A stretch of DNA of 64,000 nucleotides from Bacteroidales bacterium (GTDB taxonomy: Bacteria; Bacteroidota; Bacteroidia; Bacteroidales; DTU049), in assembly GCA_026418905.1 (NCBI GenBank), contig JAOAAK010000003.1, positions 1-64,000 of the forward strand, read 5' to 3'. Below, one piece after another: positions 1 to 64,000 of this stretch. The translations under genes were made by a program, and so were the position numbers. A model generated the notes under the pieces. The model was given only the letters and a program-made list of their open reading frames with translations. It made no database searches and was not told where the DNA came from. The stretch's first letter is position 1. Every line of letters starts with the position of its first letter.

Positions 1-470
1 ATAGCAAAAACCTTTATGTCGTATTCAATTGTTTCATCGAATGGAATTCCTTGCGTAGATCCAACCACTTTTAACCGAACTGTTTTATTTACAATATGTC
101 CCTGGCCTGGGTATTTGCGACGAATTAATACTCCTGTGTTATGTTGACCAGGGTTGCCATATCGATCAAGTGTGGTAATAGGCTTAGCATAAGTAAGGGA
201 ATCATCAAAAAAATGATCCGTCATATTAACACTGAGCAGTGCATGATTCCATTGTCCACTGGTTTCACATTGCCTGAACTTAATAAATACCCATACTGCA
301 TCGTGATTTTGTGGAAAACCAGTTACAAAATACCAACTGTTTTGCCACGAAAGTCTAAATTCGATGATATCCCGATTTGAACCAGTTCTAGTAATATTAG
401 TTACACGTACATTGTTGGCTTTAACTATCGTCAAAACGAGAAAAAATACAATAAAAAATTTGCTTCTCAT
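1..470 (-). CDS. SUMF1-type exported protein, N-terminal part (cut by window edge)
   Basis: The minus-strand frame is open from an ATG at 470 to the left edge, about 156 codons, so the 3' end lies outside the window. It starts with a signal peptide (MRSKFFIVFFLVLTIVKA) and then matches residues 20-155 of the next gene almost segment for segment: TNITRTGSN, SWQNSWY, NHDAVWVFIKFR, SGQWNHALLS, PITTLDRYGNPG, HNTG, VVGSTQGIPF, YDIKVF. This is therefore a tandem paralogue of the gene at 483-1943, and its missing C-terminus probably carries the same sulfatase-modifying-factor fold. That last point is inference, because the domain itself is not in view. The stop of the upstream paralogue lies 12 bases away, so the two genes are probably co-transcribed. 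Confidence 0.85.
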   Translation of the reverse strand, partial: MRSKFFIVFFLVLTIVKANNVRVTNITRTGSNRDIIEFRLSWQNSWYFVTGFPQNHDAVWVFIKFRQCETSGQWNHALLSVNMTDHFFDDSLTYAKPITTLDRYGNPGQHNTGVLIRRKYPGQGHIVNKTVRLKVVGSTQGIPFDETIEYDIKVFA

Positions 471-482
471 ATTATTTTAATT

Positions 483-1943
483 TTATCTTGATCCACGTCC
501 ACTTGAATTATTATATCTTGAATTATAATAACTTGAACCATACCCAATATCATTACGATCACTGACTCGACACCTGTCTTGATGAGACGTCCATGATCCT
601 CCCTTATAACAAAACCATTCCACTGTGGGCCATGACGTTACATTGTAGGAACCCGCATTGTTTAGCATACCATCTCCCCAAATTCCCATATACGATGATG
701 ATGTATTTGGATTATTGTTATTTACATTAACTTGAATACACATTTCCCACACGTTTCCACTGAGTTCCATAGCACCATAATAGCCAGCCCCTGTTCCTTC
801 CCTAGATGTAGTATTGTCTCTTGCAAATACCCCCACTTCTACTGGTCCAGAATTGGAAGAACCAAACATTCCACCACTACAATTGTAGGAAGTACCATAA
901 AAATGCAAGTTAGCACCTACATTGTTACACACTTCTTGGCCTGAAGTTGTTCCAGAAAAATTTATAGCCTCGATGAAACTGGTTGTGCCCCAAGCATATT
1001 CCCCCATCACAAAATCCTTAGGCCCCCTACAAGCTTTTTCATATTCCATTTCTGTAATAGGTCGCAAAGCGGCCCAATCAAGATATGACAGTAAATCTAC
1101 AAAAGAAAGATAAATCATGGCCCGATTTGGCTGAGTCGTAGTATAAGTTCCCCCGGTTAATTGAATGTTGTACATATTTCCATTATATATGTAGGATCTC
1201 GAAATTGCATGAGCTGGATCAATGGTGTTTAAAAAATCTACATATTGCCCCTGTGTGATTTCATATTTCATAATATAAAATGAAGAATAACCTTTTGGAA
1301 AAGTAGCAGGTAACGTACAAGGATAACCATTTAGACCAGTGGCAATAGTTTGGGAAGCCTCGGAGGTTACCCTGTATGGAGCACGTGGATTGGTTCCAGG
1401 TGTAAATAATGCATAAGTGCTTTGTCCATCTCCTACATAAAAAGGACCTTCAGGAATATAAACCATTTCAATACCAAACACTTTGATATCATAATTCGTA
1501 CTAGCATTGAATGGAACACCACTAGTACTTCCTACAACACGTAAAGTGACAGTCTCATTAACAATGTTACCAGTTCCGTAATTAGATCTTCGAATCATGG
1601 CACCTGTATTATGACTACCTGGATTTCCCCATCTATCTACGGTAGTAATCGGTTGAGCAAAAGCAAGGCCTGCAGATAATGAATGATCAAGCATATTTGT
1701 GCTCAAAAGAGCATGATTCCACTGTCCTGAAGTATTACATTCTCTGAATTTGATAAAAACCCAAATGGCATCATGATTGGAAGGCAAACCTTGAACATAC
1801 CATGAGTTTTCCCAAGATACATTAAATGTAATAAGATCATTATTAGAACCACTCCTTGTAATGTTAGTAATAATTAGATTATTACCTTTCAAGCAAATCG
1901 ATATAGCAAAAGAAAACAAAATTGACCTAAAAATTTTATTCAT
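483..1943 (-). CDS. Exported SUMF1/FGE-sulfatase-domain protein
   Basis: A 486-residue exported protein. Residues 1-20 are a signal peptide. Residues 22-155 form a beta-rich N-terminal domain shared with the neighbouring paralogue. From about residue 157 (EMVYIPEGPFYVGDG) it has the formylglycine-generating-enzyme-like fold: YYIMKYEITQGQYVDFLN, RPITEMEYEKACRG, the hallmark ELSGNVWEM near residue 395, and a C-terminal KGGSW...RVSDRND segment. The usual terminal GFR is replaced by GRGSR, and I do not see the paired catalytic cysteines of true formylglycine-generating enzymes. A structural or binding role is therefore at least as likely as sulfatase activation. Members of this superfamily include the gliding lipoproteins GldJ and GldK, but the protein has no lipobox. 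A -7 box at 1975-1982 supports this start. Confidence 0.8.
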   Translation of the reverse strand: MNKIFRSILFSFAISICLKGNNLIITNITRSGSNNDLITFNVSWENSWYVQGLPSNHDAIWVFIKFRECNTSGQWNHALLSTNMLDHSLSAGLAFAQPITTVDRWGNPGSHNTGAMIRRSNYGTGNIVNETVTLRVVGSTSGVPFNASTNYDIKVFGIEMVYIPEGPFYVGDGQSTYALFTPGTNPRAPYRVTSEASQTIATGLNGYPCTLPATFPKGYSSFYIMKYEITQGQYVDFLNTIDPAHAISRSYIYNGNMYNIQLTGGTYTTTQPNRAMIYLSFVDLLSYLDWAALRPITEMEYEKACRGPKDFVMGEYAWGTTSFIEAINFSGTTSGQEVCNNVGANLHFYGTSYNCSGGMFGSSNSGPVEVGVFARDNTTSREGTGAGYYGAMELSGNVWEMCIQVNVNNNNPNTSSSYMGIWGDGMLNNAGSYNVTSWPTVEWFCYKGGSWTSHQDRCRVSDRNDIGYGSSYYNSRYNNSSGRGSR

Positions 1944-1974
1944 TGATCACATATTTGCATTTTCCTCTTAATTA

Positions 1975-1982
1975 CAAAAATA
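1975..1982 (-). promoter_or_regulatory. Promoter -7 box for the SUMF1-domain pair
   Basis: On the minus strand the bases read TATTTTTG, an exact match to the Bacteroidota -7 consensus TAnnTTTG, 31 bases before the ATG at 1943. Confidence 0.5.
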
Positions 1983-2058
1983 ATCACAGATTAAATATTA
2001 AACAATAAAAAAATGTTGTAATACATGAATTTATACAAAAATAATTTAAAAAATTAAA

Positions 2059-2075
2059 GTTAACAATTGGTTAAC
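2059..2075 (-). terminator. Possible weak terminator after the AraC-type gene
   Basis: GTTAAC repeated around a 5-base spacer directly follows the stop codon of the AraC-type gene, and a T-rich run follows on the minus strand. The stem is only 6 AT-rich pairs, so this is tentative. Confidence 0.3.
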
Positions 2076-2076
2076 A

Positions 2077-3213
2077 TCAAAGAATATTTTTTAAGAATTC
2101 ACCAGGTGTAACGTTCATTTTTTTCTTAAAGGCATTGATAAAAGTGCTTCGACTGCGAAAACCACTCATCTGAGCAATAGCATCGAGGGTTAAGGTTTCC
2201 TTGTATTTCTTGATGTTTTCAGTTGCTTCAGCAATTCTATATTCGTTGATAAAATTGTAAAAGTTGGTCTTTGCTTTTTCATTGATGACCTGACTGATGT
2301 ATTTATAATTGGTGTTTAAAAGTTTTGCAATGGTTGTAATGGTCAAATCTGGGTTCAAATATATTTTCTCACGTTTTAATAATTCTAAAATTTGATGAAA
2401 CAATGATTCCTTAAATTCTTCTGTCAAAGTGGAAGAAGTACTTTGAGAGCTTTTTTCATTACCAGGAGATTTAGAAGAATAATTACTGATCGTAATCTTT
2501 TGGCTTTCATAAAGGTTTTGAAGGTAAATATCTGCTTGCTTGATTCCAAAAAAACCTAAAAAATTAATGAAAACAATCATAATTACATAATATATGACAC
2601 GAACATATGGATGATCTGGTATCATTAAATACATTGATATGTCAAAACCAGCAAATACAATGTAAATAATTAAAAAAAGCCACAACCACGAAAGAGAAAT
2701 ATTTTCCGTATAACTAAAATATTCTTTGATTTTCCTCTTGTGTCTGATAAGTAAATGAATGATGGCAGTTACATAAGCAATGATTTGTAAATAATATATT
2801 AAAATGAAAATATTCTTTATCATTAAGAAAAAAGAAACGTAATTATCATGTGCATAGAAATATTCGATGAACATTAATATCAAAGCCAAGAAAGAGGGTA
2901 AATAATGTAAAAGATGTTTTTTTGAAAATTGAAAATTTTCATCTGTCAATGACCGTACATAAAAATAATAAAAGGGATTGAATGAGACAAGCAAGGGAAA
3001 TACCCAAATTAGCATAAAAACTTGCATTTCTTTAGAGAATAAAAAATTTGCATTAATAAAAAAGTAAAATGAAATAAGAACCATATAGATGGCCAATATA
3101 CGATGTGGCCTACTAAAAATTCCTCTGTATGCATATAATTGAAGGGCATACAATATGGGCTGTAAAATCATGAAAAAATGCAAATATTCAACAATGTTTA
3201 TCTCTTCCATCAT
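2077..3213 (-). CDS. Membrane-bound AraC-family transcriptional regulator
   Basis: The N-terminal ~220 residues hold about seven hydrophobic segments (for example FVLISFYFFINANFLF-like, YVIMIVFINFLGFFG). The C-terminal ~100 residues are an AraC-type double helix-turn-helix: ILELLKREKIYLNPDLTITTIAK, NTNYKYISQVINEK, FINEYRIAEA, DAIAQMSGFRSRSTFINAFKK, MNVTPGEFL. This architecture is common in Bacteroidota and suggests a sensor in the inner membrane that acts directly on DNA; the signal is unknown. The frame is open to a TTG at 3234, but a good promoter (-7 box 3217-3224) lies inside that extension, so I place the start at the ATG at 3213. An internal ATG at 3165 is an alternative. The gene is divergent from polA with almost no spacer, so their promoters overlap. 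Confidence 0.85.
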   Translation of the reverse strand: MMEEINIVEYLHFFMILQPILYALQLYAYRGIFSRPHRILAIYMVLISFYFFINANFLFSKEMQVFMLIWVFPLLVSFNPFYYFYVRSLTDENFQFSKKHLLHYLPSFLALILMFIEYFYAHDNYVSFFLMIKNIFILIYYLQIIAYVTAIIHLLIRHKRKIKEYFSYTENISLSWLWLFLIIYIVFAGFDISMYLMIPDHPYVRVIYYVIMIVFINFLGFFGIKQADIYLQNLYESQKITISNYSSKSPGNEKSSQSTSSTLTEEFKESLFHQILELLKREKIYLNPDLTITTIAKLLNTNYKYISQVINEKAKTNFYNFINEYRIAEATENIKKYKETLTLDAIAQMSGFRSRSTFINAFKKKMNVTPGEFLKNIL

Positions 3214-3216
3214 GAG

Positions 3217-3224
3217 CAAAATTA
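3217..3224 (-). promoter_or_regulatory. Promoter -7 box for the AraC-type gene
   Basis: The minus strand reads TAATTTTG, with a TTTG -33 element at 3243-3246 separated by 18 bases. This is the best two-box match in the window. Only 3 bases separate the -7 box from the ATG at 3213, implying a leaderless transcript or a start further inside. Confidence 0.6.
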
Positions 3225-3234
3225 AAAAAACCAA

Positions 3235-3242
3235 TATTTTTA
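3235..3242 (+). promoter_or_regulatory. Possible -7 box for polA
   Basis: TATTTTTA is 7 of 8 to TAnnTTTG and lies 10 bases before the polA ATG, face to face with the divergent promoter at 3217-3224. Confidence 0.35.
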
Positions 3243-3252
3243 CAAAAAAACA

Positions 3253-6006
3253 ATGCGTTTATTTTTACTCGATGCCCTTGCAATTTTATTCAGGTCATAT
3301 TATGCTTTTTTAAAAAAACCCATATATAATTCTAAAGGAATGAATACGTCGGCCATATTTGGTTTTGCAAACACTTTATTGGATCTAATTAAAACAGAAA
3401 AACCCACTCATATAGCTGTAGCTTTTGATTCTGAAACTCCAACACATCGCGAAACAGATTATACTTTCTACAAAGCCAACCGGCCCCCAACTCCCGAGGA
3501 TCTTCTTAAATCCATTCCATATGCAAAGCTAATGACCAAACTCATGAACATTCCTGCCATTGAAGTACCCGGCTATGAAGCCGATGACGTCATTGGTACC
3601 ATTGCCCATGAAGCAGAAAAAAATCATCTTATCACTTATATCGTATCCCCAGATAAGGACTTCGGGCAACTTGTAAGTTCCCGTATTTTACTCTACAAAC
3701 CCTCCTCTAGCAGTAAGGAAAAAGAAATTTGGGACGTTCAGAGAGTTTGCGATAGATATGGGATCGAACAACCTATTCAACTCATCGATATTTTAGCACT
3801 CATGGGAGACCCATCTGATAATATCCCTGGTGTACATGGTATTGGCGAAAAAACTGCTATCAACCTTATCCGCCAATTTCGCTCCATAGAAGAATTATAT
3901 CAACATTTGGAAAGTATCTCATCACCATCTTTACGAAAAAAGCTAGAAGAGAACAAAGACCTAGCTTTTCTTTCTAAGCAACTTGCTACTATTCAGCTTA
4001 ACGTTCCTTTGGAGTTAAGATTTTCCGAACTGGAATGGAAAATTCCTTCCTTTCAAGATCTTCAACCTTTTTTTGAAGAACTTGAATTTAAAACTTTTTC
4101 TAAACGCTTCTGGGAAACCATCCAACAACTATCCAACGAAAAACCCTCTCTTAGTCGCTATCAACCAACCTTATTTGATCAAGAACATATTCCTGTCGAA
4201 CAAAGAAGTGAATCCTTCGCATCCATCCATTCTATGTCTCACGAATATGAACTTATTCAGGACCCTGAACAATTAAAAATCTGGCTACAGCAGGTTAAAG
4301 ATATCCTTTCTATTGATTTAGAAACAACTTCTCTCGATCCATTTTCAGCTGAAGTGGTAGGAATAGCTCTGAGTTTTAAACCCCATAAAGCTTGTTTTGT
4401 GGATACAAAAAACAATCCTTCCATCTTTCTTGAAACACTCAAACCATACTTGCAAAGTTCGTCTATCCTTATCGTTGGGCATAATTTGAAATTTGATTTA
4501 TCCATTCTTAAAAAATATAAGATTGATGTTACATCTTCCATTTTTGATACGATGATTGCTCACTATTTACTGGATCCTGAAAAAAAACACGGTTTGGATT
4601 TTCTCAGTGAAGTATACTTACAATATAAAACTATTTCATACGATGAAATGATGAATAAAAAGAAAGACATACGAGAGGTTCCTCCCGAGCTCATCAGAGA
4701 CTACGCTTGTGAAGATGCAGACATAGCCTTGCAACTCTACCAAACTTTCGATTCTCTTCTTAAAGAAAAGGAATTAATCGATTTGTTTTATCAGGTAGAA
4801 ATACCACTTATTAAAGTTCTCATGGACATGGAATTGACGGGAGTCAAGATCAACACAGAAGAATTAAAAGAAATTTCAGTATCACTGCAAAAGGATATTG
4901 TACAAATTGAAAATGAAATTTTTGAGCTAGCTGGTAAAAAATTCAATCTCAATAGTCCTAAACAGTTAGGTGAAATACTTTTTGAAGATCTAAAAATAGA
5001 TGCTAATCCTCCGAGAACTAAAACAAGGCAATATTCTACATCTGAAGAAGTTCTGCAAAAGTACACACAAGCACACCCAATCGTTAATAAGATTCTCGAT
5101 TACAGAGAACTCGTAAAATTAAAAAACACATATGTAGATGCTCTGCCTCAACTCATACATTCGCAAACTGGAAAAATTCATACCAGCTTTAATCAAACTA
5201 TCACTTCGACAGGTAGACTTAGCTCATCAAACCCTAATCTTCAAAACATACCCATACGTACGACAAGAGGTAAAGAAATTAGAAAAGTTTTTATTCCCAA
5301 ACAAGCCGACTATTGTATAATTTCTGCTGATTATAATCAGATTGAGCTTCGCATCATGGCAAGCATGTCGGGAGATGAAAACATGATAAAAGCATTTGAA
5401 AATGATAAAGACATTCATTCTATGACAGCAGCCCGACTTTTTAATGTTGATGAAGCTCATGTTACACCAGAAATGAGGCGAATAGCTAAAACTGTCAATT
5501 TTGGCATCATCTATGGCATGTCGCCTTTTGGACTTGCTGAAAGGCTAGGGATCCCTCGCTCAGAAGCTAAGAAAATCATCGATTCCTATTTTAAAGAATT
5601 TCCAGGAATAAAAAAATACATGGAAGATGCCATCGCTTTCGCACGCGAACATGGATACGTTCAGACCCTTTTAAAACGACGTCGATATTTACCGGATATC
5701 AACTCAACCAATCCAACTGTCCGAGGCTATGCTGAACGAAATGCTATCAACATGCCCATCCAAGGAACAGCAGCAGATATGATGAAACTTGCCATGATTC
5801 AAATTCACAAATTTTTGACTGAAAAATATCCTGAAACTAAAATCATTCTTCAAATACATGATGAACTCGTATTTGAAGCACCAGAAAAAGATGCCGAGGA
5901 AGTGATGTCTTCCATATCTACCATCATGAAAAATGCATTACCGCTGGCTGTACCTATTAACGTATCCATCCAAAAAGGAAAAAATTGGCTTGAAGCTCAC
6001 AACTAA
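3253..6006 (+). CDS. polA: DNA polymerase I
   Basis: A full-length 917-residue family A polymerase used in Okazaki-fragment processing and repair. Residues 1-~290 are the 5' nuclease domain (LFLLDALAILFRSYYA, YEADDVIGT, SPDKDFGQLV, GDPSDNIPGVHGIGEKTA). The 3'-5' exonuclease domain starts near residue 340, and its metal ligands all appear intact: DLET near 355, NLKFD, and YACEDAD. This differs from the many bacterial PolA proteins with a dead proofreading site. Polymerase motif A is SADYNQIELR (near 691), motif B is RRIAKTVNFGIIYG and motif C is QIHDELV (near 868). It is convergent with the M43 protease gene; the stop codons are 5 bases apart. Confidence 0.97.
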   Translation: MRLFLLDALAILFRSYYAFLKKPIYNSKGMNTSAIFGFANTLLDLIKTEKPTHIAVAFDSETPTHRETDYTFYKANRPPTPEDLLKSIPYAKLMTKLMNIPAIEVPGYEADDVIGTIAHEAEKNHLITYIVSPDKDFGQLVSSRILLYKPSSSSKEKEIWDVQRVCDRYGIEQPIQLIDILALMGDPSDNIPGVHGIGEKTAINLIRQFRSIEELYQHLESISSPSLRKKLEENKDLAFLSKQLATIQLNVPLELRFSELEWKIPSFQDLQPFFEELEFKTFSKRFWETIQQLSNEKPSLSRYQPTLFDQEHIPVEQRSESFASIHSMSHEYELIQDPEQLKIWLQQVKDILSIDLETTSLDPFSAEVVGIALSFKPHKACFVDTKNNPSIFLETLKPYLQSSSILIVGHNLKFDLSILKKYKIDVTSSIFDTMIAHYLLDPEKKHGLDFLSEVYLQYKTISYDEMMNKKKDIREVPPELIRDYACEDADIALQLYQTFDSLLKEKELIDLFYQVEIPLIKVLMDMELTGVKINTEELKEISVSLQKDIVQIENEIFELAGKKFNLNSPKQLGEILFEDLKIDANPPRTKTRQYSTSEEVLQKYTQAHPIVNKILDYRELVKLKNTYVDALPQLIHSQTGKIHTSFNQTITSTGRLSSSNPNLQNIPIRTTRGKEIRKVFIPKQADYCIISADYNQIELRIMASMSGDENMIKAFENDKDIHSMTAARLFNVDEAHVTPEMRRIAKTVNFGIIYGMSPFGLAERLGIPRSEAKKIIDSYFKEFPGIKKYMEDAIAFAREHGYVQTLLKRRRYLPDINSTNPTVRGYAERNAINMPIQGTAADMMKLAMIQIHKFLTEKYPETKIILQIHDELVFEAPEKDAEEVMSSISTIMKNALPLAVPINVSIQKGKNWLEAHN

Positions 6007-6011
6007 AAAAT

Positions 6012-8219
6012 TCATTTAACAAACATTATCGAAAAATTTTCCCTGTCAGAAATCAAGTTTATACAATAAGTGCCAGATTTAAGATGTGCTACGTTTATTA
6101 TCTCATGGGTATTATAAAGTATTCCTCTTACTACTTCATTTCCGACTATATCATATATGACATAAGTAAAGGAACGTGTTACAACATCGGTAAAATCAAT
6201 ATGAAGCTCATCTTGAACAGGATTGGGATAGATTTTCAAAATCGACCGCAGATCTTCCATTCCGGCACTTAAGAGATTTATGTTTATATCGTCAAGATAA
6301 AGATTATTTCCACCATTAGAGAAAAATTCAAACTTAATTCGCATCCTATTCAGTTGAGAAACTTGACCAGCTGGAATGATAAACTCAGCTGTTTTCCATT
6401 GAGAAGGACTGGTAGGAGAAAACTCATTCTGAGTTGGATTAGCCGTTGCCCATGAAGGTCCTGAATAACTTAATTTGGTTTGCCATGTTTTGCCACAATC
6501 TGATGAAATAGCTACAAGAAACTTGTCGAAAGCAGTATCAGACGGAGTAATAATACTTCCTGGAATTATTTTACCAGCATAAGCGTATTTAAAAGAAATC
6601 TTTACAGCCTGCCCTGTGAAGGTAGTTAAATTATAGACTGGACTTACAAGTATATCCTTGCTTCCCCCACGTCCATTTTGAAAATTAGGAACGTACATCG
6701 ATTTGGTTCCTGTACAACCAGTACCTGTCTTCAAAGTCCAAGATCCACCTGCTTCATTAATACTAAGAAAATTGTTCTGCCCGCCATTTTCAAAACTTTC
6801 AAAATAAGGAGCATCAATGACCTGACTGTTTGACCAAACATGAATATAATTGGTTTTCACAAGACTATCCATGCCACTAGAGTTAAAAACTTTGAGTTTT
6901 ACTTTGAAAATTCCACCTTGATCGTATGTCACCAGAGGATTTTTTTGTGTAGATGATGAAGGCGTACCTCCCTCGAATTCCCAAATCCAGTTTTCCACTG
7001 GTCCATTGAAAGAAGCATCATAGAATTGCACAGTTCCTCCCTGGCAGATCATGGGTGATGGTGTATAAAAGTCAGCTATGGGTGAGCATAATTGAGTATT
7101 TGTATCGAGAACTCCTGTTTTTATAAGGTTTTCCTTGGACCATAGACTTCGCCGATAACCATTAAGAGTTGCATCTATTCTAGCCTTTTGACCTAGAGTG
7201 AAAATATTGTTACAATAACCCCATTGATAATCCATGTAATTTTCTATCATATCAGGTTCGTCAGGATTTTCGGTGCAAGTATTACGGCTACCAGGAGGAT
7301 AACATTGAACTGATGTATTAATTGTTGCTTGGTCGACAGGTGGGGTATCGCTAACCTCATCACCATTTGGAGCTAAAAATGATGGACACCCACTGGAAGA
7401 AGGAATAAGACCAGCCATCAAGTTTTGAAAAGTATGATATAGATTGAAATAATGACCCGCTTCATGGGTGAAGGTTCTGTTAATCATATTGATAGGCATT
7501 CCCCCCATTTGCGTAGCAGTACCTATAGATCCAACACCATCATGACGAATTAGAACACCGTCCTTGAGCGTATCTCCACCAGTTAACATTTGTGATAGCG
7601 GATTATTAGGTGGAAATGGTGACATGCCACCTATAAAAGCCCCATCAGGAAGCGACATATCGGAAGGATAGATGTTCTTAACGACAAAAACATTCATGTA
7701 GTGCTTGGGTTCCCATGCATACTGAGCCATGGTTTCAAAATATGCAAAATTTGTGGAGGGATCGTAATGTCTGACAATACCAGAGGTGCAATTTCCATTG
7801 GGATCTTTTCGTGCTAATCTAAATTCAATCTTACAATCGGCTGCCCTGCTTTTAAAAAGATGATATGTATTAGCTGTATCAGGATTCAATTTATTAAAAT
7901 CAATGTTCAGAAGGGTAAGCCCGTCCAGGACCTGTTCATCAGAAATGTTTTCAGATCCATACGTATGAATAATATGAAACACCACAGGTATAACACGCTT
8001 GCCATTAATAAGAGTGTCTGTTTTTGGGTATTGATGTTCCAATGTTGTCATTAGTTGTTTAAGATTCTCTTCAAAAATTAAATATTTTATGATTACCTCA
8101 GGATTTTGAGTAATTTTATTCTTCAATAATACGTCATCTGCATGAAAGAAAAAAGGAACCTGTCCATGGACAATTCGTAAAAAAAATAAAATTCCAACAA
8201 TCCAAACCCCTTTTTTCAT
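6012..8219 (-). CDS. Secreted M43-type metalloprotease with T9SS sorting domain
   Basis: A 735-residue secreted protease of the pappalysin/cytophagalysin (M43) family. It starts with a signal peptide (KKGVWIVGILFFLRIVHG). The zinc site HEAGHYFNLYH, matching HExxHxxxxxH, is near residues 251-261. A PKD-like Ig fold follows at about 395-460 (CQGGTVQFYDAS...WEFEGGTPSS...YDQGGIFKVKLKV). Next comes a MAM/jelly-roll-like region with SMYVPNFQNGRGG. The last ~80 residues are a type-A T9SS signal (ILKIYPNPVQDELHIDF ... LKSGTYCINL). The expected route is Sec export, then T9SS passage and cell-surface attachment or release. Its promoter is divergent from that of the decarboxylase gene. Substrate specificity cannot be read from the sequence. 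Confidence 0.92.
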   Translation of the reverse strand: MKKGVWIVGILFFLRIVHGQVPFFFHADDVLLKNKITQNPEVIIKYLIFEENLKQLMTTLEHQYPKTDTLINGKRVIPVVFHIIHTYGSENISDEQVLDGLTLLNIDFNKLNPDTANTYHLFKSRAADCKIEFRLARKDPNGNCTSGIVRHYDPSTNFAYFETMAQYAWEPKHYMNVFVVKNIYPSDMSLPDGAFIGGMSPFPPNNPLSQMLTGGDTLKDGVLIRHDGVGSIGTATQMGGMPINMINRTFTHEAGHYFNLYHTFQNLMAGLIPSSSGCPSFLAPNGDEVSDTPPVDQATINTSVQCYPPGSRNTCTENPDEPDMIENYMDYQWGYCNNIFTLGQKARIDATLNGYRRSLWSKENLIKTGVLDTNTQLCSPIADFYTPSPMICQGGTVQFYDASFNGPVENWIWEFEGGTPSSSTQKNPLVTYDQGGIFKVKLKVFNSSGMDSLVKTNYIHVWSNSQVIDAPYFESFENGGQNNFLSINEAGGSWTLKTGTGCTGTKSMYVPNFQNGRGGSKDILVSPVYNLTTFTGQAVKISFKYAYAGKIIPGSIITPSDTAFDKFLVAISSDCGKTWQTKLSYSGPSWATANPTQNEFSPTSPSQWKTAEFIIPAGQVSQLNRMRIKFEFFSNGGNNLYLDDININLLSAGMEDLRSILKIYPNPVQDELHIDFTDVVTRSFTYVIYDIVGNEVVRGILYNTHEIINVAHLKSGTYCINLISDRENFSIMFVK

Positions 8220-8233
8220 AGAATCATTTTTTA

Positions 8234-8241
8234 CAAAATTA
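8234..8241 (-). promoter_or_regulatory. Promoter -7 box for the M43 protease
   Basis: The minus strand reads TAATTTTG, an exact TAnnTTTG match, 14 bases before the ATG at 8219. It is back to back with the rightward promoter at 8273-8280. Confidence 0.55.
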
Positions 8242-8272
8242 AAAATTTAACATTTCCTAAAATTAAATGATT

Positions 8273-8280
8273 TACTTTTG
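8273..8280 (+). promoter_or_regulatory. Promoter -7 box for the decarboxylase gene
   Basis: TACTTTTG followed by C is an exact -7 match, 38 bases upstream of the ATG at 8319. No clear TTTG -33 element is seen. Confidence 0.5.
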
Positions 8281-8318
8281 CAAAGTTTTTACCAGTTAAC
8301 TCAAATATATGGTTGGGA

Positions 8319-9710
8319 ATGAAAACCAGATATATTGATTTGATTGAGCAAACTTTTGAATTCCCGACTGAGGAATTTAAAATGATAGAAAACGAATTAT
8401 ACTGGCACAACATCAATTTGATGGATATCGTTGACCAATATGGAACCCCTTTAAGACTCACTTATCTTCCCAGTATAAGCCGACAGATTCAAAAAGCAAA
8501 AAGAATTTTTAACGTAGCTATTGCAAAAGCCGACTACAAAGGTGAATATTATTATGCTTATTGCACTAAAAGTAGCCATTTCCTTCACGTCATCGAAGAA
8601 GCATTAAAAAATGACATTCACCTCGAAACTTCTAGTGCTTTTGACATCAACATCATTGAAAAACTTTACGAAGACAAAAAAATAGATAAAGATATTTACA
8701 TCATTTGCAATGGTTTCAAAAAACAACAATACATCGAAAACATTAGTCGCTTGATTAATAACGGTTTCCAAAACACAATTGCTGTAATTGATCATAAAGA
8801 TGAGCTATTTGAATACAAAATAAAGAAGGGAATTAGGGCAAAATTGGGCATTCGCATTGCTTCTGAAGAAGAGCCCCAATTTACATTTTACACTTCTCGC
8901 CTTGGGATCCGTTATAGTGATATTTTGCCCTTTTACAACTTATATGTAAAAAATCATCCCAATTTTGAGCTCAAAATGTTGCATTTTTTTATCAACACGG
9001 GAATCAAAGATTCTGCTTATTATTGGAGTGAACTACACAAGTGTGTTAACGTCTATGCAGAACTCAAGAAAATTTGTCCGACCCTAGACATGCTCAATAT
9101 AGGTGGGGGTTTTCCAATAAGAAATTCCCTTGCTTTTGATTATGACTACGAATACATGGCAGAAGAAATTATTTATCAAATTAAGAAGATATGTAAAGAG
9201 CACGGTGTTCCAGAGCCTCATATTTTCACAGAATTTGGAACTTTCACAGTTGGCGAAAGTGGTGCAGTACTTTTCAAAATCCTTGGAGGCAAACAACAAA
9301 ATGACAAAGAAATGTGGTATATGATTGACGGTAGCTTCATGACAACACTTCCTGACACATGGGCCCTGAATCAGCGATTTATTTTACTCGCTCTTAATCA
9401 TTGGGATTCTGAATATCAAAGAGTTTTTTTAGGTGGTCTAACTTGTGATAGTCATGATTATTATCATTCTGAAATGCATGCCAATGCGATTTATCTTCCT
9501 AAATTCACACCTGCCGATCCCCTTTACATAGGTTTTTTTCATACGGGAGCATATCAGGAGGCCCTTGGAGGATATGGAGGTATCCAACACTGTCTTCTTC
9601 CAGCACCGAAGCATGTACTCATTTATGAAGATGAAGATGGTGAATACTACACACGACTCTTTGTTAAAGAACAAAGTTATAAATCTATGCTCAAAATACT
9701 AGGATATTAA
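8319..9710 (+). CDS. PLP-dependent decarboxylase, probably arginine decarboxylase (short form)
   Basis: A 463-residue fold-III PLP enzyme of the alanine racemase/ornithine decarboxylase-like group. The probable Schiff-base lysine is Lys84 in YAYCTKSSH. LNIGGGFP is the glycine-rich phosphate loop. EFGTFTVGESGA and GGLTCDSHDYY are the C-terminal active-site segments, the second resembling the GxxCDSxD motif. It is much shorter than the ~650-residue E. coli SpeA, and similar short proteins in Bacteroidota are commonly annotated as arginine decarboxylase. That would make agmatine for polyamine synthesis, but the substrate is not proven by sequence, and no agmatinase or other polyamine gene is nearby. 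The open frame begins at a TTG at 8313; I prefer the ATG at 8319. The gene appears to be monocistronic. Confidence 0.75.
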   Translation: MKTRYIDLIEQTFEFPTEEFKMIENELYWHNINLMDIVDQYGTPLRLTYLPSISRQIQKAKRIFNVAIAKADYKGEYYYAYCTKSSHFLHVIEEALKNDIHLETSSAFDINIIEKLYEDKKIDKDIYIICNGFKKQQYIENISRLINNGFQNTIAVIDHKDELFEYKIKKGIRAKLGIRIASEEEPQFTFYTSRLGIRYSDILPFYNLYVKNHPNFELKMLHFFINTGIKDSAYYWSELHKCVNVYAELKKICPTLDMLNIGGGFPIRNSLAFDYDYEYMAEEIIYQIKKICKEHGVPEPHIFTEFGTFTVGESGAVLFKILGGKQQNDKEMWYMIDGSFMTTLPDTWALNQRFILLALNHWDSEYQRVFLGGLTCDSHDYYHSEMHANAIYLPKFTPADPLYIGFFHTGAYQEALGGYGGIQHCLLPAPKHVLIYEDEDGEYYTRLFVKEQSYKSMLKILGY

Positions 9711-9719
9711 ATTTTTATA

Positions 9720-9727
9720 TATATTTG
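9720..9727 (+). promoter_or_regulatory. Promoter -7 box for the T9SS cargo gene at 9749
   Basis: TATATTTG is an exact TAnnTTTG match, 21 bases before the ATG at 9749. Confidence 0.5.
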
Positions 9728-9748
9728 TAGCATAAAAATAGGAATCCT

Positions 9749-11161
9749 ATGAAAAAAATTATTTTTATGATTTTCATTGGAGGATGGGTTCTTTCTCATT
9801 CCCAAATTCAACCCATTCCAAACGGAGATTTCGAACAATGGATAGATTATTCATTGGAATATCCAACAGGTTATCCTTTTCATTCCAATTCATATGAAAT
9901 CGTGTTTGCATTGCCACCTGTTTCTATGAAAAAAGTAACCGATGCGTATCATGGAAATTTTGCTCTGAAATTAACGACTGTCAGCTATCAAGCACAAGAC
10001 ACAATTTTTGGTTATGCGATCAATGTAAGACCAAATGATAATCCCAACACCTGGAAAGGTGGTTTTCCCATCAGTGGAACCCCTACTGGCATAAAAGGGT
10101 ACTATAAAGCAAGTCTTAACGGAGACCAAGCTCTGATTTTAGTTCAATTTTGCAAAACAGGAAATGTTATTGCAACATATCCTTTCCTAATAAGTTCATC
10201 AGCATCTACATATACCCAGTTTTCCTTTTCATTCAATCCCCCATTACCCACAAGTCCAGACACAGTTCAAATTGGGTTTGCATCAACCAATCCTTTTTCT
10301 GGAACTCCCCAAGTAGGAAGTTGGATCATATTAGATAGCATTTCTTTCACTGGGATTTCCACTCAACCTAGTCAATTGAACGGTAGTTTTGAAAATTGGA
10401 CGACAGAAATCTATTCTAAAATTATTGATTGGAACATTTTGGGTCATCCCCTTAGTGTAAATAAAAGTACTGACGCTTACCAAGGAAACTATGCTTTACA
10501 TCTTAAAAACTTTTTACAAGAAGATGATTCAATTTCGATTAAGGGCATAATTGGAACAGGAAAATGGGTTTTCGATGGATTTTCATGGAATTTGGTTGGA
10601 TGTAGACCCTACAATCGACCTTATGATACACTAGTTTTTGCATATAAATATTATCCTTCCCATGATGATACAGCTCAAATAAATATTGTTTTTAAAAAAA
10701 CGGGAAATCAATGGCCTACATATTGGATTAATATTAATTTAACTGATACAGGTGTTTATACAGTTGTTGAGGAACCTTTTCTTATTGCTAATGCACCAGA
10801 TTCACTTTGTATTTTCATATCATCAAGTATTGACTCACATGATTCCCTCATATATGTAGGATCAGAATTATTCGTAGATAAATTGTACTTAAAATCAAAG
10901 CCGTTGGTTTCTTTACCCGATTTTGCTCTACAAAAAAACATTCGTCTCTACCCCAATCCATGTCAGGAATTTTTAACCATTGAAGCTTCACAACCTATTA
11001 GAACCATTACCATTCTTAATGCAGAAGGAAAGATACTATATTCTGAAGCTGTTCATGATGTTAGATTTGATGGCTCTATTTCTACCCTTCCTCCAGGACC
11101 GTATCAGGTTCGAATTCAGTTTGACGACATGATTTGGTATAAACCTTTCATTAAAAATTAA
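9749..11161 (+). CDS. T9SS-exported protein with two tandem jelly-roll-like domains
   Basis: A 470-residue protein of unknown function. It has a signal peptide (MKKIIFMIFIGGWVLSHS) followed by two related domains. The first, at about residues 22-205, opens with IPNGDFEQW and holds KVTDAYHGNFALKL; the second, at about 208-375, opens with LNGSFENW and holds KSTDAYQGNYALHL. This internal duplication looks like the carbohydrate-binding-type jelly rolls common in Bacteroidota surface proteins, but no sugar specificity can be inferred. The C-terminus (IRLYPNPCQEFLTIEAS ... LPPGPYQVRI) is a type-A T9SS sorting domain. A strong terminator follows at 11180. Confidence 0.85.
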   Translation: MKKIIFMIFIGGWVLSHSQIQPIPNGDFEQWIDYSLEYPTGYPFHSNSYEIVFALPPVSMKKVTDAYHGNFALKLTTVSYQAQDTIFGYAINVRPNDNPNTWKGGFPISGTPTGIKGYYKASLNGDQALILVQFCKTGNVIATYPFLISSSASTYTQFSFSFNPPLPTSPDTVQIGFASTNPFSGTPQVGSWIILDSISFTGISTQPSQLNGSFENWTTEIYSKIIDWNILGHPLSVNKSTDAYQGNYALHLKNFLQEDDSISIKGIIGTGKWVFDGFSWNLVGCRPYNRPYDTLVFAYKYYPSHDDTAQINIVFKKTGNQWPTYWININLTDTGVYTVVEEPFLIANAPDSLCIFISSSIDSHDSLIYVGSELFVDKLYLKSKPLVSLPDFALQKNIRLYPNPCQEFLTIEASQPIRTITILNAEGKILYSEAVHDVRFDGSISTLPPGPYQVRIQFDDMIWYKPFIKN

Positions 11162-11179
11162 TTACATGCCCATATTTTC

Positions 11180-11202
11180 AGCCCCCTTTCGGGGGCTTTT
11201 TT
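11180..11202 (+). terminator. Rho-independent terminator after the T9SS cargo gene
   Basis: AGCCCCC, loop TTTC, GGGGGCT, then six T, 19 bases after the stop codon. The stem is perfect and GC-rich. Confidence 0.9.
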
Positions 11203-11400
11203 ATTTTAATATCGATCATGACGCATATAATGGTTTGGTTTTAGTCTAATAAAACACCTTTACAAGATAATTCAAAAATTGAAGGCTGAACAAGTTTTAT
11301 GGTTGTTTCTACATTCCTTCTAGTTCTAAGAAAGAAGTGTCATAGTTTAAGCATAAGGCAAATATGACAGATACTAAACATTTTCCTTATGAATAATTGA

Positions 11401-11408
11401 TAATTTTG
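11401..11408 (+). promoter_or_regulatory. Promoter -7 box for ribBA
   Basis: TAATTTTG followed by C, 15 bases before the ribBA ATG. It lies inside the TTG-initiated open frame and so argues against the upstream TTG as a start. I saw no convincing FMN-riboswitch sequence in the ~220 bases between the upstream terminator and this box. Confidence 0.6.
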
Positions 11409-11423
11409 CTAAAAACTTTTTAC

Positions 11424-12647
11424 ATGAAAAATAAATTGGACACTATTGAAAGTGCATTAGAAGATTTACGAGCTGGAAAGATCATTATTGTGGTCGACGA
11501 TGAAGATCGTGAAAATGAAGGAGATTTTGTGGCAGCAGCAGAAAAAATAACTCCCGACATTGTTAATTTCATGGCTAAATACGGCAGAGGTCTTATTTGT
11601 GCTCCTCTTACCGAAGAAAGAGCAGAAGAACTAAAACTGGACTTAATGGTCAAAGAAAACACGTCTTTGCATGAGACACCTTTTACCGTATCAGTCGATT
11701 TAATCGGCCATGGATGTACCACAGGGATTTCAGCATCCGACAGAGCGAAAACCATTTATGCCCTTGCCGATCCATCCACCAAACCTGAAGATTTGGGACG
11801 CCCCGGTCATATCTTCCCTTTGAGAGCCAAGAAAGGTGGTGTTCTCGAACGTGCTGGTCACACAGAGGCCAGCGTAGATCTTTGTAGAATTGCTGGCCTA
11901 AAGCCCGTAGCAGCCCTTGTTGAGATCATGAACGATGACGGCACTATGGCACGCTTACCTCAACTTTTCGAAATTGCTGAAAAGTTTGAGTTAAAAATTG
12001 TTTCAATCAAAGATCTTATTGCTTACCGCTTAAAAACTGAAAGCCTCATTAGAAAGGAAGAAGAAGTCCATCTACCTACGCTTTATGGTACTTTTAAATT
12101 GATCGCTTTTACACAGCTTACAAACAACATCATTCACCTTGCTCTTGTCAAAGGTGAGGTCAACACCACTGAACCTGTTCTTGTAAGAGTACATTCTTCT
12201 TGTGCTACTGGCGATATTTTTGGCAGTTACAAATGTGATTGTGGTCCTCAATTGCACAAAGCCATGCAGATGATTGAGCAAGAAGGAAAAGGACTAGTTC
12301 TCTACATGAATCAGGAAGGACGTGGAATTGGTTTGATTAATAAACTAAAAGCTTATCATCTTCAAGAACTTGGCAAAGATACTGTAGAAGCTAATCATGC
12401 CCTTGGATTTAAGGATGACGAAAGAGATTATGGAATTGGTGCACAAATCATTCGACATTTAGGCATCAAAAAAATGCGACTTATTACCAACAATCCAGTC
12501 AAAAGAATCGGCTTAGAAAGCTATGGAATCGAAATCGTGGAAATCATACCCCTTATCGTCCAGGCGAATCCATACAACATCCATTATCTTGAAACTAAGC
12601 ATAACAAAATGGGACATCTGTTTAATCCAGAAGAATTAACCGATTGA
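11424..12647 (+). CDS. ribBA: Bifunctional 3,4-dihydroxy-2-butanone-4-phosphate synthase / GTP cyclohydrolase II
   Basis: This enzyme feeds both arms of riboflavin synthesis: ribulose-5-phosphate to the four-carbon unit, and GTP to the pyrimidine precursor. The N-terminal half (~1-205) is the RibB domain with the acidic loop [11 protein letters not shown] and the RAGHTEA segment. The C-terminal half (from ~210) is the RibA domain with [20 protein letters not shown], which supplies the three zinc-binding cysteines, and the GRGIGL loop. I take the ATG at 11424 rather than the TTG at 11397, because the -7 promoter box sits between them. No other rib gene is nearby, which is common for ribBA in this phylum. 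It ends 62 bases before rpsP. Confidence 0.96.
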
Positions 12648-12709
12648 TATTGCACATTTCAAAAAAAATTATAACCTTTGCAGTCCCAAAAAAATAAAAA
12701 TATAATTGT

Positions 12710-13207
12710 ATGGCAGTAAGGATTAGGTTACAACGCCATGGTAGAAGAAAAAGACCCTTTTACCATTTGGTCGTTGCAGACAGTCGGGCCCCACGTGATG
12801 GGAAATTCATTGAAAAGTTAGGATATTATGATCCTTTAACTCAACCCGCCACGATTGAAATAAATTTCGAGAGAGCCCTGTATTGGTTATCGGTTGGAGC
12901 ACAACCTACAGAAACGGCATCAGCAATACTTCGCTTCAAGGGCGTACTTTACAAAAGACATCTAGACATAGGTGTCCAGAAAGGAGCTCTTACACCTGAA
13001 CAAGCAGAAGCTAAATTTCAGGAATGGCTACAAAAGAAAGAATTGAAACTGGTAGAATTAAAGAAAAAATACGATTACCAAAAAAATCTTAAACGAGAAG
13101 AACAACTTAAGTTGGAACGAAAAAAACGTGAAGAAAGAGAAAAGAAAAAGGCTGCCCTTACTTCTCAAGAATCATCCCAACAAGACAATCCATCTGATCA
13201 TACATAA
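12710..13207 (+). CDS. rpsP: 30S ribosomal protein bS16 with a basic C-terminal tail
   Basis: The first ~80 residues are a standard bS16 ([41 protein letters not shown]). Total length is 165, about twice the E. coli protein (82). The extra part is a highly charged Lys/Glu-rich helical tail ([32 protein letters not shown]). Extended bS16 tails are usual in Bacteroidota, so I read this as lineage-specific rather than as a fusion. The gene is followed after 9 bases by rimM, the classic pairing for 30S maturation. A degenerate -7 (TAACCTTTG, one base longer than consensus) lies 30 bases upstream at 12672-12680. Confidence 0.95.
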
Positions 13208-13216
13208 CCCCTATTC

Positions 13217-13744
13217 ATGCCTTATCCTATACCTGTTGAAGAACTGGTAGAATCAGGCATGATCGTAAAAACACATGGGATCAGAGGTAAGGTTCTCATT
13301 ACTTTCAGTAATGGTTTGTTGCCTAAAAACATCAACGATTTTTGTTTTTTGAATTTTGACGGCATGTTTGTTCCTTTTTTGCCCTTAGAAGTCGAACAGC
13401 TTAATGAAACATTCTATTATTTCACTTTTCATTTCGTAGATAATATAAATATAGCAAAAAAGCTTACGGGTAAACCCATTTATCACGATGTTCGAAAATG
13501 TAAGTTTCTGGACAACAACGTCATTGGTCCTTATCTTAGCGGTTACACAGTGTATGACGAAAATGGAAATTATCTAGGTAAAATTATTGCTATTATTCGA
13601 GGTAAACAATTTTTATTTGAACTTCGTTCACCAGAAGGTAAAATCATATATCTTCCCGCCATAAAAGAATTCATTCTGAATAATGAAAGAGTCTCGAAAA
13701 AACTAACCATCCATTTTCCTACCGAGTGGAAATCTCTATTATGA
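13217..13744 (+). CDS. rimM: 16S rRNA-processing protein RimM
   Basis: A 175-residue ribosome-maturation factor that binds uS19 during assembly of the 30S head. The N-terminal barrel starts with the family signature ESGMIVKTHGIRGKVLI. The PRC-barrel domain begins near residue 100 (GYTVYDENGNYLGKI) and ends with EGKIIYLPAIKEFI. The stop codon overlaps the start codon of the downstream methyltransferase as ATGA, which suggests translational coupling. The order rpsP-rimM is conserved widely; trmD, its common neighbour elsewhere, is absent here. Confidence 0.93.
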   Translation: MPYPIPVEELVESGMIVKTHGIRGKVLITFSNGLLPKNINDFCFLNFDGMFVPFLPLEVEQLNETFYYFTFHFVDNINIAKKLTGKPIYHDVRKCKFLDNNVIGPYLSGYTVYDENGNYLGKIIAIIRGKQFLFELRSPEGKIIYLPAIKEFILNNERVSKKLTIHFPTEWKSLL

Positions 13745-14448
13745 ATCTTGAAGTTTTCAATTTTCGAGCTTTTAAAGTTTACCAGCACGAAAAAGTGATG
13801 AAAGTTAACACAGATGGTGTATTACTGGGTGTTTTTTCCTCTGAAAAACCTTGGGAAAAGGTACTTGAAGTTGGATGTGGTCTTGGTTACATATCCCTTA
13901 TGCTAGCTCAAAAAGATTCTGAAAATATTTTGGCTATCGACATAAATCCTATAGCTGTCAAAATTTGCAAGCTAAATTTCCTGATCAATCCATGGCACTA
14001 CAAAATGAAAGTCAAGCATATTTCTCTACATGAATGGGTTCAACAAAATCAAGAAAAAATTGACTTGATAGTCACGAATCCACCTTACTTTGTTGATGCT
14101 TTCCCCTCTCCAAATCCATATAAAAGGTTATCACGTCACAGCAATGAAAAATGGGTGGATGAACTCATTTATGCTTCGTCATTTCTTACATATGAAGGTC
14201 AGATTCATCTTGCTTATCCGTTTATTAGTTCATTTTACGTTGAGAAAAAATTTTTTCTACATGGGCTCCATGTTCATAAACAATGGATTATTCGATCTTT
14301 TCGAACTTCATATCCATATTTAAGGTTGCTTTCTTTTAGCAAAATAAAACCTGAAATTGTCATTACCGAAAATCTTATCATTCAATCGGACGATCTAACC
14401 TATACAGAAGAATATAAAACAATGGTTGGTTCATTTCTCCACATTTGA
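13741..14448 (+). CDS. TrmN6-like tRNA1(Val) adenine-N6 methyltransferase
   Basis: A class I SAM-dependent methyltransferase of the YfiC/TrmN6 type, which makes m6A37 in tRNA-Val in E. coli. Visible motifs are FRAFKVYQHEKVMKVNTDGVLLG near the N-terminus, the SAM loop VLEVGCGLGYISLML, the acidic end of strand 2 IDINPIAV, and the amino-methylating motif NPPYF followed by the family-typical ...R.SRHSNE segment. The frame is open from 13726, but the ATG at 13741 forms an ATGA overlap with the rimM stop and leaves a family-like N-terminus, so I use it. The assignment to tRNA rather than another nucleic acid is by homology only. Confidence 0.85.
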   Translation: MNLEVFNFRAFKVYQHEKVMKVNTDGVLLGVFSSEKPWEKVLEVGCGLGYISLMLAQKDSENILAIDINPIAVKICKLNFLINPWHYKMKVKHISLHEWVQQNQEKIDLIVTNPPYFVDAFPSPNPYKRLSRHSNEKWVDELIYASSFLTYEGQIHLAYPFISSFYVEKKFFLHGLHVHKQWIIRSFRTSYPYLRLLSFSKIKPEIVITENLIIQSDDLTYTEEYKTMVGSFLHI

Positions 14449-14456
14449 AAATGTTT

Positions 14457-14464
14457 TATTTTTG
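14457..14464 (+). promoter_or_regulatory. Promoter -7 box for dut
   Basis: TATTTTTG followed by C, an exact TAnnTTTG match 14 bases before the dut ATG. It lies just after the stop of the TrmN6-like gene. Confidence 0.55.
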
Positions 14465-14478
14465 CAAGAGTTTTTTCA

Positions 14479-14910
14479 ATGAAAGTAAGGATAGTAAATA
14501 AGAGTAGCAATCCACTTCCATCATATACCACCGCTCAATCATCTGGTCTTGATTTGCAAGCACATCTTGACGAGCCTATAACTTTGCAACCCATGGGTCG
14601 TGCTTTAATATCAACTGGAATTTTTATAGAACTTCCTGATGGTTTCGAAGCACAGGTAAGACCAAGAAGCGGTCTAGCTATTAACCATGGAATTACAGTA
14701 TTGAACACCCCTGGTACCATTGATGCTGACTATCGAGGAGAGATTAAAGTTATTCTCATTAACCTAAGTGACAAACCTTTTACCATTAGACCCGGAGATA
14801 GAATCGCACAACTCGTTATATCTTCAGTTGTTCGGATAGAATGGGATGAAGTTCATTCCCTTCAAGAAACCATCCGTGGTGAAGGAGGATTCGGTCATTC
14901 CGGTATTTAA
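14479..14910 (+). CDS. dut: dUTP diphosphatase
   Basis: A 143-residue trimeric-type dUTPase that hydrolyses dUTP to dUMP. All five family motifs can be followed: SSGLDLQAH, PRSGLA, GTIDADYRGEIKV with the catalytic aspartate, GDRIAQLVI, and the C-terminal GEGGFGHSGI (usually RGxGGFGSTG). Length is normal. It begins a rightward run through the nucleotidyltransferase, TPR, DUF4292 and EnvC-like genes; only 13 bases separate it from the next start codon. Confidence 0.96.
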   Translation: MKVRIVNKSSNPLPSYTTAQSSGLDLQAHLDEPITLQPMGRALISTGIFIELPDGFEAQVRPRSGLAINHGITVLNTPGTIDADYRGEIKVILINLSDKPFTIRPGDRIAQLVISSVVRIEWDEVHSLQETIRGEGGFGHSGI

Positions 14911-14911
14911 A

Positions 14912-14920
14912 AAAGGAGGA
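14912..14920 (+). promoter_or_regulatory. Strong Shine-Dalgarno site deciding the nucleotidyltransferase start
   Basis: AAAGGAGGA ends 3 bases before the ATG at 14924. Strong Shine-Dalgarno sequences are uncommon in Bacteroidota, and most starts in this window lack one. It selects 14924 over the in-frame ATG at 14846, which lies inside dut. Confidence 0.7.
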
Positions 14921-14923
14921 ATT

Positions 14924-15922
14924 ATGAAGCTCATTATTCCAATGGCAGGTCAGGGGAAAAGGATGCGCCCCCATACCTTAACTGTCCCTAAACCACTTAT
15001 TAAATTAGCTGGTAAGCCCATCGTAGAAAGATTGATAGATGAAATTTTCTCGCTTACTGAATCTCCCATTTCTGAAATTGTCTTTATTATTAATAATTTC
15101 GGAGAAGAAATAGAAAGATATCTCTTACAGCTTGCTCATAAATATCAAGCTACAGGTCATATTCGACATCAAGATAAACCTCTTGGAACAGCTCATGCTA
15201 TCTCTTGTGCTGAGGAGTTTCTTGAGGAGAGTGTAATCATAGCTTTTGCCGACACGTTATTTTTTACCAAGCAAAAAATCAAAACTGAATTGGACTCTGT
15301 CATATGGGTTAAGGAAGTTGACAATCCATCAGCTTTTGGAGTCGTCAGAGTCGATTCTGAAAATAGAATTATTCAATTTCATGAAAAACCTAAACAATTG
15401 GTTTCTAATCTTGCCATCGTGGGTGTTTACTACTTTAAAGAGGCTTCATACTTGAAGAATGAAATTAAGTTTTTATTAGCAGAACACATTATGGAAAATG
15501 GTGAATACCAGCTAACGGATGCATTAAAAAATCTCCTCAACAAAGGAATGAATTTTTTTGCTTTACCCATTGATGAATGGTTGGACTGTGGAAATAAAGA
15601 TGCTACGGTATATTCAAATAAAAGAATTTTAGAAAGACATGGCGAAAACATCATTTCCTCCACATGTTCTATTGAAAACTCAATCATTATCCCTCCATGT
15701 TATGTAGGTCATCATGTTAAAATTTCTAACAGCATTATAGGCCCCTTTGTTTCCATTGAAAACCATACACACATTAAAGATTCCATAATTACTAAATCCA
15801 TTGTTCAAAGCCATAGCTACATTGTCAATGCTAACATCGACAATTCCATGGTTGGCAATTACGTTGAATATCACGAAAAACATAAAGAATTAAACGTAGG
15901 AGACTATACAATCATAAACTAA
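14924..15922 (+). CDS. Sugar-phosphate nucleotidyltransferase with hexapeptide repeats
   Basis: A 332-residue enzyme with the NTP-transferase signature IIPMAGQGKRMRPHTLTVPKPLIKLAGKPI at its N-terminus, a DTLFF metal segment and a second FHEKPK motif. The last ~90 residues are left-handed beta-helix hexapeptide repeats (NSIIIPPCYVG, NSIIGPFVSI, DSIITKSIV). It activates a sugar-1-phosphate to NDP-sugar, as RmlA- or GlmU-like enzymes do. The actual sugar and nucleotide cannot be told. It belongs to the conserved Bacteroidota run dut - nucleotidyltransferase - TPR - DUF4292 - EnvC-like, which points to cell-envelope work. Its TAA overlaps the next ATG by one base (TAATG). Confidence 0.85.
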   Translation: MKLIIPMAGQGKRMRPHTLTVPKPLIKLAGKPIVERLIDEIFSLTESPISEIVFIINNFGEEIERYLLQLAHKYQATGHIRHQDKPLGTAHAISCAEEFLEESVIIAFADTLFFTKQKIKTELDSVIWVKEVDNPSAFGVVRVDSENRIIQFHEKPKQLVSNLAIVGVYYFKEASYLKNEIKFLLAEHIMENGEYQLTDALKNLLNKGMNFFALPIDEWLDCGNKDATVYSNKRILERHGENIISSTCSIENSIIIPPCYVGHHVKISNSIIGPFVSIENHTHIKDSIITKSIVQSHSYIVNANIDNSMVGNYVEYHEKHKELNVGDYTIIN

Positions 15923-17613
15923 TGTCGAAAGTCATTTTTTATTTCATTTTATTAGGAATTACAGTTACTTCATGCAGGACAAAAAAAAATGAGGTAAATC
16001 AACCTCAGCAGCATTCCAGTATAACTCTCACAACTCAATACATCGAAGCTTTCCGGCAGGCATTTCTTCAGCAGAACGAAACTGCTAAAGACATTTTCAA
16101 CAGTATTCTTGAAACACATCCTTGGCATCATCCTTCGCATTACGAACTTGGCAAATTATTTTTTAACGAAGGTAAATATGACAAAGCCATCGAACATTTA
16201 AATAAAGCTGTAAAGCTTGATCCCAATAACATATGGTATAAGATCCTCCTAGCCCAGTCTTATATTATGATGGGCGAATATAAGGATGCCATTGAGGTTT
16301 ACGAAAAACTCACACGCCAATACCCTAACAGTTCAGATTTTCTAATCAAGCTTGGAGACTTGTATTTTCAAGCAAACAATGCTACCAAAGCCCTAGAAAC
16401 CTTTAACTATCTCGAAAAAAAAATTGGACCAACTGAAGAAGTTTACAGAAGAAAATTTGAAATTTATCTAACTATAGGGCAAGAAGAAAAAGCTTATCAA
16501 GAACTTGCCACAATGCTCAAAACCATCCCTGGTAACCCTCAATATTCTTTAAAATTAGCTGAATACTATTTTAAAACAGGAAGAATTCATCTGGGATACG
16601 ATTATCTTCAAAAAACTCTTTCATACGATCCTTCCAACACACTAGCAAATCTCTACTTGGCAGATTACTACTTTCTTATCAAAGATACGTTAAAGGCAAA
16701 AGAACAGGTAAATTCTCTGATTGAAAGATCAGACATTTCAGTAGATGATAAAGTTTTTATCGTGCTTTCTCTCATGCAAAAAGATCTGTATGGTGATTCT
16801 TTAATTATTTTTTCTTTTATAAATAATCTTATTAAGCAATATCCAGATGATCCTAAAATTTATGCTCTCAGTGGTGATGTGCATTTTCAAAGAAATCATC
16901 TTTCAGAAGCTATTGAATTTTGGAAGCGATCTATTCATCTTGATTCCTCTCGATATTTAGTCTGGGAAAATTTGTTGTACGCTCAGTTTCTGACTGATGA
17001 TCGACAAGGTTTATTTACTTTTGTACCCCGTGCCATGGAACTTTTTCCCGAACAACCTCACTTGCAATTTTTTCACTATTACCTCGAATTCATTAAACAA
17101 AATTTTGAAGCAATTAATTCTCAACTGAAAAATTATGTTAAATATTTCAAGGATAAAGAACTAGAGAGATTTACTAAAATCTTACTTTCTTTGAGCAATC
17201 TTTATTCGGTACCAAATACTCCTGAAGAAGCAATTGTTGCTGAATTAGAAAAATCTGGAATAGAAACATTCTCTTATATGTACTTCTGTTTTTTGATCCA
17301 AGTCAAAACCGATACCCTTAAAGCTCTTAGCTGGGCTAGTAAGCACCCTTTTAAAAATCTTACACATTTAACTTACCAAAATGCAATTAAAGCCTTTTAC
17401 GAAAAAAATTATAAACAAGCTTCATTTTTAATTCATAAAACAGAATATCAAAAAGAATTTTTTCCTGAAATTTTGGAACTTGCTGGAGATATTGCTTTAA
17501 AAGAGGGATCTTCGGAAGAAGCCATTGATTGGTGGACATATGCTTATGCCCTCACTAAATCACCTCGTATTAATATCAAACTTCAAACTCAATTAAACTA
17601 TGAAAAAAAATAA
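15922..17613 (+). CDS. TPR-repeat lipoprotein
   Basis: A 563-residue protein with a lipoprotein signal peptide (FILLGITVTSC; the cysteine is the lipid site), so it is probably anchored in an envelope membrane facing the periplasm. The body is at least a dozen tetratricopeptide-like helical pairs, clearest at GKYDKAIEHLNKAVKLDPNN and GEYKDAIEVYEKLTRQYPNS. These are protein-interaction scaffolds. The position just before DUF4292 and the EnvC-like gene, with a one-base and then a 14-base overlap, suggests a shared envelope task, possibly linked to peptidoglycan or lipoprotein handling. That is inference from synteny; no catalytic motif is present. Confidence 0.85.
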   Translation: MSKVIFYFILLGITVTSCRTKKNEVNQPQQHSSITLTTQYIEAFRQAFLQQNETAKDIFNSILETHPWHHPSHYELGKLFFNEGKYDKAIEHLNKAVKLDPNNIWYKILLAQSYIMMGEYKDAIEVYEKLTRQYPNSSDFLIKLGDLYFQANNATKALETFNYLEKKIGPTEEVYRRKFEIYLTIGQEEKAYQELATMLKTIPGNPQYSLKLAEYYFKTGRIHLGYDYLQKTLSYDPSNTLANLYLADYYFLIKDTLKAKEQVNSLIERSDISVDDKVFIVLSLMQKDLYGDSLIIFSFINNLIKQYPDDPKIYALSGDVHFQRNHLSEAIEFWKRSIHLDSSRYLVWENLLYAQFLTDDRQGLFTFVPRAMELFPEQPHLQFFHYYLEFIKQNFEAINSQLKNYVKYFKDKELERFTKILLSLSNLYSVPNTPEEAIVAELEKSGIETFSYMYFCFLIQVKTDTLKALSWASKHPFKNLTHLTYQNAIKAFYEKNYKQASFLIHKTEYQKEFFPEILELAGDIALKEGSSEEAIDWWTYAYALTKSPRINIKLQTQLNYEKK

Positions 17614-18469
17614 TTACTTCTGGCTGTTTATTTTTTCTGTGAATATGATCGTTTTGCTTACTAGTTGCAAAATTTTTAAAAAAACCTCCAATATCCCTTC
17701 TCAGTCTCAAGAACAAATCGAACAAAAAACAGTTCACCATCATACTGATAGCATTTTTAAAAAGTTAGAAAGAAATTACTTGAATTTTACTACGATGTCA
17801 GCAAAATTTTCTTGTACTTTTACCGACGATAAAAAAGATAAAACTACATTTTCTGGATCTTTGAGAATCAGGGCTAATCAGCTTGTTTGGGTCTCCATCA
17901 ATACTCTTTTGAATATCGAATTTGCAAGGATCTTACTTCGTCCTGATTCGGTCTTTTTTATTGATCGAGTTGGCAAGTTTTATTTCAGTGGAGATTATTT
18001 AAACGTTTCACAACTTTTCTTTATCAATATGGACTTCGACATGATATATTCTTTACTATTAAACAAAGATTTTTCGTACTATGAAACAAGTTTTTTTAAA
18101 ATAATGCGTGACGAGAACCATCTCCGTCTTTCTACCCCTGCTAGAACTAAAATCAAAAAATATGTCAAAAAAAGAGAGGATCTTGAAAGAATTTATATGC
18201 AGGATATATGGATCGATACTACTTACTGGAAAATTAGAAAACAAAGAATAAAGGAAATATCTAATCCTAATCAAACGTTTACGTTGGAATACAACGATTT
18301 TCGAAGTATTGATCATAATATTTTATTTCCTTATGAGTATAACATTGAAATACTGTCAGATAAAAAATTTACTTTATCCATTATACTTGAAAAGGTGTCA
18401 CTTAATGACTCCATCATTACCAACTTCAGAATTCCATCAGATTATAAAAATTTTCTTGAAAAGAAATGA
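17600..18469 (+). CDS. DUF4292 lipoprotein (LolB-like fold suspected)
   Basis: A 289-residue lipoprotein: MIVLLTSC gives a lipobox cysteine at about residue 23. The body is beta-rich and fits DUF4292: FTTMSAKFSCTFTDDKKDKTTFSGSLRIRANQLVWVSI resembles the opening strands of LolA/LolB-like lipoprotein-carrier folds (surface-layer binding of acyl chains). That structural comparison is inference. It overlaps the upstream TPR gene by 14 bases and the EnvC-like gene by 4 bases (ATGA), so translation is probably coupled. Confidence 0.8.
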   Translation: MKKNNYFWLFIFSVNMIVLLTSCKIFKKTSNIPSQSQEQIEQKTVHHHTDSIFKKLERNYLNFTTMSAKFSCTFTDDKKDKTTFSGSLRIRANQLVWVSINTLLNIEFARILLRPDSVFFIDRVGKFYFSGDYLNVSQLFFINMDFDMIYSLLLNKDFSYYETSFFKIMRDENHLRLSTPARTKIKKYVKKREDLERIYMQDIWIDTTYWKIRKQRIKEISNPNQTFTLEYNDFRSIDHNILFPYEYNIEILSDKKFTLSIILEKVSLNDSIITNFRIPSDYKNFLEKK

Positions 18470-19674
18470 CAAAAGGATGCTTTTTTTTATTTTTATTATG
18501 GATCTGTACGTTTAGCATAACTGCCCAAAAAAAAGAAAACATCATTAAATACAAGAAAGCTCAAGAAAAAATAGAACAAGAAATACAGTTCCTCAATGAT
18601 GAAATATCTCGAATAGCTAAGAGTCAAAAAAATTTATATGACAAAGCCATTATGCTTAGTAAGCAAATCAGCCTTTACGAACAATATCTTTCCTCAATTA
18701 ATAATGATATTCTGTTGATCTCAGAACAGATTCACGAAAAAGACAAGATGATTTTTCATCTTGAGCAAAACATTGAAATTTTTCGAATAAAACTTAAAGC
18801 TCTCATAAAAGTGATTTATTTGCTACGTTCCCCTACCTCAAGGTTGGCATTTTTGTTTGGTTCTACTTCTCTTCAAATGGCCTACAATAAATACCTTTAC
18901 ATGAATCATATCAGAAGAAAAATCATAAAACTTATCGAACAACTTAGGGATAGAATGACTATACTTCAAAAAGAAAAAGAGCATCTCCTAACATTACAAG
19001 ATGAAAAATTCAATACACAAAAAAAATTGTTAGCTTCTATCGAAAAATACCAGCAACTTTTGCAAGAACAAAGTAAACTCAGAACAGAAGCCAAACGTAA
19101 AGAAAAAGAACTTCGCCGACAACTCGAAATCAAAAAAAATGAAGTGGAAAAACTTAACAAAAAGATTCAAAAATTAATAGCTGCATCTGAAACATCTTCT
19201 TATGGTTCAAAGAATAGTCCTACACCTTCAACGCAAAAAGATCCATCCATTACTTCAAAAAGCGAAAAAAAGAATTCATCATTTATCAACCAACGCGGTT
19301 CTCTTCCTTGGCCTGTGAATGGAACCATCATAGGTTATTTTGGCGAACAATCTCATCCTTTACTTGAAGACATACATTACAAAAATAATGGTATAGATAT
19401 TTTATGTAAAAATAATTCAATAGTAAGAGCCGTGTTCGAAGGTATCGCGACTCAGGTTGTTCCTCTTGAAAATGATAATTTTTTAGTTATCATTCGTCAT
19501 GAGGACTATTTAACTGTTTATACTCAACTCACTGAAGTTTTTGTTGAAGCAGGAAATTCTGTCAGTGCTGATCAGCCCATTGGAAAAATAACCAAGAAAG
19601 ATAATGCTGTTGTACATTTTGAAATTTGGCATGAAAAAACTCCTCTCAATCCCCTGGATTGGTTAAAAAAATAA
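18466..19674 (+). CDS. EnvC-like murein hydrolase activator with degenerate M23 domain
   Basis: A 402-residue exported protein. After a signal peptide (FFLFLLWICTFSITA) comes a long coiled coil over about residues 20-235, rich in Lys, Glu and Gln, then a Ser/Thr-rich linker and a LytM/M23 domain from about residue 280 (PWPVNGTIIGYFGEQSHPLL). The zinc-site residues are only partly kept: the usual HxxxD is NNGIDI, with Asn in place of the first His, and the HxH of the C-terminal site is replaced by YTQL, while VHFEIW survives. Loss of these ligands is the mark of EnvC-type activators, which switch on amidases rather than cut peptidoglycan themselves. It is the last gene of the run before tRNA-Ser. 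Confidence 0.85.
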   Translation: MTKGCFFLFLLWICTFSITAQKKENIIKYKKAQEKIEQEIQFLNDEISRIAKSQKNLYDKAIMLSKQISLYEQYLSSINNDILLISEQIHEKDKMIFHLEQNIEIFRIKLKALIKVIYLLRSPTSRLAFLFGSTSLQMAYNKYLYMNHIRRKIIKLIEQLRDRMTILQKEKEHLLTLQDEKFNTQKKLLASIEKYQQLLQEQSKLRTEAKRKEKELRRQLEIKKNEVEKLNKKIQKLIAASETSSYGSKNSPTPSTQKDPSITSKSEKKNSSFINQRGSLPWPVNGTIIGYFGEQSHPLLEDIHYKNNGIDILCKNNSIVRAVFEGIATQVVPLENDNFLVIIRHEDYLTVYTQLTEVFVEAGNSVSADQPIGKITKKDNAVVHFEIWHEKTPLNPLDWLKK

Positions 19675-19723
19675 TTTTTTTTCAATGATTGAAATAAAAT
19701 TTTATAATTTAGCAAACCAATCG

Positions 19724-19811
19724 GGAGAGATGCTCGAGTGGTTTAAGAGGCACGCCTGGAGAGCGTGTATACCCCAAAAGGGTATCGTGGGTTCGAATCC
19801 CACTCTCTCCG
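19724..19811 (+). tRNA. tRNA-Ser(GGA)
   Basis: An 88-base class II tRNA. The acceptor stem GGAGAGA (19724-19730) pairs with TCTCTCC (19804-19810), with G at the discriminator position. The anticodon stem CACGC/GCGTG encloses the loop CTGGAGA, giving anticodon GGA at 19758-19760 (reads UCC/UCU). The long variable arm TACCCCAAAAGGGTA is the serine-type extra arm, and the T arm is GTGGGTTCGAATCCCAC. CCA is not encoded. A -7-like TAATTTAG lies just upstream at 19705-19712. Confidence 0.97.
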
Positions 19812-19835
19812 CAAGCTAATTTCAAAACAATAGGT

Positions 19836-20651
19836 ATGAAAAAGCGAATAGTTTTATTGAGCATTTTAAGCGTATTTATGCTTGTTAACCTGAATGTGGC
19901 TTTTGCGCAAACAAAGCCTAATGCAAAAGCTGACACTATCCAAAAAGATACAACTAAAAAGGACACTGCAAAAACAACAGCAGCAACAACCACTATGCAA
20001 ACTACCGAACCAACGACAGAAAAAACTTTTCACCAGGTTCTCAAAGAAAAATTTATCGAAGGTGGTGCCGGCTGGATGACCCCCATCCTTCTCGTGTTAG
20101 TATTAGGACTTGCCATAGTAATTGAACGCATCATCTATCTAAATCTGAGTAGAATCAATACTCAAAAATTTCTCGAGGAAATCGAGAAACTTCTACAACA
20201 AAACAATGTAGATGGTGCTAAAGAATTAGCACGTAATACAAGAGGGCCCGTTGCTAGTATTGTTTTCCAAGGTCTTGATCGCTATCATGAGGGTATCGAA
20301 AACATTGAAAAAGCTGTTGTTACCTACGGCGAAGTTCAAATGGGAAGACTCGAAAGCGGTCTTTCATGGATTGGCCTTTTCATTGCTCTTTCTCCCATGC
20401 TCGGTTTTTTGGGTACTGTCGTTGGAATGGTTCAAGCTTTTGATGATATAGAAAAAGCCGGTGATATTTCTCCGACCATTGTTGCTGGTGGTATGAAAGT
20501 GGCTCTTCTTACAACTGTTTTTGGTCTTATTTCTGCCATTATTCTACAATTGCTTTACAGTGTGGTGGTATCATTGATTGAATCTCTTGTCAATCAAATG
20601 GAAGACGCTTCTATTTCTTTCATGGACATTATTTACAAAATCAAAAAGTAA
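19836..20651 (+). CDS. MotA/TolQ/ExbB-family proton channel protein
   Basis: A 271-residue inner-membrane subunit of a proton-driven energy transducer. It has an N-terminal signal-like segment (IVLLSILSVFMLVNLNVAFA), an Ala/Thr/Lys-rich linker (~25-65), one membrane helix near 75-95 (MTPILLVLVLGLAIVIERIIYL), a cytoplasmic helical region, and the paired helices GLFIALSPMLGFLGTVVGMVQAF and VALLTTVFGLISAIILQLLY that line the channel. The following small membrane protein and two ExbD-like genes complete the Bacteroidota layout, which could energise TonB-dependent receptors such as the one at 23-25 kb. The 5' end starts 24 bases after the tRNA. Confidence 0.93.
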   Translation: MKKRIVLLSILSVFMLVNLNVAFAQTKPNAKADTIQKDTTKKDTAKTTAATTTMQTTEPTTEKTFHQVLKEKFIEGGAGWMTPILLVLVLGLAIVIERIIYLNLSRINTQKFLEEIEKLLQQNNVDGAKELARNTRGPVASIVFQGLDRYHEGIENIEKAVVTYGEVQMGRLESGLSWIGLFIALSPMLGFLGTVVGMVQAFDDIEKAGDISPTIVAGGMKVALLTTVFGLISAIILQLLYSVVVSLIESLVNQMEDASISFMDIIYKIKK

Positions 20652-20657
20652 AGACCC

Positions 20658-21056
20658 ATGAAAAAAAACAAGTTATTGCAATTTGGACTAATCCTTCTTC
20701 TTATTATTATTGCTCTTGTTTTGTCATTAGGATCAATAGACCTTAGGCTATATGTCGCTTATGCTGCTGGATTGATTGCCATTTTGTCTGCTTTAGCTTT
20801 TTCTGTCTTAAACCTTTTTACCAACTTTAGAAAAAATGCAAAAGTCCTAGGAATTATACTTTTTGCAGTTGGACTTTTTATAATATACTATTTCATTACA
20901 CCACGCACAGATATTGACCCCATGATTTTAGAAAAAACAGGTACTTCTCTAAGCTGGAGTCCTATCATTGGAGCAGGGCTTTATTTTTTATATACTCTAC
21001 TGGGTTTTTTTATCCTAATCATCATCGGTTTTTCCATAAGAAATCTAACGAAATAA
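20658..21056 (+). CDS. Small four-helix membrane protein of the ExbB/ExbD cluster
   Basis: A 132-residue protein with about four hydrophobic segments: LLQFGLILLLIIIALVLSLG, YVAYAAGLIAILSALAFSVL, VLGIILFAVGLFIIYYF and PIIGAGLYFLYTLLGFFILIIIGF. I recognise no catalytic motif. It sits 6 bases after the ExbB gene and 7 before an ExbD gene, and a small membrane protein at this place is a repeated feature in Bacteroidota, so a structural or assembly role in the complex is likely but unproven. Confidence 0.75.
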   Translation: MKKNKLLQFGLILLLIIIALVLSLGSIDLRLYVAYAAGLIAILSALAFSVLNLFTNFRKNAKVLGIILFAVGLFIIYYFITPRTDIDPMILEKTGTSLSWSPIIGAGLYFLYTLLGFFILIIIGFSIRNLTK

Positions 21057-21063
21057 GATTGCC

Positions 21064-21642
21064 ATGGCAAAGAAAGTTCCTGAATTGAATACCTCTTCCA
21101 TGGCTGACATCAGTTTTCTTCTGCTGACATTTTTCCTACTAACTTCAAGCATTGATACTGACTCTGGTTTATTACGTAAGCTTCCCCCTCTTCCCACTCA
21201 AGAGCAAGAAGACATTAAGGTGAAAGAAAGGAATGTATTAGCAGTACTCATAAATGCCTACGATAAGCTCATGGTTGAAGGTAAGATTATGGAAGTTAAA
21301 GATCTACGCAAAACAGTTAAAGAATTTTTCCTTAACCCTTACAATGATCCTAATTTGCCTGAAAAAACTGAAATTGAACTTCCGTACGTTGGAAAATTCA
21401 TGAAATCCAAAGGAGTAATTTCACTTAAGAACGACCGAGGTACATCCTATGAAATGTACATTAAAGTATCCAACGAAATCACAGCGGCTATTAATGAACT
21501 AAGAGATGAACTTTCTATGAAGGTCTTTGGAAAGAAATTCAGAGATTTGAGGGACGAAACCCAGATCAAAGCCATTTCCGATGCATACCCCATGGCAATT
21601 TCCGAAGCAGAACCAGAAGATGTAGGAGGAGGAAAAAAATGA
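21064..21642 (+). CDS. ExbD/TolR-family biopolymer transporter (first copy)
   Basis: A 192-residue protein with the ExbD layout: a short cytoplasmic N-terminus, one membrane helix with the channel aspartate (MADISFLLLTFFLLTSS), then a periplasmic domain. The aspartate is expected to carry protons along the ExbB helices. Its C-terminal half is longer than typical ExbD (~140 residues) and ends in an acidic tail. The stop overlaps the next ExbD start by 4 bases. Confidence 0.92.
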   Translation: MAKKVPELNTSSMADISFLLLTFFLLTSSIDTDSGLLRKLPPLPTQEQEDIKVKERNVLAVLINAYDKLMVEGKIMEVKDLRKTVKEFFLNPYNDPNLPEKTEIELPYVGKFMKSKGVISLKNDRGTSYEMYIKVSNEITAAINELRDELSMKVFGKKFRDLRDETQIKAISDAYPMAISEAEPEDVGGGKK

Positions 21643-22103
21643 GCATTTTTAAAAAGTCAGAAAAAAGAGAAATACCCGGCATCAGCACAGGAAGCATGTC
21701 GGATATTATTTTTATGTTTCTTTTCTTTTTCATGGTTATCACTAAAATACGTGAAGCAACCTTATTGGTTAAAGTGACTCCACCTGCTGCCACCGAAATC
21801 CAGAAATTGGAACGAAAAAATCTTGTTTCGTACATTTACATCGGGGTTCCTATAAATCCTAAATTTGGAACAGATGCACGAATCCAAGTAAACGACCAAT
21901 TTATTACCATAGCCAATGTTATTGATTTTATTGAAAAAGAAAGAGCTGCCCGCTCTGAAGCTGACCGACCTTTTCTGACTACTTCTTTGAAAGTTGATAA
22001 AAAAGTTAAAATGGGAATTGTTACCGACGTAAAACAGGAACTTCGAAAATGCGGTGCATATAAAATCAACTATTCCACCAAAAAAGGAAAGGTGGTAGAA
22101 TAG
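21639..22103 (+). CDS. ExbD/TolR-family biopolymer transporter (second copy)
   Basis: A 154-residue paralogue of the preceding protein, with the membrane helix GSMSDIIFMFLFFFMVITKI holding the functional aspartate. It starts inside the stop of the first ExbD (ATGA). Two unequal ExbD proteins next to ExbB are typical of Bacteroidota and may form mixed dimers in the channel; this mixing is inference. A strong terminator follows. Confidence 0.92.
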   Translation: MSIFKKSEKREIPGISTGSMSDIIFMFLFFFMVITKIREATLLVKVTPPAATEIQKLERKNLVSYIYIGVPINPKFGTDARIQVNDQFITIANVIDFIEKERAARSEADRPFLTTSLKVDKKVKMGIVTDVKQELRKCGAYKINYSTKKGKVVE

Positions 22104-22121
22104 GCCTGTTGCAAATATGCA

Positions 22122-22148
22122 AAGTCGTCCCACGTGGACGACTTTTTT
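22122..22148 (+). terminator. Rho-independent terminator after the ExbB/ExbD cluster
   Basis: AAGTCGTCC, loop CACGT, GGACGACTT, then a run of T. The 9-pair stem lies 18 bases after the second ExbD stop. Because it sits inside the N-terminal part of the longest open frame of the next gene, it shows that the upstream start of that frame is wrong. Confidence 0.9.
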
Positions 22149-22165
22149 TATATAAACAAAAAATT

Positions 22166-22726
22166 ATGAATTCTTTTTACAGTAAAGAAGAATTATTATC
22201 AATTGGATTTAAAACAGTAGGAGAAAATGTTTTGATAAGCAGGAAGGCAAGCTTTTACAGTCCATCGGAAATCGAAATTGGTAATCATGTAAGAATAGAT
22301 GATTTCTGCATTCTTTCGGGAAAAATAAAACTTGGAAATTACATACATATATCTGCACAATGTGCTCTTTATGGACAAGCTGGTATTACTATGGAGGATT
22401 TCACTGGTCTGTCTCCAGGAACTATCGTTTTTTCAGCGACTGATGATTTTTCAGGTGAATATTTGATTGGACCTATGGTACCTCATTCATTTCGTCATGT
22501 GATAGAAGGACATGTTTTTATCAAGAGATTCGTTCAAGTTGGTGCCAGAAGTGTTATACTGCCAGGAGTAATTCTCGAAGAAGGCTGTGCTGTTGGAGCT
22601 ATGTCGCTTATAACCCAATCACTTGAAGCATGGAAAATTTACGCCGGTATTCCTGCTCGATTTATCAAAGAAAGAAGCAGAAGGATGTCAGAATTAACCA
22701 CCCTTCTGCTCAGCAATTCATTATAA
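22166..22726 (+). CDS. Hexapeptide-repeat O-acyltransferase
   Basis: A 186-residue left-handed beta-helix enzyme of the galactoside/serine acetyltransferase superfamily. Hexapeptide turns are visible as IEIGNHVRIDDFCILSG, IKLGNYIHISAQC and ITMEDFTGLSPG. The likely catalytic histidine is in MVPHSFRHVIEGHVFI, and the C-terminal coil is VQVGARSVILPGVILEEGCAVGAMSLI followed by KIYAGIPARFIKER, the usual ending of sugar acyltransferases. Probable role: acetylation of a surface-sugar precursor; donor and acceptor are unknown. I start at the ATG at 22166, because the earlier in-frame start lies before the terminator hairpin. It is convergent with the metal operon, with a 9-base gap. Confidence 0.85.
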   Translation: MNSFYSKEELLSIGFKTVGENVLISRKASFYSPSEIEIGNHVRIDDFCILSGKIKLGNYIHISAQCALYGQAGITMEDFTGLSPGTIVFSATDDFSGEYLIGPMVPHSFRHVIEGHVFIKRFVQVGARSVILPGVILEEGCAVGAMSLITQSLEAWKIYAGIPARFIKERSRRMSELTTLLLSNSL

Positions 22727-22735
22727 GAACAGGCC

Positions 22736-23125
22736 TCAATGTTTACATTCTTCTTGCTTTTTCTTGCAACAAGATGATTTTTTTCTACAATTTTCCTTTT
22801 GGGAAGGTTCAGAAGTTTTTAAATCATTGTTTTGATCGGTTTGAGTAAGATCCGTTGCCTGATAACCAAGTTTTTGAATGGCTTCAACTAATTTTTCTGG
22901 TGAAGTTTGCTGAGAATGGTACTTTACTGTAACAATTTTTGTTTCGAGATCGGCAATGGTTTCGACAACTCCTTTGGTATAAGCAAGTTCGTTTTCGATT
23001 TTTTTCTTGCAGTTTTGACAGTGCATGTTAGTAAGAATTTTAACCTCTCTAATTTCGTCCTGACCTAAAATTGCCATATACACGCTCATTAGGCCAAGAA
23101 AAATAAAAAAACGGATTGTTTTCAT
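22736..23125 (-). CDS. Exported heavy-metal-associated (HMA) domain protein with Cys-rich tail
   Basis: A 129-residue protein. It has a signal peptide (TIRFFIFLGLMSVYMAILG), then an HMA fold over about 25-95 with the metal-binding loop MHCQNCKK (CxxC) and the closing helix EAIQKLGYQAT. The C-terminal tail is rich in Lys and Cys (CRKKSSCCKKKQEECKH). The likely job is periplasmic binding or hand-over of a soft metal such as copper, but the metal is not determined. Start: the open frame continues to 23194, but that N-terminus overlaps the TonB-receptor stop and gives no signal peptide, so I choose the ATG at 23125, 11 bases after that stop. It is the last gene of the probable HYC_CC_PP-like - receptor - HMA operon. 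Confidence 0.85.
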   Translation of the reverse strand: MKTIRFFIFLGLMSVYMAILGQDEIREVKILTNMHCQNCKKKIENELAYTKGVVETIADLETKIVTVKYHSQQTSPEKLVEAIQKLGYQATDLTQTDQNNDLKTSEPSQKENCRKKSSCCKKKQEECKH

Positions 23126-23136
23126 AGCTTTATGTT

Positions 23137-25341
23137 TTAAAGGATAACGTATCTTATTCCAATGTAATACATTCGACCCTCCAATGGAGCCCAAATAATA
23201 CCTGATTCAAATTGATTTGAATAAGGTCTTTGGTAACCTAAAATAGGATTCTTTTGTTTATAATTTGTCAAATTTTCAATGCCACCATAAACCTTCCATC
23301 TCTTCCAGTTCTTAGTTACTTGAACATATCCTGTGAGAAACGATGGAGAAAAATCAGGCAATTGATCGACGATGTAAAAACTCCTATCAGGGAGCCTTGT
23401 TTTTCCATACCAAAGTAGAGTTAGATCAAGAATCCATTTTCGCTGATTGGTAAAGAAAGATAGTGTAAGCAAAGCTCTATGAAAATTGAGCAATGGTTGC
23501 ATCTGCATAATGCCATTCAGATTAGGGTAATAACGCCTGTTCAACTGAAAGGCAGTCCTGGCTTCAAAATGCTTTGTTGGACTTACAGATAGCTCTGTAA
23601 GCATCGAGTGAGCATAAGACTTATTAGTAGAAGAATAAACGTAAATAAAAGATGTATCATGCTCGATGTCAAACAACATTTGAGAAAAAAAGTAAGTGTA
23701 AAAATAATCAAGCGAAAAAGTAAAATCACATCCAAAAAGAGTAAAATATTTCATTAATGCAATACCATTATTCACTGCTTTTTCATATGAAATGGGATTT
23801 TCCCATCGAATTTTTCTATTGGACGTAAACAAGAAAGGAGTTTCGGTAAAAATCATAGGATAATGAACTCCTAAGCCGGAAGTGATACGTAAAATTGTCT
23901 TGTCTGAAATGTTATAACGAAGATGCAAACGAGGTATCAACCGAGAACGTTTATCAAATGAATGATAATCTATCCTACTTCCAGCTTGTAATGTCAATTT
24001 CTTACCCAAAAAATAAGTATGCTGATAAAAAATCCCAGTAGTTACGGGAAACACTACCCAATTGCTATCCGAAAAAGATTGAGCATAATAATCTAAATAC
24101 ATATTAAAACCAGCATCAAACTCATGTTTATCAGGTACGATTTCATAGCGATAGAGAATAGCAGCGTAATAGTTATTTTGTCGACAATCATATTCCTTAA
24201 GACCAAACTTCATAGAAGCATCGATAAAAGTTGTAGATTGAATAAACCCCCATGCAGATTTTGAAGAAGCAACATACCCTCCTTTTGTATATAATTCAAA
24301 GACTTTGTAATTCACATGGGTTTTCCACGCACCATGAAAATCATCGATATGCGCATAAGAACTATTGGTGAGTTGACCACCAGATCTGTCATCGTAGATT
24401 GCGCGAAAGCCACTTCTAAACTCCCACTTTTTTGACGCAAAGAGTTGCCCGTAAGCCTGAAAGGAAAATCTATCCTCCAAAGGTGCATCCATAAAACCAT
24501 CTCGATTATGGTCCATAGACATCCATCGACGGTAAGCATGAGCAAACATAACCATCCCTTTTTTCGAACTACCCAACGTTTTACTCAGATTAATTTCAGT
24601 TTTTCCCTCGCCACCTACGAAAAGATCTACATAAAGATTTTCAGCATCACCAGGTTTTTTTGGATTTATGTTAATCTGTCCGGTAATACTTTCTGATCCG
24701 TGAGTCAGATCGGCCGCTCCTCGAGATACATCTATCGCACTGATCCAACTAGCAGGTATAAATTGTAAAGTATAACTGTTTCCTGCCCCTCGCATGTAGG
24801 GCACATTGTCCATAAGCATTTGAACATACTTCCCAGAAAGACCCAAAAATTGTATTTGCTTAGCTCCACTTACTGCATCTGCATAGGTTACATTTACGCT
24901 GCCAGTTGTCTGGAAACATTCACTTAAATTGCAACAAGGGGCTCTTTGCAATTCATTTTGATGCAAAGTTTGCTTCCACTGTGGACTTAAATAACTCATC
25001 TCTACGGTCCTCCTAGAAGTAATGAGAATCTCCTTCAAGATGAGATTTTCATTTAAGTAGACATTAATATTTTTTGATTCCTGGTTAACATCTATTACCA
25101 TCGTATCAGACACAAATCCAACATAAGAAACTACCAGCGTGTCAGGTAACTGATATTTTTCTATCGCAAAAAAACCTTTATCATCTGTCACTTTCACTAC
25201 CTTTGAGTTAATCAGGACAATGTTCGAATAAGGAAGGTAGAAGGTATCATTACCTCTGACGCCCCAGACTCTTCCTACGATTTGACCATACCCAACGATA
25301 AATATATATGGAAAACAAATAATAAAGAATATTTTTCTCAT
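23137..25341 (-). CDS. TonB-dependent outer-membrane receptor, probably for a metal
   Basis: A 734-residue receptor: signal peptide (IFFIICFPYIFIVGYG), a carboxypeptidase-like beta-sandwich (~20-110, SYVGFVSDTMVID), then the plug domain and a 22-strand-type barrel. The plug opens with QRAPCCNLSECFQTTGSVNV, DAVSGAKQIQFLGLSG and IDVSRGAADLTHGSESITG. The CCNLSE-type plug start is, to my knowledge, a recurring feature of Bacteroidota receptors found beside HMA proteins. The usual C-terminal aromatic (FxF/YxF) is RYVIL. A small Cys/His protein precedes it and an HMA protein follows it, which points to uptake or export of a transition metal. Which metal is inference only. Confidence 0.88.
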   Translation of the reverse strand: MRKIFFIICFPYIFIVGYGQIVGRVWGVRGNDTFYLPYSNIVLINSKVVKVTDDKGFFAIEKYQLPDTLVVSYVGFVSDTMVIDVNQESKNINVYLNENLILKEILITSRRTVEMSYLSPQWKQTLHQNELQRAPCCNLSECFQTTGSVNVTYADAVSGAKQIQFLGLSGKYVQMLMDNVPYMRGAGNSYTLQFIPASWISAIDVSRGAADLTHGSESITGQININPKKPGDAENLYVDLFVGGEGKTEINLSKTLGSSKKGMVMFAHAYRRWMSMDHNRDGFMDAPLEDRFSFQAYGQLFASKKWEFRSGFRAIYDDRSGGQLTNSSYAHIDDFHGAWKTHVNYKVFELYTKGGYVASSKSAWGFIQSTTFIDASMKFGLKEYDCRQNNYYAAILYRYEIVPDKHEFDAGFNMYLDYYAQSFSDSNWVVFPVTTGIFYQHTYFLGKKLTLQAGSRIDYHSFDKRSRLIPRLHLRYNISDKTILRITSGLGVHYPMIFTETPFLFTSNRKIRWENPISYEKAVNNGIALMKYFTLFGCDFTFSLDYFYTYFFSQMLFDIEHDTSFIYVYSSTNKSYAHSMLTELSVSPTKHFEARTAFQLNRRYYPNLNGIMQMQPLLNFHRALLTLSFFTNQRKWILDLTLLWYGKTRLPDRSFYIVDQLPDFSPSFLTGYVQVTKNWKRWKVYGGIENLTNYKQKNPILGYQRPYSNQFESGIIWAPLEGRMYYIGIRYVIL

Positions 25342-25402
25342 AGCGATCTGTTTTAAATAAGTGGTATTTTGAAAGGTTGTGATAGAAATACTGATTAAAA
25401 TC

Positions 25403-25801
25403 TCAAGTTCTAAAACACGAAAATTTTAAATAAAATGGTTCATTACGCAAAAAAATAAAATAATCTTCACGTGAATAAAAATTGCAAAATTCCTTGTTCA
25501 ATTTTAAGAAAGGATGAGGTGGTAAGACAATATTTAAAATGAACTTTTCAAAAAAAAATATGGGAAAAAATGAAAAAGAAATTCTCTCACAACAAGAACC
25601 TACATTAAATCGAATGTTTAACTCCGAAGGTTCATTTTTATGATTGCTGCAATTTGCATCTTCTCTTTCATGATCACATTTACCAAAAAAAACATGAAAA
25701 GTTTGTTTTTCATGACATATATGAATAGCATAAAGCTGGAACAATACCTGCTGAATAAATAAAATTGCTATAAGTATGTATATAGGATATGAACTTTTCA
25801 C
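25403..25801 (-). CDS. Small HYC_CC_PP-like membrane/secreted protein
   Basis: A 132-residue protein. After an N-terminal hydrophobic segment (IYILIAILFIQQVLFQLY) it shows three short motifs in order: HICHEKQ, GSCCERI and LPPHPF. These fit a Bacteroidota family that NCBI calls HYC_CC_PP (named for HYC, CC and PP), here with HIC for HYC. The remaining part has ISFSFFPIFFFEKFILNI, a second hydrophobic stretch. Cys and His residues suggest metal binding. It starts with a GTG only 4 bases after a -7 box. It begins the operon with the TonB receptor 61 bases downstream. Family membership is recognised from motifs, not from a search. Confidence 0.65.
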   Translation of the reverse strand: MKSSYPIYILIAILFIQQVLFQLYAIHICHEKQTFHVFFGKCDHEREDANCSNHKNEPSELNIRFNVGSCCERISFSFFPIFFFEKFILNIVLPPHPFLKLNKEFCNFYSREDYFIFLRNEPFYLKFSCFRT

Positions 25802-25805
25802 GTAA

Positions 25806-25813
25806 CAAATATA
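25806..25813 (-). promoter_or_regulatory. Promoter -7 box of the metal operon
   Basis: The minus strand reads TATATTTG, an exact TAnnTTTG match, 4 bases before the GTG at 25801. No clear TTTG -33 element is seen. Confidence 0.45.
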
Positions 25814-25850
25814 ATCAAATAAAAAAAATGTAATAAGAAGATGATCTTTA

Positions 25851-26582
25851 TCAAGGTTTTACGATGTCGAGTAGCTCTACTTTAAAAATGAGTACAGATC
25901 CAGCTGGTATAGCAGGCAAAGAACGATCACCATAACCTAATTCACTTGGAATATAAAATTCATAAATAGATCCAACTGGCATGAGTTGCAAGCCTTCCTG
26001 CCAACCTGCAATTACACCGTTGAGATTAAATTCAATGGGTTGACCACGATCATAACTTGAGTCAAAAATTTTTCCGTCTATGAGCTTACCTTCGTAATGC
26101 ACCTTCACCTTACTATTTAAAGTTGGCTTGGGACCATTTCCTTCTTGTATAACCTTGTATTGCAATCCACTCGACGTGACTATAACTCCAGGTTTGTTTT
26201 TATTTTCTTCAAGCCATTTTTTGCCAGCTTCCTTGTTTTTCTTTGCTTCTTCTGCCTGAGCCTCCTCCATTTTCCTTTGGAGTTCTCGTTGCAATCGTTG
26301 CATTACAGCATTGAATTGTTCTTTAGTGAAAATAGTATCTTTTCCTACCAAACCATCGCGTATGCCTTGGAAAAGCAGGTTTTCATTTACTTGGATTTTA
26401 TTCATGCTAAGACTTCTGCCTATATCGGATCCAATCATATAACTGACCGTATCACTAAATTGAGTAAAAGTTAGGGTGGTCACTGTTGACTTTTTGCTTC
26501 TGTTTTTCTTTTGCTTTTGAGCATATACAACCACATTTCCCACCACCAAAAAAATAAACAAGGTAATGAATCTTATTTTCAT
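25851..26582 (-). CDS. FKBP-type peptidyl-prolyl isomerase (Mip-like)
   Basis: A 243-residue exported isomerase. It has a signal peptide (FITLFIFLVVGNVVVYA), then a helical FKBP N-terminal domain (~38-125, SYMIGSDIGRSLSMNKIQVNENLLFQGIRDGLVG) that dimerises in Mip/FkpA proteins, then the FKBP catalytic domain (~135-243) with VKVHYEGKLIDGKIFDSSYDRG, VIAGWQEGLQLMPVGS and the tail LGYGDRSLPAIPAGSVLIFKVELLDI. It catalyses proline isomerisation in periplasmic or outer-membrane protein folding. It is adjacent to a PstS-like lipoprotein gene on the same strand, 7 bases upstream. Confidence 0.93.
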   Translation of the reverse strand: MKIRFITLFIFLVVGNVVVYAQKQKKNRSKKSTVTTLTFTQFSDTVSYMIGSDIGRSLSMNKIQVNENLLFQGIRDGLVGKDTIFTKEQFNAVMQRLQRELQRKMEEAQAEEAKKNKEAGKKWLEENKNKPGVIVTSSGLQYKVIQEGNGPKPTLNSKVKVHYEGKLIDGKIFDSSYDRGQPIEFNLNGVIAGWQEGLQLMPVGSIYEFYIPSELGYGDRSLPAIPAGSVLIFKVELLDIVKP

Positions 26583-26589
26583 ATAATAA

Positions 26590-27525
26590 TTATTTGGGTT
26601 TTACATAGCCACGTGGCTCGAGCAAATTTAAAGCATTTTCGTTCACAAATTTCATAAATTCCATAAGCTCTTTTTTAGTTTGAGTTTTTTGAAAATAAAC
26701 ATAATGTTTCAAAGCAAAACCTTCAGGATATTTTCCTCGAAGATATGCTTTTTTAAGATGATTAATTTGATCATAAAACAACTCGTCATCCGAAAGAAAC
26801 TGATCATCGTTCAAATCGAGAAAAAGAGGATAAATACCTTTTTTTCTTAAACCACTTCGAAGATCATATACGTCACGTAATGAAATACACGCCAAACCAC
26901 CTTTAGAAACACTAAGGTTTTGTTTCACTTGATCATAAGAAGGAACTATATGATGTGAATGAATCCTAACTTGAAAATATTTATGCAGTAAAATATTGAC
27001 TGGATGATTTTGAGGAGGAACAAAAACTTGGAGGGATTGAGACGGCACATCTTTGAGAATTTGATTCCAATTTCGAATTTCATAACTTGATAAAACCTTT
27101 TTCAAAGTTTGCAAATCTATTCCTGTTTGAACCAATCGAGGTAGAACCGGATTATCAAAATTTAAAGCGAAGAGATAAATTTCATTGACAAGGTTTTTAT
27201 AAATAAAAAGAGTATCTAGTTCAAAACTTGAAAAAACAGCATCAAAGACTGTGATTTTTAAAATAGAATCGATCTTTTCCGAATTAATTTCTTGCAACCT
27301 GATTGTCTTATCTGGATGTATGAAAGAAAATTCTTGAGCAAGAACCCTAGCAATATCATAAGATTCAGTAGTATAACCAATGATAAGTGGTGTTGCCTCT
27401 ATCTTCTCTTCTGTGGCAGGATGATCTGAAACCTCGCGAGTATTGTCCTTTTTCCTACACCCTATCAATAACAATACACTTAAAATTACAAGAAACGCAA
27501 TTCTCATAGACTTAAAAGATTTCAT
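26590..27525 (-). CDS. PstS-like substrate-binding lipoprotein
   Basis: An approximately 311-residue lipoprotein (signal FLVILSVLLLIGC, lipid cysteine). The body has the outline of a type II periplasmic binding protein: LIIGYTTESYDIARVLAQEF, FDAVFSSF, EIRNWNQILKD, NHPVNILLHKYF and a C-terminal MEFMKFVNENA...LEPRGYVKPK. The opening resembles PstS phosphate receptors, but the usual phosphate-binding Ser/Thr/Asp set is not obvious and no Pst ABC genes are nearby. The ligand is therefore unknown. It overlaps the urocanase stop by 14 bases if the ATG at 27525 is used; an ATG at 27507 is a close alternative. It lies downstream of hutU on the same strand. Confidence 0.65.
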   Translation of the reverse strand: MKSFKSMRIAFLVILSVLLLIGCRKKDNTREVSDHPATEEKIEATPLIIGYTTESYDIARVLAQEFSFIHPDKTIRLQEINSEKIDSILKITVFDAVFSSFELDTLFIYKNLVNEIYLFALNFDNPVLPRLVQTGIDLQTLKKVLSSYEIRNWNQILKDVPSQSLQVFVPPQNHPVNILLHKYFQVRIHSHHIVPSYDQVKQNLSVSKGGLACISLRDVYDLRSGLRKKGIYPLFLDLNDDQFLSDDELFYDQINHLKKAYLRGKYPEGFALKHYVYFQKTQTKKELMEFMKFVNENALNLLEPRGYVKPK

Positions 27526-29512
27526 TGAGCAAAGAATCGTCAACCAGATAAGGTATAGTAACTTGAAGATCAGGATAATTCTTTAGAGTTCGATGCAAAG
27601 TTGATAAAGCATTTGGGTTTCTAGCCCAGGCACGACGAGCTATTCCATTATTTACATCCCAGAAAAGCATCATTTTTAAACGACGAGAAGCCGCATCGGA
27701 TCCATCAAGAACCAACCCAAATCCTCCATTGATAACCTCCCCCCATCCTACACCACCACCATTATGTAAGGAAACCCACGTAGCCCCCCTGAAAGCATCA
27801 CCAACAAAATTTTGCACAGCCATATCGGCCGTAAACCTAGAACCATCATAAATATTAGCAGTTTCCCTATATGGGCTATCTGTTCCTGAAACATCGTGGT
27901 GATCTCTCCCTAAAACTACAGGAGCAGATATTTTCCCTGTTTTAATGGCATCGTTGAATGCTTGTGCAATGCGAATTCTTGCTTCAGAATCGGCATATAA
28001 AATGCGAGCCTGCGAGCCAACAACCAGTTTGTTCTCCTCAGCCTTTTTGACCCACATTATATTATCTTTCAATTGTGGGTGTATTTCTTCCGGAGCCTCT
28101 TTATAGTATTCTTCAAGCACTTCAGCGGCAATCTGATCGGTCACTCTTAAATCTTGAGGATCCCCGGAAGTACAAATCCATCTAAAGGGACCAAAACCAT
28201 AATCAAAACACAAAGGCCCCATAATATCTTCAACATAACTTGGATATTTAAATCTACCATCGGGCAACATAACGTTAGCCCCAGCTCGACATGCTTCGAG
28301 AAGGAAAGCATTCCCATAGTCAAAAAAATACATGCCTCGTTCTGCATGCTTATCAATCAATTCTACTTGTAAACGTAAAGATTCATGAACTTTTTTCTTA
28401 AACTCCTCTGGTTTTTCAACCATCCAACGCTGAGCTTCTTCGAAACTTAAACCAACAGGGTAATAACCCCCATTATATGGATTATGTAATGAAGTTTGAT
28501 CGGAACCTATTTGAACGAAAATTTTTTCTTTATAAAGATATTCCCATAAATCGACAATGTTTCCGGCATAAGCAAGAGAAACTGCTTCATGCTTAGTCAT
28601 GGCCGACACCACACGCTTACCTAAGCGAGATAAATCATCATACGCTTCATCAACCCATCCCTGTTCAAATCTTTTTTTCAAAGCCTTTGGGTTAATTTCT
28701 GCAACGATACTAACTAGGCCTGCTATTTTAGCTGCCTTAGGCTGAGCACCACTCATCCCACCCAGCCCCGACGAAACAAACAACATTCCCCTTATGTCTG
28801 GGGAATTTCCAACTTTTTTTCGTGCAGCGTTGAGAATAGTAATAGTAGTTCCATGAACAATACCTTGTGAACCAATATACATGTATGATCCAGCTGTCAT
28901 CTGACCGTATTGAGTGACGCCTAAAGCATACATTCTCTCATAATCTTCCAGTTTGCTATAATTTGGTATGACCATACCATTAGTTACCACCACTCGAGGA
29001 GCATCAGGATGACTTGGAAAAAGGCCAAGAGGATGTCCACTGTAAATGACCAATGTCTGTTCGTCCGTCATGGTAGCAAGGTATTTCATAGTGAGTAAAT
29101 ACTGAACCCAATTTTGAAATACTGATCCATTACCGCCATAGGTTATGAGTTCATCAGGATGCTGTGCAACTGCAGGATCAAGATTATTCTGGATCATGAG
29201 CATAATGGCTGCTGCTTGAACCGACCGCGCAGGATATTCCCAAATGGGCCTAGCGTACATAGGATAATCGGGCTTAAATCGATACATGTAAATATGCCCA
29301 TATTTTTCTAGTTCCTCAGCAAATTCCCTTGCAAGAATCGGATGCCACTCGGGTTTAAAATAACGAAGGGCATTTTTTATAGCTAATTTTTTTTCTTCTT
29401 GTGTCAGATGAGTTCTACGTTTTGGAGCATGATTGACATTGGGATCCAATGATTTCCTTGGAGGTAGTTCATCCGGAATACCTTGCAAAATGGCTTGACG
29501 AAAATCCTGCAT
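27512..29512 (-). CDS. hutU: Urocanate hydratase (urocanase), long form
   Basis: Converts urocanate to 4-imidazolone-5-propionate in histidine breakdown, with tightly bound NAD+. At 666 residues it is longer than the E. coli/Pseudomonas type (~555), matching the larger form found in Bacteroidota. Visible motifs are GGNGSVFQNWVQYLLTM, VYSGHPLGLFP-like, TAGSYMYIGSQGIVHGT, SSGLGGMSGAQPKAAKIAG (the NAD-binding GxGGMxGAQP, with Ser for the usual Gly), IGSDQTSLHNPYNGGYYPVGL and DYGNAFLLEACRAG. The remaining hut genes (hutH, hutI, ftcD) are not in this window. A -7 box precedes the start. Confidence 0.95.
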   Translation of the reverse strand: MQDFRQAILQGIPDELPPRKSLDPNVNHAPKRRTHLTQEEKKLAIKNALRYFKPEWHPILAREFAEELEKYGHIYMYRFKPDYPMYARPIWEYPARSVQAAAIMLMIQNNLDPAVAQHPDELITYGGNGSVFQNWVQYLLTMKYLATMTDEQTLVIYSGHPLGLFPSHPDAPRVVVTNGMVIPNYSKLEDYERMYALGVTQYGQMTAGSYMYIGSQGIVHGTTITILNAARKKVGNSPDIRGMLFVSSGLGGMSGAQPKAAKIAGLVSIVAEINPKALKKRFEQGWVDEAYDDLSRLGKRVVSAMTKHEAVSLAYAGNIVDLWEYLYKEKIFVQIGSDQTSLHNPYNGGYYPVGLSFEEAQRWMVEKPEEFKKKVHESLRLQVELIDKHAERGMYFFDYGNAFLLEACRAGANVMLPDGRFKYPSYVEDIMGPLCFDYGFGPFRWICTSGDPQDLRVTDQIAAEVLEEYYKEAPEEIHPQLKDNIMWVKKAEENKLVVGSQARILYADSEARIRIAQAFNDAIKTGKISAPVVLGRDHHDVSGTDSPYRETANIYDGSRFTADMAVQNFVGDAFRGATWVSLHNGGGVGWGEVINGGFGLVLDGSDAASRRLKMMLFWDVNNGIARRAWARNPNALSTLHRTLKNYPDLQVTIPYLVDDSLLNEIF

Positions 29513-29528
29513 ATCGTATAGTTTTAAG

Positions 29529-29536
29529 CAAATTTA
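29529..29536 (-). promoter_or_regulatory. Promoter -7 box for hutU
   Basis: The minus strand reads TAAATTTG followed by C, an exact match 16 bases before the hutU ATG. Confidence 0.5.
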
Positions 29537-30168
29537 CATCTTTTATCTTATATCTTCCTGGCATAAATTAATATTCTAATTTTAAATCAAGTAGATTTAA
29601 TACATTTCTTGTTTATCCCACCATCAGTGATGGGCATTTATAATAAGAAAAAAGTTTGATGTTTACATAACAATAACATCTTTTGAGTTAACAGATTGGA
29701 ATAGTAATTAAGTTAAAATTTAATTCACAAAAAATTTAGTCAAAAATAAAATTTTAAAAAATAAAGTCAAATATTTACTTAGATAAAATTTATCAATTAA
29801 CTTTAAAGATTTGATCATTATTTTCTTTGAAATGATTTAAGCAAATAAAAAATAATAATTACACGTTATCAAAGAATTAAGTTAATCATTTTTCAAAATA
29901 AAAAAATTTTTTTAGCATAGATGAAATCATGTATTGACACTATTAGCTATCTTAATTTTTTGCCTTTATTTCTTCGGTAGTTGAGCAAAAGCATAATAGC
30001 TTTTTTTACCTTTCTTACTTAAAGTGGAACGAAGATGTTATTTCTTTGTAGATCTGTTAATCGCCTATTATCGAGGCATACTATGCTTTTTATACTCTTA
30101 TTCTTATACTTAATTACTCTTAATTGGTTATCTAAAGTTACTTTATAGGAGAATACTTTGCTTACAAA
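29537..30168. other. AT-rich gene-free interval
   Basis: About 0.6 kb between the hutU promoter and the small heat-shock gene terminator without a credible reading frame on either strand. Base composition is even more A+T biased than the neighbourhood. I saw no tRNA, no strong hairpin and no tandem repeat array in it. Whether an untranslated RNA or a lost gene lies here cannot be told from the sequence. Confidence 0.6.
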
Positions 30169-30197
30169 TAAAAAAGAGCAGCTGTGCAGCTGCTCTT
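30169..30197 (-). terminator. Rho-independent terminator after the small heat-shock gene
   Basis: Stem AAGAGCAGC (30174-30182) and GCTGCTCTT (30189-30197), with T residues downstream on the minus strand (A run at 30169-30173). It lies 20 bases past the stop of the hsp20 gene. Confidence 0.85.
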
Positions 30198-30216
30198 AGA
30201 TAAAAGTGAAACGCTT

Positions 30217-30639
30217 TTACTTAATTTCAATGGTTTTGTTCTTCTTAGAAACGTATTCTTCCTTTTTAGGTAAAATTACACTGAGAACACCGTTTTCATA
30301 AACAGCATGAATCTTATCAGCATCTACATGATCTGGTACGATAAAGCTACGACTAAAGCACGAATAGTTGAATTCACGACGATGATAGTCTTTGCCTTTT
30401 TCTGTTTTTTCTTCTTTCTTTTCGGAGCTGATAGTTAGAGTGTTGTCATTTAGTTCGATCTTGAAATCTTCCTTCTTGTAGCCTGGTGCTGCAACTTCAA
30501 TTTCAAAAGCCTTTTCAGTTTCAGCAATGTTGATTTTAGGGATGGTTCTTAATTCCGTTGATAAAGAACCAACAAAGGGAAAATCTCTGAAAAATTCTTC
30601 GAACAAACTTGGAATTAAATCACTTCTGACCGGTAACAT
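30217..30639 (-). CDS. Hsp20/alpha-crystallin-family small heat-shock protein
   Basis: A 140-residue ATP-independent holdase. A short N-terminal arm (LPVRSDLIPSLFEEFFRDF) is followed by the alpha-crystallin domain over about 40-140: FEIEVAAPGYKKEDFKIELNDNTLTISSEKKEE, FNYSCFSRSFIVPDHVDADKIHAVYENGVLSVILPKKEE. The C-terminal anchor IEIK completes it. It has an unusually strong Shine-Dalgarno (AAGGAGG, 8 bases before ATG), a putative -7 near 30688-30696 and two copies of a palindromic motif upstream, so its expression is probably regulated. It is the only gene of its unit and ends in a strong terminator. Confidence 0.95.
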   Translation of the reverse strand: MLPVRSDLIPSLFEEFFRDFPFVGSLSTELRTIPKINIAETEKAFEIEVAAPGYKKEDFKIELNDNTLTISSEKKEEKTEKGKDYHRREFNYSCFSRSFIVPDHVDADKIHAVYENGVLSVILPKKEEYVSKKNKTIEIK

Positions 30640-30647
30640 AGCTTTGC

Positions 30648-30654
30648 CCTCCTT
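30648..30654 (-). promoter_or_regulatory. Strong Shine-Dalgarno site for hsp20
   Basis: The minus strand reads AAGGAGG with 8 bases to the ATG at 30639, near the ideal spacing. It is one of only two such strong sites seen in the window. Confidence 0.7.
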
Positions 30655-30687
30655 TCTTTTTTATGTTTAACTTCATCCTCTTATTTC

Positions 30688-30696
30688 CAAAGTATA
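30688..30696 (-). promoter_or_regulatory. Possible -7 box for hsp20
   Basis: The minus strand reads TATACTTTG, TAnnTTTG with one extra base. A TTG lies about 20 bases upstream at 30718-30720. It would give a leader of about 45 bases. Confidence 0.35.
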
Positions 30697-30757
30697 TACC
30701 ATTTGCATAACTTTCAACAAAATATTGATTATCAAAATCTTATGGTTTTAGTCTTTA

Positions 30758-30772
30758 ATGCCAAATTGGCAT
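30758..30772. promoter_or_regulatory. Palindromic site 1 upstream of hsp20
   Basis: ATGCCAAATTGGCAT is a perfect 7+1+7 inverted repeat about 120 bases upstream of the hsp20 start. It shares the pattern RTGYYAAAWTRRCAT with the sites at 30789-30803 and 32266-32280. Confidence 0.55.
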
Positions 30773-30788
30773 AACTCATATATTTATT

Positions 30789-30803
30789 GTGTCAAAATGA
30801 CAT
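30789..30803. promoter_or_regulatory. Palindromic site 2 upstream of hsp20
   Basis: GTGTCAAAATGACAT, with arms TGTCA/TGACA, is 31 bases (about three helical turns) from site 1, so a protein bound at both would sit on the same face of the DNA. Confidence 0.5.
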
Positions 30804-30925
30804 ATTTTATTTAAAAACTTTTTTCTACTTGCATGTTGCAACCATTTAACTCTCTGATTTATCAAAGTTGGAAGGCAAGATATGATATGAGGTATGAATA
30901 ATTAATGAGTTGGATGATTATTACT

Positions 30926-32260
30926 TTAATTTATATAAAAACGAATCACTTTTTTTATTGCTTCTTGACAAACCTTACAAAAATTGTCGTAAATAGGTGA
31001 TTTCATGCTGCAATCATACGAAGGACGATATATGCCTTTTTCACTATATCCTCCTCCCTCAAACACGCCAATTTCTTTTTCCCAAGTGGCTACAGCAGGA
31101 GTTGGAATTGGTGTCTTAGGTTTCACCATGGAACTCCATTTTTTTTCAAAACTCACAAGGGTCGTGATGTTAGGCTCCCAAGGTTCGTAATTCAAATTGT
31201 AAAAATTTTTCACACTCACCTCCGACGTCCAATATTCATCTGCAAGACCAGCTATAGAATGACCTGTTTCATGAATGACTAGAAAATTTGTATATGGGTT
31301 ATCGGAAGGACAAGTAGCATAGAAGTTATAGATCCCTCCCCCACCATACACGTCAGTATTAATTAACAATATTATAAAATCGTATGGTATTTGGCTTATA
31401 TAATCGTGAAGTAAAAAAACTCGCTCAGTCATAAGGTAGCGATCTATACCCAACGTATTAAATGAACAAAGCATAGAATCACTAACTGACATTGGAATAA
31501 AGACAGTCCAGGCAGAAATGAATTTTCTAAATTCTTTGTAAGGCTTACAATGAAGAAGATATTGAATGACCCGCTTAGCGTCCTGTATAAATTTTTGCTT
31601 TTCGCCAGGTTTATACCCATCAGCTACGATGACAATATCCATCACATTTTCAGGTTTACCGGCATGGATAATTTTCTGAACATCCATATCATGAGGTACG
31701 AGAGGAGCATCGAGCACCAAATGTTTTGGATTAATATAAGCACTATCCTGCTTCAGCCAGATAGGAATATCATTTTTCCTGTAGAAAAAAATAATCTTTA
31801 TAGTCTTGCGGGGGAAAGGTATTCGAACAACTTCTTCAAACGATTTCGGTTCCGTACGACCCTTTTCAGTAAAAATGTATTCCGAAAACAAACTTGACCA
31901 TGAACGAGTAAATATTAACTGATTTGACGAAGAATCATATACGTAGATTTTATAATTACCATAATCGTAAGGTTCTATGGTTTTTGTCTTACATCCGCTC
32001 CAATATGTTTCCTTAAACATAGAATGAATTCGTATGGTAGAAGAGTGATAATTTCCCGTTCGTACAAGGTTTATTCTCAACGCCCCATCAGTAAAAAAAT
32101 CATCATATCGAAACTGCTTCTCTTGAGAAAAAACAATACTAACCTCTAGACAAGAAAAAAACAAAAAGCCACATAACTGCATCCCTAAAATGCAATTTCT
32201 ATGAATATTTTTAGTCAGTTTTGCGCATTCTATAAGATAAACAAGCTTTATTATTGGCAT
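30926..32260 (-). CDS. M64-type (IgA peptidase-like) zinc metallopeptidase
   Basis: A secreted or surface peptidase of about 445 residues. The zinc site is FLVIHETGHSIAGLADEYW, fitting HExxH...DEY of the M64 family, with the glutamate as catalytic base. The preceding DIVIVADGYKPGEKQKFIQDA is a characteristic M64 segment. A Cys pair near the C-terminus (CSMKSPIYDNFCKVCQE) is typical as well. The start is unclear: a signal peptide (MQLCGFLFFSCLEVSIVFS) would begin at 32182, while the ATG at 32260 lies nearer the promoter-like box and palindrome. The TTG-started frame to 32290 runs into that box and is unlikely. Substrates are unknown. Confidence 0.82.
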   Translation of the reverse strand: MPIIKLVYLIECAKLTKNIHRNCILGMQLCGFLFFSCLEVSIVFSQEKQFRYDDFFTDGALRINLVRTGNYHSSTIRIHSMFKETYWSGCKTKTIEPYDYGNYKIYVYDSSSNQLIFTRSWSSLFSEYIFTEKGRTEPKSFEEVVRIPFPRKTIKIIFFYRKNDIPIWLKQDSAYINPKHLVLDAPLVPHDMDVQKIIHAGKPENVMDIVIVADGYKPGEKQKFIQDAKRVIQYLLHCKPYKEFRKFISAWTVFIPMSVSDSMLCSFNTLGIDRYLMTERVFLLHDYISQIPYDFIILLINTDVYGGGGIYNFYATCPSDNPYTNFLVIHETGHSIAGLADEYWTSEVSVKNFYNLNYEPWEPNITTLVSFEKKWSSMVKPKTPIPTPAVATWEKEIGVFEGGGYSEKGIYRPSYDCSMKSPIYDNFCKVCQEAIKKVIRFYIN

Positions 32261-32265
32261 TTTTA

Positions 32266-32280
32266 ATGCTAAAATAGCAT
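32266..32280. promoter_or_regulatory. Palindromic site 3 upstream of the M64 peptidase
   Basis: ATGCTAAAATAGCAT, arms ATGCTA/TAGCAT around AAA. It sits about 5 bases downstream of a 7-of-8 -7 box (TTGATTTG on the minus strand, 32285-32292), so it would cover the predicted transcription start, a classic repressor position. Confidence 0.45.
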
Positions 32281-32377
32281 ATTTGTGCAAATCAATTTTA
32301 GATCTAAACTTGGAAAGAGCGCACCACTTCCTTCACAAAAGCAAATGAACAAAATCAGAAATTATTTAAATACAATT

Positions 32378-33073
32378 TTAAAACGACATGATTCTTTTTA
32401 AATATATTAATAACTCAGCAACACATCCTTCACCACCACGTGAAAAAAGAACCATATCGGCATGCTCAAGAATAAAAGGATGAGCATCGCTAGGACATAC
32501 GGAAAATCCAACTTTTTTCATTAAATCCAAATCATTAAGATCATCACCTACATATATGACACTCGAGTGTTCTATGTTATATTTCTCCACCCATTCTGAA
32601 AAAACTTCATGCTTCGTTTTTTCTCCGACGTAATATAACGCTACATTAAGCATCTTGGCTCGATATGAAACAATTCTGGATGAATGAGCATTAGATAGAA
32701 AACCAATTTGAAAATTATTCTCTATCAGTTGCTTGATAGCATAGCCATCTTTTACATTAAAACGTTTAGATTCAACGCCTCGCGCAGAAATGTAAATTCC
32801 TCCGTCGGTTAAAACTCCATCAACATCAAGAATAATCCATTTAAAAGAATAAGTTCGCAATTGTCCAATGAGTTTCTTAGGTAACACAAGTTCTATGGGA
32901 TCCACTTGAAAATACTTTGCTAGAGTTACTATCTCATTCCAGGTTGGCACTCGCTGACGTGTTAGCAGTAAACTTATAGTTCCAGGAAAAAAATGACAAG
33001 CATCTTCAATGAATGTTAAAGGATCACCTTTTTGTGTGATATATTCTTGAAGCAAATTTGTGAAATATTTCAT
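32378..33073 (-). CDS. KdsC-type HAD phosphatase with N-terminal HTH-like domain
   Basis: A 231-residue protein in two parts. Residues ~78-231 are a KdsC-like HAD-superfamily C0 phosphatase: ILDVDGVLTDGG (nucleophile Asp83, acid Asp85), LSNAHSSR, KTKHEVF and VGDDLNDLDLM (176-184). KdsC removes phosphate from KDO-8-phosphate in LPS synthesis. Residues ~18-65 look like a Cro/CI-type helix-turn-helix (ACHFFPGTISLLLTRQRVPTWNEIVTLAKYFQVDPIELV). Typical KdsC is ~170-190 residues and lacks this part. Its start overlaps the DAHP-synthase stop by one base, so they are co-transcribed. Whether the N-terminal part binds DNA is unknown, and the true substrate could be another 3-deoxy-sugar phosphate. Confidence 0.78.
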   Translation of the reverse strand: MKYFTNLLQEYITQKGDPLTFIEDACHFFPGTISLLLTRQRVPTWNEIVTLAKYFQVDPIELVLPKKLIGQLRTYSFKWIILDVDGVLTDGGIYISARGVESKRFNVKDGYAIKQLIENNFQIGFLSNAHSSRIVSYRAKMLNVALYYVGEKTKHEVFSEWVEKYNIEHSSVIYVGDDLNDLDLMKKVGFSVCPSDAHPFILEHADMVLFSRGGEGCVAELLIYLKRIMSF

Positions 33074-34080
33074 CAGACAATTTTTTTGTGAATTGCTGCT
33101 GCGATACTTTTCAAAGTTACAAACAATTCTGAAAATTGTTCGTGATTGAGTTGCTGTTTGGCATCTGACAGAGCTTTTTCAGGCTTAGGATGAACTTCAA
33201 TGAGAAGGCCATCAACTCCTAGAGCAAGGCATGCTCTAGCTAAGTCGGGAACACCATAGGCATAGCCCATAGCGTGGCTGGGATCAAGTATGATGGGAAG
33301 ATTTACATGTTCTTTCAACCAAACAACACCAGTTAAATCAAGCGTGAACCTTGTTTTCGTCTCAAATGTCCGTATGCCCCTTTCACAAAGAATTACATTG
33401 GGATTGCCATGAGAAAGAATAAATTCAGCAGCTTGTACAAATTCCTGTAATGTTGCTCCAAAGTGCCGTTTAAGCAACACTGGCTTTTGGATTTTTCCAA
33501 GTTGGGTAAGAATGCTTCTATCATACATGGCTTTAGACCCCACCTGCACCACATCAGCTACCCAAATTACTTCTTCCACATGACAAGCATCCCTTACTTC
33601 CGTCACAATACAGAGTCCGTATTTCTCCTTGATCTGTGCTAACAATTTCAAACCATGATTCTGCAACCCTTGAAAACTATAGGGTGAAGTTCGTGGTTTA
33701 TAACTACCTGCTCGTAAAGATGCTAAACCAAGTGACTTAATGAATTGAGCTGATTCTTCAATCATTTGTTCATTTTCTACCGAACAAGGGCCAGCAATGA
33801 GAATGATTTGATCACTGCCAGTCGTAAAATAGTCACCGATCTTAATTTCTCTTGTTTTGGAATAAAATTTACGCGATGCAAGCTGAATGTCATCATCAAA
33901 AACCCAAATTTTATCGTACCATGAGTCTGGAATTGAAAGTTCTTTAATTTCCGAAGACAAAACAAGATAGTTGTAACCATCCCAATTGATCAGGTAAAAA
34001 GGTTTATTATACTTTTCAAAAAAAGATATATCTGCTTGATGAGAGATCCTAATGATCATAGGAACAAAAAGTTCAAACAA
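33073..34080 (-). CDS. 3-deoxy-7-phosphoheptulonate (DAHP) synthase, type I-beta
   Basis: First enzyme of the shikimate pathway: phosphoenolpyruvate plus erythrose-4-phosphate to DAHP. At 335 residues it has an N-terminal ~70-residue ferredoxin-like extension and the TIM barrel with LIAGPCSVENEQMI, LRAGSYKPRTSPYSFQG, VGSKAMYDRSIL, PVLLKRHFGAT (usually RGMS/A), LCERGIRTFE and IILDPSHAMGY. KPRTSPYSFQG marks it as DAHP rather than KDO-8-phosphate synthase. The neighbour downstream is a KdsC-type phosphatase. The start may be the ATG at 34059 (MIIRISHQ) rather than 34080. aroF is a possible symbol, but naming in this phylum is not uniform. Confidence 0.9.
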   Translation of the reverse strand: MFELFVPMIIRISHQADISFFEKYNKPFYLINWDGYNYLVLSSEIKELSIPDSWYDKIWVFDDDIQLASRKFYSKTREIKIGDYFTTGSDQIILIAGPCSVENEQMIEESAQFIKSLGLASLRAGSYKPRTSPYSFQGLQNHGLKLLAQIKEKYGLCIVTEVRDACHVEEVIWVADVVQVGSKAMYDRSILTQLGKIQKPVLLKRHFGATLQEFVQAAEFILSHGNPNVILCERGIRTFETKTRFTLDLTGVVWLKEHVNLPIILDPSHAMGYAYGVPDLARACLALGVDGLLIEVHPKPEKALSDAKQQLNHEQFSELFVTLKSIAAAIHKKIV

Positions 34081-34109
34081 AAGTAAACTGAATTTTTAAA
34101 TCTGAAAAT

Positions 34110-35783
34110 CTAATTATTTTTTTTCGTTGCTATTTCATCCTGCTTTTTATTAAGCTTACTATGCTTACGAGCATAGAAAAAATATAACATCAAGCCTATT
34201 GCCAGCCAGAGCAAAAAACGTAACCAACTTGTTTCAGAGAGCGTGCTTAACATAAAAATATTCAGCATCAAACCCACGAGTAAGAGAAAACTCCAACGGT
34301 AAACAATAGATAAAATAAGCAATACGTTGAAAATGATCAATAAAACCGTATAAAACCAATTCTCCGAAAAATCAAAAAAATAAAAAAACAATGCATCAAG
34401 GACAACGATAAAAAGAGGTGCTATAAAACGCGAATCGATATAAGGCATGCGAAAAGATGAAAACATTTCTTTCTTTTTTCGATCAAGCAACATCACACCA
34501 CCAGTAACAAGCACAAAAGCAAAAATGGTACCGATTGAAGTAAGTTCAGTCATTTCCTCTAAATTGGTAAAAAGTGTAGGAACTGCTACAAAAATTCCAG
34601 CTATGATGGTACTCACATAAGGGGTTTTGAATCGTGGATGTATGCGAGAGAAAAAAGGAGGTAAAAGACCATCACGACTCATGTTCATCCAAATTCGAGT
34701 TTGTCCAACCTGAAAAACCAGCAGTACTCCGAGCATGGCTATAACAGCTGAAAAAGCTAACACACCACTAAATTTTGCAAGACCCAGAGAAGAAAAAACA
34801 TATGCCATGGGGTCACCTACCGCTAATTCATGATAAGGAACGATTCCAGTCAGGACAAGAGCTATAGTTACGTAAAGTATGGTAGTAATAAAAAGCGAAA
34901 AGAAAATACCTCGCGGAAGATCTTTGCCTGGATTACGACATTCTTCTGCTGTAGTCGTAATGGCATCAAAACCAATATAAGCAAAAAAAACACCTGCAAC
35001 GCCACTTAGCATACCCTCAACCCCGTTCGGAAAAAATGGACGCCATCTTGATGAATCGACATAAAAAATTCCTACACTTATTACTACCAGTAAAATGAGT
35101 ATTTTTAATACTACAATCACGTTGTTGGTTAGTTTTGTTTCCCGAATTCCTATCAAAATCAAAACTGTTAACGTAGCTACGATGAAAAAAGCTGGCAAAT
35201 CTCCTATGAGCCGAATTCCAGCAATCTGTGGTGCAGTTACGTATGCTTCATATGCCTCTTGCAAAGTTGGTGTAAGTATTTGCCCTGTTTGCAAAGAAAT
35301 TAATGCTTTTTCATAGCCCCGATGAGCCGATACATAATCGATTGAAAAATACGGTGGAATATGAATTCCAAAACCCTCAAGAAAAGCAGTAAAATAGTCG
35401 CTCCAGCTAATTGCTACTGCAATATTGCCAATGGAATATTCCATGATGAGATCCCAACCTATAATCCAAGCAACAATCTCACCAAAAGCGACGTAGGCAT
35501 AAGTATAAGCACTTCCGCTAAGGGGAATAGCAGAAGCAAACTGTGCATAAGCCATAGCTGAAAAACCACATGCAATAGCAGTGAGAACAAAAAGAAAAGC
35601 AACTGATGGACCAGCATAAGATGCAGCCGTGCCAATTGTGCTGAAAATTCCAGCCCCAATGATAGCTGAAATACCAAGAGCTGTGAGATCGCCAACCCCT
35701 AATACCCTACGAAGACTAAGCTTTTCCTCTTCTAAAGTACTGCTATCGATTCTTTTTTTCCTAAAAAATTCCGACCAAGCCAT
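34110..35783 (-). CDS. APC-superfamily amino-acid permease (CAT-like)
   Basis: A 557-residue polytopic transporter with about 12-14 membrane helices. The N-terminal half has LGVGDLTALGISAIIGAGIFSTIGTAA with the unwound-helix-1 motif (GIGAGIF-like), SGSAYTYAYVAFGEIVAWIIGWDLI, and later FFAYIGFDAITTTAEECRNPGKDLPRGI. That last segment is typical of the cationic amino-acid transporter subgroup (YfnA/CAT). The loop at ~150-180 is long. The substrate cannot be set by sequence; basic or branched amino acids are the usual ones. It shares its strand with DUF3109 (17 bases upstream) and with DAHP synthase (29 bases downstream). Confidence 0.9.
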   Translation of the reverse strand: MAWSEFFRKKRIDSSTLEEEKLSLRRVLGVGDLTALGISAIIGAGIFSTIGTAASYAGPSVAFLFVLTAIACGFSAMAYAQFASAIPLSGSAYTYAYVAFGEIVAWIIGWDLIMEYSIGNIAVAISWSDYFTAFLEGFGIHIPPYFSIDYVSAHRGYEKALISLQTGQILTPTLQEAYEAYVTAPQIAGIRLIGDLPAFFIVATLTVLILIGIRETKLTNNVIVVLKILILLVVISVGIFYVDSSRWRPFFPNGVEGMLSGVAGVFFAYIGFDAITTTAEECRNPGKDLPRGIFFSLFITTILYVTIALVLTGIVPYHELAVGDPMAYVFSSLGLAKFSGVLAFSAVIAMLGVLLVFQVGQTRIWMNMSRDGLLPPFFSRIHPRFKTPYVSTIIAGIFVAVPTLFTNLEEMTELTSIGTIFAFVLVTGGVMLLDRKKKEMFSSFRMPYIDSRFIAPLFIVVLDALFFYFFDFSENWFYTVLLIIFNVLLILSIVYRWSFLLLVGLMLNIFMLSTLSETSWLRFLLWLAIGLMLYFFYARKHSKLNKKQDEIATKKNN

Positions 35784-35800
35784 TTACTAAAACATGATTT

Positions 35801-36409
35801 CTAGAAACATTTTTTGTAATCCTTGTTATTGGTTCTATTTAAAAACAAGTCAGGATCGAATCCACTTAAAATCAACAACCTTCGATACCAATTCATGCCA
35901 TATTTTCTAATGAGTGCCTCGCTGAGAAAAAAAATCAATCTATTTTCTGAAACGTTAGAAACTTGAAAAGCACTGTAACAAATAGACCAGCGGTGTAACT
36001 CTAATCGTTCAAATATACCTTCATTTTTCACTCGAATTGGATAAAGATGACACGATATGGGTTTCTTCCACGAAAATAAGCCACACTCATAGAGTTTTTC
36101 AAGGATGCAACGTGCAATACCATTTTCCCAAGCCATGAAAACACATTCATTGTTACTTTTAAGAGGTGTGCACGGTTTTCCTTCTAAGTCGAAGTCAAAA
36201 AAACCGTTTTTTTCTAGTACTTCCCGAGCATCTTCCTCTACGTTAGATAATATGAGATGAGCATTTTTTTCTAAATCTCTAATCTCTTCAAATTCGAGAG
36301 GAGCTCCTGCATCCCCTTCGACACAGCAACGACCATGACATAACTCATACTGACAATGAAAGTGAATTTTACTCAGTTCATCTGGAACAATAACATGTTC
36401 AACAAACAT
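35801..36409 (-). CDS. DUF3109-family cysteine-rich protein
   Basis: A 202-residue soluble protein with conserved Cys clusters: HCQYELCHGRCCVEGDAGAP near the N-terminus, then ECVFMAWENGIARCILEKLYECGLFSWKKPISCHLYPIR in the middle. The spacing resembles the YkgJ/UPF0153 proteins that bind a metal or Fe-S cluster. Function is unknown. It starts one base inside the stop of the upstream lamin-tail protein gene (TAATG overlap). The neighbours give no clear hint. Confidence 0.85.
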   Translation of the reverse strand: MFVEHVIVPDELSKIHFHCQYELCHGRCCVEGDAGAPLEFEEIRDLEKNAHLILSNVEEDAREVLEKNGFFDFDLEGKPCTPLKSNNECVFMAWENGIARCILEKLYECGLFSWKKPISCHLYPIRVKNEGIFERLELHRWSICYSAFQVSNVSENRLIFFLSEALIRKYGMNWYRRLLILSGFDPDLFLNRTNNKDYKKCF

Positions 36410-39042
36410 TATTTCGAAAATTTCGTTACTACAGCCACAACTTTTTTGTATTGTTTTGTGTAACCATTTTGATCGAAAACTCGAAAATGGATGATGTAAT
36501 ATCCTACGGGAACGCTTTGATTGTCGTCATTTTTGCCATCCCAAAGGAAAGTTTCCTCAGATCCTATACTTTTTTGAGAAAAAAGGTTTCTTACGAGATA
36601 TCCTGATGAATTATAAATATTCAACGTTGCAAACAACCCAGGTCGTGAAGGTTTGAAAAAAATAGCTAAAATATCCTCAAACCCGTCATTATCTGGACTA
36701 AAAGATGTGTTGGAAAGCCAAAATTCATCTTCATCACCTAATTGCTCGAAATGTTGGCTATTTTTGTATGTTGGGGTAGCGTAACCTACCGTAGAGGCAG
36801 CGCTGTGCCAGTTAGATGGTTCATCTGAAGCTAAATATGGAGAAATTCGCTCCAAAGAAACTCCATCAGTTTCAACGAGACGAGGATCATGCATGGATAC
36901 ATCATAAGTAACTTGATCAATGATTTGACCGTAATCAAACGCAAGTACCACGGTCCCATGGTCGTTATTATAACTTGGCATGGATGAAACCTCGATAACC
37001 CAATCTGGATATGGAGTATAATAATAACCAATTAAAGCTTTTCTTTTTTTAGTAAAAACTAGGTATTGCCCTGGAAGCATAAGGTAACCATCGGGACAAA
37101 TATAATATTGCGAGGTAAGATGAGCAGAGTCATCAAGTGTGGCTAATGTAACATGTTTCAAATCAACTATTTTGTTGCTTTTGTTGTAAATTTCTATAAA
37201 ATCTTCTGTGGCTTCAGTTGGATTAGAAAGTATTTCATTGATTATAAGATCTCCAGGTAAAATAGGTTTAGGTTTAGCAAAATTAGCCTTTCTTTTAAGA
37301 GAATCGATTTGATTTCCAGCACAGTCCGATAATAAAAAATCCACTGTTACTTCGTAAATGGTATCATTTCCAATAGGGCGATTGAGGGACAGATAAACTT
37401 TCTTGTATTCAGGAAATACAGGGTCTGGAATACCATTCAGGCTTAATTGATGAGAAAAAGAATAACTTGCCGGATTGAGTAAAGCAAGGCTATCCATACT
37501 TTCGGAGAACCAGATACAAATAAGACTATCGTTTTCAAGTGTTACCCGCATAAGATACGGCGAAATATTATCCGGGTTATTGGCTTTCACACTGTTTACC
37601 TGACCAGGTGTTCCACCACGAAAATCTTCAGATGCCTTCCAGTTAGCTGCTCCACCACAGGGATTGTATGGATCTATTTGTTCTAATGACCAGCCCCCAT
37701 TTGCCTTTAAACTGCTTCCATACCATTGGTCAGTAAAACTAACCGTGGTAATCAATGAACCGGATGGTTCTAACAAACTTATGGTAGTTCCTGTATTAGT
37801 CACTGAAAATGACGAAAAACCGTATGCCTGACCATAAAGGGAAAGAAGACTTAATCCATCCTCATCACATAAAATAAGATAACCTTGAGGAGGAATTACA
37901 ACATTACCTATGTTTTTTACAGATGTTCCAATAACAAGTTTAAAGCCATCTAAAGAGATGGGAATGTCTGTGGTATTGAAAAGTTCGATATATTCATACT
38001 CAGGTAAAGTTACGGAAGGCGTTGGATCAGCCATAATTTCATTTATGACAACATCATAAGAACGGGGAACATAATAAACACATGGATGAGTGGATGACGT
38101 AAGATAGTTTCCGGATAAGTCCGAAATTTGGTTTACCGTTAAATAATAAATGGTTCTTTCTTGCATAGGATTGGAAAAAGTAAGGTAATATACCAAAGGA
38201 TTTTGTAAGTCTTTCTCAACTAGCCAAGGTTCTCCAATACCTTGATCAATGATATAATGAGAAGGGTCTAAAGCCTCATATGAATTAATGGGTTCGCTAA
38301 AAGTTAACTGAACATAAATAGGGTTCAGTACCTTAACAGAAGTTACTTGAGGTGGAATGGTATCTACTCGAACTGGACCAGCATAAAATTCATCAAAGTA
38401 AAATTTAGTGGCATTAGAAGAAGTATAACAATTGTAAACACCCAAAGCCATACCTTGAGTGTAAGACAAATCCATCGCTAACCCTTCCATGACATAATTG
38501 TCTCCTCCTAAGGTATCTGAATAAACTCTCCACGTACCATCATCATACCATTTGACCTTAATTCGCAGTGCATTCGTACTTTTATTTAAATTAGCAACCG
38601 TTCCTACTAGAAGTACAGCAAAAGTATTTCCGTCTTGCCTAACAAGATGTATTCTATCCACACCTTGATAACCTACAGAAATAAAATATCCTTGAAGATT
38701 TGAAGTCAAATTCAAATTATTCGACAACAAGTAAACCCTCGCATAATTGGACGACGATGGATTAAAACTTAGTTTAATCCAAAATTCCCATTCCACACTA
38801 TCCACCAGTTGTAGGTTGTATTGACTTGATAAATAAGTGGTATCAGCAACAGTGTTATCGGATTGCAAGGCGGGTCGCATGTTGGAAGGAATAGCCGTAG
38901 AAGATGAGATTTTATATTTTGATACGTCTCCTTGCCAAGTCGGGTTTGTCGTAAAATTTCCGTCGCTAAAATCTTCGTAAAATTGCCCGAAAGATTTGAA
39001 GAAAATTAATATCAAAAGCATCCACCAAAGAGGATTTTTCAT
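36409..39042 (-). CDS. Exported lamin-tail-domain (LTD) protein
   Basis: An 877-residue surface or secreted protein. It has a signal peptide (MLLILIFFKSFG), a jelly-roll-like domain (~20-210), an Ig-like domain, and two lamin-tail domains opened by VINEIMADPTPSVTLPEYEYIELFN (near 335) and LIINEILSNPTEATEDFIEIYN (near 600). Bacterial LTDs are found in surface proteins and nucleases; no nuclease motif is seen here. The C-terminal ~85 residues (SNTSFSPDNDGFEDILAIFF...LWDGKNDDNQSVPVGYYIIHFRVFD) resemble FlgD-like/T9SS type-B endings. An imperfect -7 (TAATTTTA, 39052-39059) lies just upstream. Confidence 0.85.
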   Translation of the reverse strand: MKNPLWWMLLILIFFKSFGQFYEDFSDGNFTTNPTWQGDVSKYKISSSTAIPSNMRPALQSDNTVADTTYLSSQYNLQLVDSVEWEFWIKLSFNPSSSNYARVYLLSNNLNLTSNLQGYFISVGYQGVDRIHLVRQDGNTFAVLLVGTVANLNKSTNALRIKVKWYDDGTWRVYSDTLGGDNYVMEGLAMDLSYTQGMALGVYNCYTSSNATKFYFDEFYAGPVRVDTIPPQVTSVKVLNPIYVQLTFSEPINSYEALDPSHYIIDQGIGEPWLVEKDLQNPLVYYLTFSNPMQERTIYYLTVNQISDLSGNYLTSSTHPCVYYVPRSYDVVINEIMADPTPSVTLPEYEYIELFNTTDIPISLDGFKLVIGTSVKNIGNVVIPPQGYLILCDEDGLSLLSLYGQAYGFSSFSVTNTGTTISLLEPSGSLITTVSFTDQWYGSSLKANGGWSLEQIDPYNPCGGAANWKASEDFRGGTPGQVNSVKANNPDNISPYLMRVTLENDSLICIWFSESMDSLALLNPASYSFSHQLSLNGIPDPVFPEYKKVYLSLNRPIGNDTIYEVTVDFLLSDCAGNQIDSLKRKANFAKPKPILPGDLIINEILSNPTEATEDFIEIYNKSNKIVDLKHVTLATLDDSAHLTSQYYICPDGYLMLPGQYLVFTKKRKALIGYYYTPYPDWVIEVSSMPSYNNDHGTVVLAFDYGQIIDQVTYDVSMHDPRLVETDGVSLERISPYLASDEPSNWHSAASTVGYATPTYKNSQHFEQLGDEDEFWLSNTSFSPDNDGFEDILAIFFKPSRPGLFATLNIYNSSGYLVRNLFSQKSIGSEETFLWDGKNDDNQSVPVGYYIIHFRVFDQNGYTKQYKKVVAVVTKFSK

Positions 39043-39113
39043 TTTTTTTTGTAAAATTACTTAATTTCAATAAATCTAAGTAAATAAAGCATATTCAAAT
39101 AAAAGTAATTTTA

Positions 39114-39121
39114 TAGCTTTG
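39114..39121 (+). promoter_or_regulatory. Promoter -7 box for the sigma-54-type regulator
   Basis: TAGCTTTG, an exact TAnnTTTG match 8 bases before the ATG at 39130. Confidence 0.5.
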
Positions 39122-39129
39122 TTTAAAAA

Positions 39130-40308
39130 ATGCCTATCATCCTTGTGATTGATGATGAATTACCCATTAGGCAAGCATTAAAAGAAATTTTAACCTATGA
39201 AAATTACGAAGTTGAAGAAGCTGCCGATGGGGTTTCCGCTTTGCAAAAGATTGAGCAACAAACATTTGATGTCATCTTGTGCGACATCAAAATGCCTGGA
39301 ATGGACGGAATAGAACTTTTAACTAAAATTCAGGAACTAACTGATTCACCTGTCATCATGATTTCAGGGCATGGAACTATTGAAACAGCTGTAGAAGCTA
39401 TTAAAAAAGGAGCCTACGACTACATTCCTAAGCCACCAGACTTAAATAGATTATTAGTTAGCATCAGAAATGCTCTCGATAAACAAAAACTCATTCAAGA
39501 AAATCAACGACTAAAGAAAAAAGTTGGACAAATTCATACGATAGTTGGTCAATCTAAAGCTATCGTTCATGTTAAGGAACTCATTCATCGTGTCGCTGAA
39601 ACAGATGCACGTGTATTGATTTTAGGAGAAAGCGGAACAGGAAAGGAGTTGGTAGCTCGAGCTATTCATGAATTAAGCCATCGATCAGCAGGGCCTTTTA
39701 TAGAAGTTAACTGTGCTGCTATTCCGAGTGAACTCATCGAAAGTCAATTGTTTGGTCACGAAAAAGGGGCTTTCACTTCAGCTATCAAGCAAAGAAAAGG
39801 CGATTTTGAATTGGCAAACGGCGGAACATTGTTTTTAGATGAAATTGGCGATATGAGCCTTTCAGCCCAAGCTAAAGTACTTCGTGCTCTTCAAGAAAAT
39901 AAAATCATGCGTGTCGGTGGAGAAAAAGAAATTCCTGTGGACGTCCGTGTCATCGCTGCTACCAATAAAAATTTGGAAGTGGAAATTAAGGAAGAAAGAT
40001 TCAGAGAAGATCTCTATCATAGGCTCGCAGTTATTATTATCGAAGTACCCCCACTCCGTGAAAGAAAAGAAGATATTCCCCTCCTTATTGAACATTTTTC
40101 AAAAGAAATATCAAATCTATATGGTAAAAAAGAAAAAAAGTTCAGTTCCGAAGCCATTGCAAAACTTCAATCCTTTGATTGGCCAGGCAATATTAGAGAA
40201 CTAAGAAATGTCGTTGAACGACTTTTGATTCTAGGGGGACAAACCATAACAGAAAAAGATGTTGAATCGTACGCTTACCCCCACTTTGGCAAAAAAATTA
40301 GCAAATAA
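39130..40308 (+). CDS. NtrC-family response regulator lacking the DNA-binding domain
   Basis: A 392-residue protein: receiver domain (~1-120) with phosphoacceptor context [15 protein letters not shown] and KP in [14 protein letters not shown]+ domain (~140-375) with Walker A GESGTGKE, sigma-54-contact loop [17 protein letters not shown] and the sensor segments [11 protein letters not shown] and [16 protein letters not shown]. The protein stops at ...[15 protein letters not shown] with no Fis-type helix-turn-helix, which normally adds ~60 residues. The next gene's promoter starts within a few bases of the stop, so a frameshift is unlikely. It should therefore act in solution, as FlgR of Helicobacter does. 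A large NtrY-like kinase at 49-52.8 kb is a candidate partner. Confidence 0.92.
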
Positions 40309-40311
40309 TTT

Positions 40312-40319
40312 TATTTTTG
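40312..40319 (+). promoter_or_regulatory. Promoter -7 box for ridA-lgt
   Basis: TATTTTTG followed by C, 12 bases before the ATG at 40332. It contains the TTG that would otherwise look like an upstream start. Confidence 0.55.
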
Positions 40320-40331
40320 CAAAAACAGACA

Positions 40332-40733
40332 ATGAACAGTAAAGAAGTTATTTATGCTGAAAATGCCCCGAAACCTGTGGGTCCATATAGTCAGGCTGTA
40401 AAAGCAGGAAATTTTCTGTTCATATCTGGCCAAATTCCTATTGATCCAAAAACAGGTAAGGTGGTTGAAAAAGATATTGTTGTCCAAACTCATCAAGTTT
40501 TGAAAAATATAGAAGCCATTCTTCAAGAAGCTGGTCTCACTTTTAAGGATATCGTAAAAACTACTGTGCTATTATCAAATATGGAAGATTTTTCTAGAGT
40601 TAATCAAATTTATGCAGAATATTTTTCTGAACCTTTTCCTGCTCGAGCTGCTTATCAGGTAGCAAGACTACCACTTGATGTTTTGATTGAAATTGAATGC
40701 ATTGCTTACAGACAAGAAAACAATAATCTATGA
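40332..40733 (+). CDS. ridA: RidA-family enamine/imine deaminase
   Basis: A 133-residue trimeric YjgF/YER057c/UK114 protein that hydrolyses reactive 2-aminoacrylate made by PLP enzymes. Diagnostic segments are [28 protein letters not shown], the arginine of [25 protein letters not shown], and [27 protein letters not shown] use the ATG at 40332; the TTG at 40317 lies inside the -7 box. The stop overlaps the lgt start (ATGA), so both are translated from one message. The pairing with lgt gives no obvious functional link. Confidence 0.92.
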
Positions 40734-41563
40734 ACTTTTTTTATGTAGTTTGGGATGTTGATCCCGTTTTTCTTCATTTGGGGCCCCTACAGATAAGATA
40801 CTATGGATTACTTTTTGCGCTTGGTTTTGTCTTTGGCTATTTTCTTTTAAAGTACATGTTCAAGAAAGAAAATGCCCCCTTGCAAGAAATTGACAAAATG
40901 TCTTTGTACGTTATACTCGGAGCTGTGATTGGTGCAAGGCTTGGGCATGTCTTTTTTTATGAGCCTGAATATTACTTATCTAACCCACATAAGATACTTG
41001 CTATATGGGAAGGAGGACTTGCTAGTCATGGTGGTGGTATTGGACTTGCTATCGGGCTTTATCTCTATGGAAGACGTTCTTGGAATAAATCCGAATTATA
41101 TATCATGGACAGGATTGCTGTCCTAACCCCTCTTGCTGGAAGTCTTATCCGACTGGGTAATCTCTTTAACAGTGAAATTTATGGTCATGAAACTTCATTA
41201 CCATGGGGCTTTATTTTTGTCAGAGACGGAGTATCGACTCCCCATCACCCCACCCAAATTTATGAAGCTCTCGGATATTTAATTATTTTCTTCATACTTT
41301 GGATCATATATCAAAGAAAAAATGGCATAATCCCGCGTGGTTATCTAATGGGATGGACTTTAGTATTGATTTTCGTTCTGCGTTTTATGGTAGAATTTGT
41401 AAAAAATGTGCAAGTTGAATGGGAAGTTCAGCTTGTCCAAACCATTGGTCTTAATATGGGCCAGTTGCTCAGCATTCCATTTGTACTTATTGGAGCTTTT
41501 TATATACTGCATTCAAAAAAATTGGGTTTACCACCAATGCCTAAAAACTCATTAAAAAAATAA
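40730..41563 (+). CDS. lgt: Prolipoprotein diacylglyceryl transferase
   Basis: A 277-residue inner-membrane enzyme that puts diacylglycerol on the lipobox cysteine, the first step of lipoprotein maturation. Seven membrane segments can be followed. Conserved segments are [41 protein letters not shown] (catalytic His-rich loop), [21 protein letters not shown] and HPTQIYEAL. Length is normal. It serves the lipoproteins seen nearby, for example those at 15.9, 17.6, 26.6, 41.6 and 45.9 kb. Confidence 0.95.
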
Positions 41564-41567
41564 AGCC

Positions 41568-43217
41568 ATGAAAAAAATCATTAACATCATTGGCATTTGT
41601 CTTGTTTTTTTGTTTACCCAGTGTAAACAACCCAAAAATGAACAAATGAAAAACGAAGACACAACACTTAAAAAGAAGGTCGAACAATTTGCTGAAGTTG
41701 AACTCAATTATGATTTAACTAAATTTTCCGATAAAGACAAAAAAATGCTTTCTCTTCTTTTTGATGTGGCTGACATTATGGACGAACTTTTTTGGGATCA
41801 AACCCTAGGACTGGACAAAAAGAAACAAATATTAGATACTTTGAAGAACGAGCTTCTGAAAAAATACTTTTTAATCAACTATGGCCCTTGGGAAAGACTT
41901 AACGATAATAAACCTTTCATGCAAGGCTTCGGAGAGAAACCATTGGGTGCCAATTATTATCCTTCTGACATGACCAAAGAAGAGTTTGATAAGTTCGAAA
42001 ATCCAGATAAAAATAGTCTGTATACCCTCATTCGACGTGATGAAAATGGAAAACTAAAAGTAGTATGGTATCATGAAGCATATAAGGAACAACTTCAAAA
42101 AGCTCATGATCTCCTGATGCAAGCATCCGAATTAACTGACAACAAAGCTTTTCAAAAATATCTACAATTACGAGCAAAAGCATTGGTTACTTCCCAGTAC
42201 TTCGAAAGTGATATGGCATGGATGGACATGAAGGACAATCTCTTCGACTTTGTAGTGGGACCTATCGAGAGTTACGACGACCATCTCTTTGAGAAAAAAG
42301 CTGCTTTTGAAGCTTTCATCCTCGTTAAAGACACAGAATGGAGTAGCAAACTCGAAAAATTTATCAAAGTTTTACCAGAACTTCAGAAAAAACTTCCTGT
42401 TGACGAAAAATATAAAAAAGAAACACCCGGCACATCGAGCGATATGAATGTTTATTATGTTCTATATTATGCTGGAGATTGCAATGCTGGTAGTAAAACC
42501 ATTGCTATTAACCTTCCCAACGACGAACAAGTTCAGTTAAAGAAAGGTACACGCCGACTTCAGCTTAAAAATGCTATGAAAGCAAAATTTGACAAAATCC
42601 TTACACCTATTGCTAACATGCTCATTGACGAAACCCAAATCAATTTGATCAATTTTGATGCTTTCTTTAACAATGTGATGTTCCACGAAGTAGCACACGG
42701 ACTAGGTATCAAATATGTAGTCAATTCCAAAACTACTGTTCGAGAAGCTCTCAAAGAAGCTTACAGTACCATAGAGGAATGCAAAGCAGATATTTTAGGC
42801 CTTTATTTGGTTGGTCTCTTACGCCAGATGAACCTCATCACTGAAGGTAACATGAACGAAAACTACGTTACGTATGTGGCTGGTATTTTTCGATCTGTTC
42901 GGTTCGGCGCCGCTAGCGCTCATGGAAAAGCTAATTTGCTGGCATTCAATCATTTCCTGAAAACAGGTGCTATAGAGAAAAAATCCAATGGAAAATACTT
43001 TGTTCACCTAGACAAGATCCCCCAATCTGTAGAATCCCTTGTCAAAAAGATTCTAGTTATTCAAGGCGATGGCAATTACGAGGCAGCAAAAAAATGGATT
43101 GAAGCTGAAGCTGTTATGCCAGACGACATGAAAAAAGATTTGGAAAAAGTCAACAAAAGCGGAATTCCTGTAGATATTGTCTTCAAGCAAGGCAAAAATA
43201 TTCTTGGCCTAAAATGA
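41568..43217 (+). CDS. M49-like (dipeptidyl-peptidase III-type) lipoprotein peptidase
   Basis: A 549-residue protein with a lipobox signal (GICLVFLFTQC). The zinc region is MFHEVAHGLGIKY followed ~35 residues later by EECKADILGLYL. In classical DPP III the motif is HExxxH with EECRA(E/D); here it is HEVAH, one residue shorter, as in the plant Nudix-fused and several bacterial M49-like proteins. The likely role is removal of dipeptides from oligopeptides in the periplasm or at the surface. The next gene is an M28 peptidase with 4-base overlap, so the two probably work together on peptides. Confidence 0.85.
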   Translation: MKKIINIIGICLVFLFTQCKQPKNEQMKNEDTTLKKKVEQFAEVELNYDLTKFSDKDKKMLSLLFDVADIMDELFWDQTLGLDKKKQILDTLKNELLKKYFLINYGPWERLNDNKPFMQGFGEKPLGANYYPSDMTKEEFDKFENPDKNSLYTLIRRDENGKLKVVWYHEAYKEQLQKAHDLLMQASELTDNKAFQKYLQLRAKALVTSQYFESDMAWMDMKDNLFDFVVGPIESYDDHLFEKKAAFEAFILVKDTEWSSKLEKFIKVLPELQKKLPVDEKYKKETPGTSSDMNVYYVLYYAGDCNAGSKTIAINLPNDEQVQLKKGTRRLQLKNAMKAKFDKILTPIANMLIDETQINLINFDAFFNNVMFHEVAHGLGIKYVVNSKTTVREALKEAYSTIEECKADILGLYLVGLLRQMNLITEGNMNENYVTYVAGIFRSVRFGAASAHGKANLLAFNHFLKTGAIEKKSNGKYFVHLDKIPQSVESLVKKILVIQGDGNYEAAKKWIEAEAVMPDDMKKDLEKVNKSGIPVDIVFKQGKNILGLK

Positions 43218-44890
43218 TCAGATCTCTTTTTACCTCCTTATTTTATTTATTTTATTTTACCTATGCTGGCATCCTCAGATGCCAGCTTTCTTTTTTATCT
43301 CAAGAAGAGAAGCAAAAATTTTTGATTGAAATAAAAAAACATATTTATACCTTCTCGGCTGATAGAATGCACGGTCGTGAAGCTGGTACAAAGGGAGAAA
43401 AAAAAGCATCCAAATACATTATTCGAACATTAAAACAACTACACATCCAACCTTTATTGGACACTTACGAAGATCGATTTACTATTCCATCTCTCCCTAG
43501 TGTAAAAAAAGCAGTGCTTATTGTCGACAAAACGACCTTTACCTACCCCAATGATTTTGGCATCTACCAGCTATTACAAGACGACAATGGCTTACTTGCT
43601 TTCAAACAATTAAGCTACCAGTCTGTAGATACGATATCTTTTACAGGATCAACTTTTGCTAAACTCGAAATTGATCCAAAACTGGGTAAAAAACATTGGG
43701 AAGACAGTTTGAGTTTTCTTATGATTGAAAAACTAAAACAAAAATTTGCATATTCAACAGGTAACACATTATTATTGGCAAGCAATCGTCCCATGTCATT
43801 ACCATCCAAAATTATACCTCGTTATTACTCACATCAAAATATTCTTTTCGTTCGATCAAAAAAACTTGAAAAATATTTAACCAACTCACGCTTTCCCATT
43901 AAATATGGTATATCGGTTCATTTTTCTTCAGATACTACCAGCGTTTCCAGAAATATCCTAGGTTGGATTGATAACCAAGCTCCAACCACAATTCTTTTAA
44001 GTGCTCATTATGACCATCTTGGCTATGGTTTAAGCAATTCACGAAATATTGGAAAACCAATGGTTCATAATGGTGCTGATGATAACGCTAGTGGAGTTGC
44101 TTTTGTACTAGCCTTGGCCAAATATATAATTTCTCATCCTCAATTATTTAACAATCATAATTACATATTTGCTTTTTGGAGCGCTGAAGAAAAAGGACTA
44201 CTTGGTAGCAAGCACTTTGTAAACAAATATCCTGATATCTTGAACAAAACAATTGCTGCACTCAATTTCGACATGGTGGGGCGTTTCGACTCTACTCAAC
44301 GACCTCTTTACATTTTGGGTACTGGTTCAAGTCCAATTTGGGATAGTTTATTTTATGTCTCCTTCGGAGAAAAAAACTACATCAAGAAAGTACCTGGTAG
44401 TATTCGGGGCTCAGATCAATATAGTTTTTACATTAAACAAATTCCCGTCCTTTTCTTTTTCACCGGGATGCATCAAGATTACCACACTCATGATGATGAT
44501 CCTGAGAAAATCTACTACGACGGCATGATAAAGATCCTTGAAATAACCCTTAATCTTTTAGCCGAGCTAAATAAGATCAAATATTTACCATTCTCGAATG
44601 TACCAGAAGAAAACACTATTTCACACGGAAGAACAAAACATTCTTTGGGAATTGTACCTGACTTATCTTGGCAAGGAAAGGGTGTTCGTATTGATGGTAT
44701 TGTTTCGGGCAAAATCGCTGAAAAAATTGGCCTCCAACCAGGTGATATAATCGTAAGAATTAATGAAATTGATATAGAAAACATCTATCAATACATGCAG
44801 GTCCTGAACAAATTAACTTCGGATAAAGAGCATTTGATTTTCATCCTTCGACAGGAGAATAAGTTAAGTTTTCCATTCCAACTCAACTAG
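43214..44890 (+). CDS. M28-family zinc aminopeptidase with C-terminal PDZ domain
   Basis: A 558-residue exported peptidase. N-terminal signal/anchor (LFTSLFYLFYFTYAGILRC). The M28 metal ligands can be read in order: LSAHYDHLG, NGADDNASGVA, SAEEKGLLGS, NFDMVGR and the late FTGMHQDYHTHDD. A PDZ domain occupies the last ~95 residues (GIVPDLSWQGKGVRIDGIVSGKIAEKIGLQPGDIIVRINEIDI). Co-transcribed with the M49-like gene upstream and followed after 5 bases by gpsA. Aminopeptidase activity is the family norm; the specificity is not visible. Confidence 0.92.
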   Translation: MIRSLFTSLFYLFYFTYAGILRCQLSFLSQEEKQKFLIEIKKHIYTFSADRMHGREAGTKGEKKASKYIIRTLKQLHIQPLLDTYEDRFTIPSLPSVKKAVLIVDKTTFTYPNDFGIYQLLQDDNGLLAFKQLSYQSVDTISFTGSTFAKLEIDPKLGKKHWEDSLSFLMIEKLKQKFAYSTGNTLLLASNRPMSLPSKIIPRYYSHQNILFVRSKKLEKYLTNSRFPIKYGISVHFSSDTTSVSRNILGWIDNQAPTTILLSAHYDHLGYGLSNSRNIGKPMVHNGADDNASGVAFVLALAKYIISHPQLFNNHNYIFAFWSAEEKGLLGSKHFVNKYPDILNKTIAALNFDMVGRFDSTQRPLYILGTGSSPIWDSLFYVSFGEKNYIKKVPGSIRGSDQYSFYIKQIPVLFFFTGMHQDYHTHDDDPEKIYYDGMIKILEITLNLLAELNKIKYLPFSNVPEENTISHGRTKHSLGIVPDLSWQGKGVRIDGIVSGKIAEKIGLQPGDIIVRINEIDIENIYQYMQVLNKLTSDKEHLIFILRQENKLSFPFQLN

Positions 44891-44895
44891 GTTCC

Positions 44896-45894
44896 ATGAA
44901 GAACGATGTATTACTTGGTATTGTTGGTGGCGGAAGTATGGCAACAGCTCTTGCCAAATTACTTCAGGAAAATGGCTTTCACGTCTTATGGTATATTCGA
45001 AGACGAGAAGTGATTGAATATATAAAAAAATTCGGACATAATCCAGATTATTTAAGTTCAGTTGAGTTTGATCCCAGCAAAATTAGCTTCTACCACAATA
45101 TTCAGGATATTTTCGAAGTATCTGATTATTTGTTTCTTGCTATACCAGCAGCATTTCTAAACAAAGCACTTTCTGAAGTTGATGAAGAACTCATTTGTGA
45201 AAAGTTTATCATCTCTACCATCAAGGGAATTATTCCAGATTTCAATCTCATTCCTTCTGAATATTTTGCCCAGTTTTTTAATTTTTCGCTTGAGAATTAT
45301 GCAATATTAGCAGGTCCCAGTCATGCCGAAGAATTGGTCATGAATAAGATATCTTATCTTACTATTGGAAGTACTAACATAAAATTTGCTGAATTTCTTA
45401 AAAATATTTTATCGTCCAACAACATTAAGTTTTCTTTATCCACCGATGTGAAAGGAATAGAATATGCGGCAACTCTAAAAAATATTTATGCTATTGCAGC
45501 CGGTATCAGTGATGGATTAAATTATGGCGATAATTTTATTAGTGTTCTAATTATTCATGCTATAAAAGAAATGCAATTTTTTCTCAATTCCATCAATCAC
45601 TTTAATAGAGATATAAATTCTTCTGTGTATGCTGGTGATTTACTCGTGACAGCATATAGTCAGTTCAGTCGTAACAGAGCTTTTGGCCGACTTATTGGAA
45701 AAGGCTATAGTGTAAATTATTCAAGAATTGAAATGAAACAAGTTGCAGAAGGTTATTACGCCACCAAATGTATGAAAGAAATTGCTGATAAAATGAATAT
45801 TCACATGCCTATTCTCGAAACCGTTTATCGGATCCTCTACAAAGAACTGTCTCCCTCACGAGAGATGAAAAAGCTTTCAGAAATTTTGACATGA
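44896..45894 (+). CDS. gpsA: Glycerol-3-phosphate dehydrogenase (NAD(P)+)
   Basis: A 332-residue cytoplasmic enzyme that reduces dihydroxyacetone phosphate to sn-glycerol-3-phosphate for phospholipid synthesis. Rossmann motif GIVGGGSMATALAKLL at residues ~7-22, then ILAGPSHAEEL, the catalytic lysine segment KGIEYAATLKNIYAIAAGISDGLNYGDN and the late RNRAFGRLIGKGYS. Length and motif order are normal. The gene is tightly packed after the M28 peptidase and before an unknown lipoprotein. Confidence 0.95.
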   Translation: MKNDVLLGIVGGGSMATALAKLLQENGFHVLWYIRRREVIEYIKKFGHNPDYLSSVEFDPSKISFYHNIQDIFEVSDYLFLAIPAAFLNKALSEVDEELICEKFIISTIKGIIPDFNLIPSEYFAQFFNFSLENYAILAGPSHAEELVMNKISYLTIGSTNIKFAEFLKNILSSNNIKFSLSTDVKGIEYAATLKNIYAIAAGISDGLNYGDNFISVLIIHAIKEMQFFLNSINHFNRDINSSVYAGDLLVTAYSQFSRNRAFGRLIGKGYSVNYSRIEMKQVAEGYYATKCMKEIADKMNIHMPILETVYRILYKELSPSREMKKLSEILT

Positions 45895-45948
45895 GTGAAA
45901 AATTTTAAAAAAAATATTAATTTCGTGGATGGAAAAAACACTTTTTTT

Positions 45949-46584
45949 ATGAATAAATATGTTTATATCATTATAATTTCGTTACTTTCCTTCATATCAT
46001 GCAAGGAAAACAAGGATACCGTTACACCTATTCCCAAAGGAATTTTTTTCAAAGGTTTTATTAATGAAAAAAGTAAGTCTCTTACTGTAGGAATCAATGG
46101 ATATTTGGATACTTACTTTGATTCGACAAGAAAAATCGGTGATACGGTTAAATTTCTAACAGGTATTAAGTTATATCAAGGTTCTTCTGGTTATTACATA
46201 GCATCTAAAGAAAAAATCGTATTTGAGTTGGTCAATATCCCTTTTGCTGATACTGCATCTAAAAAAGACAGTCTCTGGCATATAATGATGTCGAATAGAA
46301 CAAGCATACCTTTCTACAATGCATCATCTGCTGATTCCAACAAAAGTATGGGATTACGAATTCGATGGTGCGACTATCAGGGCATGTGGTATTCTACGGA
46401 AAAAGTAGCCCAAAGTGGAAGTGTTACCATCGATACGACCAAAGATCTTAGTAGTGGATCAGTTAGTGCCCATCAATGGTTTATCAGTTTTGAAGCAAAA
46501 TTGTGTAACAATAATAATACCAAGTGTTTTGAAATCAAGGAAGGGAAAGCACGTATAAAATTTTACAATAGCTCCATGCAGTAA
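45949..46584 (+). CDS. Lipoprotein of unknown function
   Basis: A 211-residue protein with a lipobox signal (YVYIIIISLLSFISC). I do not recognise the family. The mature part looks beta-rich (KSLTVGINGYLDTYFDSTRK, KIVFELVNIPFAD) and has two late Cys residues (LCNNNNTKCFE). The frame is open to a GTG at 45895, but that extension gives no signal peptide, so I take the ATG at 45949. It lies between gpsA and a TPR membrane protein; no contextual clue to its job. Confidence 0.65.
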   Translation: MNKYVYIIIISLLSFISCKENKDTVTPIPKGIFFKGFINEKSKSLTVGINGYLDTYFDSTRKIGDTVKFLTGIKLYQGSSGYYIASKEKIVFELVNIPFADTASKKDSLWHIMMSNRTSIPFYNASSADSNKSMGLRIRWCDYQGMWYSTEKVAQSGSVTIDTTKDLSSGSVSAHQWFISFEAKLCNNNNTKCFEIKEGKARIKFYNSSMQ

Positions 46585-46589
46585 TTTTA

Positions 46590-47909
46590 ATGAAACGCTT
46601 TCTTTTACTTGTATTTTTTTTAACAAGCTCAATATTTTTTCGTGGTCAAATACATCTAGACTCTCTTCACAGAAAATCAATTGCATTAAGAAAATACGAC
46701 CCAGAAAAAAGTTTTTCCATTGCCAGGCAAGCTTATCAATTATCGTTACAGCAAAACAGTGCTTCAGACATTGCTCTGAGTCTTCGGAACATGGGAACTG
46801 CGTGCCTTCTTCTTGGAAAATACAATGATGGTATTAAATATTTACAAGAAAGTCAGCAATGGTATGAGAAAATTAATGATCTTAAAGGCATTTCAGCTTG
46901 TGCCAATAATCTAGGACTTATTTATAAAAGAACTGATCATTTAGATTTGGCTGCTTATTACTTTCTCAAGGCTATTTATTTAGATCTTCAACTTAATGAT
47001 ACAGCAGCACTTTCCTCTGGCTTAAATAATCTTGCAGAAATTCTACAGTTAAAGGGACGTGTAGAACAGGCATTATATCTTTATCAGTTATCGACAACGA
47101 TTGACCTCAAATACGGGGACACATTGAGTGCTGCCCTTTCTTTGCTCAACATAGCTAATCTCTATTCTATCATCGATTCAACCAGAAAAAGCATGGAATT
47201 ATTACAAAAAGTCATTCAAATTGCTAAAGAATATGATCATCCACTCATGATGGCTCATGCTTTTAATTTGCAAGGGAACAATTATAGGATTTTATGTCAA
47301 TATGATTCAGCACGTTTTTATCTTTCTCATAGTTTGCAACTTCGGAAAAAATACGACGACTGGGAAGGATTAATAAATAGTTACATATATTATGCTTATC
47401 TACTTTCAGATGAAGGGAAATTCGATAGTGCCCAGGAATATTTTTTCTCAGCCATGAACCATTGCATTGAAACAGGTCATCGATTTCTTGCTTTTCATTC
47501 CCTTCTTACCTATGGCAAAATGCTCCATCATCAACGAAAATGGCACGAAAGCACTCAGACATTGCTTAATGCTATCGAAATTGCTGAAAACTCTGGTTAC
47601 ATGCTTGATTTACCCGAAATATATAATCTTATTGCTCTAAATTATGACTCGCTTGGCAACGATGAAATGGCACGAAAATACCATCAACTCAACATACTAT
47701 CTTTAAGCAAAAAACCAATTACGCCTCGACAAACCATAACTTCTTCCCGTCAAAACTTCTGGCTAGGAATACTAGTCTTTTTCTTTGTAGTGATTTTATT
47801 TTTATTGGTCTGGCTAATGTTAGAAATATTAAAAATAAGCAAACTAAGAGCGAACCTGCAAACGTCGCATAAAGAAGGGAATCAAGACTCCCTCGAGTCC
47901 AGAACGTAA
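46590..47909 (+). CDS. TPR-repeat protein with C-terminal membrane anchor
   Basis: A 439-residue exported protein: signal peptide (FLLLVFFLTSSIFFRG), about eight tetratricopeptide repeats (GKYDSAR-type motifs, NLGLIYKRTDHLDLAAYYFLKAI, NLAEILQLKGRVEQALYLYQLS), and one membrane helix near 395-415 (FWLGILVFFFVVILFLLVWLML). This is the sensory front half of many Bacteroidota histidine kinases and regulators, but here the protein ends ~25 residues after the helix with no kinase or DNA-binding module. Its last 66 bases overlap the end of the convergent DUF58 gene. Confidence 0.8.
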   Translation: MKRFLLLVFFLTSSIFFRGQIHLDSLHRKSIALRKYDPEKSFSIARQAYQLSLQQNSASDIALSLRNMGTACLLLGKYNDGIKYLQESQQWYEKINDLKGISACANNLGLIYKRTDHLDLAAYYFLKAIYLDLQLNDTAALSSGLNNLAEILQLKGRVEQALYLYQLSTTIDLKYGDTLSAALSLLNIANLYSIIDSTRKSMELLQKVIQIAKEYDHPLMMAHAFNLQGNNYRILCQYDSARFYLSHSLQLRKKYDDWEGLINSYIYYAYLLSDEGKFDSAQEYFFSAMNHCIETGHRFLAFHSLLTYGKMLHHQRKWHESTQTLLNAIEIAENSGYMLDLPEIYNLIALNYDSLGNDEMARKYHQLNILSLSKKPITPRQTITSSRQNFWLGILVFFFVVILFLLVWLMLEILKISKLRANLQTSHKEGNQDSLESRT

Positions 47910-48779
47910 ATTTGCTAATTGATAGTCCATACCAAATTCAATAGCCATATCCTCAATCATCTTAAGCCATTGAGCAAAATTACGAATGTAAGTATCTCTA
48001 ATTTCGGCTGGACGTATTTTTACCAAACCACCAGATTCCAAATCTATGAATTTATGGGGTTGATTATTAAATTGAAACTCACCTTCCAGCTGCCCGTCTA
48101 TTACATGAAATAAAATTACCTCATTTTTGTTATGCCTAATATGCAAAAGAGCGTCATATAGTTCATTCATGTTGTGTCGAACATCCATAAAATCAGTAAG
48201 TAATATGATCAAGCTCCGACGATGAATACGTTCTGCTATTTCATGCAAGCATGCAACCAATTCAGTTTGTTGAGGTTTTTCTTCGTACATTTTTTCAAGA
48301 TGTTGTTCAAGTACTTGGAGAAGGAAACGATGGTGTGAAAAAGAAGAACGAACCGACGAATGAAAAATAATCTTATCGCCTATAAGACTTAGACCCACTG
48401 CATCCTTTTGCTCGTGAAGCACAACCATCAGAGATGCTGCCAAATAGGTAGCAAAATGAAATTTGCTTTGCTGTTCAAGGGCAGTAGTTTCGTCCTTCGG
48501 AAACAGCATGGAGCGTGATCCATCAAGGATAAAATATGCTCTTAGATTTGTTTCTTCCTTAAATCGCTTAAGAAATAATTTTTGAGATCGAGCAAAAAGC
48601 TTCCAATCAATAAATCTCGTTGATTCTCCTTTATTATATGGTTTATATTCAGAAAATTCAACTGAAAAACCATGATAAGGGCTTTTGTGAATGCCAGTAA
48701 TAAAACCTGCTACAGCTTGTCTAGCTCGTAACGCTAGATGGCCAAACTGATAAATCTTACGATCATTCCAATCTATCAA
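47844..48779 (-). CDS. DUF58-domain protein (MoxR-associated type)
   Basis: A 311-residue protein with the DUF58 core: GEYKPYNKGE-like YSEYKPYNKGESTRFIDWKLFARSQ, KRFKEETNLRAYFILDGSRSMLF and a vWA-like fold. DUF58 proteins commonly accompany MoxR AAA+ ATPases in envelope-stress or metal-insertion modules, but no moxR gene is in the window. The start overlaps the thioredoxin stop by 4 bases (ATGA), so it is the distal gene of a kinase - trxA - DUF58 run. Confidence 0.88.
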   Translation of the reverse strand: MIDWNDRKIYQFGHLALRARQAVAGFITGIHKSPYHGFSVEFSEYKPYNKGESTRFIDWKLFARSQKLFLKRFKEETNLRAYFILDGSRSMLFPKDETTALEQQSKFHFATYLAASLMVVLHEQKDAVGLSLIGDKIIFHSSVRSSFSHHRFLLQVLEQHLEKMYEEKPQQTELVACLHEIAERIHRRSLIILLTDFMDVRHNMNELYDALLHIRHNKNEVILFHVIDGQLEGEFQFNNQPHKFIDLESGGLVKIRPAEIRDTYIRNFAQWLKMIEDMAIEFGMDYQLANLRSGLEGVLIPFFMRRLQVRS

Positions 48780-49093
48780 AGCAGTCGCATTAATTTTTCT
48801 TCTAAAATTCGCCTAGGAACTGCCCCAACCTGCTTATCAATAACCTGACCATCTTTGAAAAAAAGAATGGTAGGAATATTGCGAATTCCAAATCTCATGG
48901 TAGAGCTTGGATTTTCGTCTACATTTAATTTAACAAACTTAATTTTTCCATCGTAATCTTTAGCTAATTCTTCAATAATAGGGCCAATCAAACGACACGG
49001 CCCACACCATTCGGCCCAAAAATCCACAACAACGGGTAAATTGCTTTGTAATACTTCCTGATCAAAATTGCTATCTGTAAGTTGAATTACCAT
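48776..49093 (-). CDS. trxA: Thioredoxin
   Basis: A 105-residue thioredoxin with the active site WCGPC at residues 29-33 and the cis-proline context IRNIPTILFF. No signal peptide, so cytoplasmic. It reduces disulfides in ribonucleotide reductase and other targets. It lies between a large kinase gene (54 bases upstream) and DUF58 (4-base overlap), a position that does not indicate a special partner. Confidence 0.95.
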   Translation of the reverse strand: MVIQLTDSNFDQEVLQSNLPVVVDFWAEWCGPCRLIGPIIEELAKDYDGKIKFVKLNVDENPSSTMRFGIRNIPTILFFKDGQVIDKQVGAVPRRILEEKLMRLL

Positions 49094-49147
49094 TTTTTTG
49101 CAAAAGTAAAAAAAGAACTCAAATATTTAGAAGCAAAATAATAAATA

Positions 49148-52100
49148 TCATGAATTAGTTTTCAGGATTAATGTAAAACAACTGCCCACATGGAGTTGAG
49201 ATTCACAAACGATTTTACCACCATACATTTCTACTATGGTTTTAGCTATGGCTAGTCCCAGTCCACTTCCAGATGTTTTCGTGGTGAAGTTGGGCTGAAA
49301 AATTCTGCTCATTTCCTCCTTCGACATTCCCCTCCCATTGTCTTGAATAGCAATACAAACTTGATCGTTTAGGCATGAAACATTGATAGAAATTTCACCT
49401 CTTCGTTCCTCAACAAGTGCTTGAACTGCATTCTTTAAAAGGTTAATTAAAACCTGTCTCCAATGTTGATAATCTCCTATAATCCAGCATTTCTTTTCTG
49501 GTAGAGAAACCCTTAAATCATATTCATCCGAAAGAAACAAGGTTACAACATCCTGCACTAAATCGTGTACGGATGTTTTTTGGCTTTGATCTGGCTGGAC
49601 TAGTTTTCCTAGACTAGAAAAAGAAGATGCAATGTTATCAAGCGAATCAATTTGTTTTTGCAAGCTTTTAATGTAGTTTTCGAACTTAGACGAAAAATCT
49701 TTGTCTTTATCTACCCAAAGTTTCCAAATGTATTGGGTTGAAAGCTTCATTGGGGTAAGTGGATTTTTTATTTCATGAGCAACCTGCCTAGCCATATCTC
49801 GCCAAGCTAATTCACGTTCGTTTTCAGCCAATTGCTGAGCCTTAAGAGCAAGTTCATCAACCATGCTGTTGTATGCTTCAATCAAGTCAGCTATTTCATC
49901 TTGCCCCTCCCATGTAATTTTTTCATTCACACCACTGAGACGAATAGTTCTCATTCTGTTTTTAATTAAACTTAAAGGTCGCAATATCGGTTTCGTCAAA
50001 ACATACACCAAAATAACCCCCAGAAATATAATAATAAGATACAGATTTACCATCGATGAAATGTATGAAAATAATTCTTCATTAAATTGTTGCTCACGTG
50101 TAAAATACGGAACTTGGATAAATCCCATGACATGATAATTCCTGTCGTAAAGGGGATAATAGGCTGAATAATAACCCAGTTTTTCTATCTTTTCTCTTCT
50201 AATAACGTAGGGAGATACATGTTCTTTTAATTTTTCAAAAACCGTTGGATCTATATATGGAGCGATGAGGTTTCTTTCATAAAGCTCAGGACGGGTTGTA
50301 GTTAGAAGTTTTCCTTCCCAGTTATATAGATTGATGTCTACATGATTTTTGTAGCCATAGTTAAGGACAAATGATGTGAGCCAATCTGCGTTGAATAATG
50401 TTGAATCGGATGCAATCATAGCTTCAAGTTCTAGTTTTAAATTTTGCCCTTTTTCATGCAGTAACTCTTGATTTTTCCTATGACTAATTCGTAGTAAATT
50501 TTGAACTGAAAAGAAAACCGATATGCTGAATGAAACTAGGATGAACCAGAGCAGCATTCTTTGAAAACGAGTTGAAAGTCCTTTGTCGCTTGGAGATAAA
50601 AAAGAAAAACTTGGAATAAAAAGGAATACAAAAAACGTATAAAAAATAGATAAGAGAAAAACAAAACTAAACCCTGTCCACATATGATTAAATCCCATTT
50701 TTTCCCCTATCAGTAAAAGATCTGATCCCTGATCCGTTTTTACGTTAAACATGTAATGTGTCTTTGTTTCAACGAACTTTGCTGTATCAGTCATTAACCA
50801 TGAAGTATCTATTCGAAATGGGAATACAAACTGACCTTTGCTATAGCTTAATTCTCCATTATCATATAAGGCATAAGATACAAAAGATGAAATAATCATT
50901 ACGTCTGAATTCCTGTCGACCAATAGATTTGGATAATCCTGCGTCTTTTCTAACATCAAAGGAAATAGTTCTATAAAAACTTGGATTGTATCGGTCTTAC
51001 GATAAAGTGGAAAATTGACCAAATAATAACCCCGATTGTTTTCTTTAAAGAAAAAAATACCAGGTTTTACAAAAATACCATTTGAATCGATCTTATTTTT
51101 AAAATACTTCCAACAATTGCATTCTTCGTTAAACGGCCTGATAAGAATCTTGTCCTGCGAAGAACAAACAATAAGCTGAGAACTAAAATTCGATAAATAA
51201 CCTTTTTTAAAAAGCTGAGAGATTGTTTCACGAATCTTGATTTCTTCATTGATATTAGAATCAGATTTTTGTATGAACTCCTGCAAAGTCTCATCGATCA
51301 GATATTCAGCCAGATGGTCTCTCCCAGAACTCAGATACAGAGATAATATTTTGAGGTTTTGCTTTAACTTTTCGTGATAAATCTTTCTTAAAGATAACAC
51401 CACAAGAAATGAAAATATGACCAATGCAAAAAACAACAAAAGCGTTTTTTTGAGCTGATCCATTTTTACTAAAACCAGCAGTAAATAAGCAAGAATTAAA
51501 AAGCCACCAATAACTAAATAATCTTGCCAAAAAATCAAATGCTTAGTAAAAACGAAAATCAACGAACCCGACAAAACAAAAATTAATCCAACGTAATGTT
51601 CTTTTAACTTGGTTTTTTGAATAATATTTGACGCATGGTACCAAAAAATAGCAATTACAGTGGAAGCCAGCAAAACTGTGAAGAAAAGCCAAATTTGAAG
51701 CAAATCAAATGTTGTCAGATCTTTAAAATTCCAGTACCAGCTGCTGTTATGAAAAAAAGCAGGTAAAAAGACATAAAAAGCTACCATGAATAGCCAAATT
51801 GTGGTCCAGCACAGAAAAACCACAAAGTACTTCCATTCTTTCTTGGCTATTACCCATTGAAAATTTTTCAACAAGCGGAGAGTTAATCCAGTAAACCAAA
51901 AAAATGCCATTAAAACATTCAATAAATCTGCTAGGGAAGGTAGGCGAATGCTCCACGCAAAAAAATGAGGTTGTTTAATAATTAATCCTTTCCACACAGG
52001 GATAGAATAAACCAAGTGAAGAGTAAACCAGATGAAAAAAGTTGAAACGATAATAAATAAAACTTTCAATACGTAACTTCTAACATAATTATGCACATAT

Positions 52101-52759
52101 TTTCTTGATCCGCTGAAAAGTAGAAAAACTAATACATATAACAACATAGGCATGATCCACTGATAAGGATCATCTTCATGAAAACCTGGTTCGTATACAA
52201 ATGGTAAACAAACACCATAGGCATCAATTGACAAGCACTCGGTAGCGTCATGACTTACTGGAGGTTTGATAGCTAAATGCCTAATCCCTTGAAAAAAAGA
52301 TGAAAAATGAGGTTGAACAAAATCATTCCTAAACGTATAATTAAGATATATGGGGAGCTGTATTAAAAAAATAGTATCCTTTTTTGACCTTTTTTTGATA
52401 ATATCCCAGCCATTAGAAACAAATGAAATAGTTGATCCGTTACTTTCTTTCAAAATTTTTTTATCTGGTTCAGGATATTGATTTCCCGACCAACCTGTCA
52501 AATTTTCATTTACATATACCCATGCTGTGACATCTTTTTGGTAAAAAAAATTCAAAAATTCTTTAACAGAATATTTCAACACTTTTGCTTGCCATGTATC
52601 CAATGTTTTGAAAGCATGATTAATTTTTCGATAAAATCGTTTGATTTCGACATTTTTTTGTTGTGAAATAGTTAGATAAATTATCATTACCATCATCACA
52701 AAAACTATAAATAGATATGATTTTCTCATAACGGGTGTAATTTTTTTTATGAAATACAT
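49148..52759 (-). CDS. Large NtrY-like membrane sensor histidine kinase
   Basis: A 1203-residue kinase. The N-terminal two thirds contain roughly ten membrane segments and extracytoplasmic loops. A HAMP region follows near residue 930 (LIKNRMRTIRLSGVNEKITWEGQDEIADLIEAYN). The dimerisation/phosphoacceptor segment is WRDMARQVAHEIKNPLTPMKLS near residue 985, a hallmark of NtrY-type kinases, and the ATPase domain has INLLKNAVQAL, IQDNGRGM and SGSGLGLAIAK. It is much longer than proteobacterial NtrY (~750). No response regulator is adjacent; the HTH-less NtrC-family regulator at 39-40.3 kb is a candidate partner. Start may instead be the ATG at 52729 (MRKSYLF). Confidence 0.9.
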   Translation of the reverse strand: MYFIKKITPVMRKSYLFIVFVMMVMIIYLTISQQKNVEIKRFYRKINHAFKTLDTWQAKVLKYSVKEFLNFFYQKDVTAWVYVNENLTGWSGNQYPEPDKKILKESNGSTISFVSNGWDIIKKRSKKDTIFLIQLPIYLNYTFRNDFVQPHFSSFFQGIRHLAIKPPVSHDATECLSIDAYGVCLPFVYEPGFHEDDPYQWIMPMLLYVLVFLLFSGSRKYVHNYVRSYVLKVLFIIVSTFFIWFTLHLVYSIPVWKGLIIKQPHFFAWSIRLPSLADLLNVLMAFFWFTGLTLRLLKNFQWVIAKKEWKYFVVFLCWTTIWLFMVAFYVFLPAFFHNSSWYWNFKDLTTFDLLQIWLFFTVLLASTVIAIFWYHASNIIQKTKLKEHYVGLIFVLSGSLIFVFTKHLIFWQDYLVIGGFLILAYLLLVLVKMDQLKKTLLLFFALVIFSFLVVLSLRKIYHEKLKQNLKILSLYLSSGRDHLAEYLIDETLQEFIQKSDSNINEEIKIRETISQLFKKGYLSNFSSQLIVCSSQDKILIRPFNEECNCWKYFKNKIDSNGIFVKPGIFFFKENNRGYYLVNFPLYRKTDTIQVFIELFPLMLEKTQDYPNLLVDRNSDVMIISSFVSYALYDNGELSYSKGQFVFPFRIDTSWLMTDTAKFVETKTHYMFNVKTDQGSDLLLIGEKMGFNHMWTGFSFVFLLSIFYTFFVFLFIPSFSFLSPSDKGLSTRFQRMLLWFILVSFSISVFFSVQNLLRISHRKNQELLHEKGQNLKLELEAMIASDSTLFNADWLTSFVLNYGYKNHVDINLYNWEGKLLTTTRPELYERNLIAPYIDPTVFEKLKEHVSPYVIRREKIEKLGYYSAYYPLYDRNYHVMGFIQVPYFTREQQFNEELFSYISSMVNLYLIIIFLGVILVYVLTKPILRPLSLIKNRMRTIRLSGVNEKITWEGQDEIADLIEAYNSMVDELALKAQQLAENERELAWRDMARQVAHEIKNPLTPMKLSTQYIWKLWVDKDKDFSSKFENYIKSLQKQIDSLDNIASSFSSLGKLVQPDQSQKTSVHDLVQDVVTLFLSDEYDLRVSLPEKKCWIIGDYQHWRQVLINLLKNAVQALVEERRGEISINVSCLNDQVCIAIQDNGRGMSKEEMSRIFQPNFTTKTSGSGLGLAIAKTIVEMYGGKIVCESQLHVGSCFTLILKTNS

Positions 52760-52780
52760 GGTAAATAAAATTTTTTTTGT

Positions 52781-52788
52781 TAGATTTG
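52781..52788 (+). promoter_or_regulatory. Promoter -7 box for the T9SS type-B cargo gene
   Basis: TAGATTTG followed by C, an exact TAnnTTTG match 11 bases before the ATG at 52800. Confidence 0.55.
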
Positions 52789-52799
52789 CATAAAATTAT

Positions 52800-54743
52800 A
52801 TGATTATGAATAAAAACGTATTTTTCATTTTAATTTTCCATTTTTTGCTTTTATTTCTTAAAAGTCAATGTTATTGGGTTAACAACGGTGCTAATGTAAT
52901 CATTTCCAATAATTCGAAAGTAATTGTATTAGGCGAATATCAAAATTTAAACAATGGCTATACTACCCTTGAAAATAATTTTGACTCATTGTATGTTAAG
53001 CAAATGTTGAATGATGCTACACTTAACAGCAACGGAGCTATCTTTGTAGATACCGGAAACTGGATCAACAACAATACTTTTAATGCAAATAATAGCAGAA
53101 CCTACTTACGTGGAATCAACCAAGAAATTAAGGGTAATAGTCCAACGACATTTTATGATCTTTATTTATATGGTCCTCAAACCAACGGTCAAAAAAAATT
53201 GGGGAATTTTGTTGTCGTACAAAATAAACTTTTCCTTGATGCTAACGAAGTCTACTTGCAAGATTATACTTTAACTATTTCAAATCCTGCCACAAACGCC
53301 CTTGAATATACGAGTGGATATATTAGCAGCAACGATAATGGATCTTTTATTCGTGCTACCAATTCAACGCAGTCATACTATTTTCCTATGGGTTCGGAAA
53401 ACCTTCCTTTCCGATTCAGACCCATTAACATTATTCCATCTTCTACAACAAACAACCTCGTTGGTGTTAATTTTAGAAATTACAATGCAACCAATTATGG
53501 GTATGATCCGTCTATAAAGGAAAATGTCCTTTGCGAAGTGAATGATCAATTTTTTTATAGCATAGAAAGAACAAGCAATTCAAGTAATTTTGATGTAGAA
53601 GTATTTTATAACGAAGTAGAAGATGGTGTTTGGGAAACCATGGCTAAGTGGAGCACCACACCCAGTCCAACAGAATGGAAAGAGCAAACACCATCATCTT
53701 ACGTAGCAGGAAATCCATTCAGTACAGTGACAGCTACTATTCAGGGTAGTACTTCTTCGAATGAAAACATTATTACTCTAGCAACAAAAGGCGTGGTAGT
53801 TAATTTGGGAAATGATACCTCTATTTGCGAAGGGACATCTTTAACACTGGATGCAGGAAATCCTGGTTATCAATACAATTGGTCTACAGGCTCGAGCAAT
53901 CAACAAATTCAAGTTTCGACAGCTGGTACATATAGTGTTACCGTAACCAATCCTTTTAATAACTGTTCTAATTCTGACCAAATAGTAATACAGGTTGTCA
54001 ATTTACCCAATGCTCAGATTACTTCTAACCTTTTATCTTTCTGTCAAAATGATCCCAATCCTACTTTGCAAGCTACCCCTGCTGGTGGTGTATGGAGTGG
54101 TCAAGGTATCGATCCAAATTCAGGAACTATTAATTTAAGTTCATTGGCACCAGGGCAGTATATCATTCGCTATACCGCCACTAATGCTTGCGGAAGCGAC
54201 AAAGATTCAACTCAAATCACCGTTAAAGAAGTTCCTGCTATTCAAGTTTATGGCGATCCAGAAACATGCATTGGTGCTAATGATGGAAAAGCATGGGTAA
54301 CTATTCAGGGAAATGACGTACCATATGCTATTGTTTGGAGTAATAACCAGACAACAGACACTATATCTATGCTGGTCCCCGGAACTTATCATGTACAGGT
54401 GACAGGTGCTAATGGCTGTAAGACTTCTGCTAACACTACTGTCACTGCAGGAACCGAGGAATGCTACATAACTCATATATTCATTCCTAATATTTTCTCT
54501 CCAAATGGGGATGGAAACAATGATGTTTTTCAAATTTATGGTGCAGGAATTAAAAACATTAAAGTCTACATATATGATCGCTGGGGAATTAAGGTGTACG
54601 AATCCTCTTCGTTAACGGATACGTGGGATGGAACTTACAAAGGTAAACCTCTTGATCCTGCGGTATTTATGTATTACATTACAGTAGAATTCAAAAACGG
54701 AGAAACCAAAGAATTTGAAGGAACATTAACCTTAACAAGATAA
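52800..54743 (+). CDS. Surface protein with gliding-motility-associated (T9SS type-B) C-terminus
   Basis: A 647-residue secreted protein: signal peptide (VFFILIFHFLLLFLKSQ), an N-terminal beta-repeat region rich in Asn/Thr (~20-300), two Ig-like domains (VNLGNDTSICEGTSLTLDAG near 340; ATPAGGVWSGQGIDPNSGTI near 425), and the CHU_C/T9SS type-B signal HIFIPNIFSPNGDGNNDVFQIYG...VYIYDRWGIKVYESS...WDGTYKGKPLDPAVFMYYITVEF. Type-B cargo is generally attached through an SprF-like partner, and the next gene encodes exactly such a protein. Likely an adhesin or surface structural protein; no catalytic motif. Confidence 0.9.
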   Translation: MIMNKNVFFILIFHFLLLFLKSQCYWVNNGANVIISNNSKVIVLGEYQNLNNGYTTLENNFDSLYVKQMLNDATLNSNGAIFVDTGNWINNNTFNANNSRTYLRGINQEIKGNSPTTFYDLYLYGPQTNGQKKLGNFVVVQNKLFLDANEVYLQDYTLTISNPATNALEYTSGYISSNDNGSFIRATNSTQSYYFPMGSENLPFRFRPINIIPSSTTNNLVGVNFRNYNATNYGYDPSIKENVLCEVNDQFFYSIERTSNSSNFDVEVFYNEVEDGVWETMAKWSTTPSPTEWKEQTPSSYVAGNPFSTVTATIQGSTSSNENIITLATKGVVVNLGNDTSICEGTSLTLDAGNPGYQYNWSTGSSNQQIQVSTAGTYSVTVTNPFNNCSNSDQIVIQVVNLPNAQITSNLLSFCQNDPNPTLQATPAGGVWSGQGIDPNSGTINLSSLAPGQYIIRYTATNACGSDKDSTQITVKEVPAIQVYGDPETCIGANDGKAWVTIQGNDVPYAIVWSNNQTTDTISMLVPGTYHVQVTGANGCKTSANTTVTAGTEECYITHIFIPNIFSPNGDGNNDVFQIYGAGIKNIKVYIYDRWGIKVYESSSLTDTWDGTYKGKPLDPAVFMYYITVEFKNGETKEFEGTLTLTR

Positions 54744-54756
54744 AAAAAATAAACAT

Positions 54757-55782
54757 ATGAAAAATCACATCGTATTTATTATATTAGTATTAGTTGGAAC
54801 GATTGCAAAAGGGCAGGATTATCATTTTAGTCAATACATGGAAGCACCCATGATGGTAAGTCCAGCTTTAAGTGGCTATTTTGATGGGAATTATCGATTC
54901 AACCTTATTTATAAAAGCCAATGGCATGCTATTCAAAAAGGATATAGGACTTTTGCTTTTGCAGCTGATGGACAATTTTTAACTTTAGGTAGTGGTTTTC
55001 TAGCGGGTGGAATCAACGTACTGAATGATGTAGCTGGTACGGTAACTTTGAAAAACCTGGTTGTTAATTTAAATGTAGCCTATCATGTCAAACTGAATGA
55101 AACACAATTTCTTGGTGCAGGTATTTACGGGGGAGTTGGCCAGAGAGGGTTGGATCTATCCAATGCTCAGTGGGGAAGTCAGTACGATGGAGTTTCTGGA
55201 TTTAATCCATCACTTCCTTCAAACGAAAATATTTCCAGCGAAAGCTTTTTATATGCCGATTTTGGATTTGGTTTAAATTATGGCCTCAATGTTAACAGTA
55301 CTACTATGTCAAGCAACGATGGCCTTAAACTCATAACAGGATTTGCGTTATATCATGTAACTCAGCCCAAATTTAAATATTATGCAACTGAGAGCGAAAA
55401 ATTAAATATGCGCATTACTGCTTATGTTCAAAGTTTAATAGGTATTGCAAATACTAACCTTGCTGTGAAACCGTCAATCATCTATAATCAACAAGGTAAA
55501 CAAAACGAAATCCTTCCAGGTGTTTTGCTTCGTTATCAACAAAAAGAAAGTTCTAAATACACGGGGTTCGTCAAAGAATCTTATTTTAGCCTTGGTGCTC
55601 TTTTCCGTGCTAGAGACGCTATTATCCCTATGTTTTCTATTGAAATGAATGATTTCACTTTAGGTATTACATACGACATTAACGTTTCAAGTCTTAGAAA
55701 AGCTACGTCCGGCAAAGGAGGTCTTGAATTTAATCTGAAATATGTAATAAAGAATAGAAATGTAAATCGCAGTTTGTTCTAA
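54757..55782 (+). CDS. PorP/SprF-family T9SS outer-membrane protein
   Basis: A 341-residue outer-membrane beta-barrel protein. Signal peptide (HIVFIILVLVGTIAKG), then the family opening QDYHFSQYMEAPMMVSPALSGYFDGNYRFNLIYKSQW. The rest alternates Gly/aromatic strands typical of barrels. In Flavobacterium, SprF is needed for export or display of the SprB adhesin encoded next to it; the same pairing with an upstream type-B cargo gene is seen here, 13 bases away. Its C-terminus does not end in a clear aromatic. A strong terminator follows. Confidence 0.92.
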   Translation: MKNHIVFIILVLVGTIAKGQDYHFSQYMEAPMMVSPALSGYFDGNYRFNLIYKSQWHAIQKGYRTFAFAADGQFLTLGSGFLAGGINVLNDVAGTVTLKNLVVNLNVAYHVKLNETQFLGAGIYGGVGQRGLDLSNAQWGSQYDGVSGFNPSLPSNENISSESFLYADFGFGLNYGLNVNSTTMSSNDGLKLITGFALYHVTQPKFKYYATESEKLNMRITAYVQSLIGIANTNLAVKPSIIYNQQGKQNEILPGVLLRYQQKESSKYTGFVKESYFSLGALFRARDAIIPMFSIEMNDFTLGITYDINVSSLRKATSGKGGLEFNLKYVIKNRNVNRSLF

Positions 55783-55805
55783 TTGACTAATACCTATAAT
55801 TTTTT

Positions 55806-55840
55806 AAAAAGATTACCCTCGAAAGGGTAGTCTTTTTTTT
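55806..55840 (+). terminator. Rho-independent terminator after the PorP/SprF gene
   Basis: AGATTACCCT, loop CGAA, AGGGTAGTCT, then eight T; stem of 10 pairs including one G-T, about 25 bases after the stop. Confidence 0.88.
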
Positions 55841-55876
55841 ATTTTCTAAATCGAAATATTTTGCCATCTTTGCTGC

Positions 55877-56740
55877 ATGAAATTCATTACCCATCTTAAA
55901 GGACCATACATTATTTTAATTATAAGCATCACCCTATTACTTTATCTGATGGGTTTAATTTTTTTCATTACTATTAACTCCTCGAAAATGATACAATTTA
56001 TTAAAAGCAATTATGTTATCACCGTTTTTATTAATGACAGTGCAGGTTCTAATATAATCCAACAAAAAATTTCATATTATTCAAAACATCCTTACATAGA
56101 AAGCGTAACATATGTTCCTGCCGACACAGCTTTGAAATTTATCCAAAAAGAGTTAGGAGAAGATGTGATCAGTCTTTTAGGTGAAAACCCCATATCACCC
56201 TCATTGGAAATAAAACTAAAACCTGATTATGCTCAATCGGAAAATATGCACCAACTTAAAGTTGAACTTGAAAAGGAACCTATCTTTTCGTCCGCATACT
56301 ATCAAGAGAATTTGATAGAAGAAATCGAAAAAAACAGCAACTTTATGACCATCCTTTTTTCAGCTTTAACTTTACTCATTACAATTATTGTAATAAGTCT
56401 CATTCACAACACTATACGGCTTGTTATTTATTCTAGACGATTCATCATCAGAACAATGTTATTGGTAGGAGCAACCAAAAGTTTTATTTTTCGACCTTTC
56501 TTGGTATTATTTTTATGGTTTAGTTTGATAGCTTCGGTCTTTGCAGCATTTCTTCTTAAAATAAGTTTTCAATTTGTGCTGAATCAGATTCCTGATTTAC
56601 AATTTATTTTTTCTACCTTAGATATGTTCCTCATTTTCGGATCAATACTATTTGCTGGTATTTTTATTTCTTTTATTTCAACATTAATTTCTTTAAGGCA
56701 CTACATAAAACTTAATGTAGATCTTTTATATGCCTATTAA
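55877..56740 (+). CDS. ftsX: FtsX-like cell-division ABC transporter permease
   Basis: A 287-residue membrane protein with the FtsX layout: one N-terminal helix (YIILIISITLLLYLMGLIFFITI), a ~120-residue extracytoplasmic domain (SNYVITVFINDSAGSNIIQQKI, YVPADTALKFIQKELG, NPISPSLEIKLKP), then three helices near 155, 205 and 255. With FtsE it controls peptidoglycan hydrolase activation at the division site. The ftsE gene is not here, but an EnvC-like activator, the usual FtsX partner, is encoded at 18.5-19.7 kb. A loose -7 (CATCTTTG) precedes the ATG. Confidence 0.88.
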   Translation: MKFITHLKGPYIILIISITLLLYLMGLIFFITINSSKMIQFIKSNYVITVFINDSAGSNIIQQKISYYSKHPYIESVTYVPADTALKFIQKELGEDVISLLGENPISPSLEIKLKPDYAQSENMHQLKVELEKEPIFSSAYYQENLIEEIEKNSNFMTILFSALTLLITIIVISLIHNTIRLVIYSRRFIIRTMLLVGATKSFIFRPFLVLFLWFSLIASVFAAFLLKISFQFVLNQIPDLQFIFSTLDMFLIFGSILFAGIFISFISTLISLRHYIKLNVDLLYAY

Positions 56741-56773
56741 TTTATTCAACTTTTTCAATTCGAAAAAATTACG

Positions 56774-56781
56774 TAGGTTTG
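56774..56781 (+). promoter_or_regulatory. Promoter -7 box for manC
   Basis: TAGGTTTG followed by C, 9 bases before the ATG at 56791. The TTG inside it is the false upstream start of the open frame. Confidence 0.55.
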
Positions 56782-56790
56782 CAAAAAAGC

Positions 56791-57885
56791 ATGAAGGAAG
56801 ATGTTTTTACAGTCATCCTAGCAGGAGGTGTAGGGACAAGATTTTGGCCTTTAAGTAGGGTGTCAAAACCTAAACAATTCATAGATATTTTTGGATTCGG
56901 AAAAACACTTATTCAGCTAACATATGAACGATATGCAAAAGTTTGCAAACCAGAAAACATATACGTTATTACAAGTGAACAATACGTTCATTATGTTAAA
57001 GAACAATTGCCTTCCTTACCCGAAAATCAGATCATTATTGAACCTTATCGAAAAAACACTGCTCCCTGTATAGCCTATGCTGCACAAAAACTTTATAAAA
57101 CACATTCTAGTGGGGTTATGATTGTTGCTCCTTCTGATCATCTTATTCAACATGATGATAAATTTGTTGATGATATTAATCTTGCAGTTGAATTTGCTCG
57201 AAACAATCCGTGGCTAATTACATTAGGAATCATGCCAACACGCCCTGATACTGGTTATGGCTATATCCAATTTAGCCAACACGACAGTTCCAAAATACAT
57301 CCCAACATACGAAAAGTTAAAACATTTACTGAAAAACCAGACATTAATCTTGCAAAGGAATTTATTAAAAGTGGAGAGTTTCTTTGGAACGCAGGTATTT
57401 TTGTATGGTCAATTTCCTCCATATTGCAAGCTCTCCAAACTCATGCTCCTGACATAGCTCATGCTTTTGAGAAAGGCAAAGATGTGTATAATACATCGGA
57501 TGAAAAAAAATTCATAGAAGAAGCATACGCATCATGCCGAAACATATCTATCGACTATGCAGTTATGGAAAAAGCTAAAGATAACGTGTACGTAGTTTTA
57601 AGTCAATTTCTATGGTCAGATCTTGGCACATGGGGATCATTACACAGCCACATGCCACAGGATAATAATAAAAATGCCACAACAGGTGAACACATTATGC
57701 TTTACAACACCCAAAATTGTATTATTCACATACCTCCTCATAAACTCGCATTAATTCAGGGTCTAAAAGATTACATCATTGTGGACACTTCAGATATTTT
57801 AATGATTGTTAGAAAAGAAGACGAGCAAAATATCCGCCACTACGTCAATGACATTTTACTTGAGAAAGGAGAGGAATTCATATAA
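56791..57885 (+). CDS. manC: Mannose-1-phosphate guanylyltransferase
   Basis: A 364-residue enzyme that makes GDP-mannose from GTP and mannose-1-phosphate. The N-terminal signature ILAGGVGTRFWPLSRVSKPKQF and TEKPD...FLWNAGIFVW, SIDYAVMEKA, WSDLGTWGSL are typical. It lacks the fused phosphomannose-isomerase domain of AlgA-type proteins, so it is the single-function form. GDP-mannose feeds fucose or mannan-type surface glycans, used in Bacteroidota for glycoprotein and LPS sugars. A GTG-started J-domain gene follows after 6 bases. I take 56791 rather than the TTG at 56779. Confidence 0.94.
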   Translation: MKEDVFTVILAGGVGTRFWPLSRVSKPKQFIDIFGFGKTLIQLTYERYAKVCKPENIYVITSEQYVHYVKEQLPSLPENQIIIEPYRKNTAPCIAYAAQKLYKTHSSGVMIVAPSDHLIQHDDKFVDDINLAVEFARNNPWLITLGIMPTRPDTGYGYIQFSQHDSSKIHPNIRKVKTFTEKPDINLAKEFIKSGEFLWNAGIFVWSISSILQALQTHAPDIAHAFEKGKDVYNTSDEKKFIEEAYASCRNISIDYAVMEKAKDNVYVVLSQFLWSDLGTWGSLHSHMPQDNNKNATTGEHIMLYNTQNCIIHIPPHKLALIQGLKDYIIVDTSDILMIVRKEDEQNIRHYVNDILLEKGEEFI

Positions 57886-57891
57886 TTTGGG

Positions 57892-58638
57892 GTGGAAAAA
57901 TATTACCACATCCTTAACCTGCCGCCAAATGCTTCGTGGGAAGAAGTCAAAAGTTCTTTCCGAAAGCTCGTTATGCAATATCATCCCGATAAAAATCCCT
58001 CACCTGAGGCTAAGGAAATATTCATCCAGATTCTGGATGCATACGAACATATAAAATTGTATCATGAGCGAAAAAACTTCAAAGTTACCACTTCACAAAC
58101 TGAGGTCTTTGATGCTGAAGCATACATCAAAGAGCGAATTCGCCAGTATATCAGAATGAGGTACGAAGAAATTCTTCGTGAAGAAATGGCATTATCCAGT
58201 TTACCTATACAAAAACTTTTTCTTCCTAGATGGCTTAGTTCTTTTTTCATTCTTTTTGCTGTAATTCTTCTTCTTGATTACTGGGTACTCCCCTTGCGAT
58301 CGTATAACTGCGAACTTGAAGTTTTAAATTATGGGTTTAGAGCTTGTAATTCAATCATTTACCTAACACCCGAAGATGCTGAAAAAGCAGGCCAATGCAT
58401 TCACCTATATAAAACTCATATCTTTAAGCTAGTTAAAAAAATCAGATTTGAGGATGGGACCCAAAGTAAAATTACGAATTCATATGATGAATATATAATT
58501 TTACCTATTCTTTTAATTGTGCTTAATATAGTTGCAATTTGGATTCCCCTGAAAAATCTTGAAGGAAAAATAGTATTAATGATTTTCATTGTTGTTCTAT
58601 TCCTATCTATCTTGCTTTCACTCATTTTTCTACAATAA
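57892..58638 (+). CDS. Membrane-anchored J-domain protein
   Basis: A 248-residue protein with an N-terminal J domain (~1-65, YYHILNLPPNASWEEVKSSFRKLVMQYHPDKNPSPEAKEIFIQILDAYE) including the essential HPD tripeptide. The rest has three hydrophobic helices (FFILFAVILLLDYWVLPL, ILPILLIVLNIVAIWI and LMIFIVVLFLSILLSLIFL). It should recruit DnaK to the inner membrane; the client is unknown. The start is GTG at 57892, supported by the J domain beginning at once. There is no glycine/phenylalanine-rich or zinc-finger part, so it is not DnaJ itself. Likely co-transcribed with manC. Confidence 0.82.
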   Translation: MEKYYHILNLPPNASWEEVKSSFRKLVMQYHPDKNPSPEAKEIFIQILDAYEHIKLYHERKNFKVTTSQTEVFDAEAYIKERIRQYIRMRYEEILREEMALSSLPIQKLFLPRWLSSFFILFAVILLLDYWVLPLRSYNCELEVLNYGFRACNSIIYLTPEDAEKAGQCIHLYKTHIFKLVKKIRFEDGTQSKITNSYDEYIILPILLIVLNIVAIWIPLKNLEGKIVLMIFIVVLFLSILLSLIFLQ

Positions 58639-58653
58639 ATTACAAAATCTTTC

Positions 58654-58661
58654 TATTTTTG
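58654..58661 (+). promoter_or_regulatory. Promoter -7 box for the etfB-etfA-acyl-CoA dehydrogenase operon
   Basis: TATTTTTG, an exact TAnnTTTG match 17 bases before the ATG at 58679. Confidence 0.55.
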
Positions 58662-58678
58662 TGACAAATTGTTCAATC

Positions 58679-59551
58679 ATGAGTTTTCGAATCATTGTTC
58701 TTGCTAAGCAAGTTCCAGATACGCGAAAAGTAGGCAAAGATGCGATGAAAGCAGATGGAACTGTAAACCGAGCTGCTTTACCTGCCATATTCAATCCCGA
58801 AGATTTGCATGCCCTGGAATTCGCTTTGAAAATCAAAGAAACCTTAGATGACGTCGAAATTATTTTAATCACTATGGGTCCTCCAAGAGCAGCCGAAATC
58901 ATACGTGAAGGCCTTTACAGGGGTATTGACAAAGGAATTTTGATTACAGATAAACGATTTGCTGGTAGCGACACATTAGCTACATCCTACGTTTTGTCTA
59001 GAGCCATTCAAAAACTTTCTCCATTCCATCTTGTAATAGCAGGAAGACAAGCTATAGATGGCGATACAGCTCAAGTTGGTCCTCAAGTAGCTGAAAAATT
59101 AAATATTCCCCAAATCACTTATGCTGAGTCTCTTGAAACTATTACCAATGAAAAAATTATAGTCAAACGACGTCTTGAAAGAGGAATAGAAATTGTTTCT
59201 TCCCCATACCCTGTTTTAATTACAGTAAATAACACAGCCGATCCATGCAGATCTTATAATGCTCTGATGGTTCTTAAGTACAAAAAAGCAAAATCTATCA
59301 CTGAACTACAAGAAGAATCGAGTGAATATAACGAACTCTACGAAAAAAGACCATATTTGGTTATTCCTGAATGGGGAGTTGAAGATATCGAAGCAGATCA
59401 AAAGTGGTTAGGTCTCAGTGGTTCACCAACAAAAGTTAAGAAGATAGAAAATGTCGTTCTTACTGCTAAAGAATCTCAAGTTTTTTCAGCTAAAGATGAA
59501 GATATTGATTTACTTATGAAAAAATTAATTGAATCTCGTATTTTAGGTTAA
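58679..59551 (+). CDS. etfB: Electron transfer flavoprotein, beta subunit
   Basis: A 290-residue subunit that binds AMP (or FAD in bifurcating forms) and, with EtfA, accepts electrons from acyl-CoA dehydrogenase. The opening IIVLAKQVPDTRKVGKDAMKADGTVNRAALPAIFNPEDLHALEFAL and later GRQAIDGDTAQVGPQVAEKL, ERGIEIVSSPYPVLITV are the family pattern. The open frame reaches back to 58589, overlapping the J-protein gene, but I start at 58679 because the promoter box and a family-like N-terminus favour it. First gene of a three-gene operon. Confidence 0.94.
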   Translation: MSFRIIVLAKQVPDTRKVGKDAMKADGTVNRAALPAIFNPEDLHALEFALKIKETLDDVEIILITMGPPRAAEIIREGLYRGIDKGILITDKRFAGSDTLATSYVLSRAIQKLSPFHLVIAGRQAIDGDTAQVGPQVAEKLNIPQITYAESLETITNEKIIVKRRLERGIEIVSSPYPVLITVNNTADPCRSYNALMVLKYKKAKSITELQEESSEYNELYEKRPYLVIPEWGVEDIEADQKWLGLSGSPTKVKKIENVVLTAKESQVFSAKDEDIDLLMKKLIESRILG

Positions 59552-59568
59552 ACCCAAATATTAAAGCC

Positions 59569-60591
59569 GTGAACAGTGTATTCGTTTTTTGTGAATTGAC
59601 AGAAGAAAGACATGTTGCAGATGTTAGCCTTGAATTATGCACCAAAGCTAGGAAACTGGCCTCCGATCTAAATACTAAACTTGAAGCCATTTTACTTGGA
59701 GACGTTGATGAAAGCATTGTTCAGGAAGTTGCCCCTTACGGCGTGCAAGTTCTTCATCTTTTATCCCATCCTAAATTATTTCCATATAGAACTTTACCAT
59801 TTGCAGAGCTCATTGTACATGTATTTGAAAAAGAAAAACCTCAAATAGCTTTGTTTGGTGCAACTCCAACGGGCCGAGATTTAGCACCACGAATAGCATC
59901 AAAACTAAAATGTGGGCTGACGGCTGACTGCACTGCCTTAGAAATAGGCGATCACGTCGATACCAAAACAGGTACAACATATAAAAATCTTCTTTATCAA
60001 ATCCGCCCTGCTTTCGGAGGTAATATCATAGCCACCATCATCAACCCCGAGACACGACCACAAATGGCAACCGTTCGTGAAGGTGTCATGAAAAAAGAAC
60101 CTCTTTCTTCTCCTGTGAATACTGAAGTTGTTCATTACGACGTAAATTCTCTTTTAAAAGAGGAATACTTTATTGTAGATATAATTGAGAGGCACATTGA
60201 TCCACCAAAGGTTAACATCAAAAATGCACCTATCATTGTTGCTGGCGGCTATGGCATGGGAAGTAAGGAAAATTTTAAATTGCTATTCGAATTGGCGGAA
60301 GTGTTAGGAGGTGAGGTGGGTGCTTCACGTGCTGCTGTAGATGCAGGTTTTGCTGAAAAAGAAAGACAGATAGGACAGACAGGAGTAACGGTTCGTCCAA
60401 AATTATACATCGCTTGTGGCATTTCCGGCGCTGTTCAACACCGCGCAGGCATGGCTGAATCGGCAACTATCATCTCTATTAATACGGATCCTGACGCACC
60501 TATTAATCAGATAGCTGATTATGTAATCATCGGCGATGTCGTTGAAGTGATTCCCAAAATGATCACATATTACAAAAAGAATTCAAAATAA
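59569..60591 (+). CDS. etfA: Electron transfer flavoprotein, alpha subunit
   Basis: A 340-residue partner of EtfB. It starts with GTG at 59569. The N-terminal domain (~1-190) resembles EtfB; the C-terminal FAD domain has IVAGGYGMGSKENFKLLFELAEVLGGEVGASRAAVDAGFAEKERQIGQTGVTVRPKLYIACGISGAVQHRAGM...INTDPDAPINQIADYVIIGD, including the arginine after Ser that stabilises FAD. It passes electrons to an Etf dehydrogenase or a redox partner not encoded here. Confidence 0.95.
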   Translation: MNSVFVFCELTEERHVADVSLELCTKARKLASDLNTKLEAILLGDVDESIVQEVAPYGVQVLHLLSHPKLFPYRTLPFAELIVHVFEKEKPQIALFGATPTGRDLAPRIASKLKCGLTADCTALEIGDHVDTKTGTTYKNLLYQIRPAFGGNIIATIINPETRPQMATVREGVMKKEPLSSPVNTEVVHYDVNSLLKEEYFIVDIIERHIDPPKVNIKNAPIIVAGGYGMGSKENFKLLFELAEVLGGEVGASRAAVDAGFAEKERQIGQTGVTVRPKLYIACGISGAVQHRAGMAESATIISINTDPDAPINQIADYVIIGDVVEVIPKMITYYKKNSK

Positions 60592-60598
60592 GAAAGTT

Positions 60599-62311
60599 AT
60601 GGAAAATTTTTATACAGACAATCCTTCTTTACGTTTTCATTTATACCATCCTTTGATGGAAAAAATCGTACGAATTAGGGAAAATGACTTTGAAGAAAAG
60701 GAACTTTATGAAGATGCTCCGTTGGATTTCGAAGACGCAATGGACGGTTACGAAAAAATATTAAGTATTATCGGTGAAATATCAGCTGAAATTATTGCAC
60801 CAAATGCCGAATCTGTCGATCATGAGGGAGCTAAAATCATTAATAATGAAGTACACTATGCTGAAGGAACCAAAAAAAACTACGATGCTTTGAAAAAAGC
60901 TGGACTTATTGGAATGACTCTTCCAAGAAAATACAAGGGATTAAACATTCCGATTCTTCCCTTTGTCATGTCAAACGAAATTATCGCGAGAGCTGATGCT
61001 AGCTTTAGTAACATATGGGGTTTGCAGGACTGTGCCGAAACTATACATGAATTTGCCTCCGATGAAATCAAAGAACAATATTTGCCCCTCTTTCCTCTTT
61101 ATGGATACACTGCAGCCATGGATCTCACCGAACCCGATGCTGGCAGCGACCTTCAATCTGTTCAACTCAAAGCCACCTATGATGAAAAAAGCAATACATG
61201 GTATTTGAATGGTGTTAAACGCTTTATTACCAACGGAGATGCAGATATTTCGCTTGTACTGGCAAGGTCAGAAGAAGGCACGAAAGATGGACGAGGTCTT
61301 TCATTGTTTTTATACGAAAGAAAACACAAAGCTGTAACGATTCGTAGATTGGAAAATAAGCTAGGTATTAAGGGTTCCCCTACGTGTGAATTAGTTTTTA
61401 GAAATGCTCCAGCAAAACTCATAGGAGAGAGAAAACTTGGACTCATAAAGTACGTAATGGCTCTGATGAATGCAGCTAGAATAGGTGTTTCAGCACAAGC
61501 AGTAGGTATTGCTGAGGCAGCTTTCCGTGAAGCATATAAATATGCTCATGAGCGTGAACAGTTTAATAAAGCTATTATCTATTTCCCTCCCGTGTACGAA
61601 ATGCTTGCCATGATGAAAGCCAAAATCGATGCGGGAAGAACTCTTCTTTACGAAACTACAAGATATGTGGATATTTATAAAGGACTTACACATCTTTCCA
61701 ATCATCGCAAGCTTGAGCCAGAGGAAAGAAATGAACTAAAATATTATCAGAAATATGCCGATGTATTTACACCTCTGACTAAGCTTTTTACTACCGAATA
61801 TGCTAATCAGATTACTTACGACGCAATTCAAGTCTTAGGGGGTTCCGGATATATGAAAGATTATCCCCTTGAACGATATTATCGCGACGCTAGAATCACC
61901 AACATTTATGAAGGCACATCTCAATTGCAGGTTGTTGCTGCCATTCGTGGCGTGCTTAACGGTACCTATCAGGCATGGATGGAAGAAAAATTTAAAGAAC
62001 CAATTTCACCTGAACTTGAACATCTACGGCAAATCCTGAAAAAAATGTATGATCAATACGTGAAAACTGTTCAAAAAATAAAAGATACTAACAACGACGA
62101 ACTTATTGATTTTCATGCTAGAAGGTTGGTCGAAATGGCTGGCCATATTATCATGGGACAACTTCTTTTAACGGATGCCAACAGAGAACCTTCATACCGT
62201 GAATCTGCTACAATATTCATCCACTTTGGGCGTAGTCAAAACATAGCTCTTTCTCATTATATCGGACACGTACTTGATACTACGCTAAGTCATTTCAAAG
62301 CTATTATCTGA
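60599..62311 (+). CDS. Acyl-CoA dehydrogenase (long form with C-terminal extension)
   Basis: A 570-residue FAD enzyme for the first step of beta-oxidation or a related alpha,beta-desaturation. FAD/substrate motifs are AAMDLTEPDAGSDLQSV, ITNGDADISLVLAR, NAARIGVSAQAVGIAEAAFREAYKYAHEREQF and VLGGSGYMKDYPLERYYRDARITNIYEGTSQLQ; the Glu in IYEGT is the usual catalytic base. Residues beyond ~450 form an extra helical domain found in the larger acyl-CoA dehydrogenases. It follows EtfA by 7 bases, forming the electron donor/acceptor set of one operon. The acyl length is not visible. Confidence 0.93.
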   Translation: MENFYTDNPSLRFHLYHPLMEKIVRIRENDFEEKELYEDAPLDFEDAMDGYEKILSIIGEISAEIIAPNAESVDHEGAKIINNEVHYAEGTKKNYDALKKAGLIGMTLPRKYKGLNIPILPFVMSNEIIARADASFSNIWGLQDCAETIHEFASDEIKEQYLPLFPLYGYTAAMDLTEPDAGSDLQSVQLKATYDEKSNTWYLNGVKRFITNGDADISLVLARSEEGTKDGRGLSLFLYERKHKAVTIRRLENKLGIKGSPTCELVFRNAPAKLIGERKLGLIKYVMALMNAARIGVSAQAVGIAEAAFREAYKYAHEREQFNKAIIYFPPVYEMLAMMKAKIDAGRTLLYETTRYVDIYKGLTHLSNHRKLEPEERNELKYYQKYADVFTPLTKLFTTEYANQITYDAIQVLGGSGYMKDYPLERYYRDARITNIYEGTSQLQVVAAIRGVLNGTYQAWMEEKFKEPISPELEHLRQILKKMYDQYVKTVQKIKDTNNDELIDFHARRLVEMAGHIIMGQLLLTDANREPSYRESATIFIHFGRSQNIALSHYIGHVLDTTLSHFKAII

Positions 62312-62315
62312 AGAT

Positions 62316-63254
62316 TTAACTGATTTGCTCACTATCTTTAATGTTTTGTAAGATTTTTAAATAATTGTTATATCGTTCAGGGTGAATTTTTCCCTCTTCT
62401 GTAGCTCTTCGGACAGCACAACCTGGTTCATGCCAATGCGTACAGTTGCTGAAAGAACATTTATTAATGTAAGGTTCAAATTCGCGATACCAATGTCCTA
62501 GTTCCCAGGGTTCAAAATTAACAACTCCAAATTCTTTAATTCCTGGTGTATCGATTACACGAGTTCCATCCTTTAAAAGATGCAATTGAGTAAAAGTTGT
62601 GGTATGTTTACCTTTAAGATATTTTCTAGAAATATCTGCAACCTTTAATCGAAGACTCGGCTCAAGTGCATTAATCAAAGTTGATTTCCCTACGCCACTA
62701 TTACCGGCAAGAAGAACGGTTTTCCCACAGATGTGTTCGTAGAACTTTTTTAATCCAAATCCCGTTGTAGCAGAAACAAGCACGTACGAATACCCAGCAA
62801 ATTTATGATAGATTTCGATATAAGGTTCTATGATTGAAGCATCGTTTTGATAAAGGTCATATTTATTAAACACCAGGATAGCTGGTATATGATAAGCTTC
62901 GGCAGTGATGAGAAAGCGATCGATAAATCCAGTAGATGTATATGGCATGAGTGGAGTAACAATTAGACATGCAAGATCAATGTTAGCAGCTATGACGTGA
63001 AGTATTTTTGATTCGTTGGTAGCTCGCCTAATGATGGCATTTTTTCTTTCTTCCACATGAAAAATTTTACCTATGCCCATTTCACTGCTCCATTCAAACT
63101 TAACTATATCCCCGACCGTGATAGGATTGGTTGAATAATGAAATTCAAGTTTTAATTTACCACGCAATACACACGGATATGTTTTGAAATTAGAAAGTAC
63201 ATAATAGTTTTTCCCCACACAATAAACGACAACACCTTCAAGCACTTCCGACAT
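62316..63254 (-). CDS. rsgA: Ribosome small-subunit GTPase RsgA
   Basis: A 312-residue circularly permuted GTPase that works in late 30S maturation. An OB-fold domain (~1-75) leads, followed by the permuted G motifs: FNKYD (G4) near 128, the P-loop AGNSGVGKST near 186 and DTPG (G3) near 235. The C-terminal zinc finger is CSFSNCTHWHEPGC. Minus-strand operon with the MazG-like gene (5 bases upstream) and dtd, an order I know from other Bacteroidota. Convergent with the acyl-CoA dehydrogenase gene, 4 bases apart. Confidence 0.95.
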   Translation of the reverse strand: MSEVLEGVVVYCVGKNYYVLSNFKTYPCVLRGKLKLEFHYSTNPITVGDIVKFEWSSEMGIGKIFHVEERKNAIIRRATNESKILHVIAANIDLACLIVTPLMPYTSTGFIDRFLITAEAYHIPAILVFNKYDLYQNDASIIEPYIEIYHKFAGYSYVLVSATTGFGLKKFYEHICGKTVLLAGNSGVGKSTLINALEPSLRLKVADISRKYLKGKHTTTFTQLHLLKDGTRVIDTPGIKEFGVVNFEPWELGHWYREFEPYINKCSFSNCTHWHEPGCAVRRATEEGKIHPERYNNYLKILQNIKDSEQIS

Positions 63255-63259
63255 ATGGT

Positions 63260-63589
63260 TTACTTCCTTAATTTTGAATTTGAATGATGCCTCGAATGAT
63301 CCCGTTGAGCTTTGTGTGAAATATGATTCATTAATTCATCCTCCAAATTTATCCCCATTTGATTAGCAAGGCATGTGATGACAAAAAAAATATCCATTAA
63401 TTCCTTCTTGATATCATCAGGATTTTCATTTGATTTGTATGATTGTTCACCATATTTTCGAGACACATGACGAGCAAATTCACCTACTTCTTCCATGAGA
63501 ATAAGTGTATTAGTTATTTCATTGAAATAACGTACTCCATGTTTTTTAATCCAATCGTCTACCTTTTTCTGCCACTCATTCAATGTCAT
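63260..63589 (-). CDS. MazG-like nucleotide pyrophosphohydrolase
   Basis: A 109-residue all-alpha NTP pyrophosphohydrolase. The metal site is carried by LMEEVGEFARHVSRKYGEQ and ...KKELMDIFFVITCLANQMG, matching ExxE and ExxD of the MazG fold. It may clean non-canonical or damaged NTPs; the actual substrate is unknown. Its start overlaps the dtd stop by 4 bases (ATGA), so they are translated together. Confidence 0.9.
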   Translation of the reverse strand: MTLNEWQKKVDDWIKKHGVRYFNEITNTLILMEEVGEFARHVSRKYGEQSYKSNENPDDIKKELMDIFFVITCLANQMGINLEDELMNHISHKAQRDHSRHHSNSKLRK

Positions 63590-64000
63590 AAATCCTTATT
63601 TTGGGTATCAATCATAATGGTCACGGGACCATCGTTGACAAGTTCAACTTGCATGTAAGCTCCGAAAACGCCCGTATGGATTTTTCCTGGACAAATTCTT
63701 TTCATTTCATTGATAAATAAATGAAAAAGTTTCTCGGCTAAAACTGGTTCCATAGCCCGAGCAAATGACGGACGATAACCTTTTTTTGTCATTGCATGAA
63801 GTGTGAACTGACTAATAAGCAATATTTCTCCATCCACATCTCGAACTGAAAGATTCATCTTACCATCACTATCAGCAAAGATTCTTAAACCAACTATTTT
63901 ATTTGCTAGCCAAGGAATGTCGTCAGAAGTGTCGCTTTGCTCAATTCCGAGAAAAACTAGCAAGCCTCTACTAATTTTCCCAACTTCTTTTCCATCAACC
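63586..64000 (-). CDS. dtd: D-aminoacyl-tRNA deacylase (5' end outside the window)
   Basis: The reading frame stays open to the right edge: the bases beyond 63963 encode VDGKEVGKISRGLLVFLG, the expected DTD N-terminal segment, so the true start is outside and the apparent start at 63963 is not real. It removes D-amino acids (and glycine on tRNA-Ala) from mischarged tRNA. Both family motifs are present: SQFTLHA (SQxT) and NDGPVTIMID (NxGPVT, C-terminal). About 138 of the usual ~150 residues are in view. It heads the rsgA operon. Confidence 0.93.
   Translation of the reverse strand, partial: VDGKEVGKISRGLLVFLGIEQSDTSDDIPWLANKIVGLRIFADSDGKMNLSVRDVDGEILLISQFTLHAMTKKGYRPSFARAMEPVLAEKLFHLFINEMKRICPGKIHTGVFGAYMQVELVNDGPVTIMIDTQNKDL

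Follow-up and report, generated by a model that had tools for sequence, protein, structure and literature searches.

Genes and features of the locus

Three genes on the minus strand of the window (the whole stretch of 64,000 nucleotides that was analysed) follow each other in the order HYC-like protein, TonB-dependent receptor and HMA protein. The first ORF (25403..25801) starts with GTG and encodes a HYC-type small Cys protein of 132 amino acids, recognized by a synteny profile and by shuffles. It has an N-terminal hydrophobic helix followed by HICH (C29), C51, the C70–C71 pair and PP. The −7 promoter element TATATTTG (consensus TAnnTTTG) is located upstream at 25806..25813 on the minus strand, and exactly 4 nt separate its end from the GTG.

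The second gene (23137..25341, minus strand) encodes the receptor of 734 amino acids, identified from domain profiles, a structure model and structure comparison. It is built of a signal peptide, a CarbopepD_reg_2 domain, the Ton-box-like LKEILIT, the plug with C136–C137 and additionally C142, and the barrel. The codons of the two adjacent cysteines C136–C137, with which the plug opens (APCCNLSE), occupy 24931..24936, and those of the D277–P287 loop DHNRDGFMDAP, a Ca-type DxNxDGxxD loop found by alignment, occupy 24481..24513, both on the minus strand. The third gene (22736..23125, minus strand) encodes an apparently exported MerP/CopZ-like HMA protein of 129 amino acids, assigned with Pfam and with a syntenic HMA profile, with a signal-peptide-like N-terminus, MHCQNC and the Lys/Cys tail NCRKKSSCCKKKQEECKH. 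Its ATG at 23125 is 11 bp past the receptor stop; the mechanical ORF starts earlier, at TTG 23194.

A sequence-only reading of this DNA had described a three-gene metal module with HICH/CC/PP, APCCNLSECF (residues 134–143) and CxxC with a tail, and the ORFs bear it out; the end that it gave to the set, 25813, is the outer edge of the −7 box (box 25813–25806, then 4 nt, GTG). Rfam gives 0 matches within 22000–27000, and sigma-70 promoters are not in excess in the scan (9 versus 13.0 expected). Terminator-like sites number 4 versus 1.8 expected, and every one of them falls within the receptor gene.

The receptor and its plug cysteine pair

The plug domain PF07715 is matched with 44.8 bits, above its cut-off of 23.9, and the barrel PF00593 with 21.3 bits at a cut-off of 27. 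The predicted model (pLDDT 89.6) is a barrel with a plug. The solved chains nearest to it are PirA, Cir and BtuB (Z 35–37), with PirA the closest (Z 37.1, 502 residues, rmsd 2.9) and OprC also among the matches. Judged by this model, the receptor folds like an ordinary importer. The Ton-box-like LKEILIT at residues 102–108, ahead of the plug, was assigned by eye, and the string LDEVTVT, which forms the majority at these columns across 71 receptors, is likewise a by-eye judgement.

The CC pair is present in all 107 distinct receptors that were read and in 30/30 receptors chosen without regard to the motif. All 80 scan loci carry it as well (75 as CCNL and 5 as CC[ST]L), a tally that is partly selected, as CCNL was one of the three search patterns, and that still contains the duplicates L007=L035, L029=L055 and L034=L060. 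In 42/71 aligned receptors it provides the only Cys beyond residue 30. The pair aligns with the residues just ahead of plug helix 1 of Cir and with approximately residues 25–34 of BtuB, as judged from the starts of the alignment ranges. The earlier placement of the pair at the plug opening, on the periplasmic face, is thus upheld by alignment with Cir and BtuB as a periplasm-proximal position.

A vicinal disulphide between the two cysteines is an alternative, as is a function in redox or folding. The pair would then lock or sense the plug rather than bind metal, and the metal handling of the neighbours would be incidental. The vicinal arrangement and the lack of any other conserved Cys in the receptor are in line with this explanation; however, proteins with CxxC and CC steadily accompany the receptor and the pair is retained in every receptor chosen without the motif, and we consider the explanation quite unlikely.

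The receptor resembles OprC/NosA of Pseudomonas in its TonB-dependent fold, its metal context and a plug Cys, which in OprC binds Cu (PMC8610252). However, the OprC site, accessible from outside, combines CxxxM of the plug with HxM of the barrel, whereas the CC pair described here is located about 45 residues earlier (an estimate from range starts), near the periplasmic side. We rejected an OprC-like site, as the window receptor has no C...M. It has one HxM (HSM), and C...M beyond residue 30 occurs in 1/71 aligned receptors. The Bacteroidota TonB receptor named in PMC11213822 has the OprC motif and is, therefore, of a different kind.

The D277–P287 loop is probably outward-facing, given the strand and turn lengths in the model. 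D277 is Asp in 70/70 relatives, D281 and D285 are Asp in 67/70 each, and the strict Ca-type pattern is found in 47/71 receptors. BtuB likewise has an acidic loop of the Ca type. The near-invariance of these residues suggests another possibility, namely that the receptor takes not a bare ion but a metal-bearing molecule (a metallophore complex, a corrinoid-like or a thiol-metal complex) with a Ca-dependent outer loop, the CC pair and the HMA protein acting later to strip off or accept the metal. Consistent with this, BtuB is among the top structural matches, the weak NCBIfam match to BtuB (TIGR01779, E 1.3e-5) spans the plug and the Ca-type loop, and, according to PMC12914433, chelated copper is imported by CrtA. 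However, the BtuB match amounts to 24 bits, far under the cut-off of 599.7, and no biosynthetic or surface-lipoprotein family recurs downstream in the best 25 of 42 families among 81 genes. The fold is shared with BtuB and XusA (9gbc), the latter being the top PDB sequence match with the N-terminal domain included, but no B12 or siderophore context is seen here, and the CC pair and the HYC and HMA partners distinguish the present receptor. We regard uptake of such a molecule as possible, though somewhat unlikely.

HYC-type and HMA proteins

The small protein had been read as HYC_CC_PP-like. The synteny profile sustains this identity and the curated NCBIfam model does not: HYC_CC_PP (NF047658, cut-off 28 bits) matches neither the window protein (E up to 0.1) nor anything in the genome (E up to 10). 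Because the curated model misses the window protein, a profile was built from syntenic genes, trained on 64 of them picked by their Cys motifs and without the window. The window HYC ranks first on it among the 519 window ORFs (18.9 bits, next 6.0), and scored alone it reaches 19.5 bits versus 12.3 for the best of 4000 shuffles (3999 scored). The alignment of a further syntenic HYC profile took in the window's own protein. The Cys layout is the same as in HYC_CC_PP, and NF047658 matches 29/62 proteins, namely the window's own and 61 of 67 first genes upstream of the receptor, but it does not match the window's protein itself. The predicted HYC structure was set aside for fold claims (pLDDT 63).

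Among the aligned HYC relatives (65 of the 66 listed), at least 90% have Cys at the column where the window HYC has Ser52. The window receptor, in turn, is the most divergent of the 71 and deviates at 28 columns with at least 90% conservation. Since the receptor is divergent and its HYC lacks one near-invariant Cys, the window system may differ in substrate.

The HMA domain PF00403 is found with 56.7 bits, above the cut-off of 24.8, its CxxC being CQNC. The window HMA matches the syntenic HMA profile, from whose training set it was left out, with E 5.3e-27. Its matches to the NCBIfam equivalogs are all below the cut-offs: MerTP 44.3 of 180 bits, CopZ 41.4 of 91 and MerP 22.9 of 92.55. A K/R-plus-hydrophobic N-terminus (a crude pattern) is present in 29/30 HMA proteins and a CC tail in 18/30, and from their N-termini the HMA proteins look exported.

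Distribution and gene neighbourhood

The receptor is present in 93/149 genomes of the order, the window's own included. The module is seen across Bacteroidota and Ignavibacteria, and the receptor loci include rumen records. Among 62 loci with enough flank, with the window included, HYC is found at 57, HMA at 47, both at 42 and neither at 0. These counts are partly by construction, since the HYC profile was trained on genes of these loci picked by Cys motifs and the HMA profile on 30 of the counted loci; the independent figures are the NCBIfam count given above for HYC and, for HMA, Pfam matches in 46 of the 81 genes downstream that were aligned and scanned out of 88. The weak matches of the window's own genome (L002–L005) were excluded, and no duplicate is counted twice among the 62, as L006–L034 do not reach the length needed for this set.

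Of the 47 loci with 5 kb flanks, 42 have HYC and 34 have HMA within 1 kb, and a further 1 and 5, respectively, have it at 2–5 kb. At 15/62 loci there is no HMA within 1.5 kb. Receptors with the same Cys motif outside metal contexts would have spoken against the metal module, and HYC and/or HMA is nearby at 62/62 loci. The set is a large, conserved module. In open-access PMC titles and abstract openings we found no paper on this operon and no occurrence of 'HYC_CC_PP', which is not proof of absence.

Promoter and predicted leaderless start

TAnnTTTG occurs 34 times on the plus and 57 times on the minus strand of the window. A single −7 box is weak evidence because of this frequency, and the evidence is the spacing of the box across relatives. 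It lies 0–12 nt upstream of a start in 47/90 receptor-linked relatives versus 18/429 other genes, with candidate starts taken as the first six at least 15 codons before HxC in the HYC group and as the first six within the first 30 codons in the other genes, and with the duplicates L007=L035, L029=L055 and L034=L060 dropped. In Draconibacterium orientale (L113), a relative that can be cultured, the box is likewise 4 nt upstream of the GTG. The box-to-start spacing was rerun with one start rule applied to HYC and other genes alike. HYC genes away from the receptor have a box that close in only 2/20 sampled; thus HYC_CC_PP-type genes often look leaderless when linked to the receptor and rarely when linked to exporters.

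The gaps between HYC and receptor contain TAnnTTTG in 0/53 cases, window included (3.8 expected by shuffling), and those after the receptor in 1/44 (0.8 expected). The box spacing and the gaps without excess TAnnTTTG support the earlier proposal of one promoter for the set with a start codon 4 bases after it. Given how far the −7 box lies from the transcription start site according to PMC6847099, the window transcript is predicted to begin at the GTG or immediately beside it, giving a leaderless mRNA, where we infer the RNA 5' end from the DNA. The mRNAs of the phylum are mostly leadered, as stated in that source. The operon-opening gene seems to be leaderless, which is rare in these bacteria, and this leaderless look of the first gene of the set appears new.

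Identity of the metal

Away from the receptor, 20 of 44 unlinked HYC genes were sampled in roughly rank order with some skipped, and thus not at random. CusA-like neighbours are present at 15, CopA-like at 4, all above the TIGR01511 cut-off, and at least one of the two at 18; the sample contains 6 of the 8 genes with CopA within 20 kb. The search for unlinked HYC used 98 of 104 receptor rows (six extra pieces of listed receptors were omitted) and only CopA rows outright over the cut-off, with three 'with neighbours' rows and the failing rows left out. A CopA-like gene is also found in three Dyadobacter receptor stretches (L058, L059 and L062). These HYC relatives next to CusA/CzcA- and CopA-like genes appear to be a new point, and such gene neighbourhoods suggest that the metal is copper or a soft metal resembling it.

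The same module might serve a different metal of soft or borderline type (Zn, Hg, Ag, Cd) or metal defence, in which case HMA and HYC would chiefly bind and buffer metal in the periplasm. The CusA/CzcA family adjoining HYC relatives also spans Zn/Co/Cd pumps, the best NCBIfam HMA matches include both MerTP and CopZ, all under cut-off, and the spread of the receptor does not track COX1 or CopA. However, a TonB-dependent receptor imports solutes, which is odd for detoxification, and the ATPases at four of the 20 HYC loci are of the CopA type (Cu). We find this alternative somewhat doubtful, about on a par with uptake of a metal-bearing molecule. The HMA and HYC sequences alone cannot separate Cu from Zn, Hg or Ag.

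Across the 149 genomes, haem-copper oxidase is found in 38/93 with the receptor and 23/56 without (p = 1), and CopA over cut-off in 42/93 and 27/56 (p = 0.74). We thus rejected the idea that the module feeds copper to haem-copper oxidase or goes together with CopA across genomes, and, as their occurrence is independent, neither explains the spread of the receptor. This distinguishes it from CrtA of Bordetella, likewise a TonB-dependent importer and shown to take up a copper chelate, which PMC12914433 ties to haem-copper oxidases; CrtA-type receptors have an invariant ligand His. COX1, CopA and any P-type ATPase were not found in the window genome (97% complete), so that the onward route from the periplasm is not seen; two CusA-like proteins in it are below cut-off.

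Proposed mechanism of metal import

We suggest that the three genes form one operon for a cell-envelope importer of a soft metal, most likely copper, and give this reading, in which we infer metal, direction and relay, about an even chance. It builds on the observed gene content, conservation, synteny and promoter geometry in the DNA, and on the modelled fold of the receptor. Speaking against it are the absent CxxxM of OprC, the independence from haem-copper oxidase and CopA, the onward route not seen in the window genome and the loci that have no HMA close by.

At the cell surface, the receptor would pick up the metal or a complex of it, which ExbBD–TonB energy would drive through the plug. 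Cys136–Cys137, just behind the Ton box on the periplasmic side of the plug, would be the exit ligand, from which thiol exchange would transfer the metal to the secreted HMA protein at its CxxC. HYC, held by its N-terminal helix, would be a Cys protein for the same metal, presumably located in the periplasm. The whole set would be read from one promoter as a leaderless mRNA opening with HYC.

A comparable exchange, of Hg(II), takes place between two adjacent cysteines in MerT and the CxxC motif in MerP. The present system is similar to MerP–MerT in its periplasmic HMA protein with CxxC and in a vicinal Cys pair as the candidate exchange partner; however, the pair is placed here in an outer-membrane plug and, as noted, the MerTP model is not reached. 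Passage of a soft metal via vicinal plug cysteines to a periplasmic CxxC, that is, a MerT/MerP-like relay at the outer membrane with a leaderless Cys-protein opener, would be a new class, which we put forward tentatively and think unlikely.

If this new class is real, its metal would have a so far undescribed periplasmic use in genomes with no detected haem-copper oxidase or CopA or, for the window genome, P-type ATPase. Rumen anaerobes are not known to need copper. The apparently leaderless first gene is a clear and testable departure from the leadered mRNAs that prevail in the phylum. In the new class, leaderlessness would part import-linked from export-linked (Cus) HYC and may itself give metal-dependent control. 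Within the order, the receptor clade represents a transporter that is common but uncharacterised. Should it take up copper or a comparable metal, the metal supply of these bacteria would become directly testable, and the CC pair would represent a second Cys-based plug chemistry beside that of OprC.

Organization and synteny of the module

The three-gene module is real and conserved. By ORF reading it lies on the minus strand of the window, beginning with the small Cys protein (HYC, 132 aa, 25801–25403), followed after 61 bp by the TonB-dependent receptor (734 aa, 25341–23137) and after a further 11 bp by the exported HMA protein (129 aa, 23125–22736). The −7 promoter box TATATTTG (25813–25806, minus strand) ends 4 bases before the first ORF. 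The sequence-only reading had described such a set with a start codon 4 bases past its promoter, and both ORFs and box read as it claimed. An FKBP-type isomerase gene precedes the operon on the same strand. On the far side, a gene for a hexapeptide-repeat transferase and the cluster ExbB–ExbD–ExbD point towards the operon; this cluster (19836–22103), which also includes a small protein, may energize TonB receptors or form part of a different machine.

The neighborhood comparison proposed in that reading covered 62 loci, the window among them, whose flanks reach at least 0.8 kb upstream and at least 1.5 kb downstream. The 1.5 kb next to the receptor contain HYC in 57 and HMA in 47; 42 loci have the two together and all 62 at least one of them, with both synteny profiles trained on loci also counted here. 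Independently of this training, Pfam HMA is found in 46/81 downstream genes and NCBIfam HYC_CC_PP in 29/62 proteins (the window's and 61 first upstream genes). The nearness of both genes to the receptor is specific: of the 47 loci that have 5 kb flanks, 34 carry HMA within 1 kb of it and 5 at 2–5 kb, the corresponding counts for HYC being 42 and 1.

In one Cytophagales MAG the receptor is immediately followed by a fusion of an HMA domain with a MauE-type membrane domain (L097:8187-8930), a candidate inner-membrane partner. AraC-type genes, candidate regulators of the module, immediately follow the receptor gene in Dyadobacter, a Spirosomataceae MAG and Siphonobacter (L059:8166-8735, L061:7840-8400, L108:8068-8619).

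The HYC_CC_PP-like identity of the window's small protein holds by the syntenic HYC profile (64 proteins, window excluded), which ranks it first of 519 ORFs with a score exceeding every shuffle, but not by the curated NCBIfam model, which does not match it. Across 66 aligned HYC proteins, Cys is invariant at positions 29 and 71 and occurs in at least 90% at positions 51, 52 and 70; the window's protein has Ser at the second position of the pair 51–52.

The receptor and its Cys pair

The receptor is present in 93 of 149 genomes across the order, the window's own counted (E ≤ 1e-30). When one genome of each species was scanned, at least 593 stretches matched a pattern, of which 581 code for a relative (E ≤ 1e-3). 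The best 80 of these at least 581 relatives, retained as loci, come from Bacteroidota and from records named Ignavibacterium, Ignavibacteriaceae, Melioribacteraceae and Kapaibacterium. Thirty receptors from the 149-genome search, read as longest ORF and chosen blind to the motif, all keep the two Cys, N, L and F of the plug motif, and 29/30 keep E; 75 of the 80 scan loci have CCNL, the remaining 5 CCSL or CCTL. The two sets share 3 loci, and CC is found in all 107 distinct receptors read. Among 71 aligned receptors, 42 have no Cys after residue 30 other than this pair. The window's receptor diverges most of all 71 (mean identity 31% vs 42.5% overall) and has three more Cys past the signal peptide, one of them, C142, inside the motif.

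The AlphaFold2 model (71 sequences, pLDDT 89.6) has the standard transporter fold, with PirA, Cir and BtuB as top solved matches (Z 35–37). The receptor loop DHNRDGFMDAP (24481–24513) has a Ca-type DxNxDGxxD motif with D277 as Asp in 70/70 relatives, and probably occupies the place of the Ca-binding loop of BtuB. C136–C137 occupy the loop between the short first plug strand with its helix and plug helix 139–145. They coincide with the residues preceding NLKDVLKEVPGV in the profile alignment with Cir, and the structural-match range starts put them near residues 25–34 of BtuB, in which the Ton box spans roughly residues 6–12. These comparisons put the CC pair at the predicted periplasmic end of the plug, as the earlier reading supposed. 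OprC is also among the structural matches (Z about 31); its CxxxM, however, is reported to be accessible from outside (PMC8610252), unlike a pair at the periplasmic plug end.

A predicted leaderless start of HYC

Published work on F. johnsoniae places the G of TAnnTTTG at −5 (PMC6847099), so that a start codon 4 bases past the box begins exactly at the first base of the transcript. Leaving out the window and duplicate loci, 47/90 HYC genes linked to a receptor have an in-frame start 0–12 nt past the end of the box; with the window counted, a spacing of exactly 4 nt is the most frequent (13/48). Of the remaining genes at these loci that have at least 60 nt of intergenic DNA, 18/429 have the box at such a distance (Fisher p = 5e-27, overstated because related species are not independent). 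When both groups are treated alike (start of the longest ORF, 100 nt or more of intergenic DNA), the box occurs in the 100 nt upstream of 32/58 HYC genes vs 87/307 others; it is no more than 10 nt from the start in 20 of the 32 and in 8 of the 87. About half of HYC genes have no close box. In published maps of 5' ends, about 3.7% of 5' UTRs are shorter than 10 nt in B. thetaiotaomicron, 5.5% of mRNAs are leaderless in F. psychrophilum and 87% of leaders exceed 10 nt in F. johnsoniae (PMC6847099). No −7 box was found in 53 HYC–receptor gaps (3.8 expected), which fits the single promoter proposed before HYC. The box spacing and these boxless gaps suggest that the operon apparently opens with a leaderless HYC gene, as predicted from DNA.

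HYC genes away from the receptor

A profile search with a model from the HYC alignment finds HYC in 98/149 genomes; it occurs together with the receptor in 80 and without it in 18, while 13 genomes have the receptor but no HYC and 38 have neither. The 121 HYC places divide into 77 with a receptor no more than 1.5 kb away and 44 without. Twenty of the 44 were fetched (L119–L138), and a CusA-like protein is found in 15, a CopA-like one in 4 and at least one of them in 18. Probed neighbors exceed the CusA/CzcA cut-off in L121, L138 and L122 and fall below it in L119 and L132, whose stretches are cut off; one probed neighbor is a Cu-type ATPase. Among 105 receptor stretches, mostly shorter or otherwise sized, 3 have a CusA-like and 3 a CopA-like protein, the latter all Dyadobacter. 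The box is close to the start in 2/20 unlinked vs 47/90 receptor-linked HYC genes (p = 4e-4). Receptor linkage on one side and CusA/CopA company on the other indicate that HYC has a place in metal operons of two types, those that encode an importer and those that encode exporters.

Probable metal and direction of transport

Three features favor copper as the metal: the CusA- and CopA-like neighbors of HYC, the MxCxxC motif in the HMA protein of the window, and the soft-ligand pairs. The class of the receptor favors import. However, across the 149 genomes the receptor is associated neither with COX1 (38/93 with receptor, 23/56 without) nor with CopA over cut-off (42/93 and 27/56), which counts against copper; 31/93 receptor genomes have neither at the thresholds used. 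In the window's genome (2.1 Mb, 97% complete) COX1, CopA and any P-type ATPase were not found. The P-type ATPase search (PF00122) has matches in all 14 control genomes. Both RND pumps of the window's genome are below the CusA cut-off, and its only further HMA protein, exported-looking (L116:1423-1770, contig C3 near 100530), has CERG in place of CxxC and is likely a non-binding or altered HMA.

A description of the module was not found in the papers searched. The points that appear new are the import-linked HYC, apparently leaderless, and a solitary vicinal Cys pair. If copper is imported in this organism, no user for it was found among COX1, CopA and P-type ATPases. Unlinked HYC_CC_PP-type genes would be a marker for metal-efflux operons of Bacteroidales.
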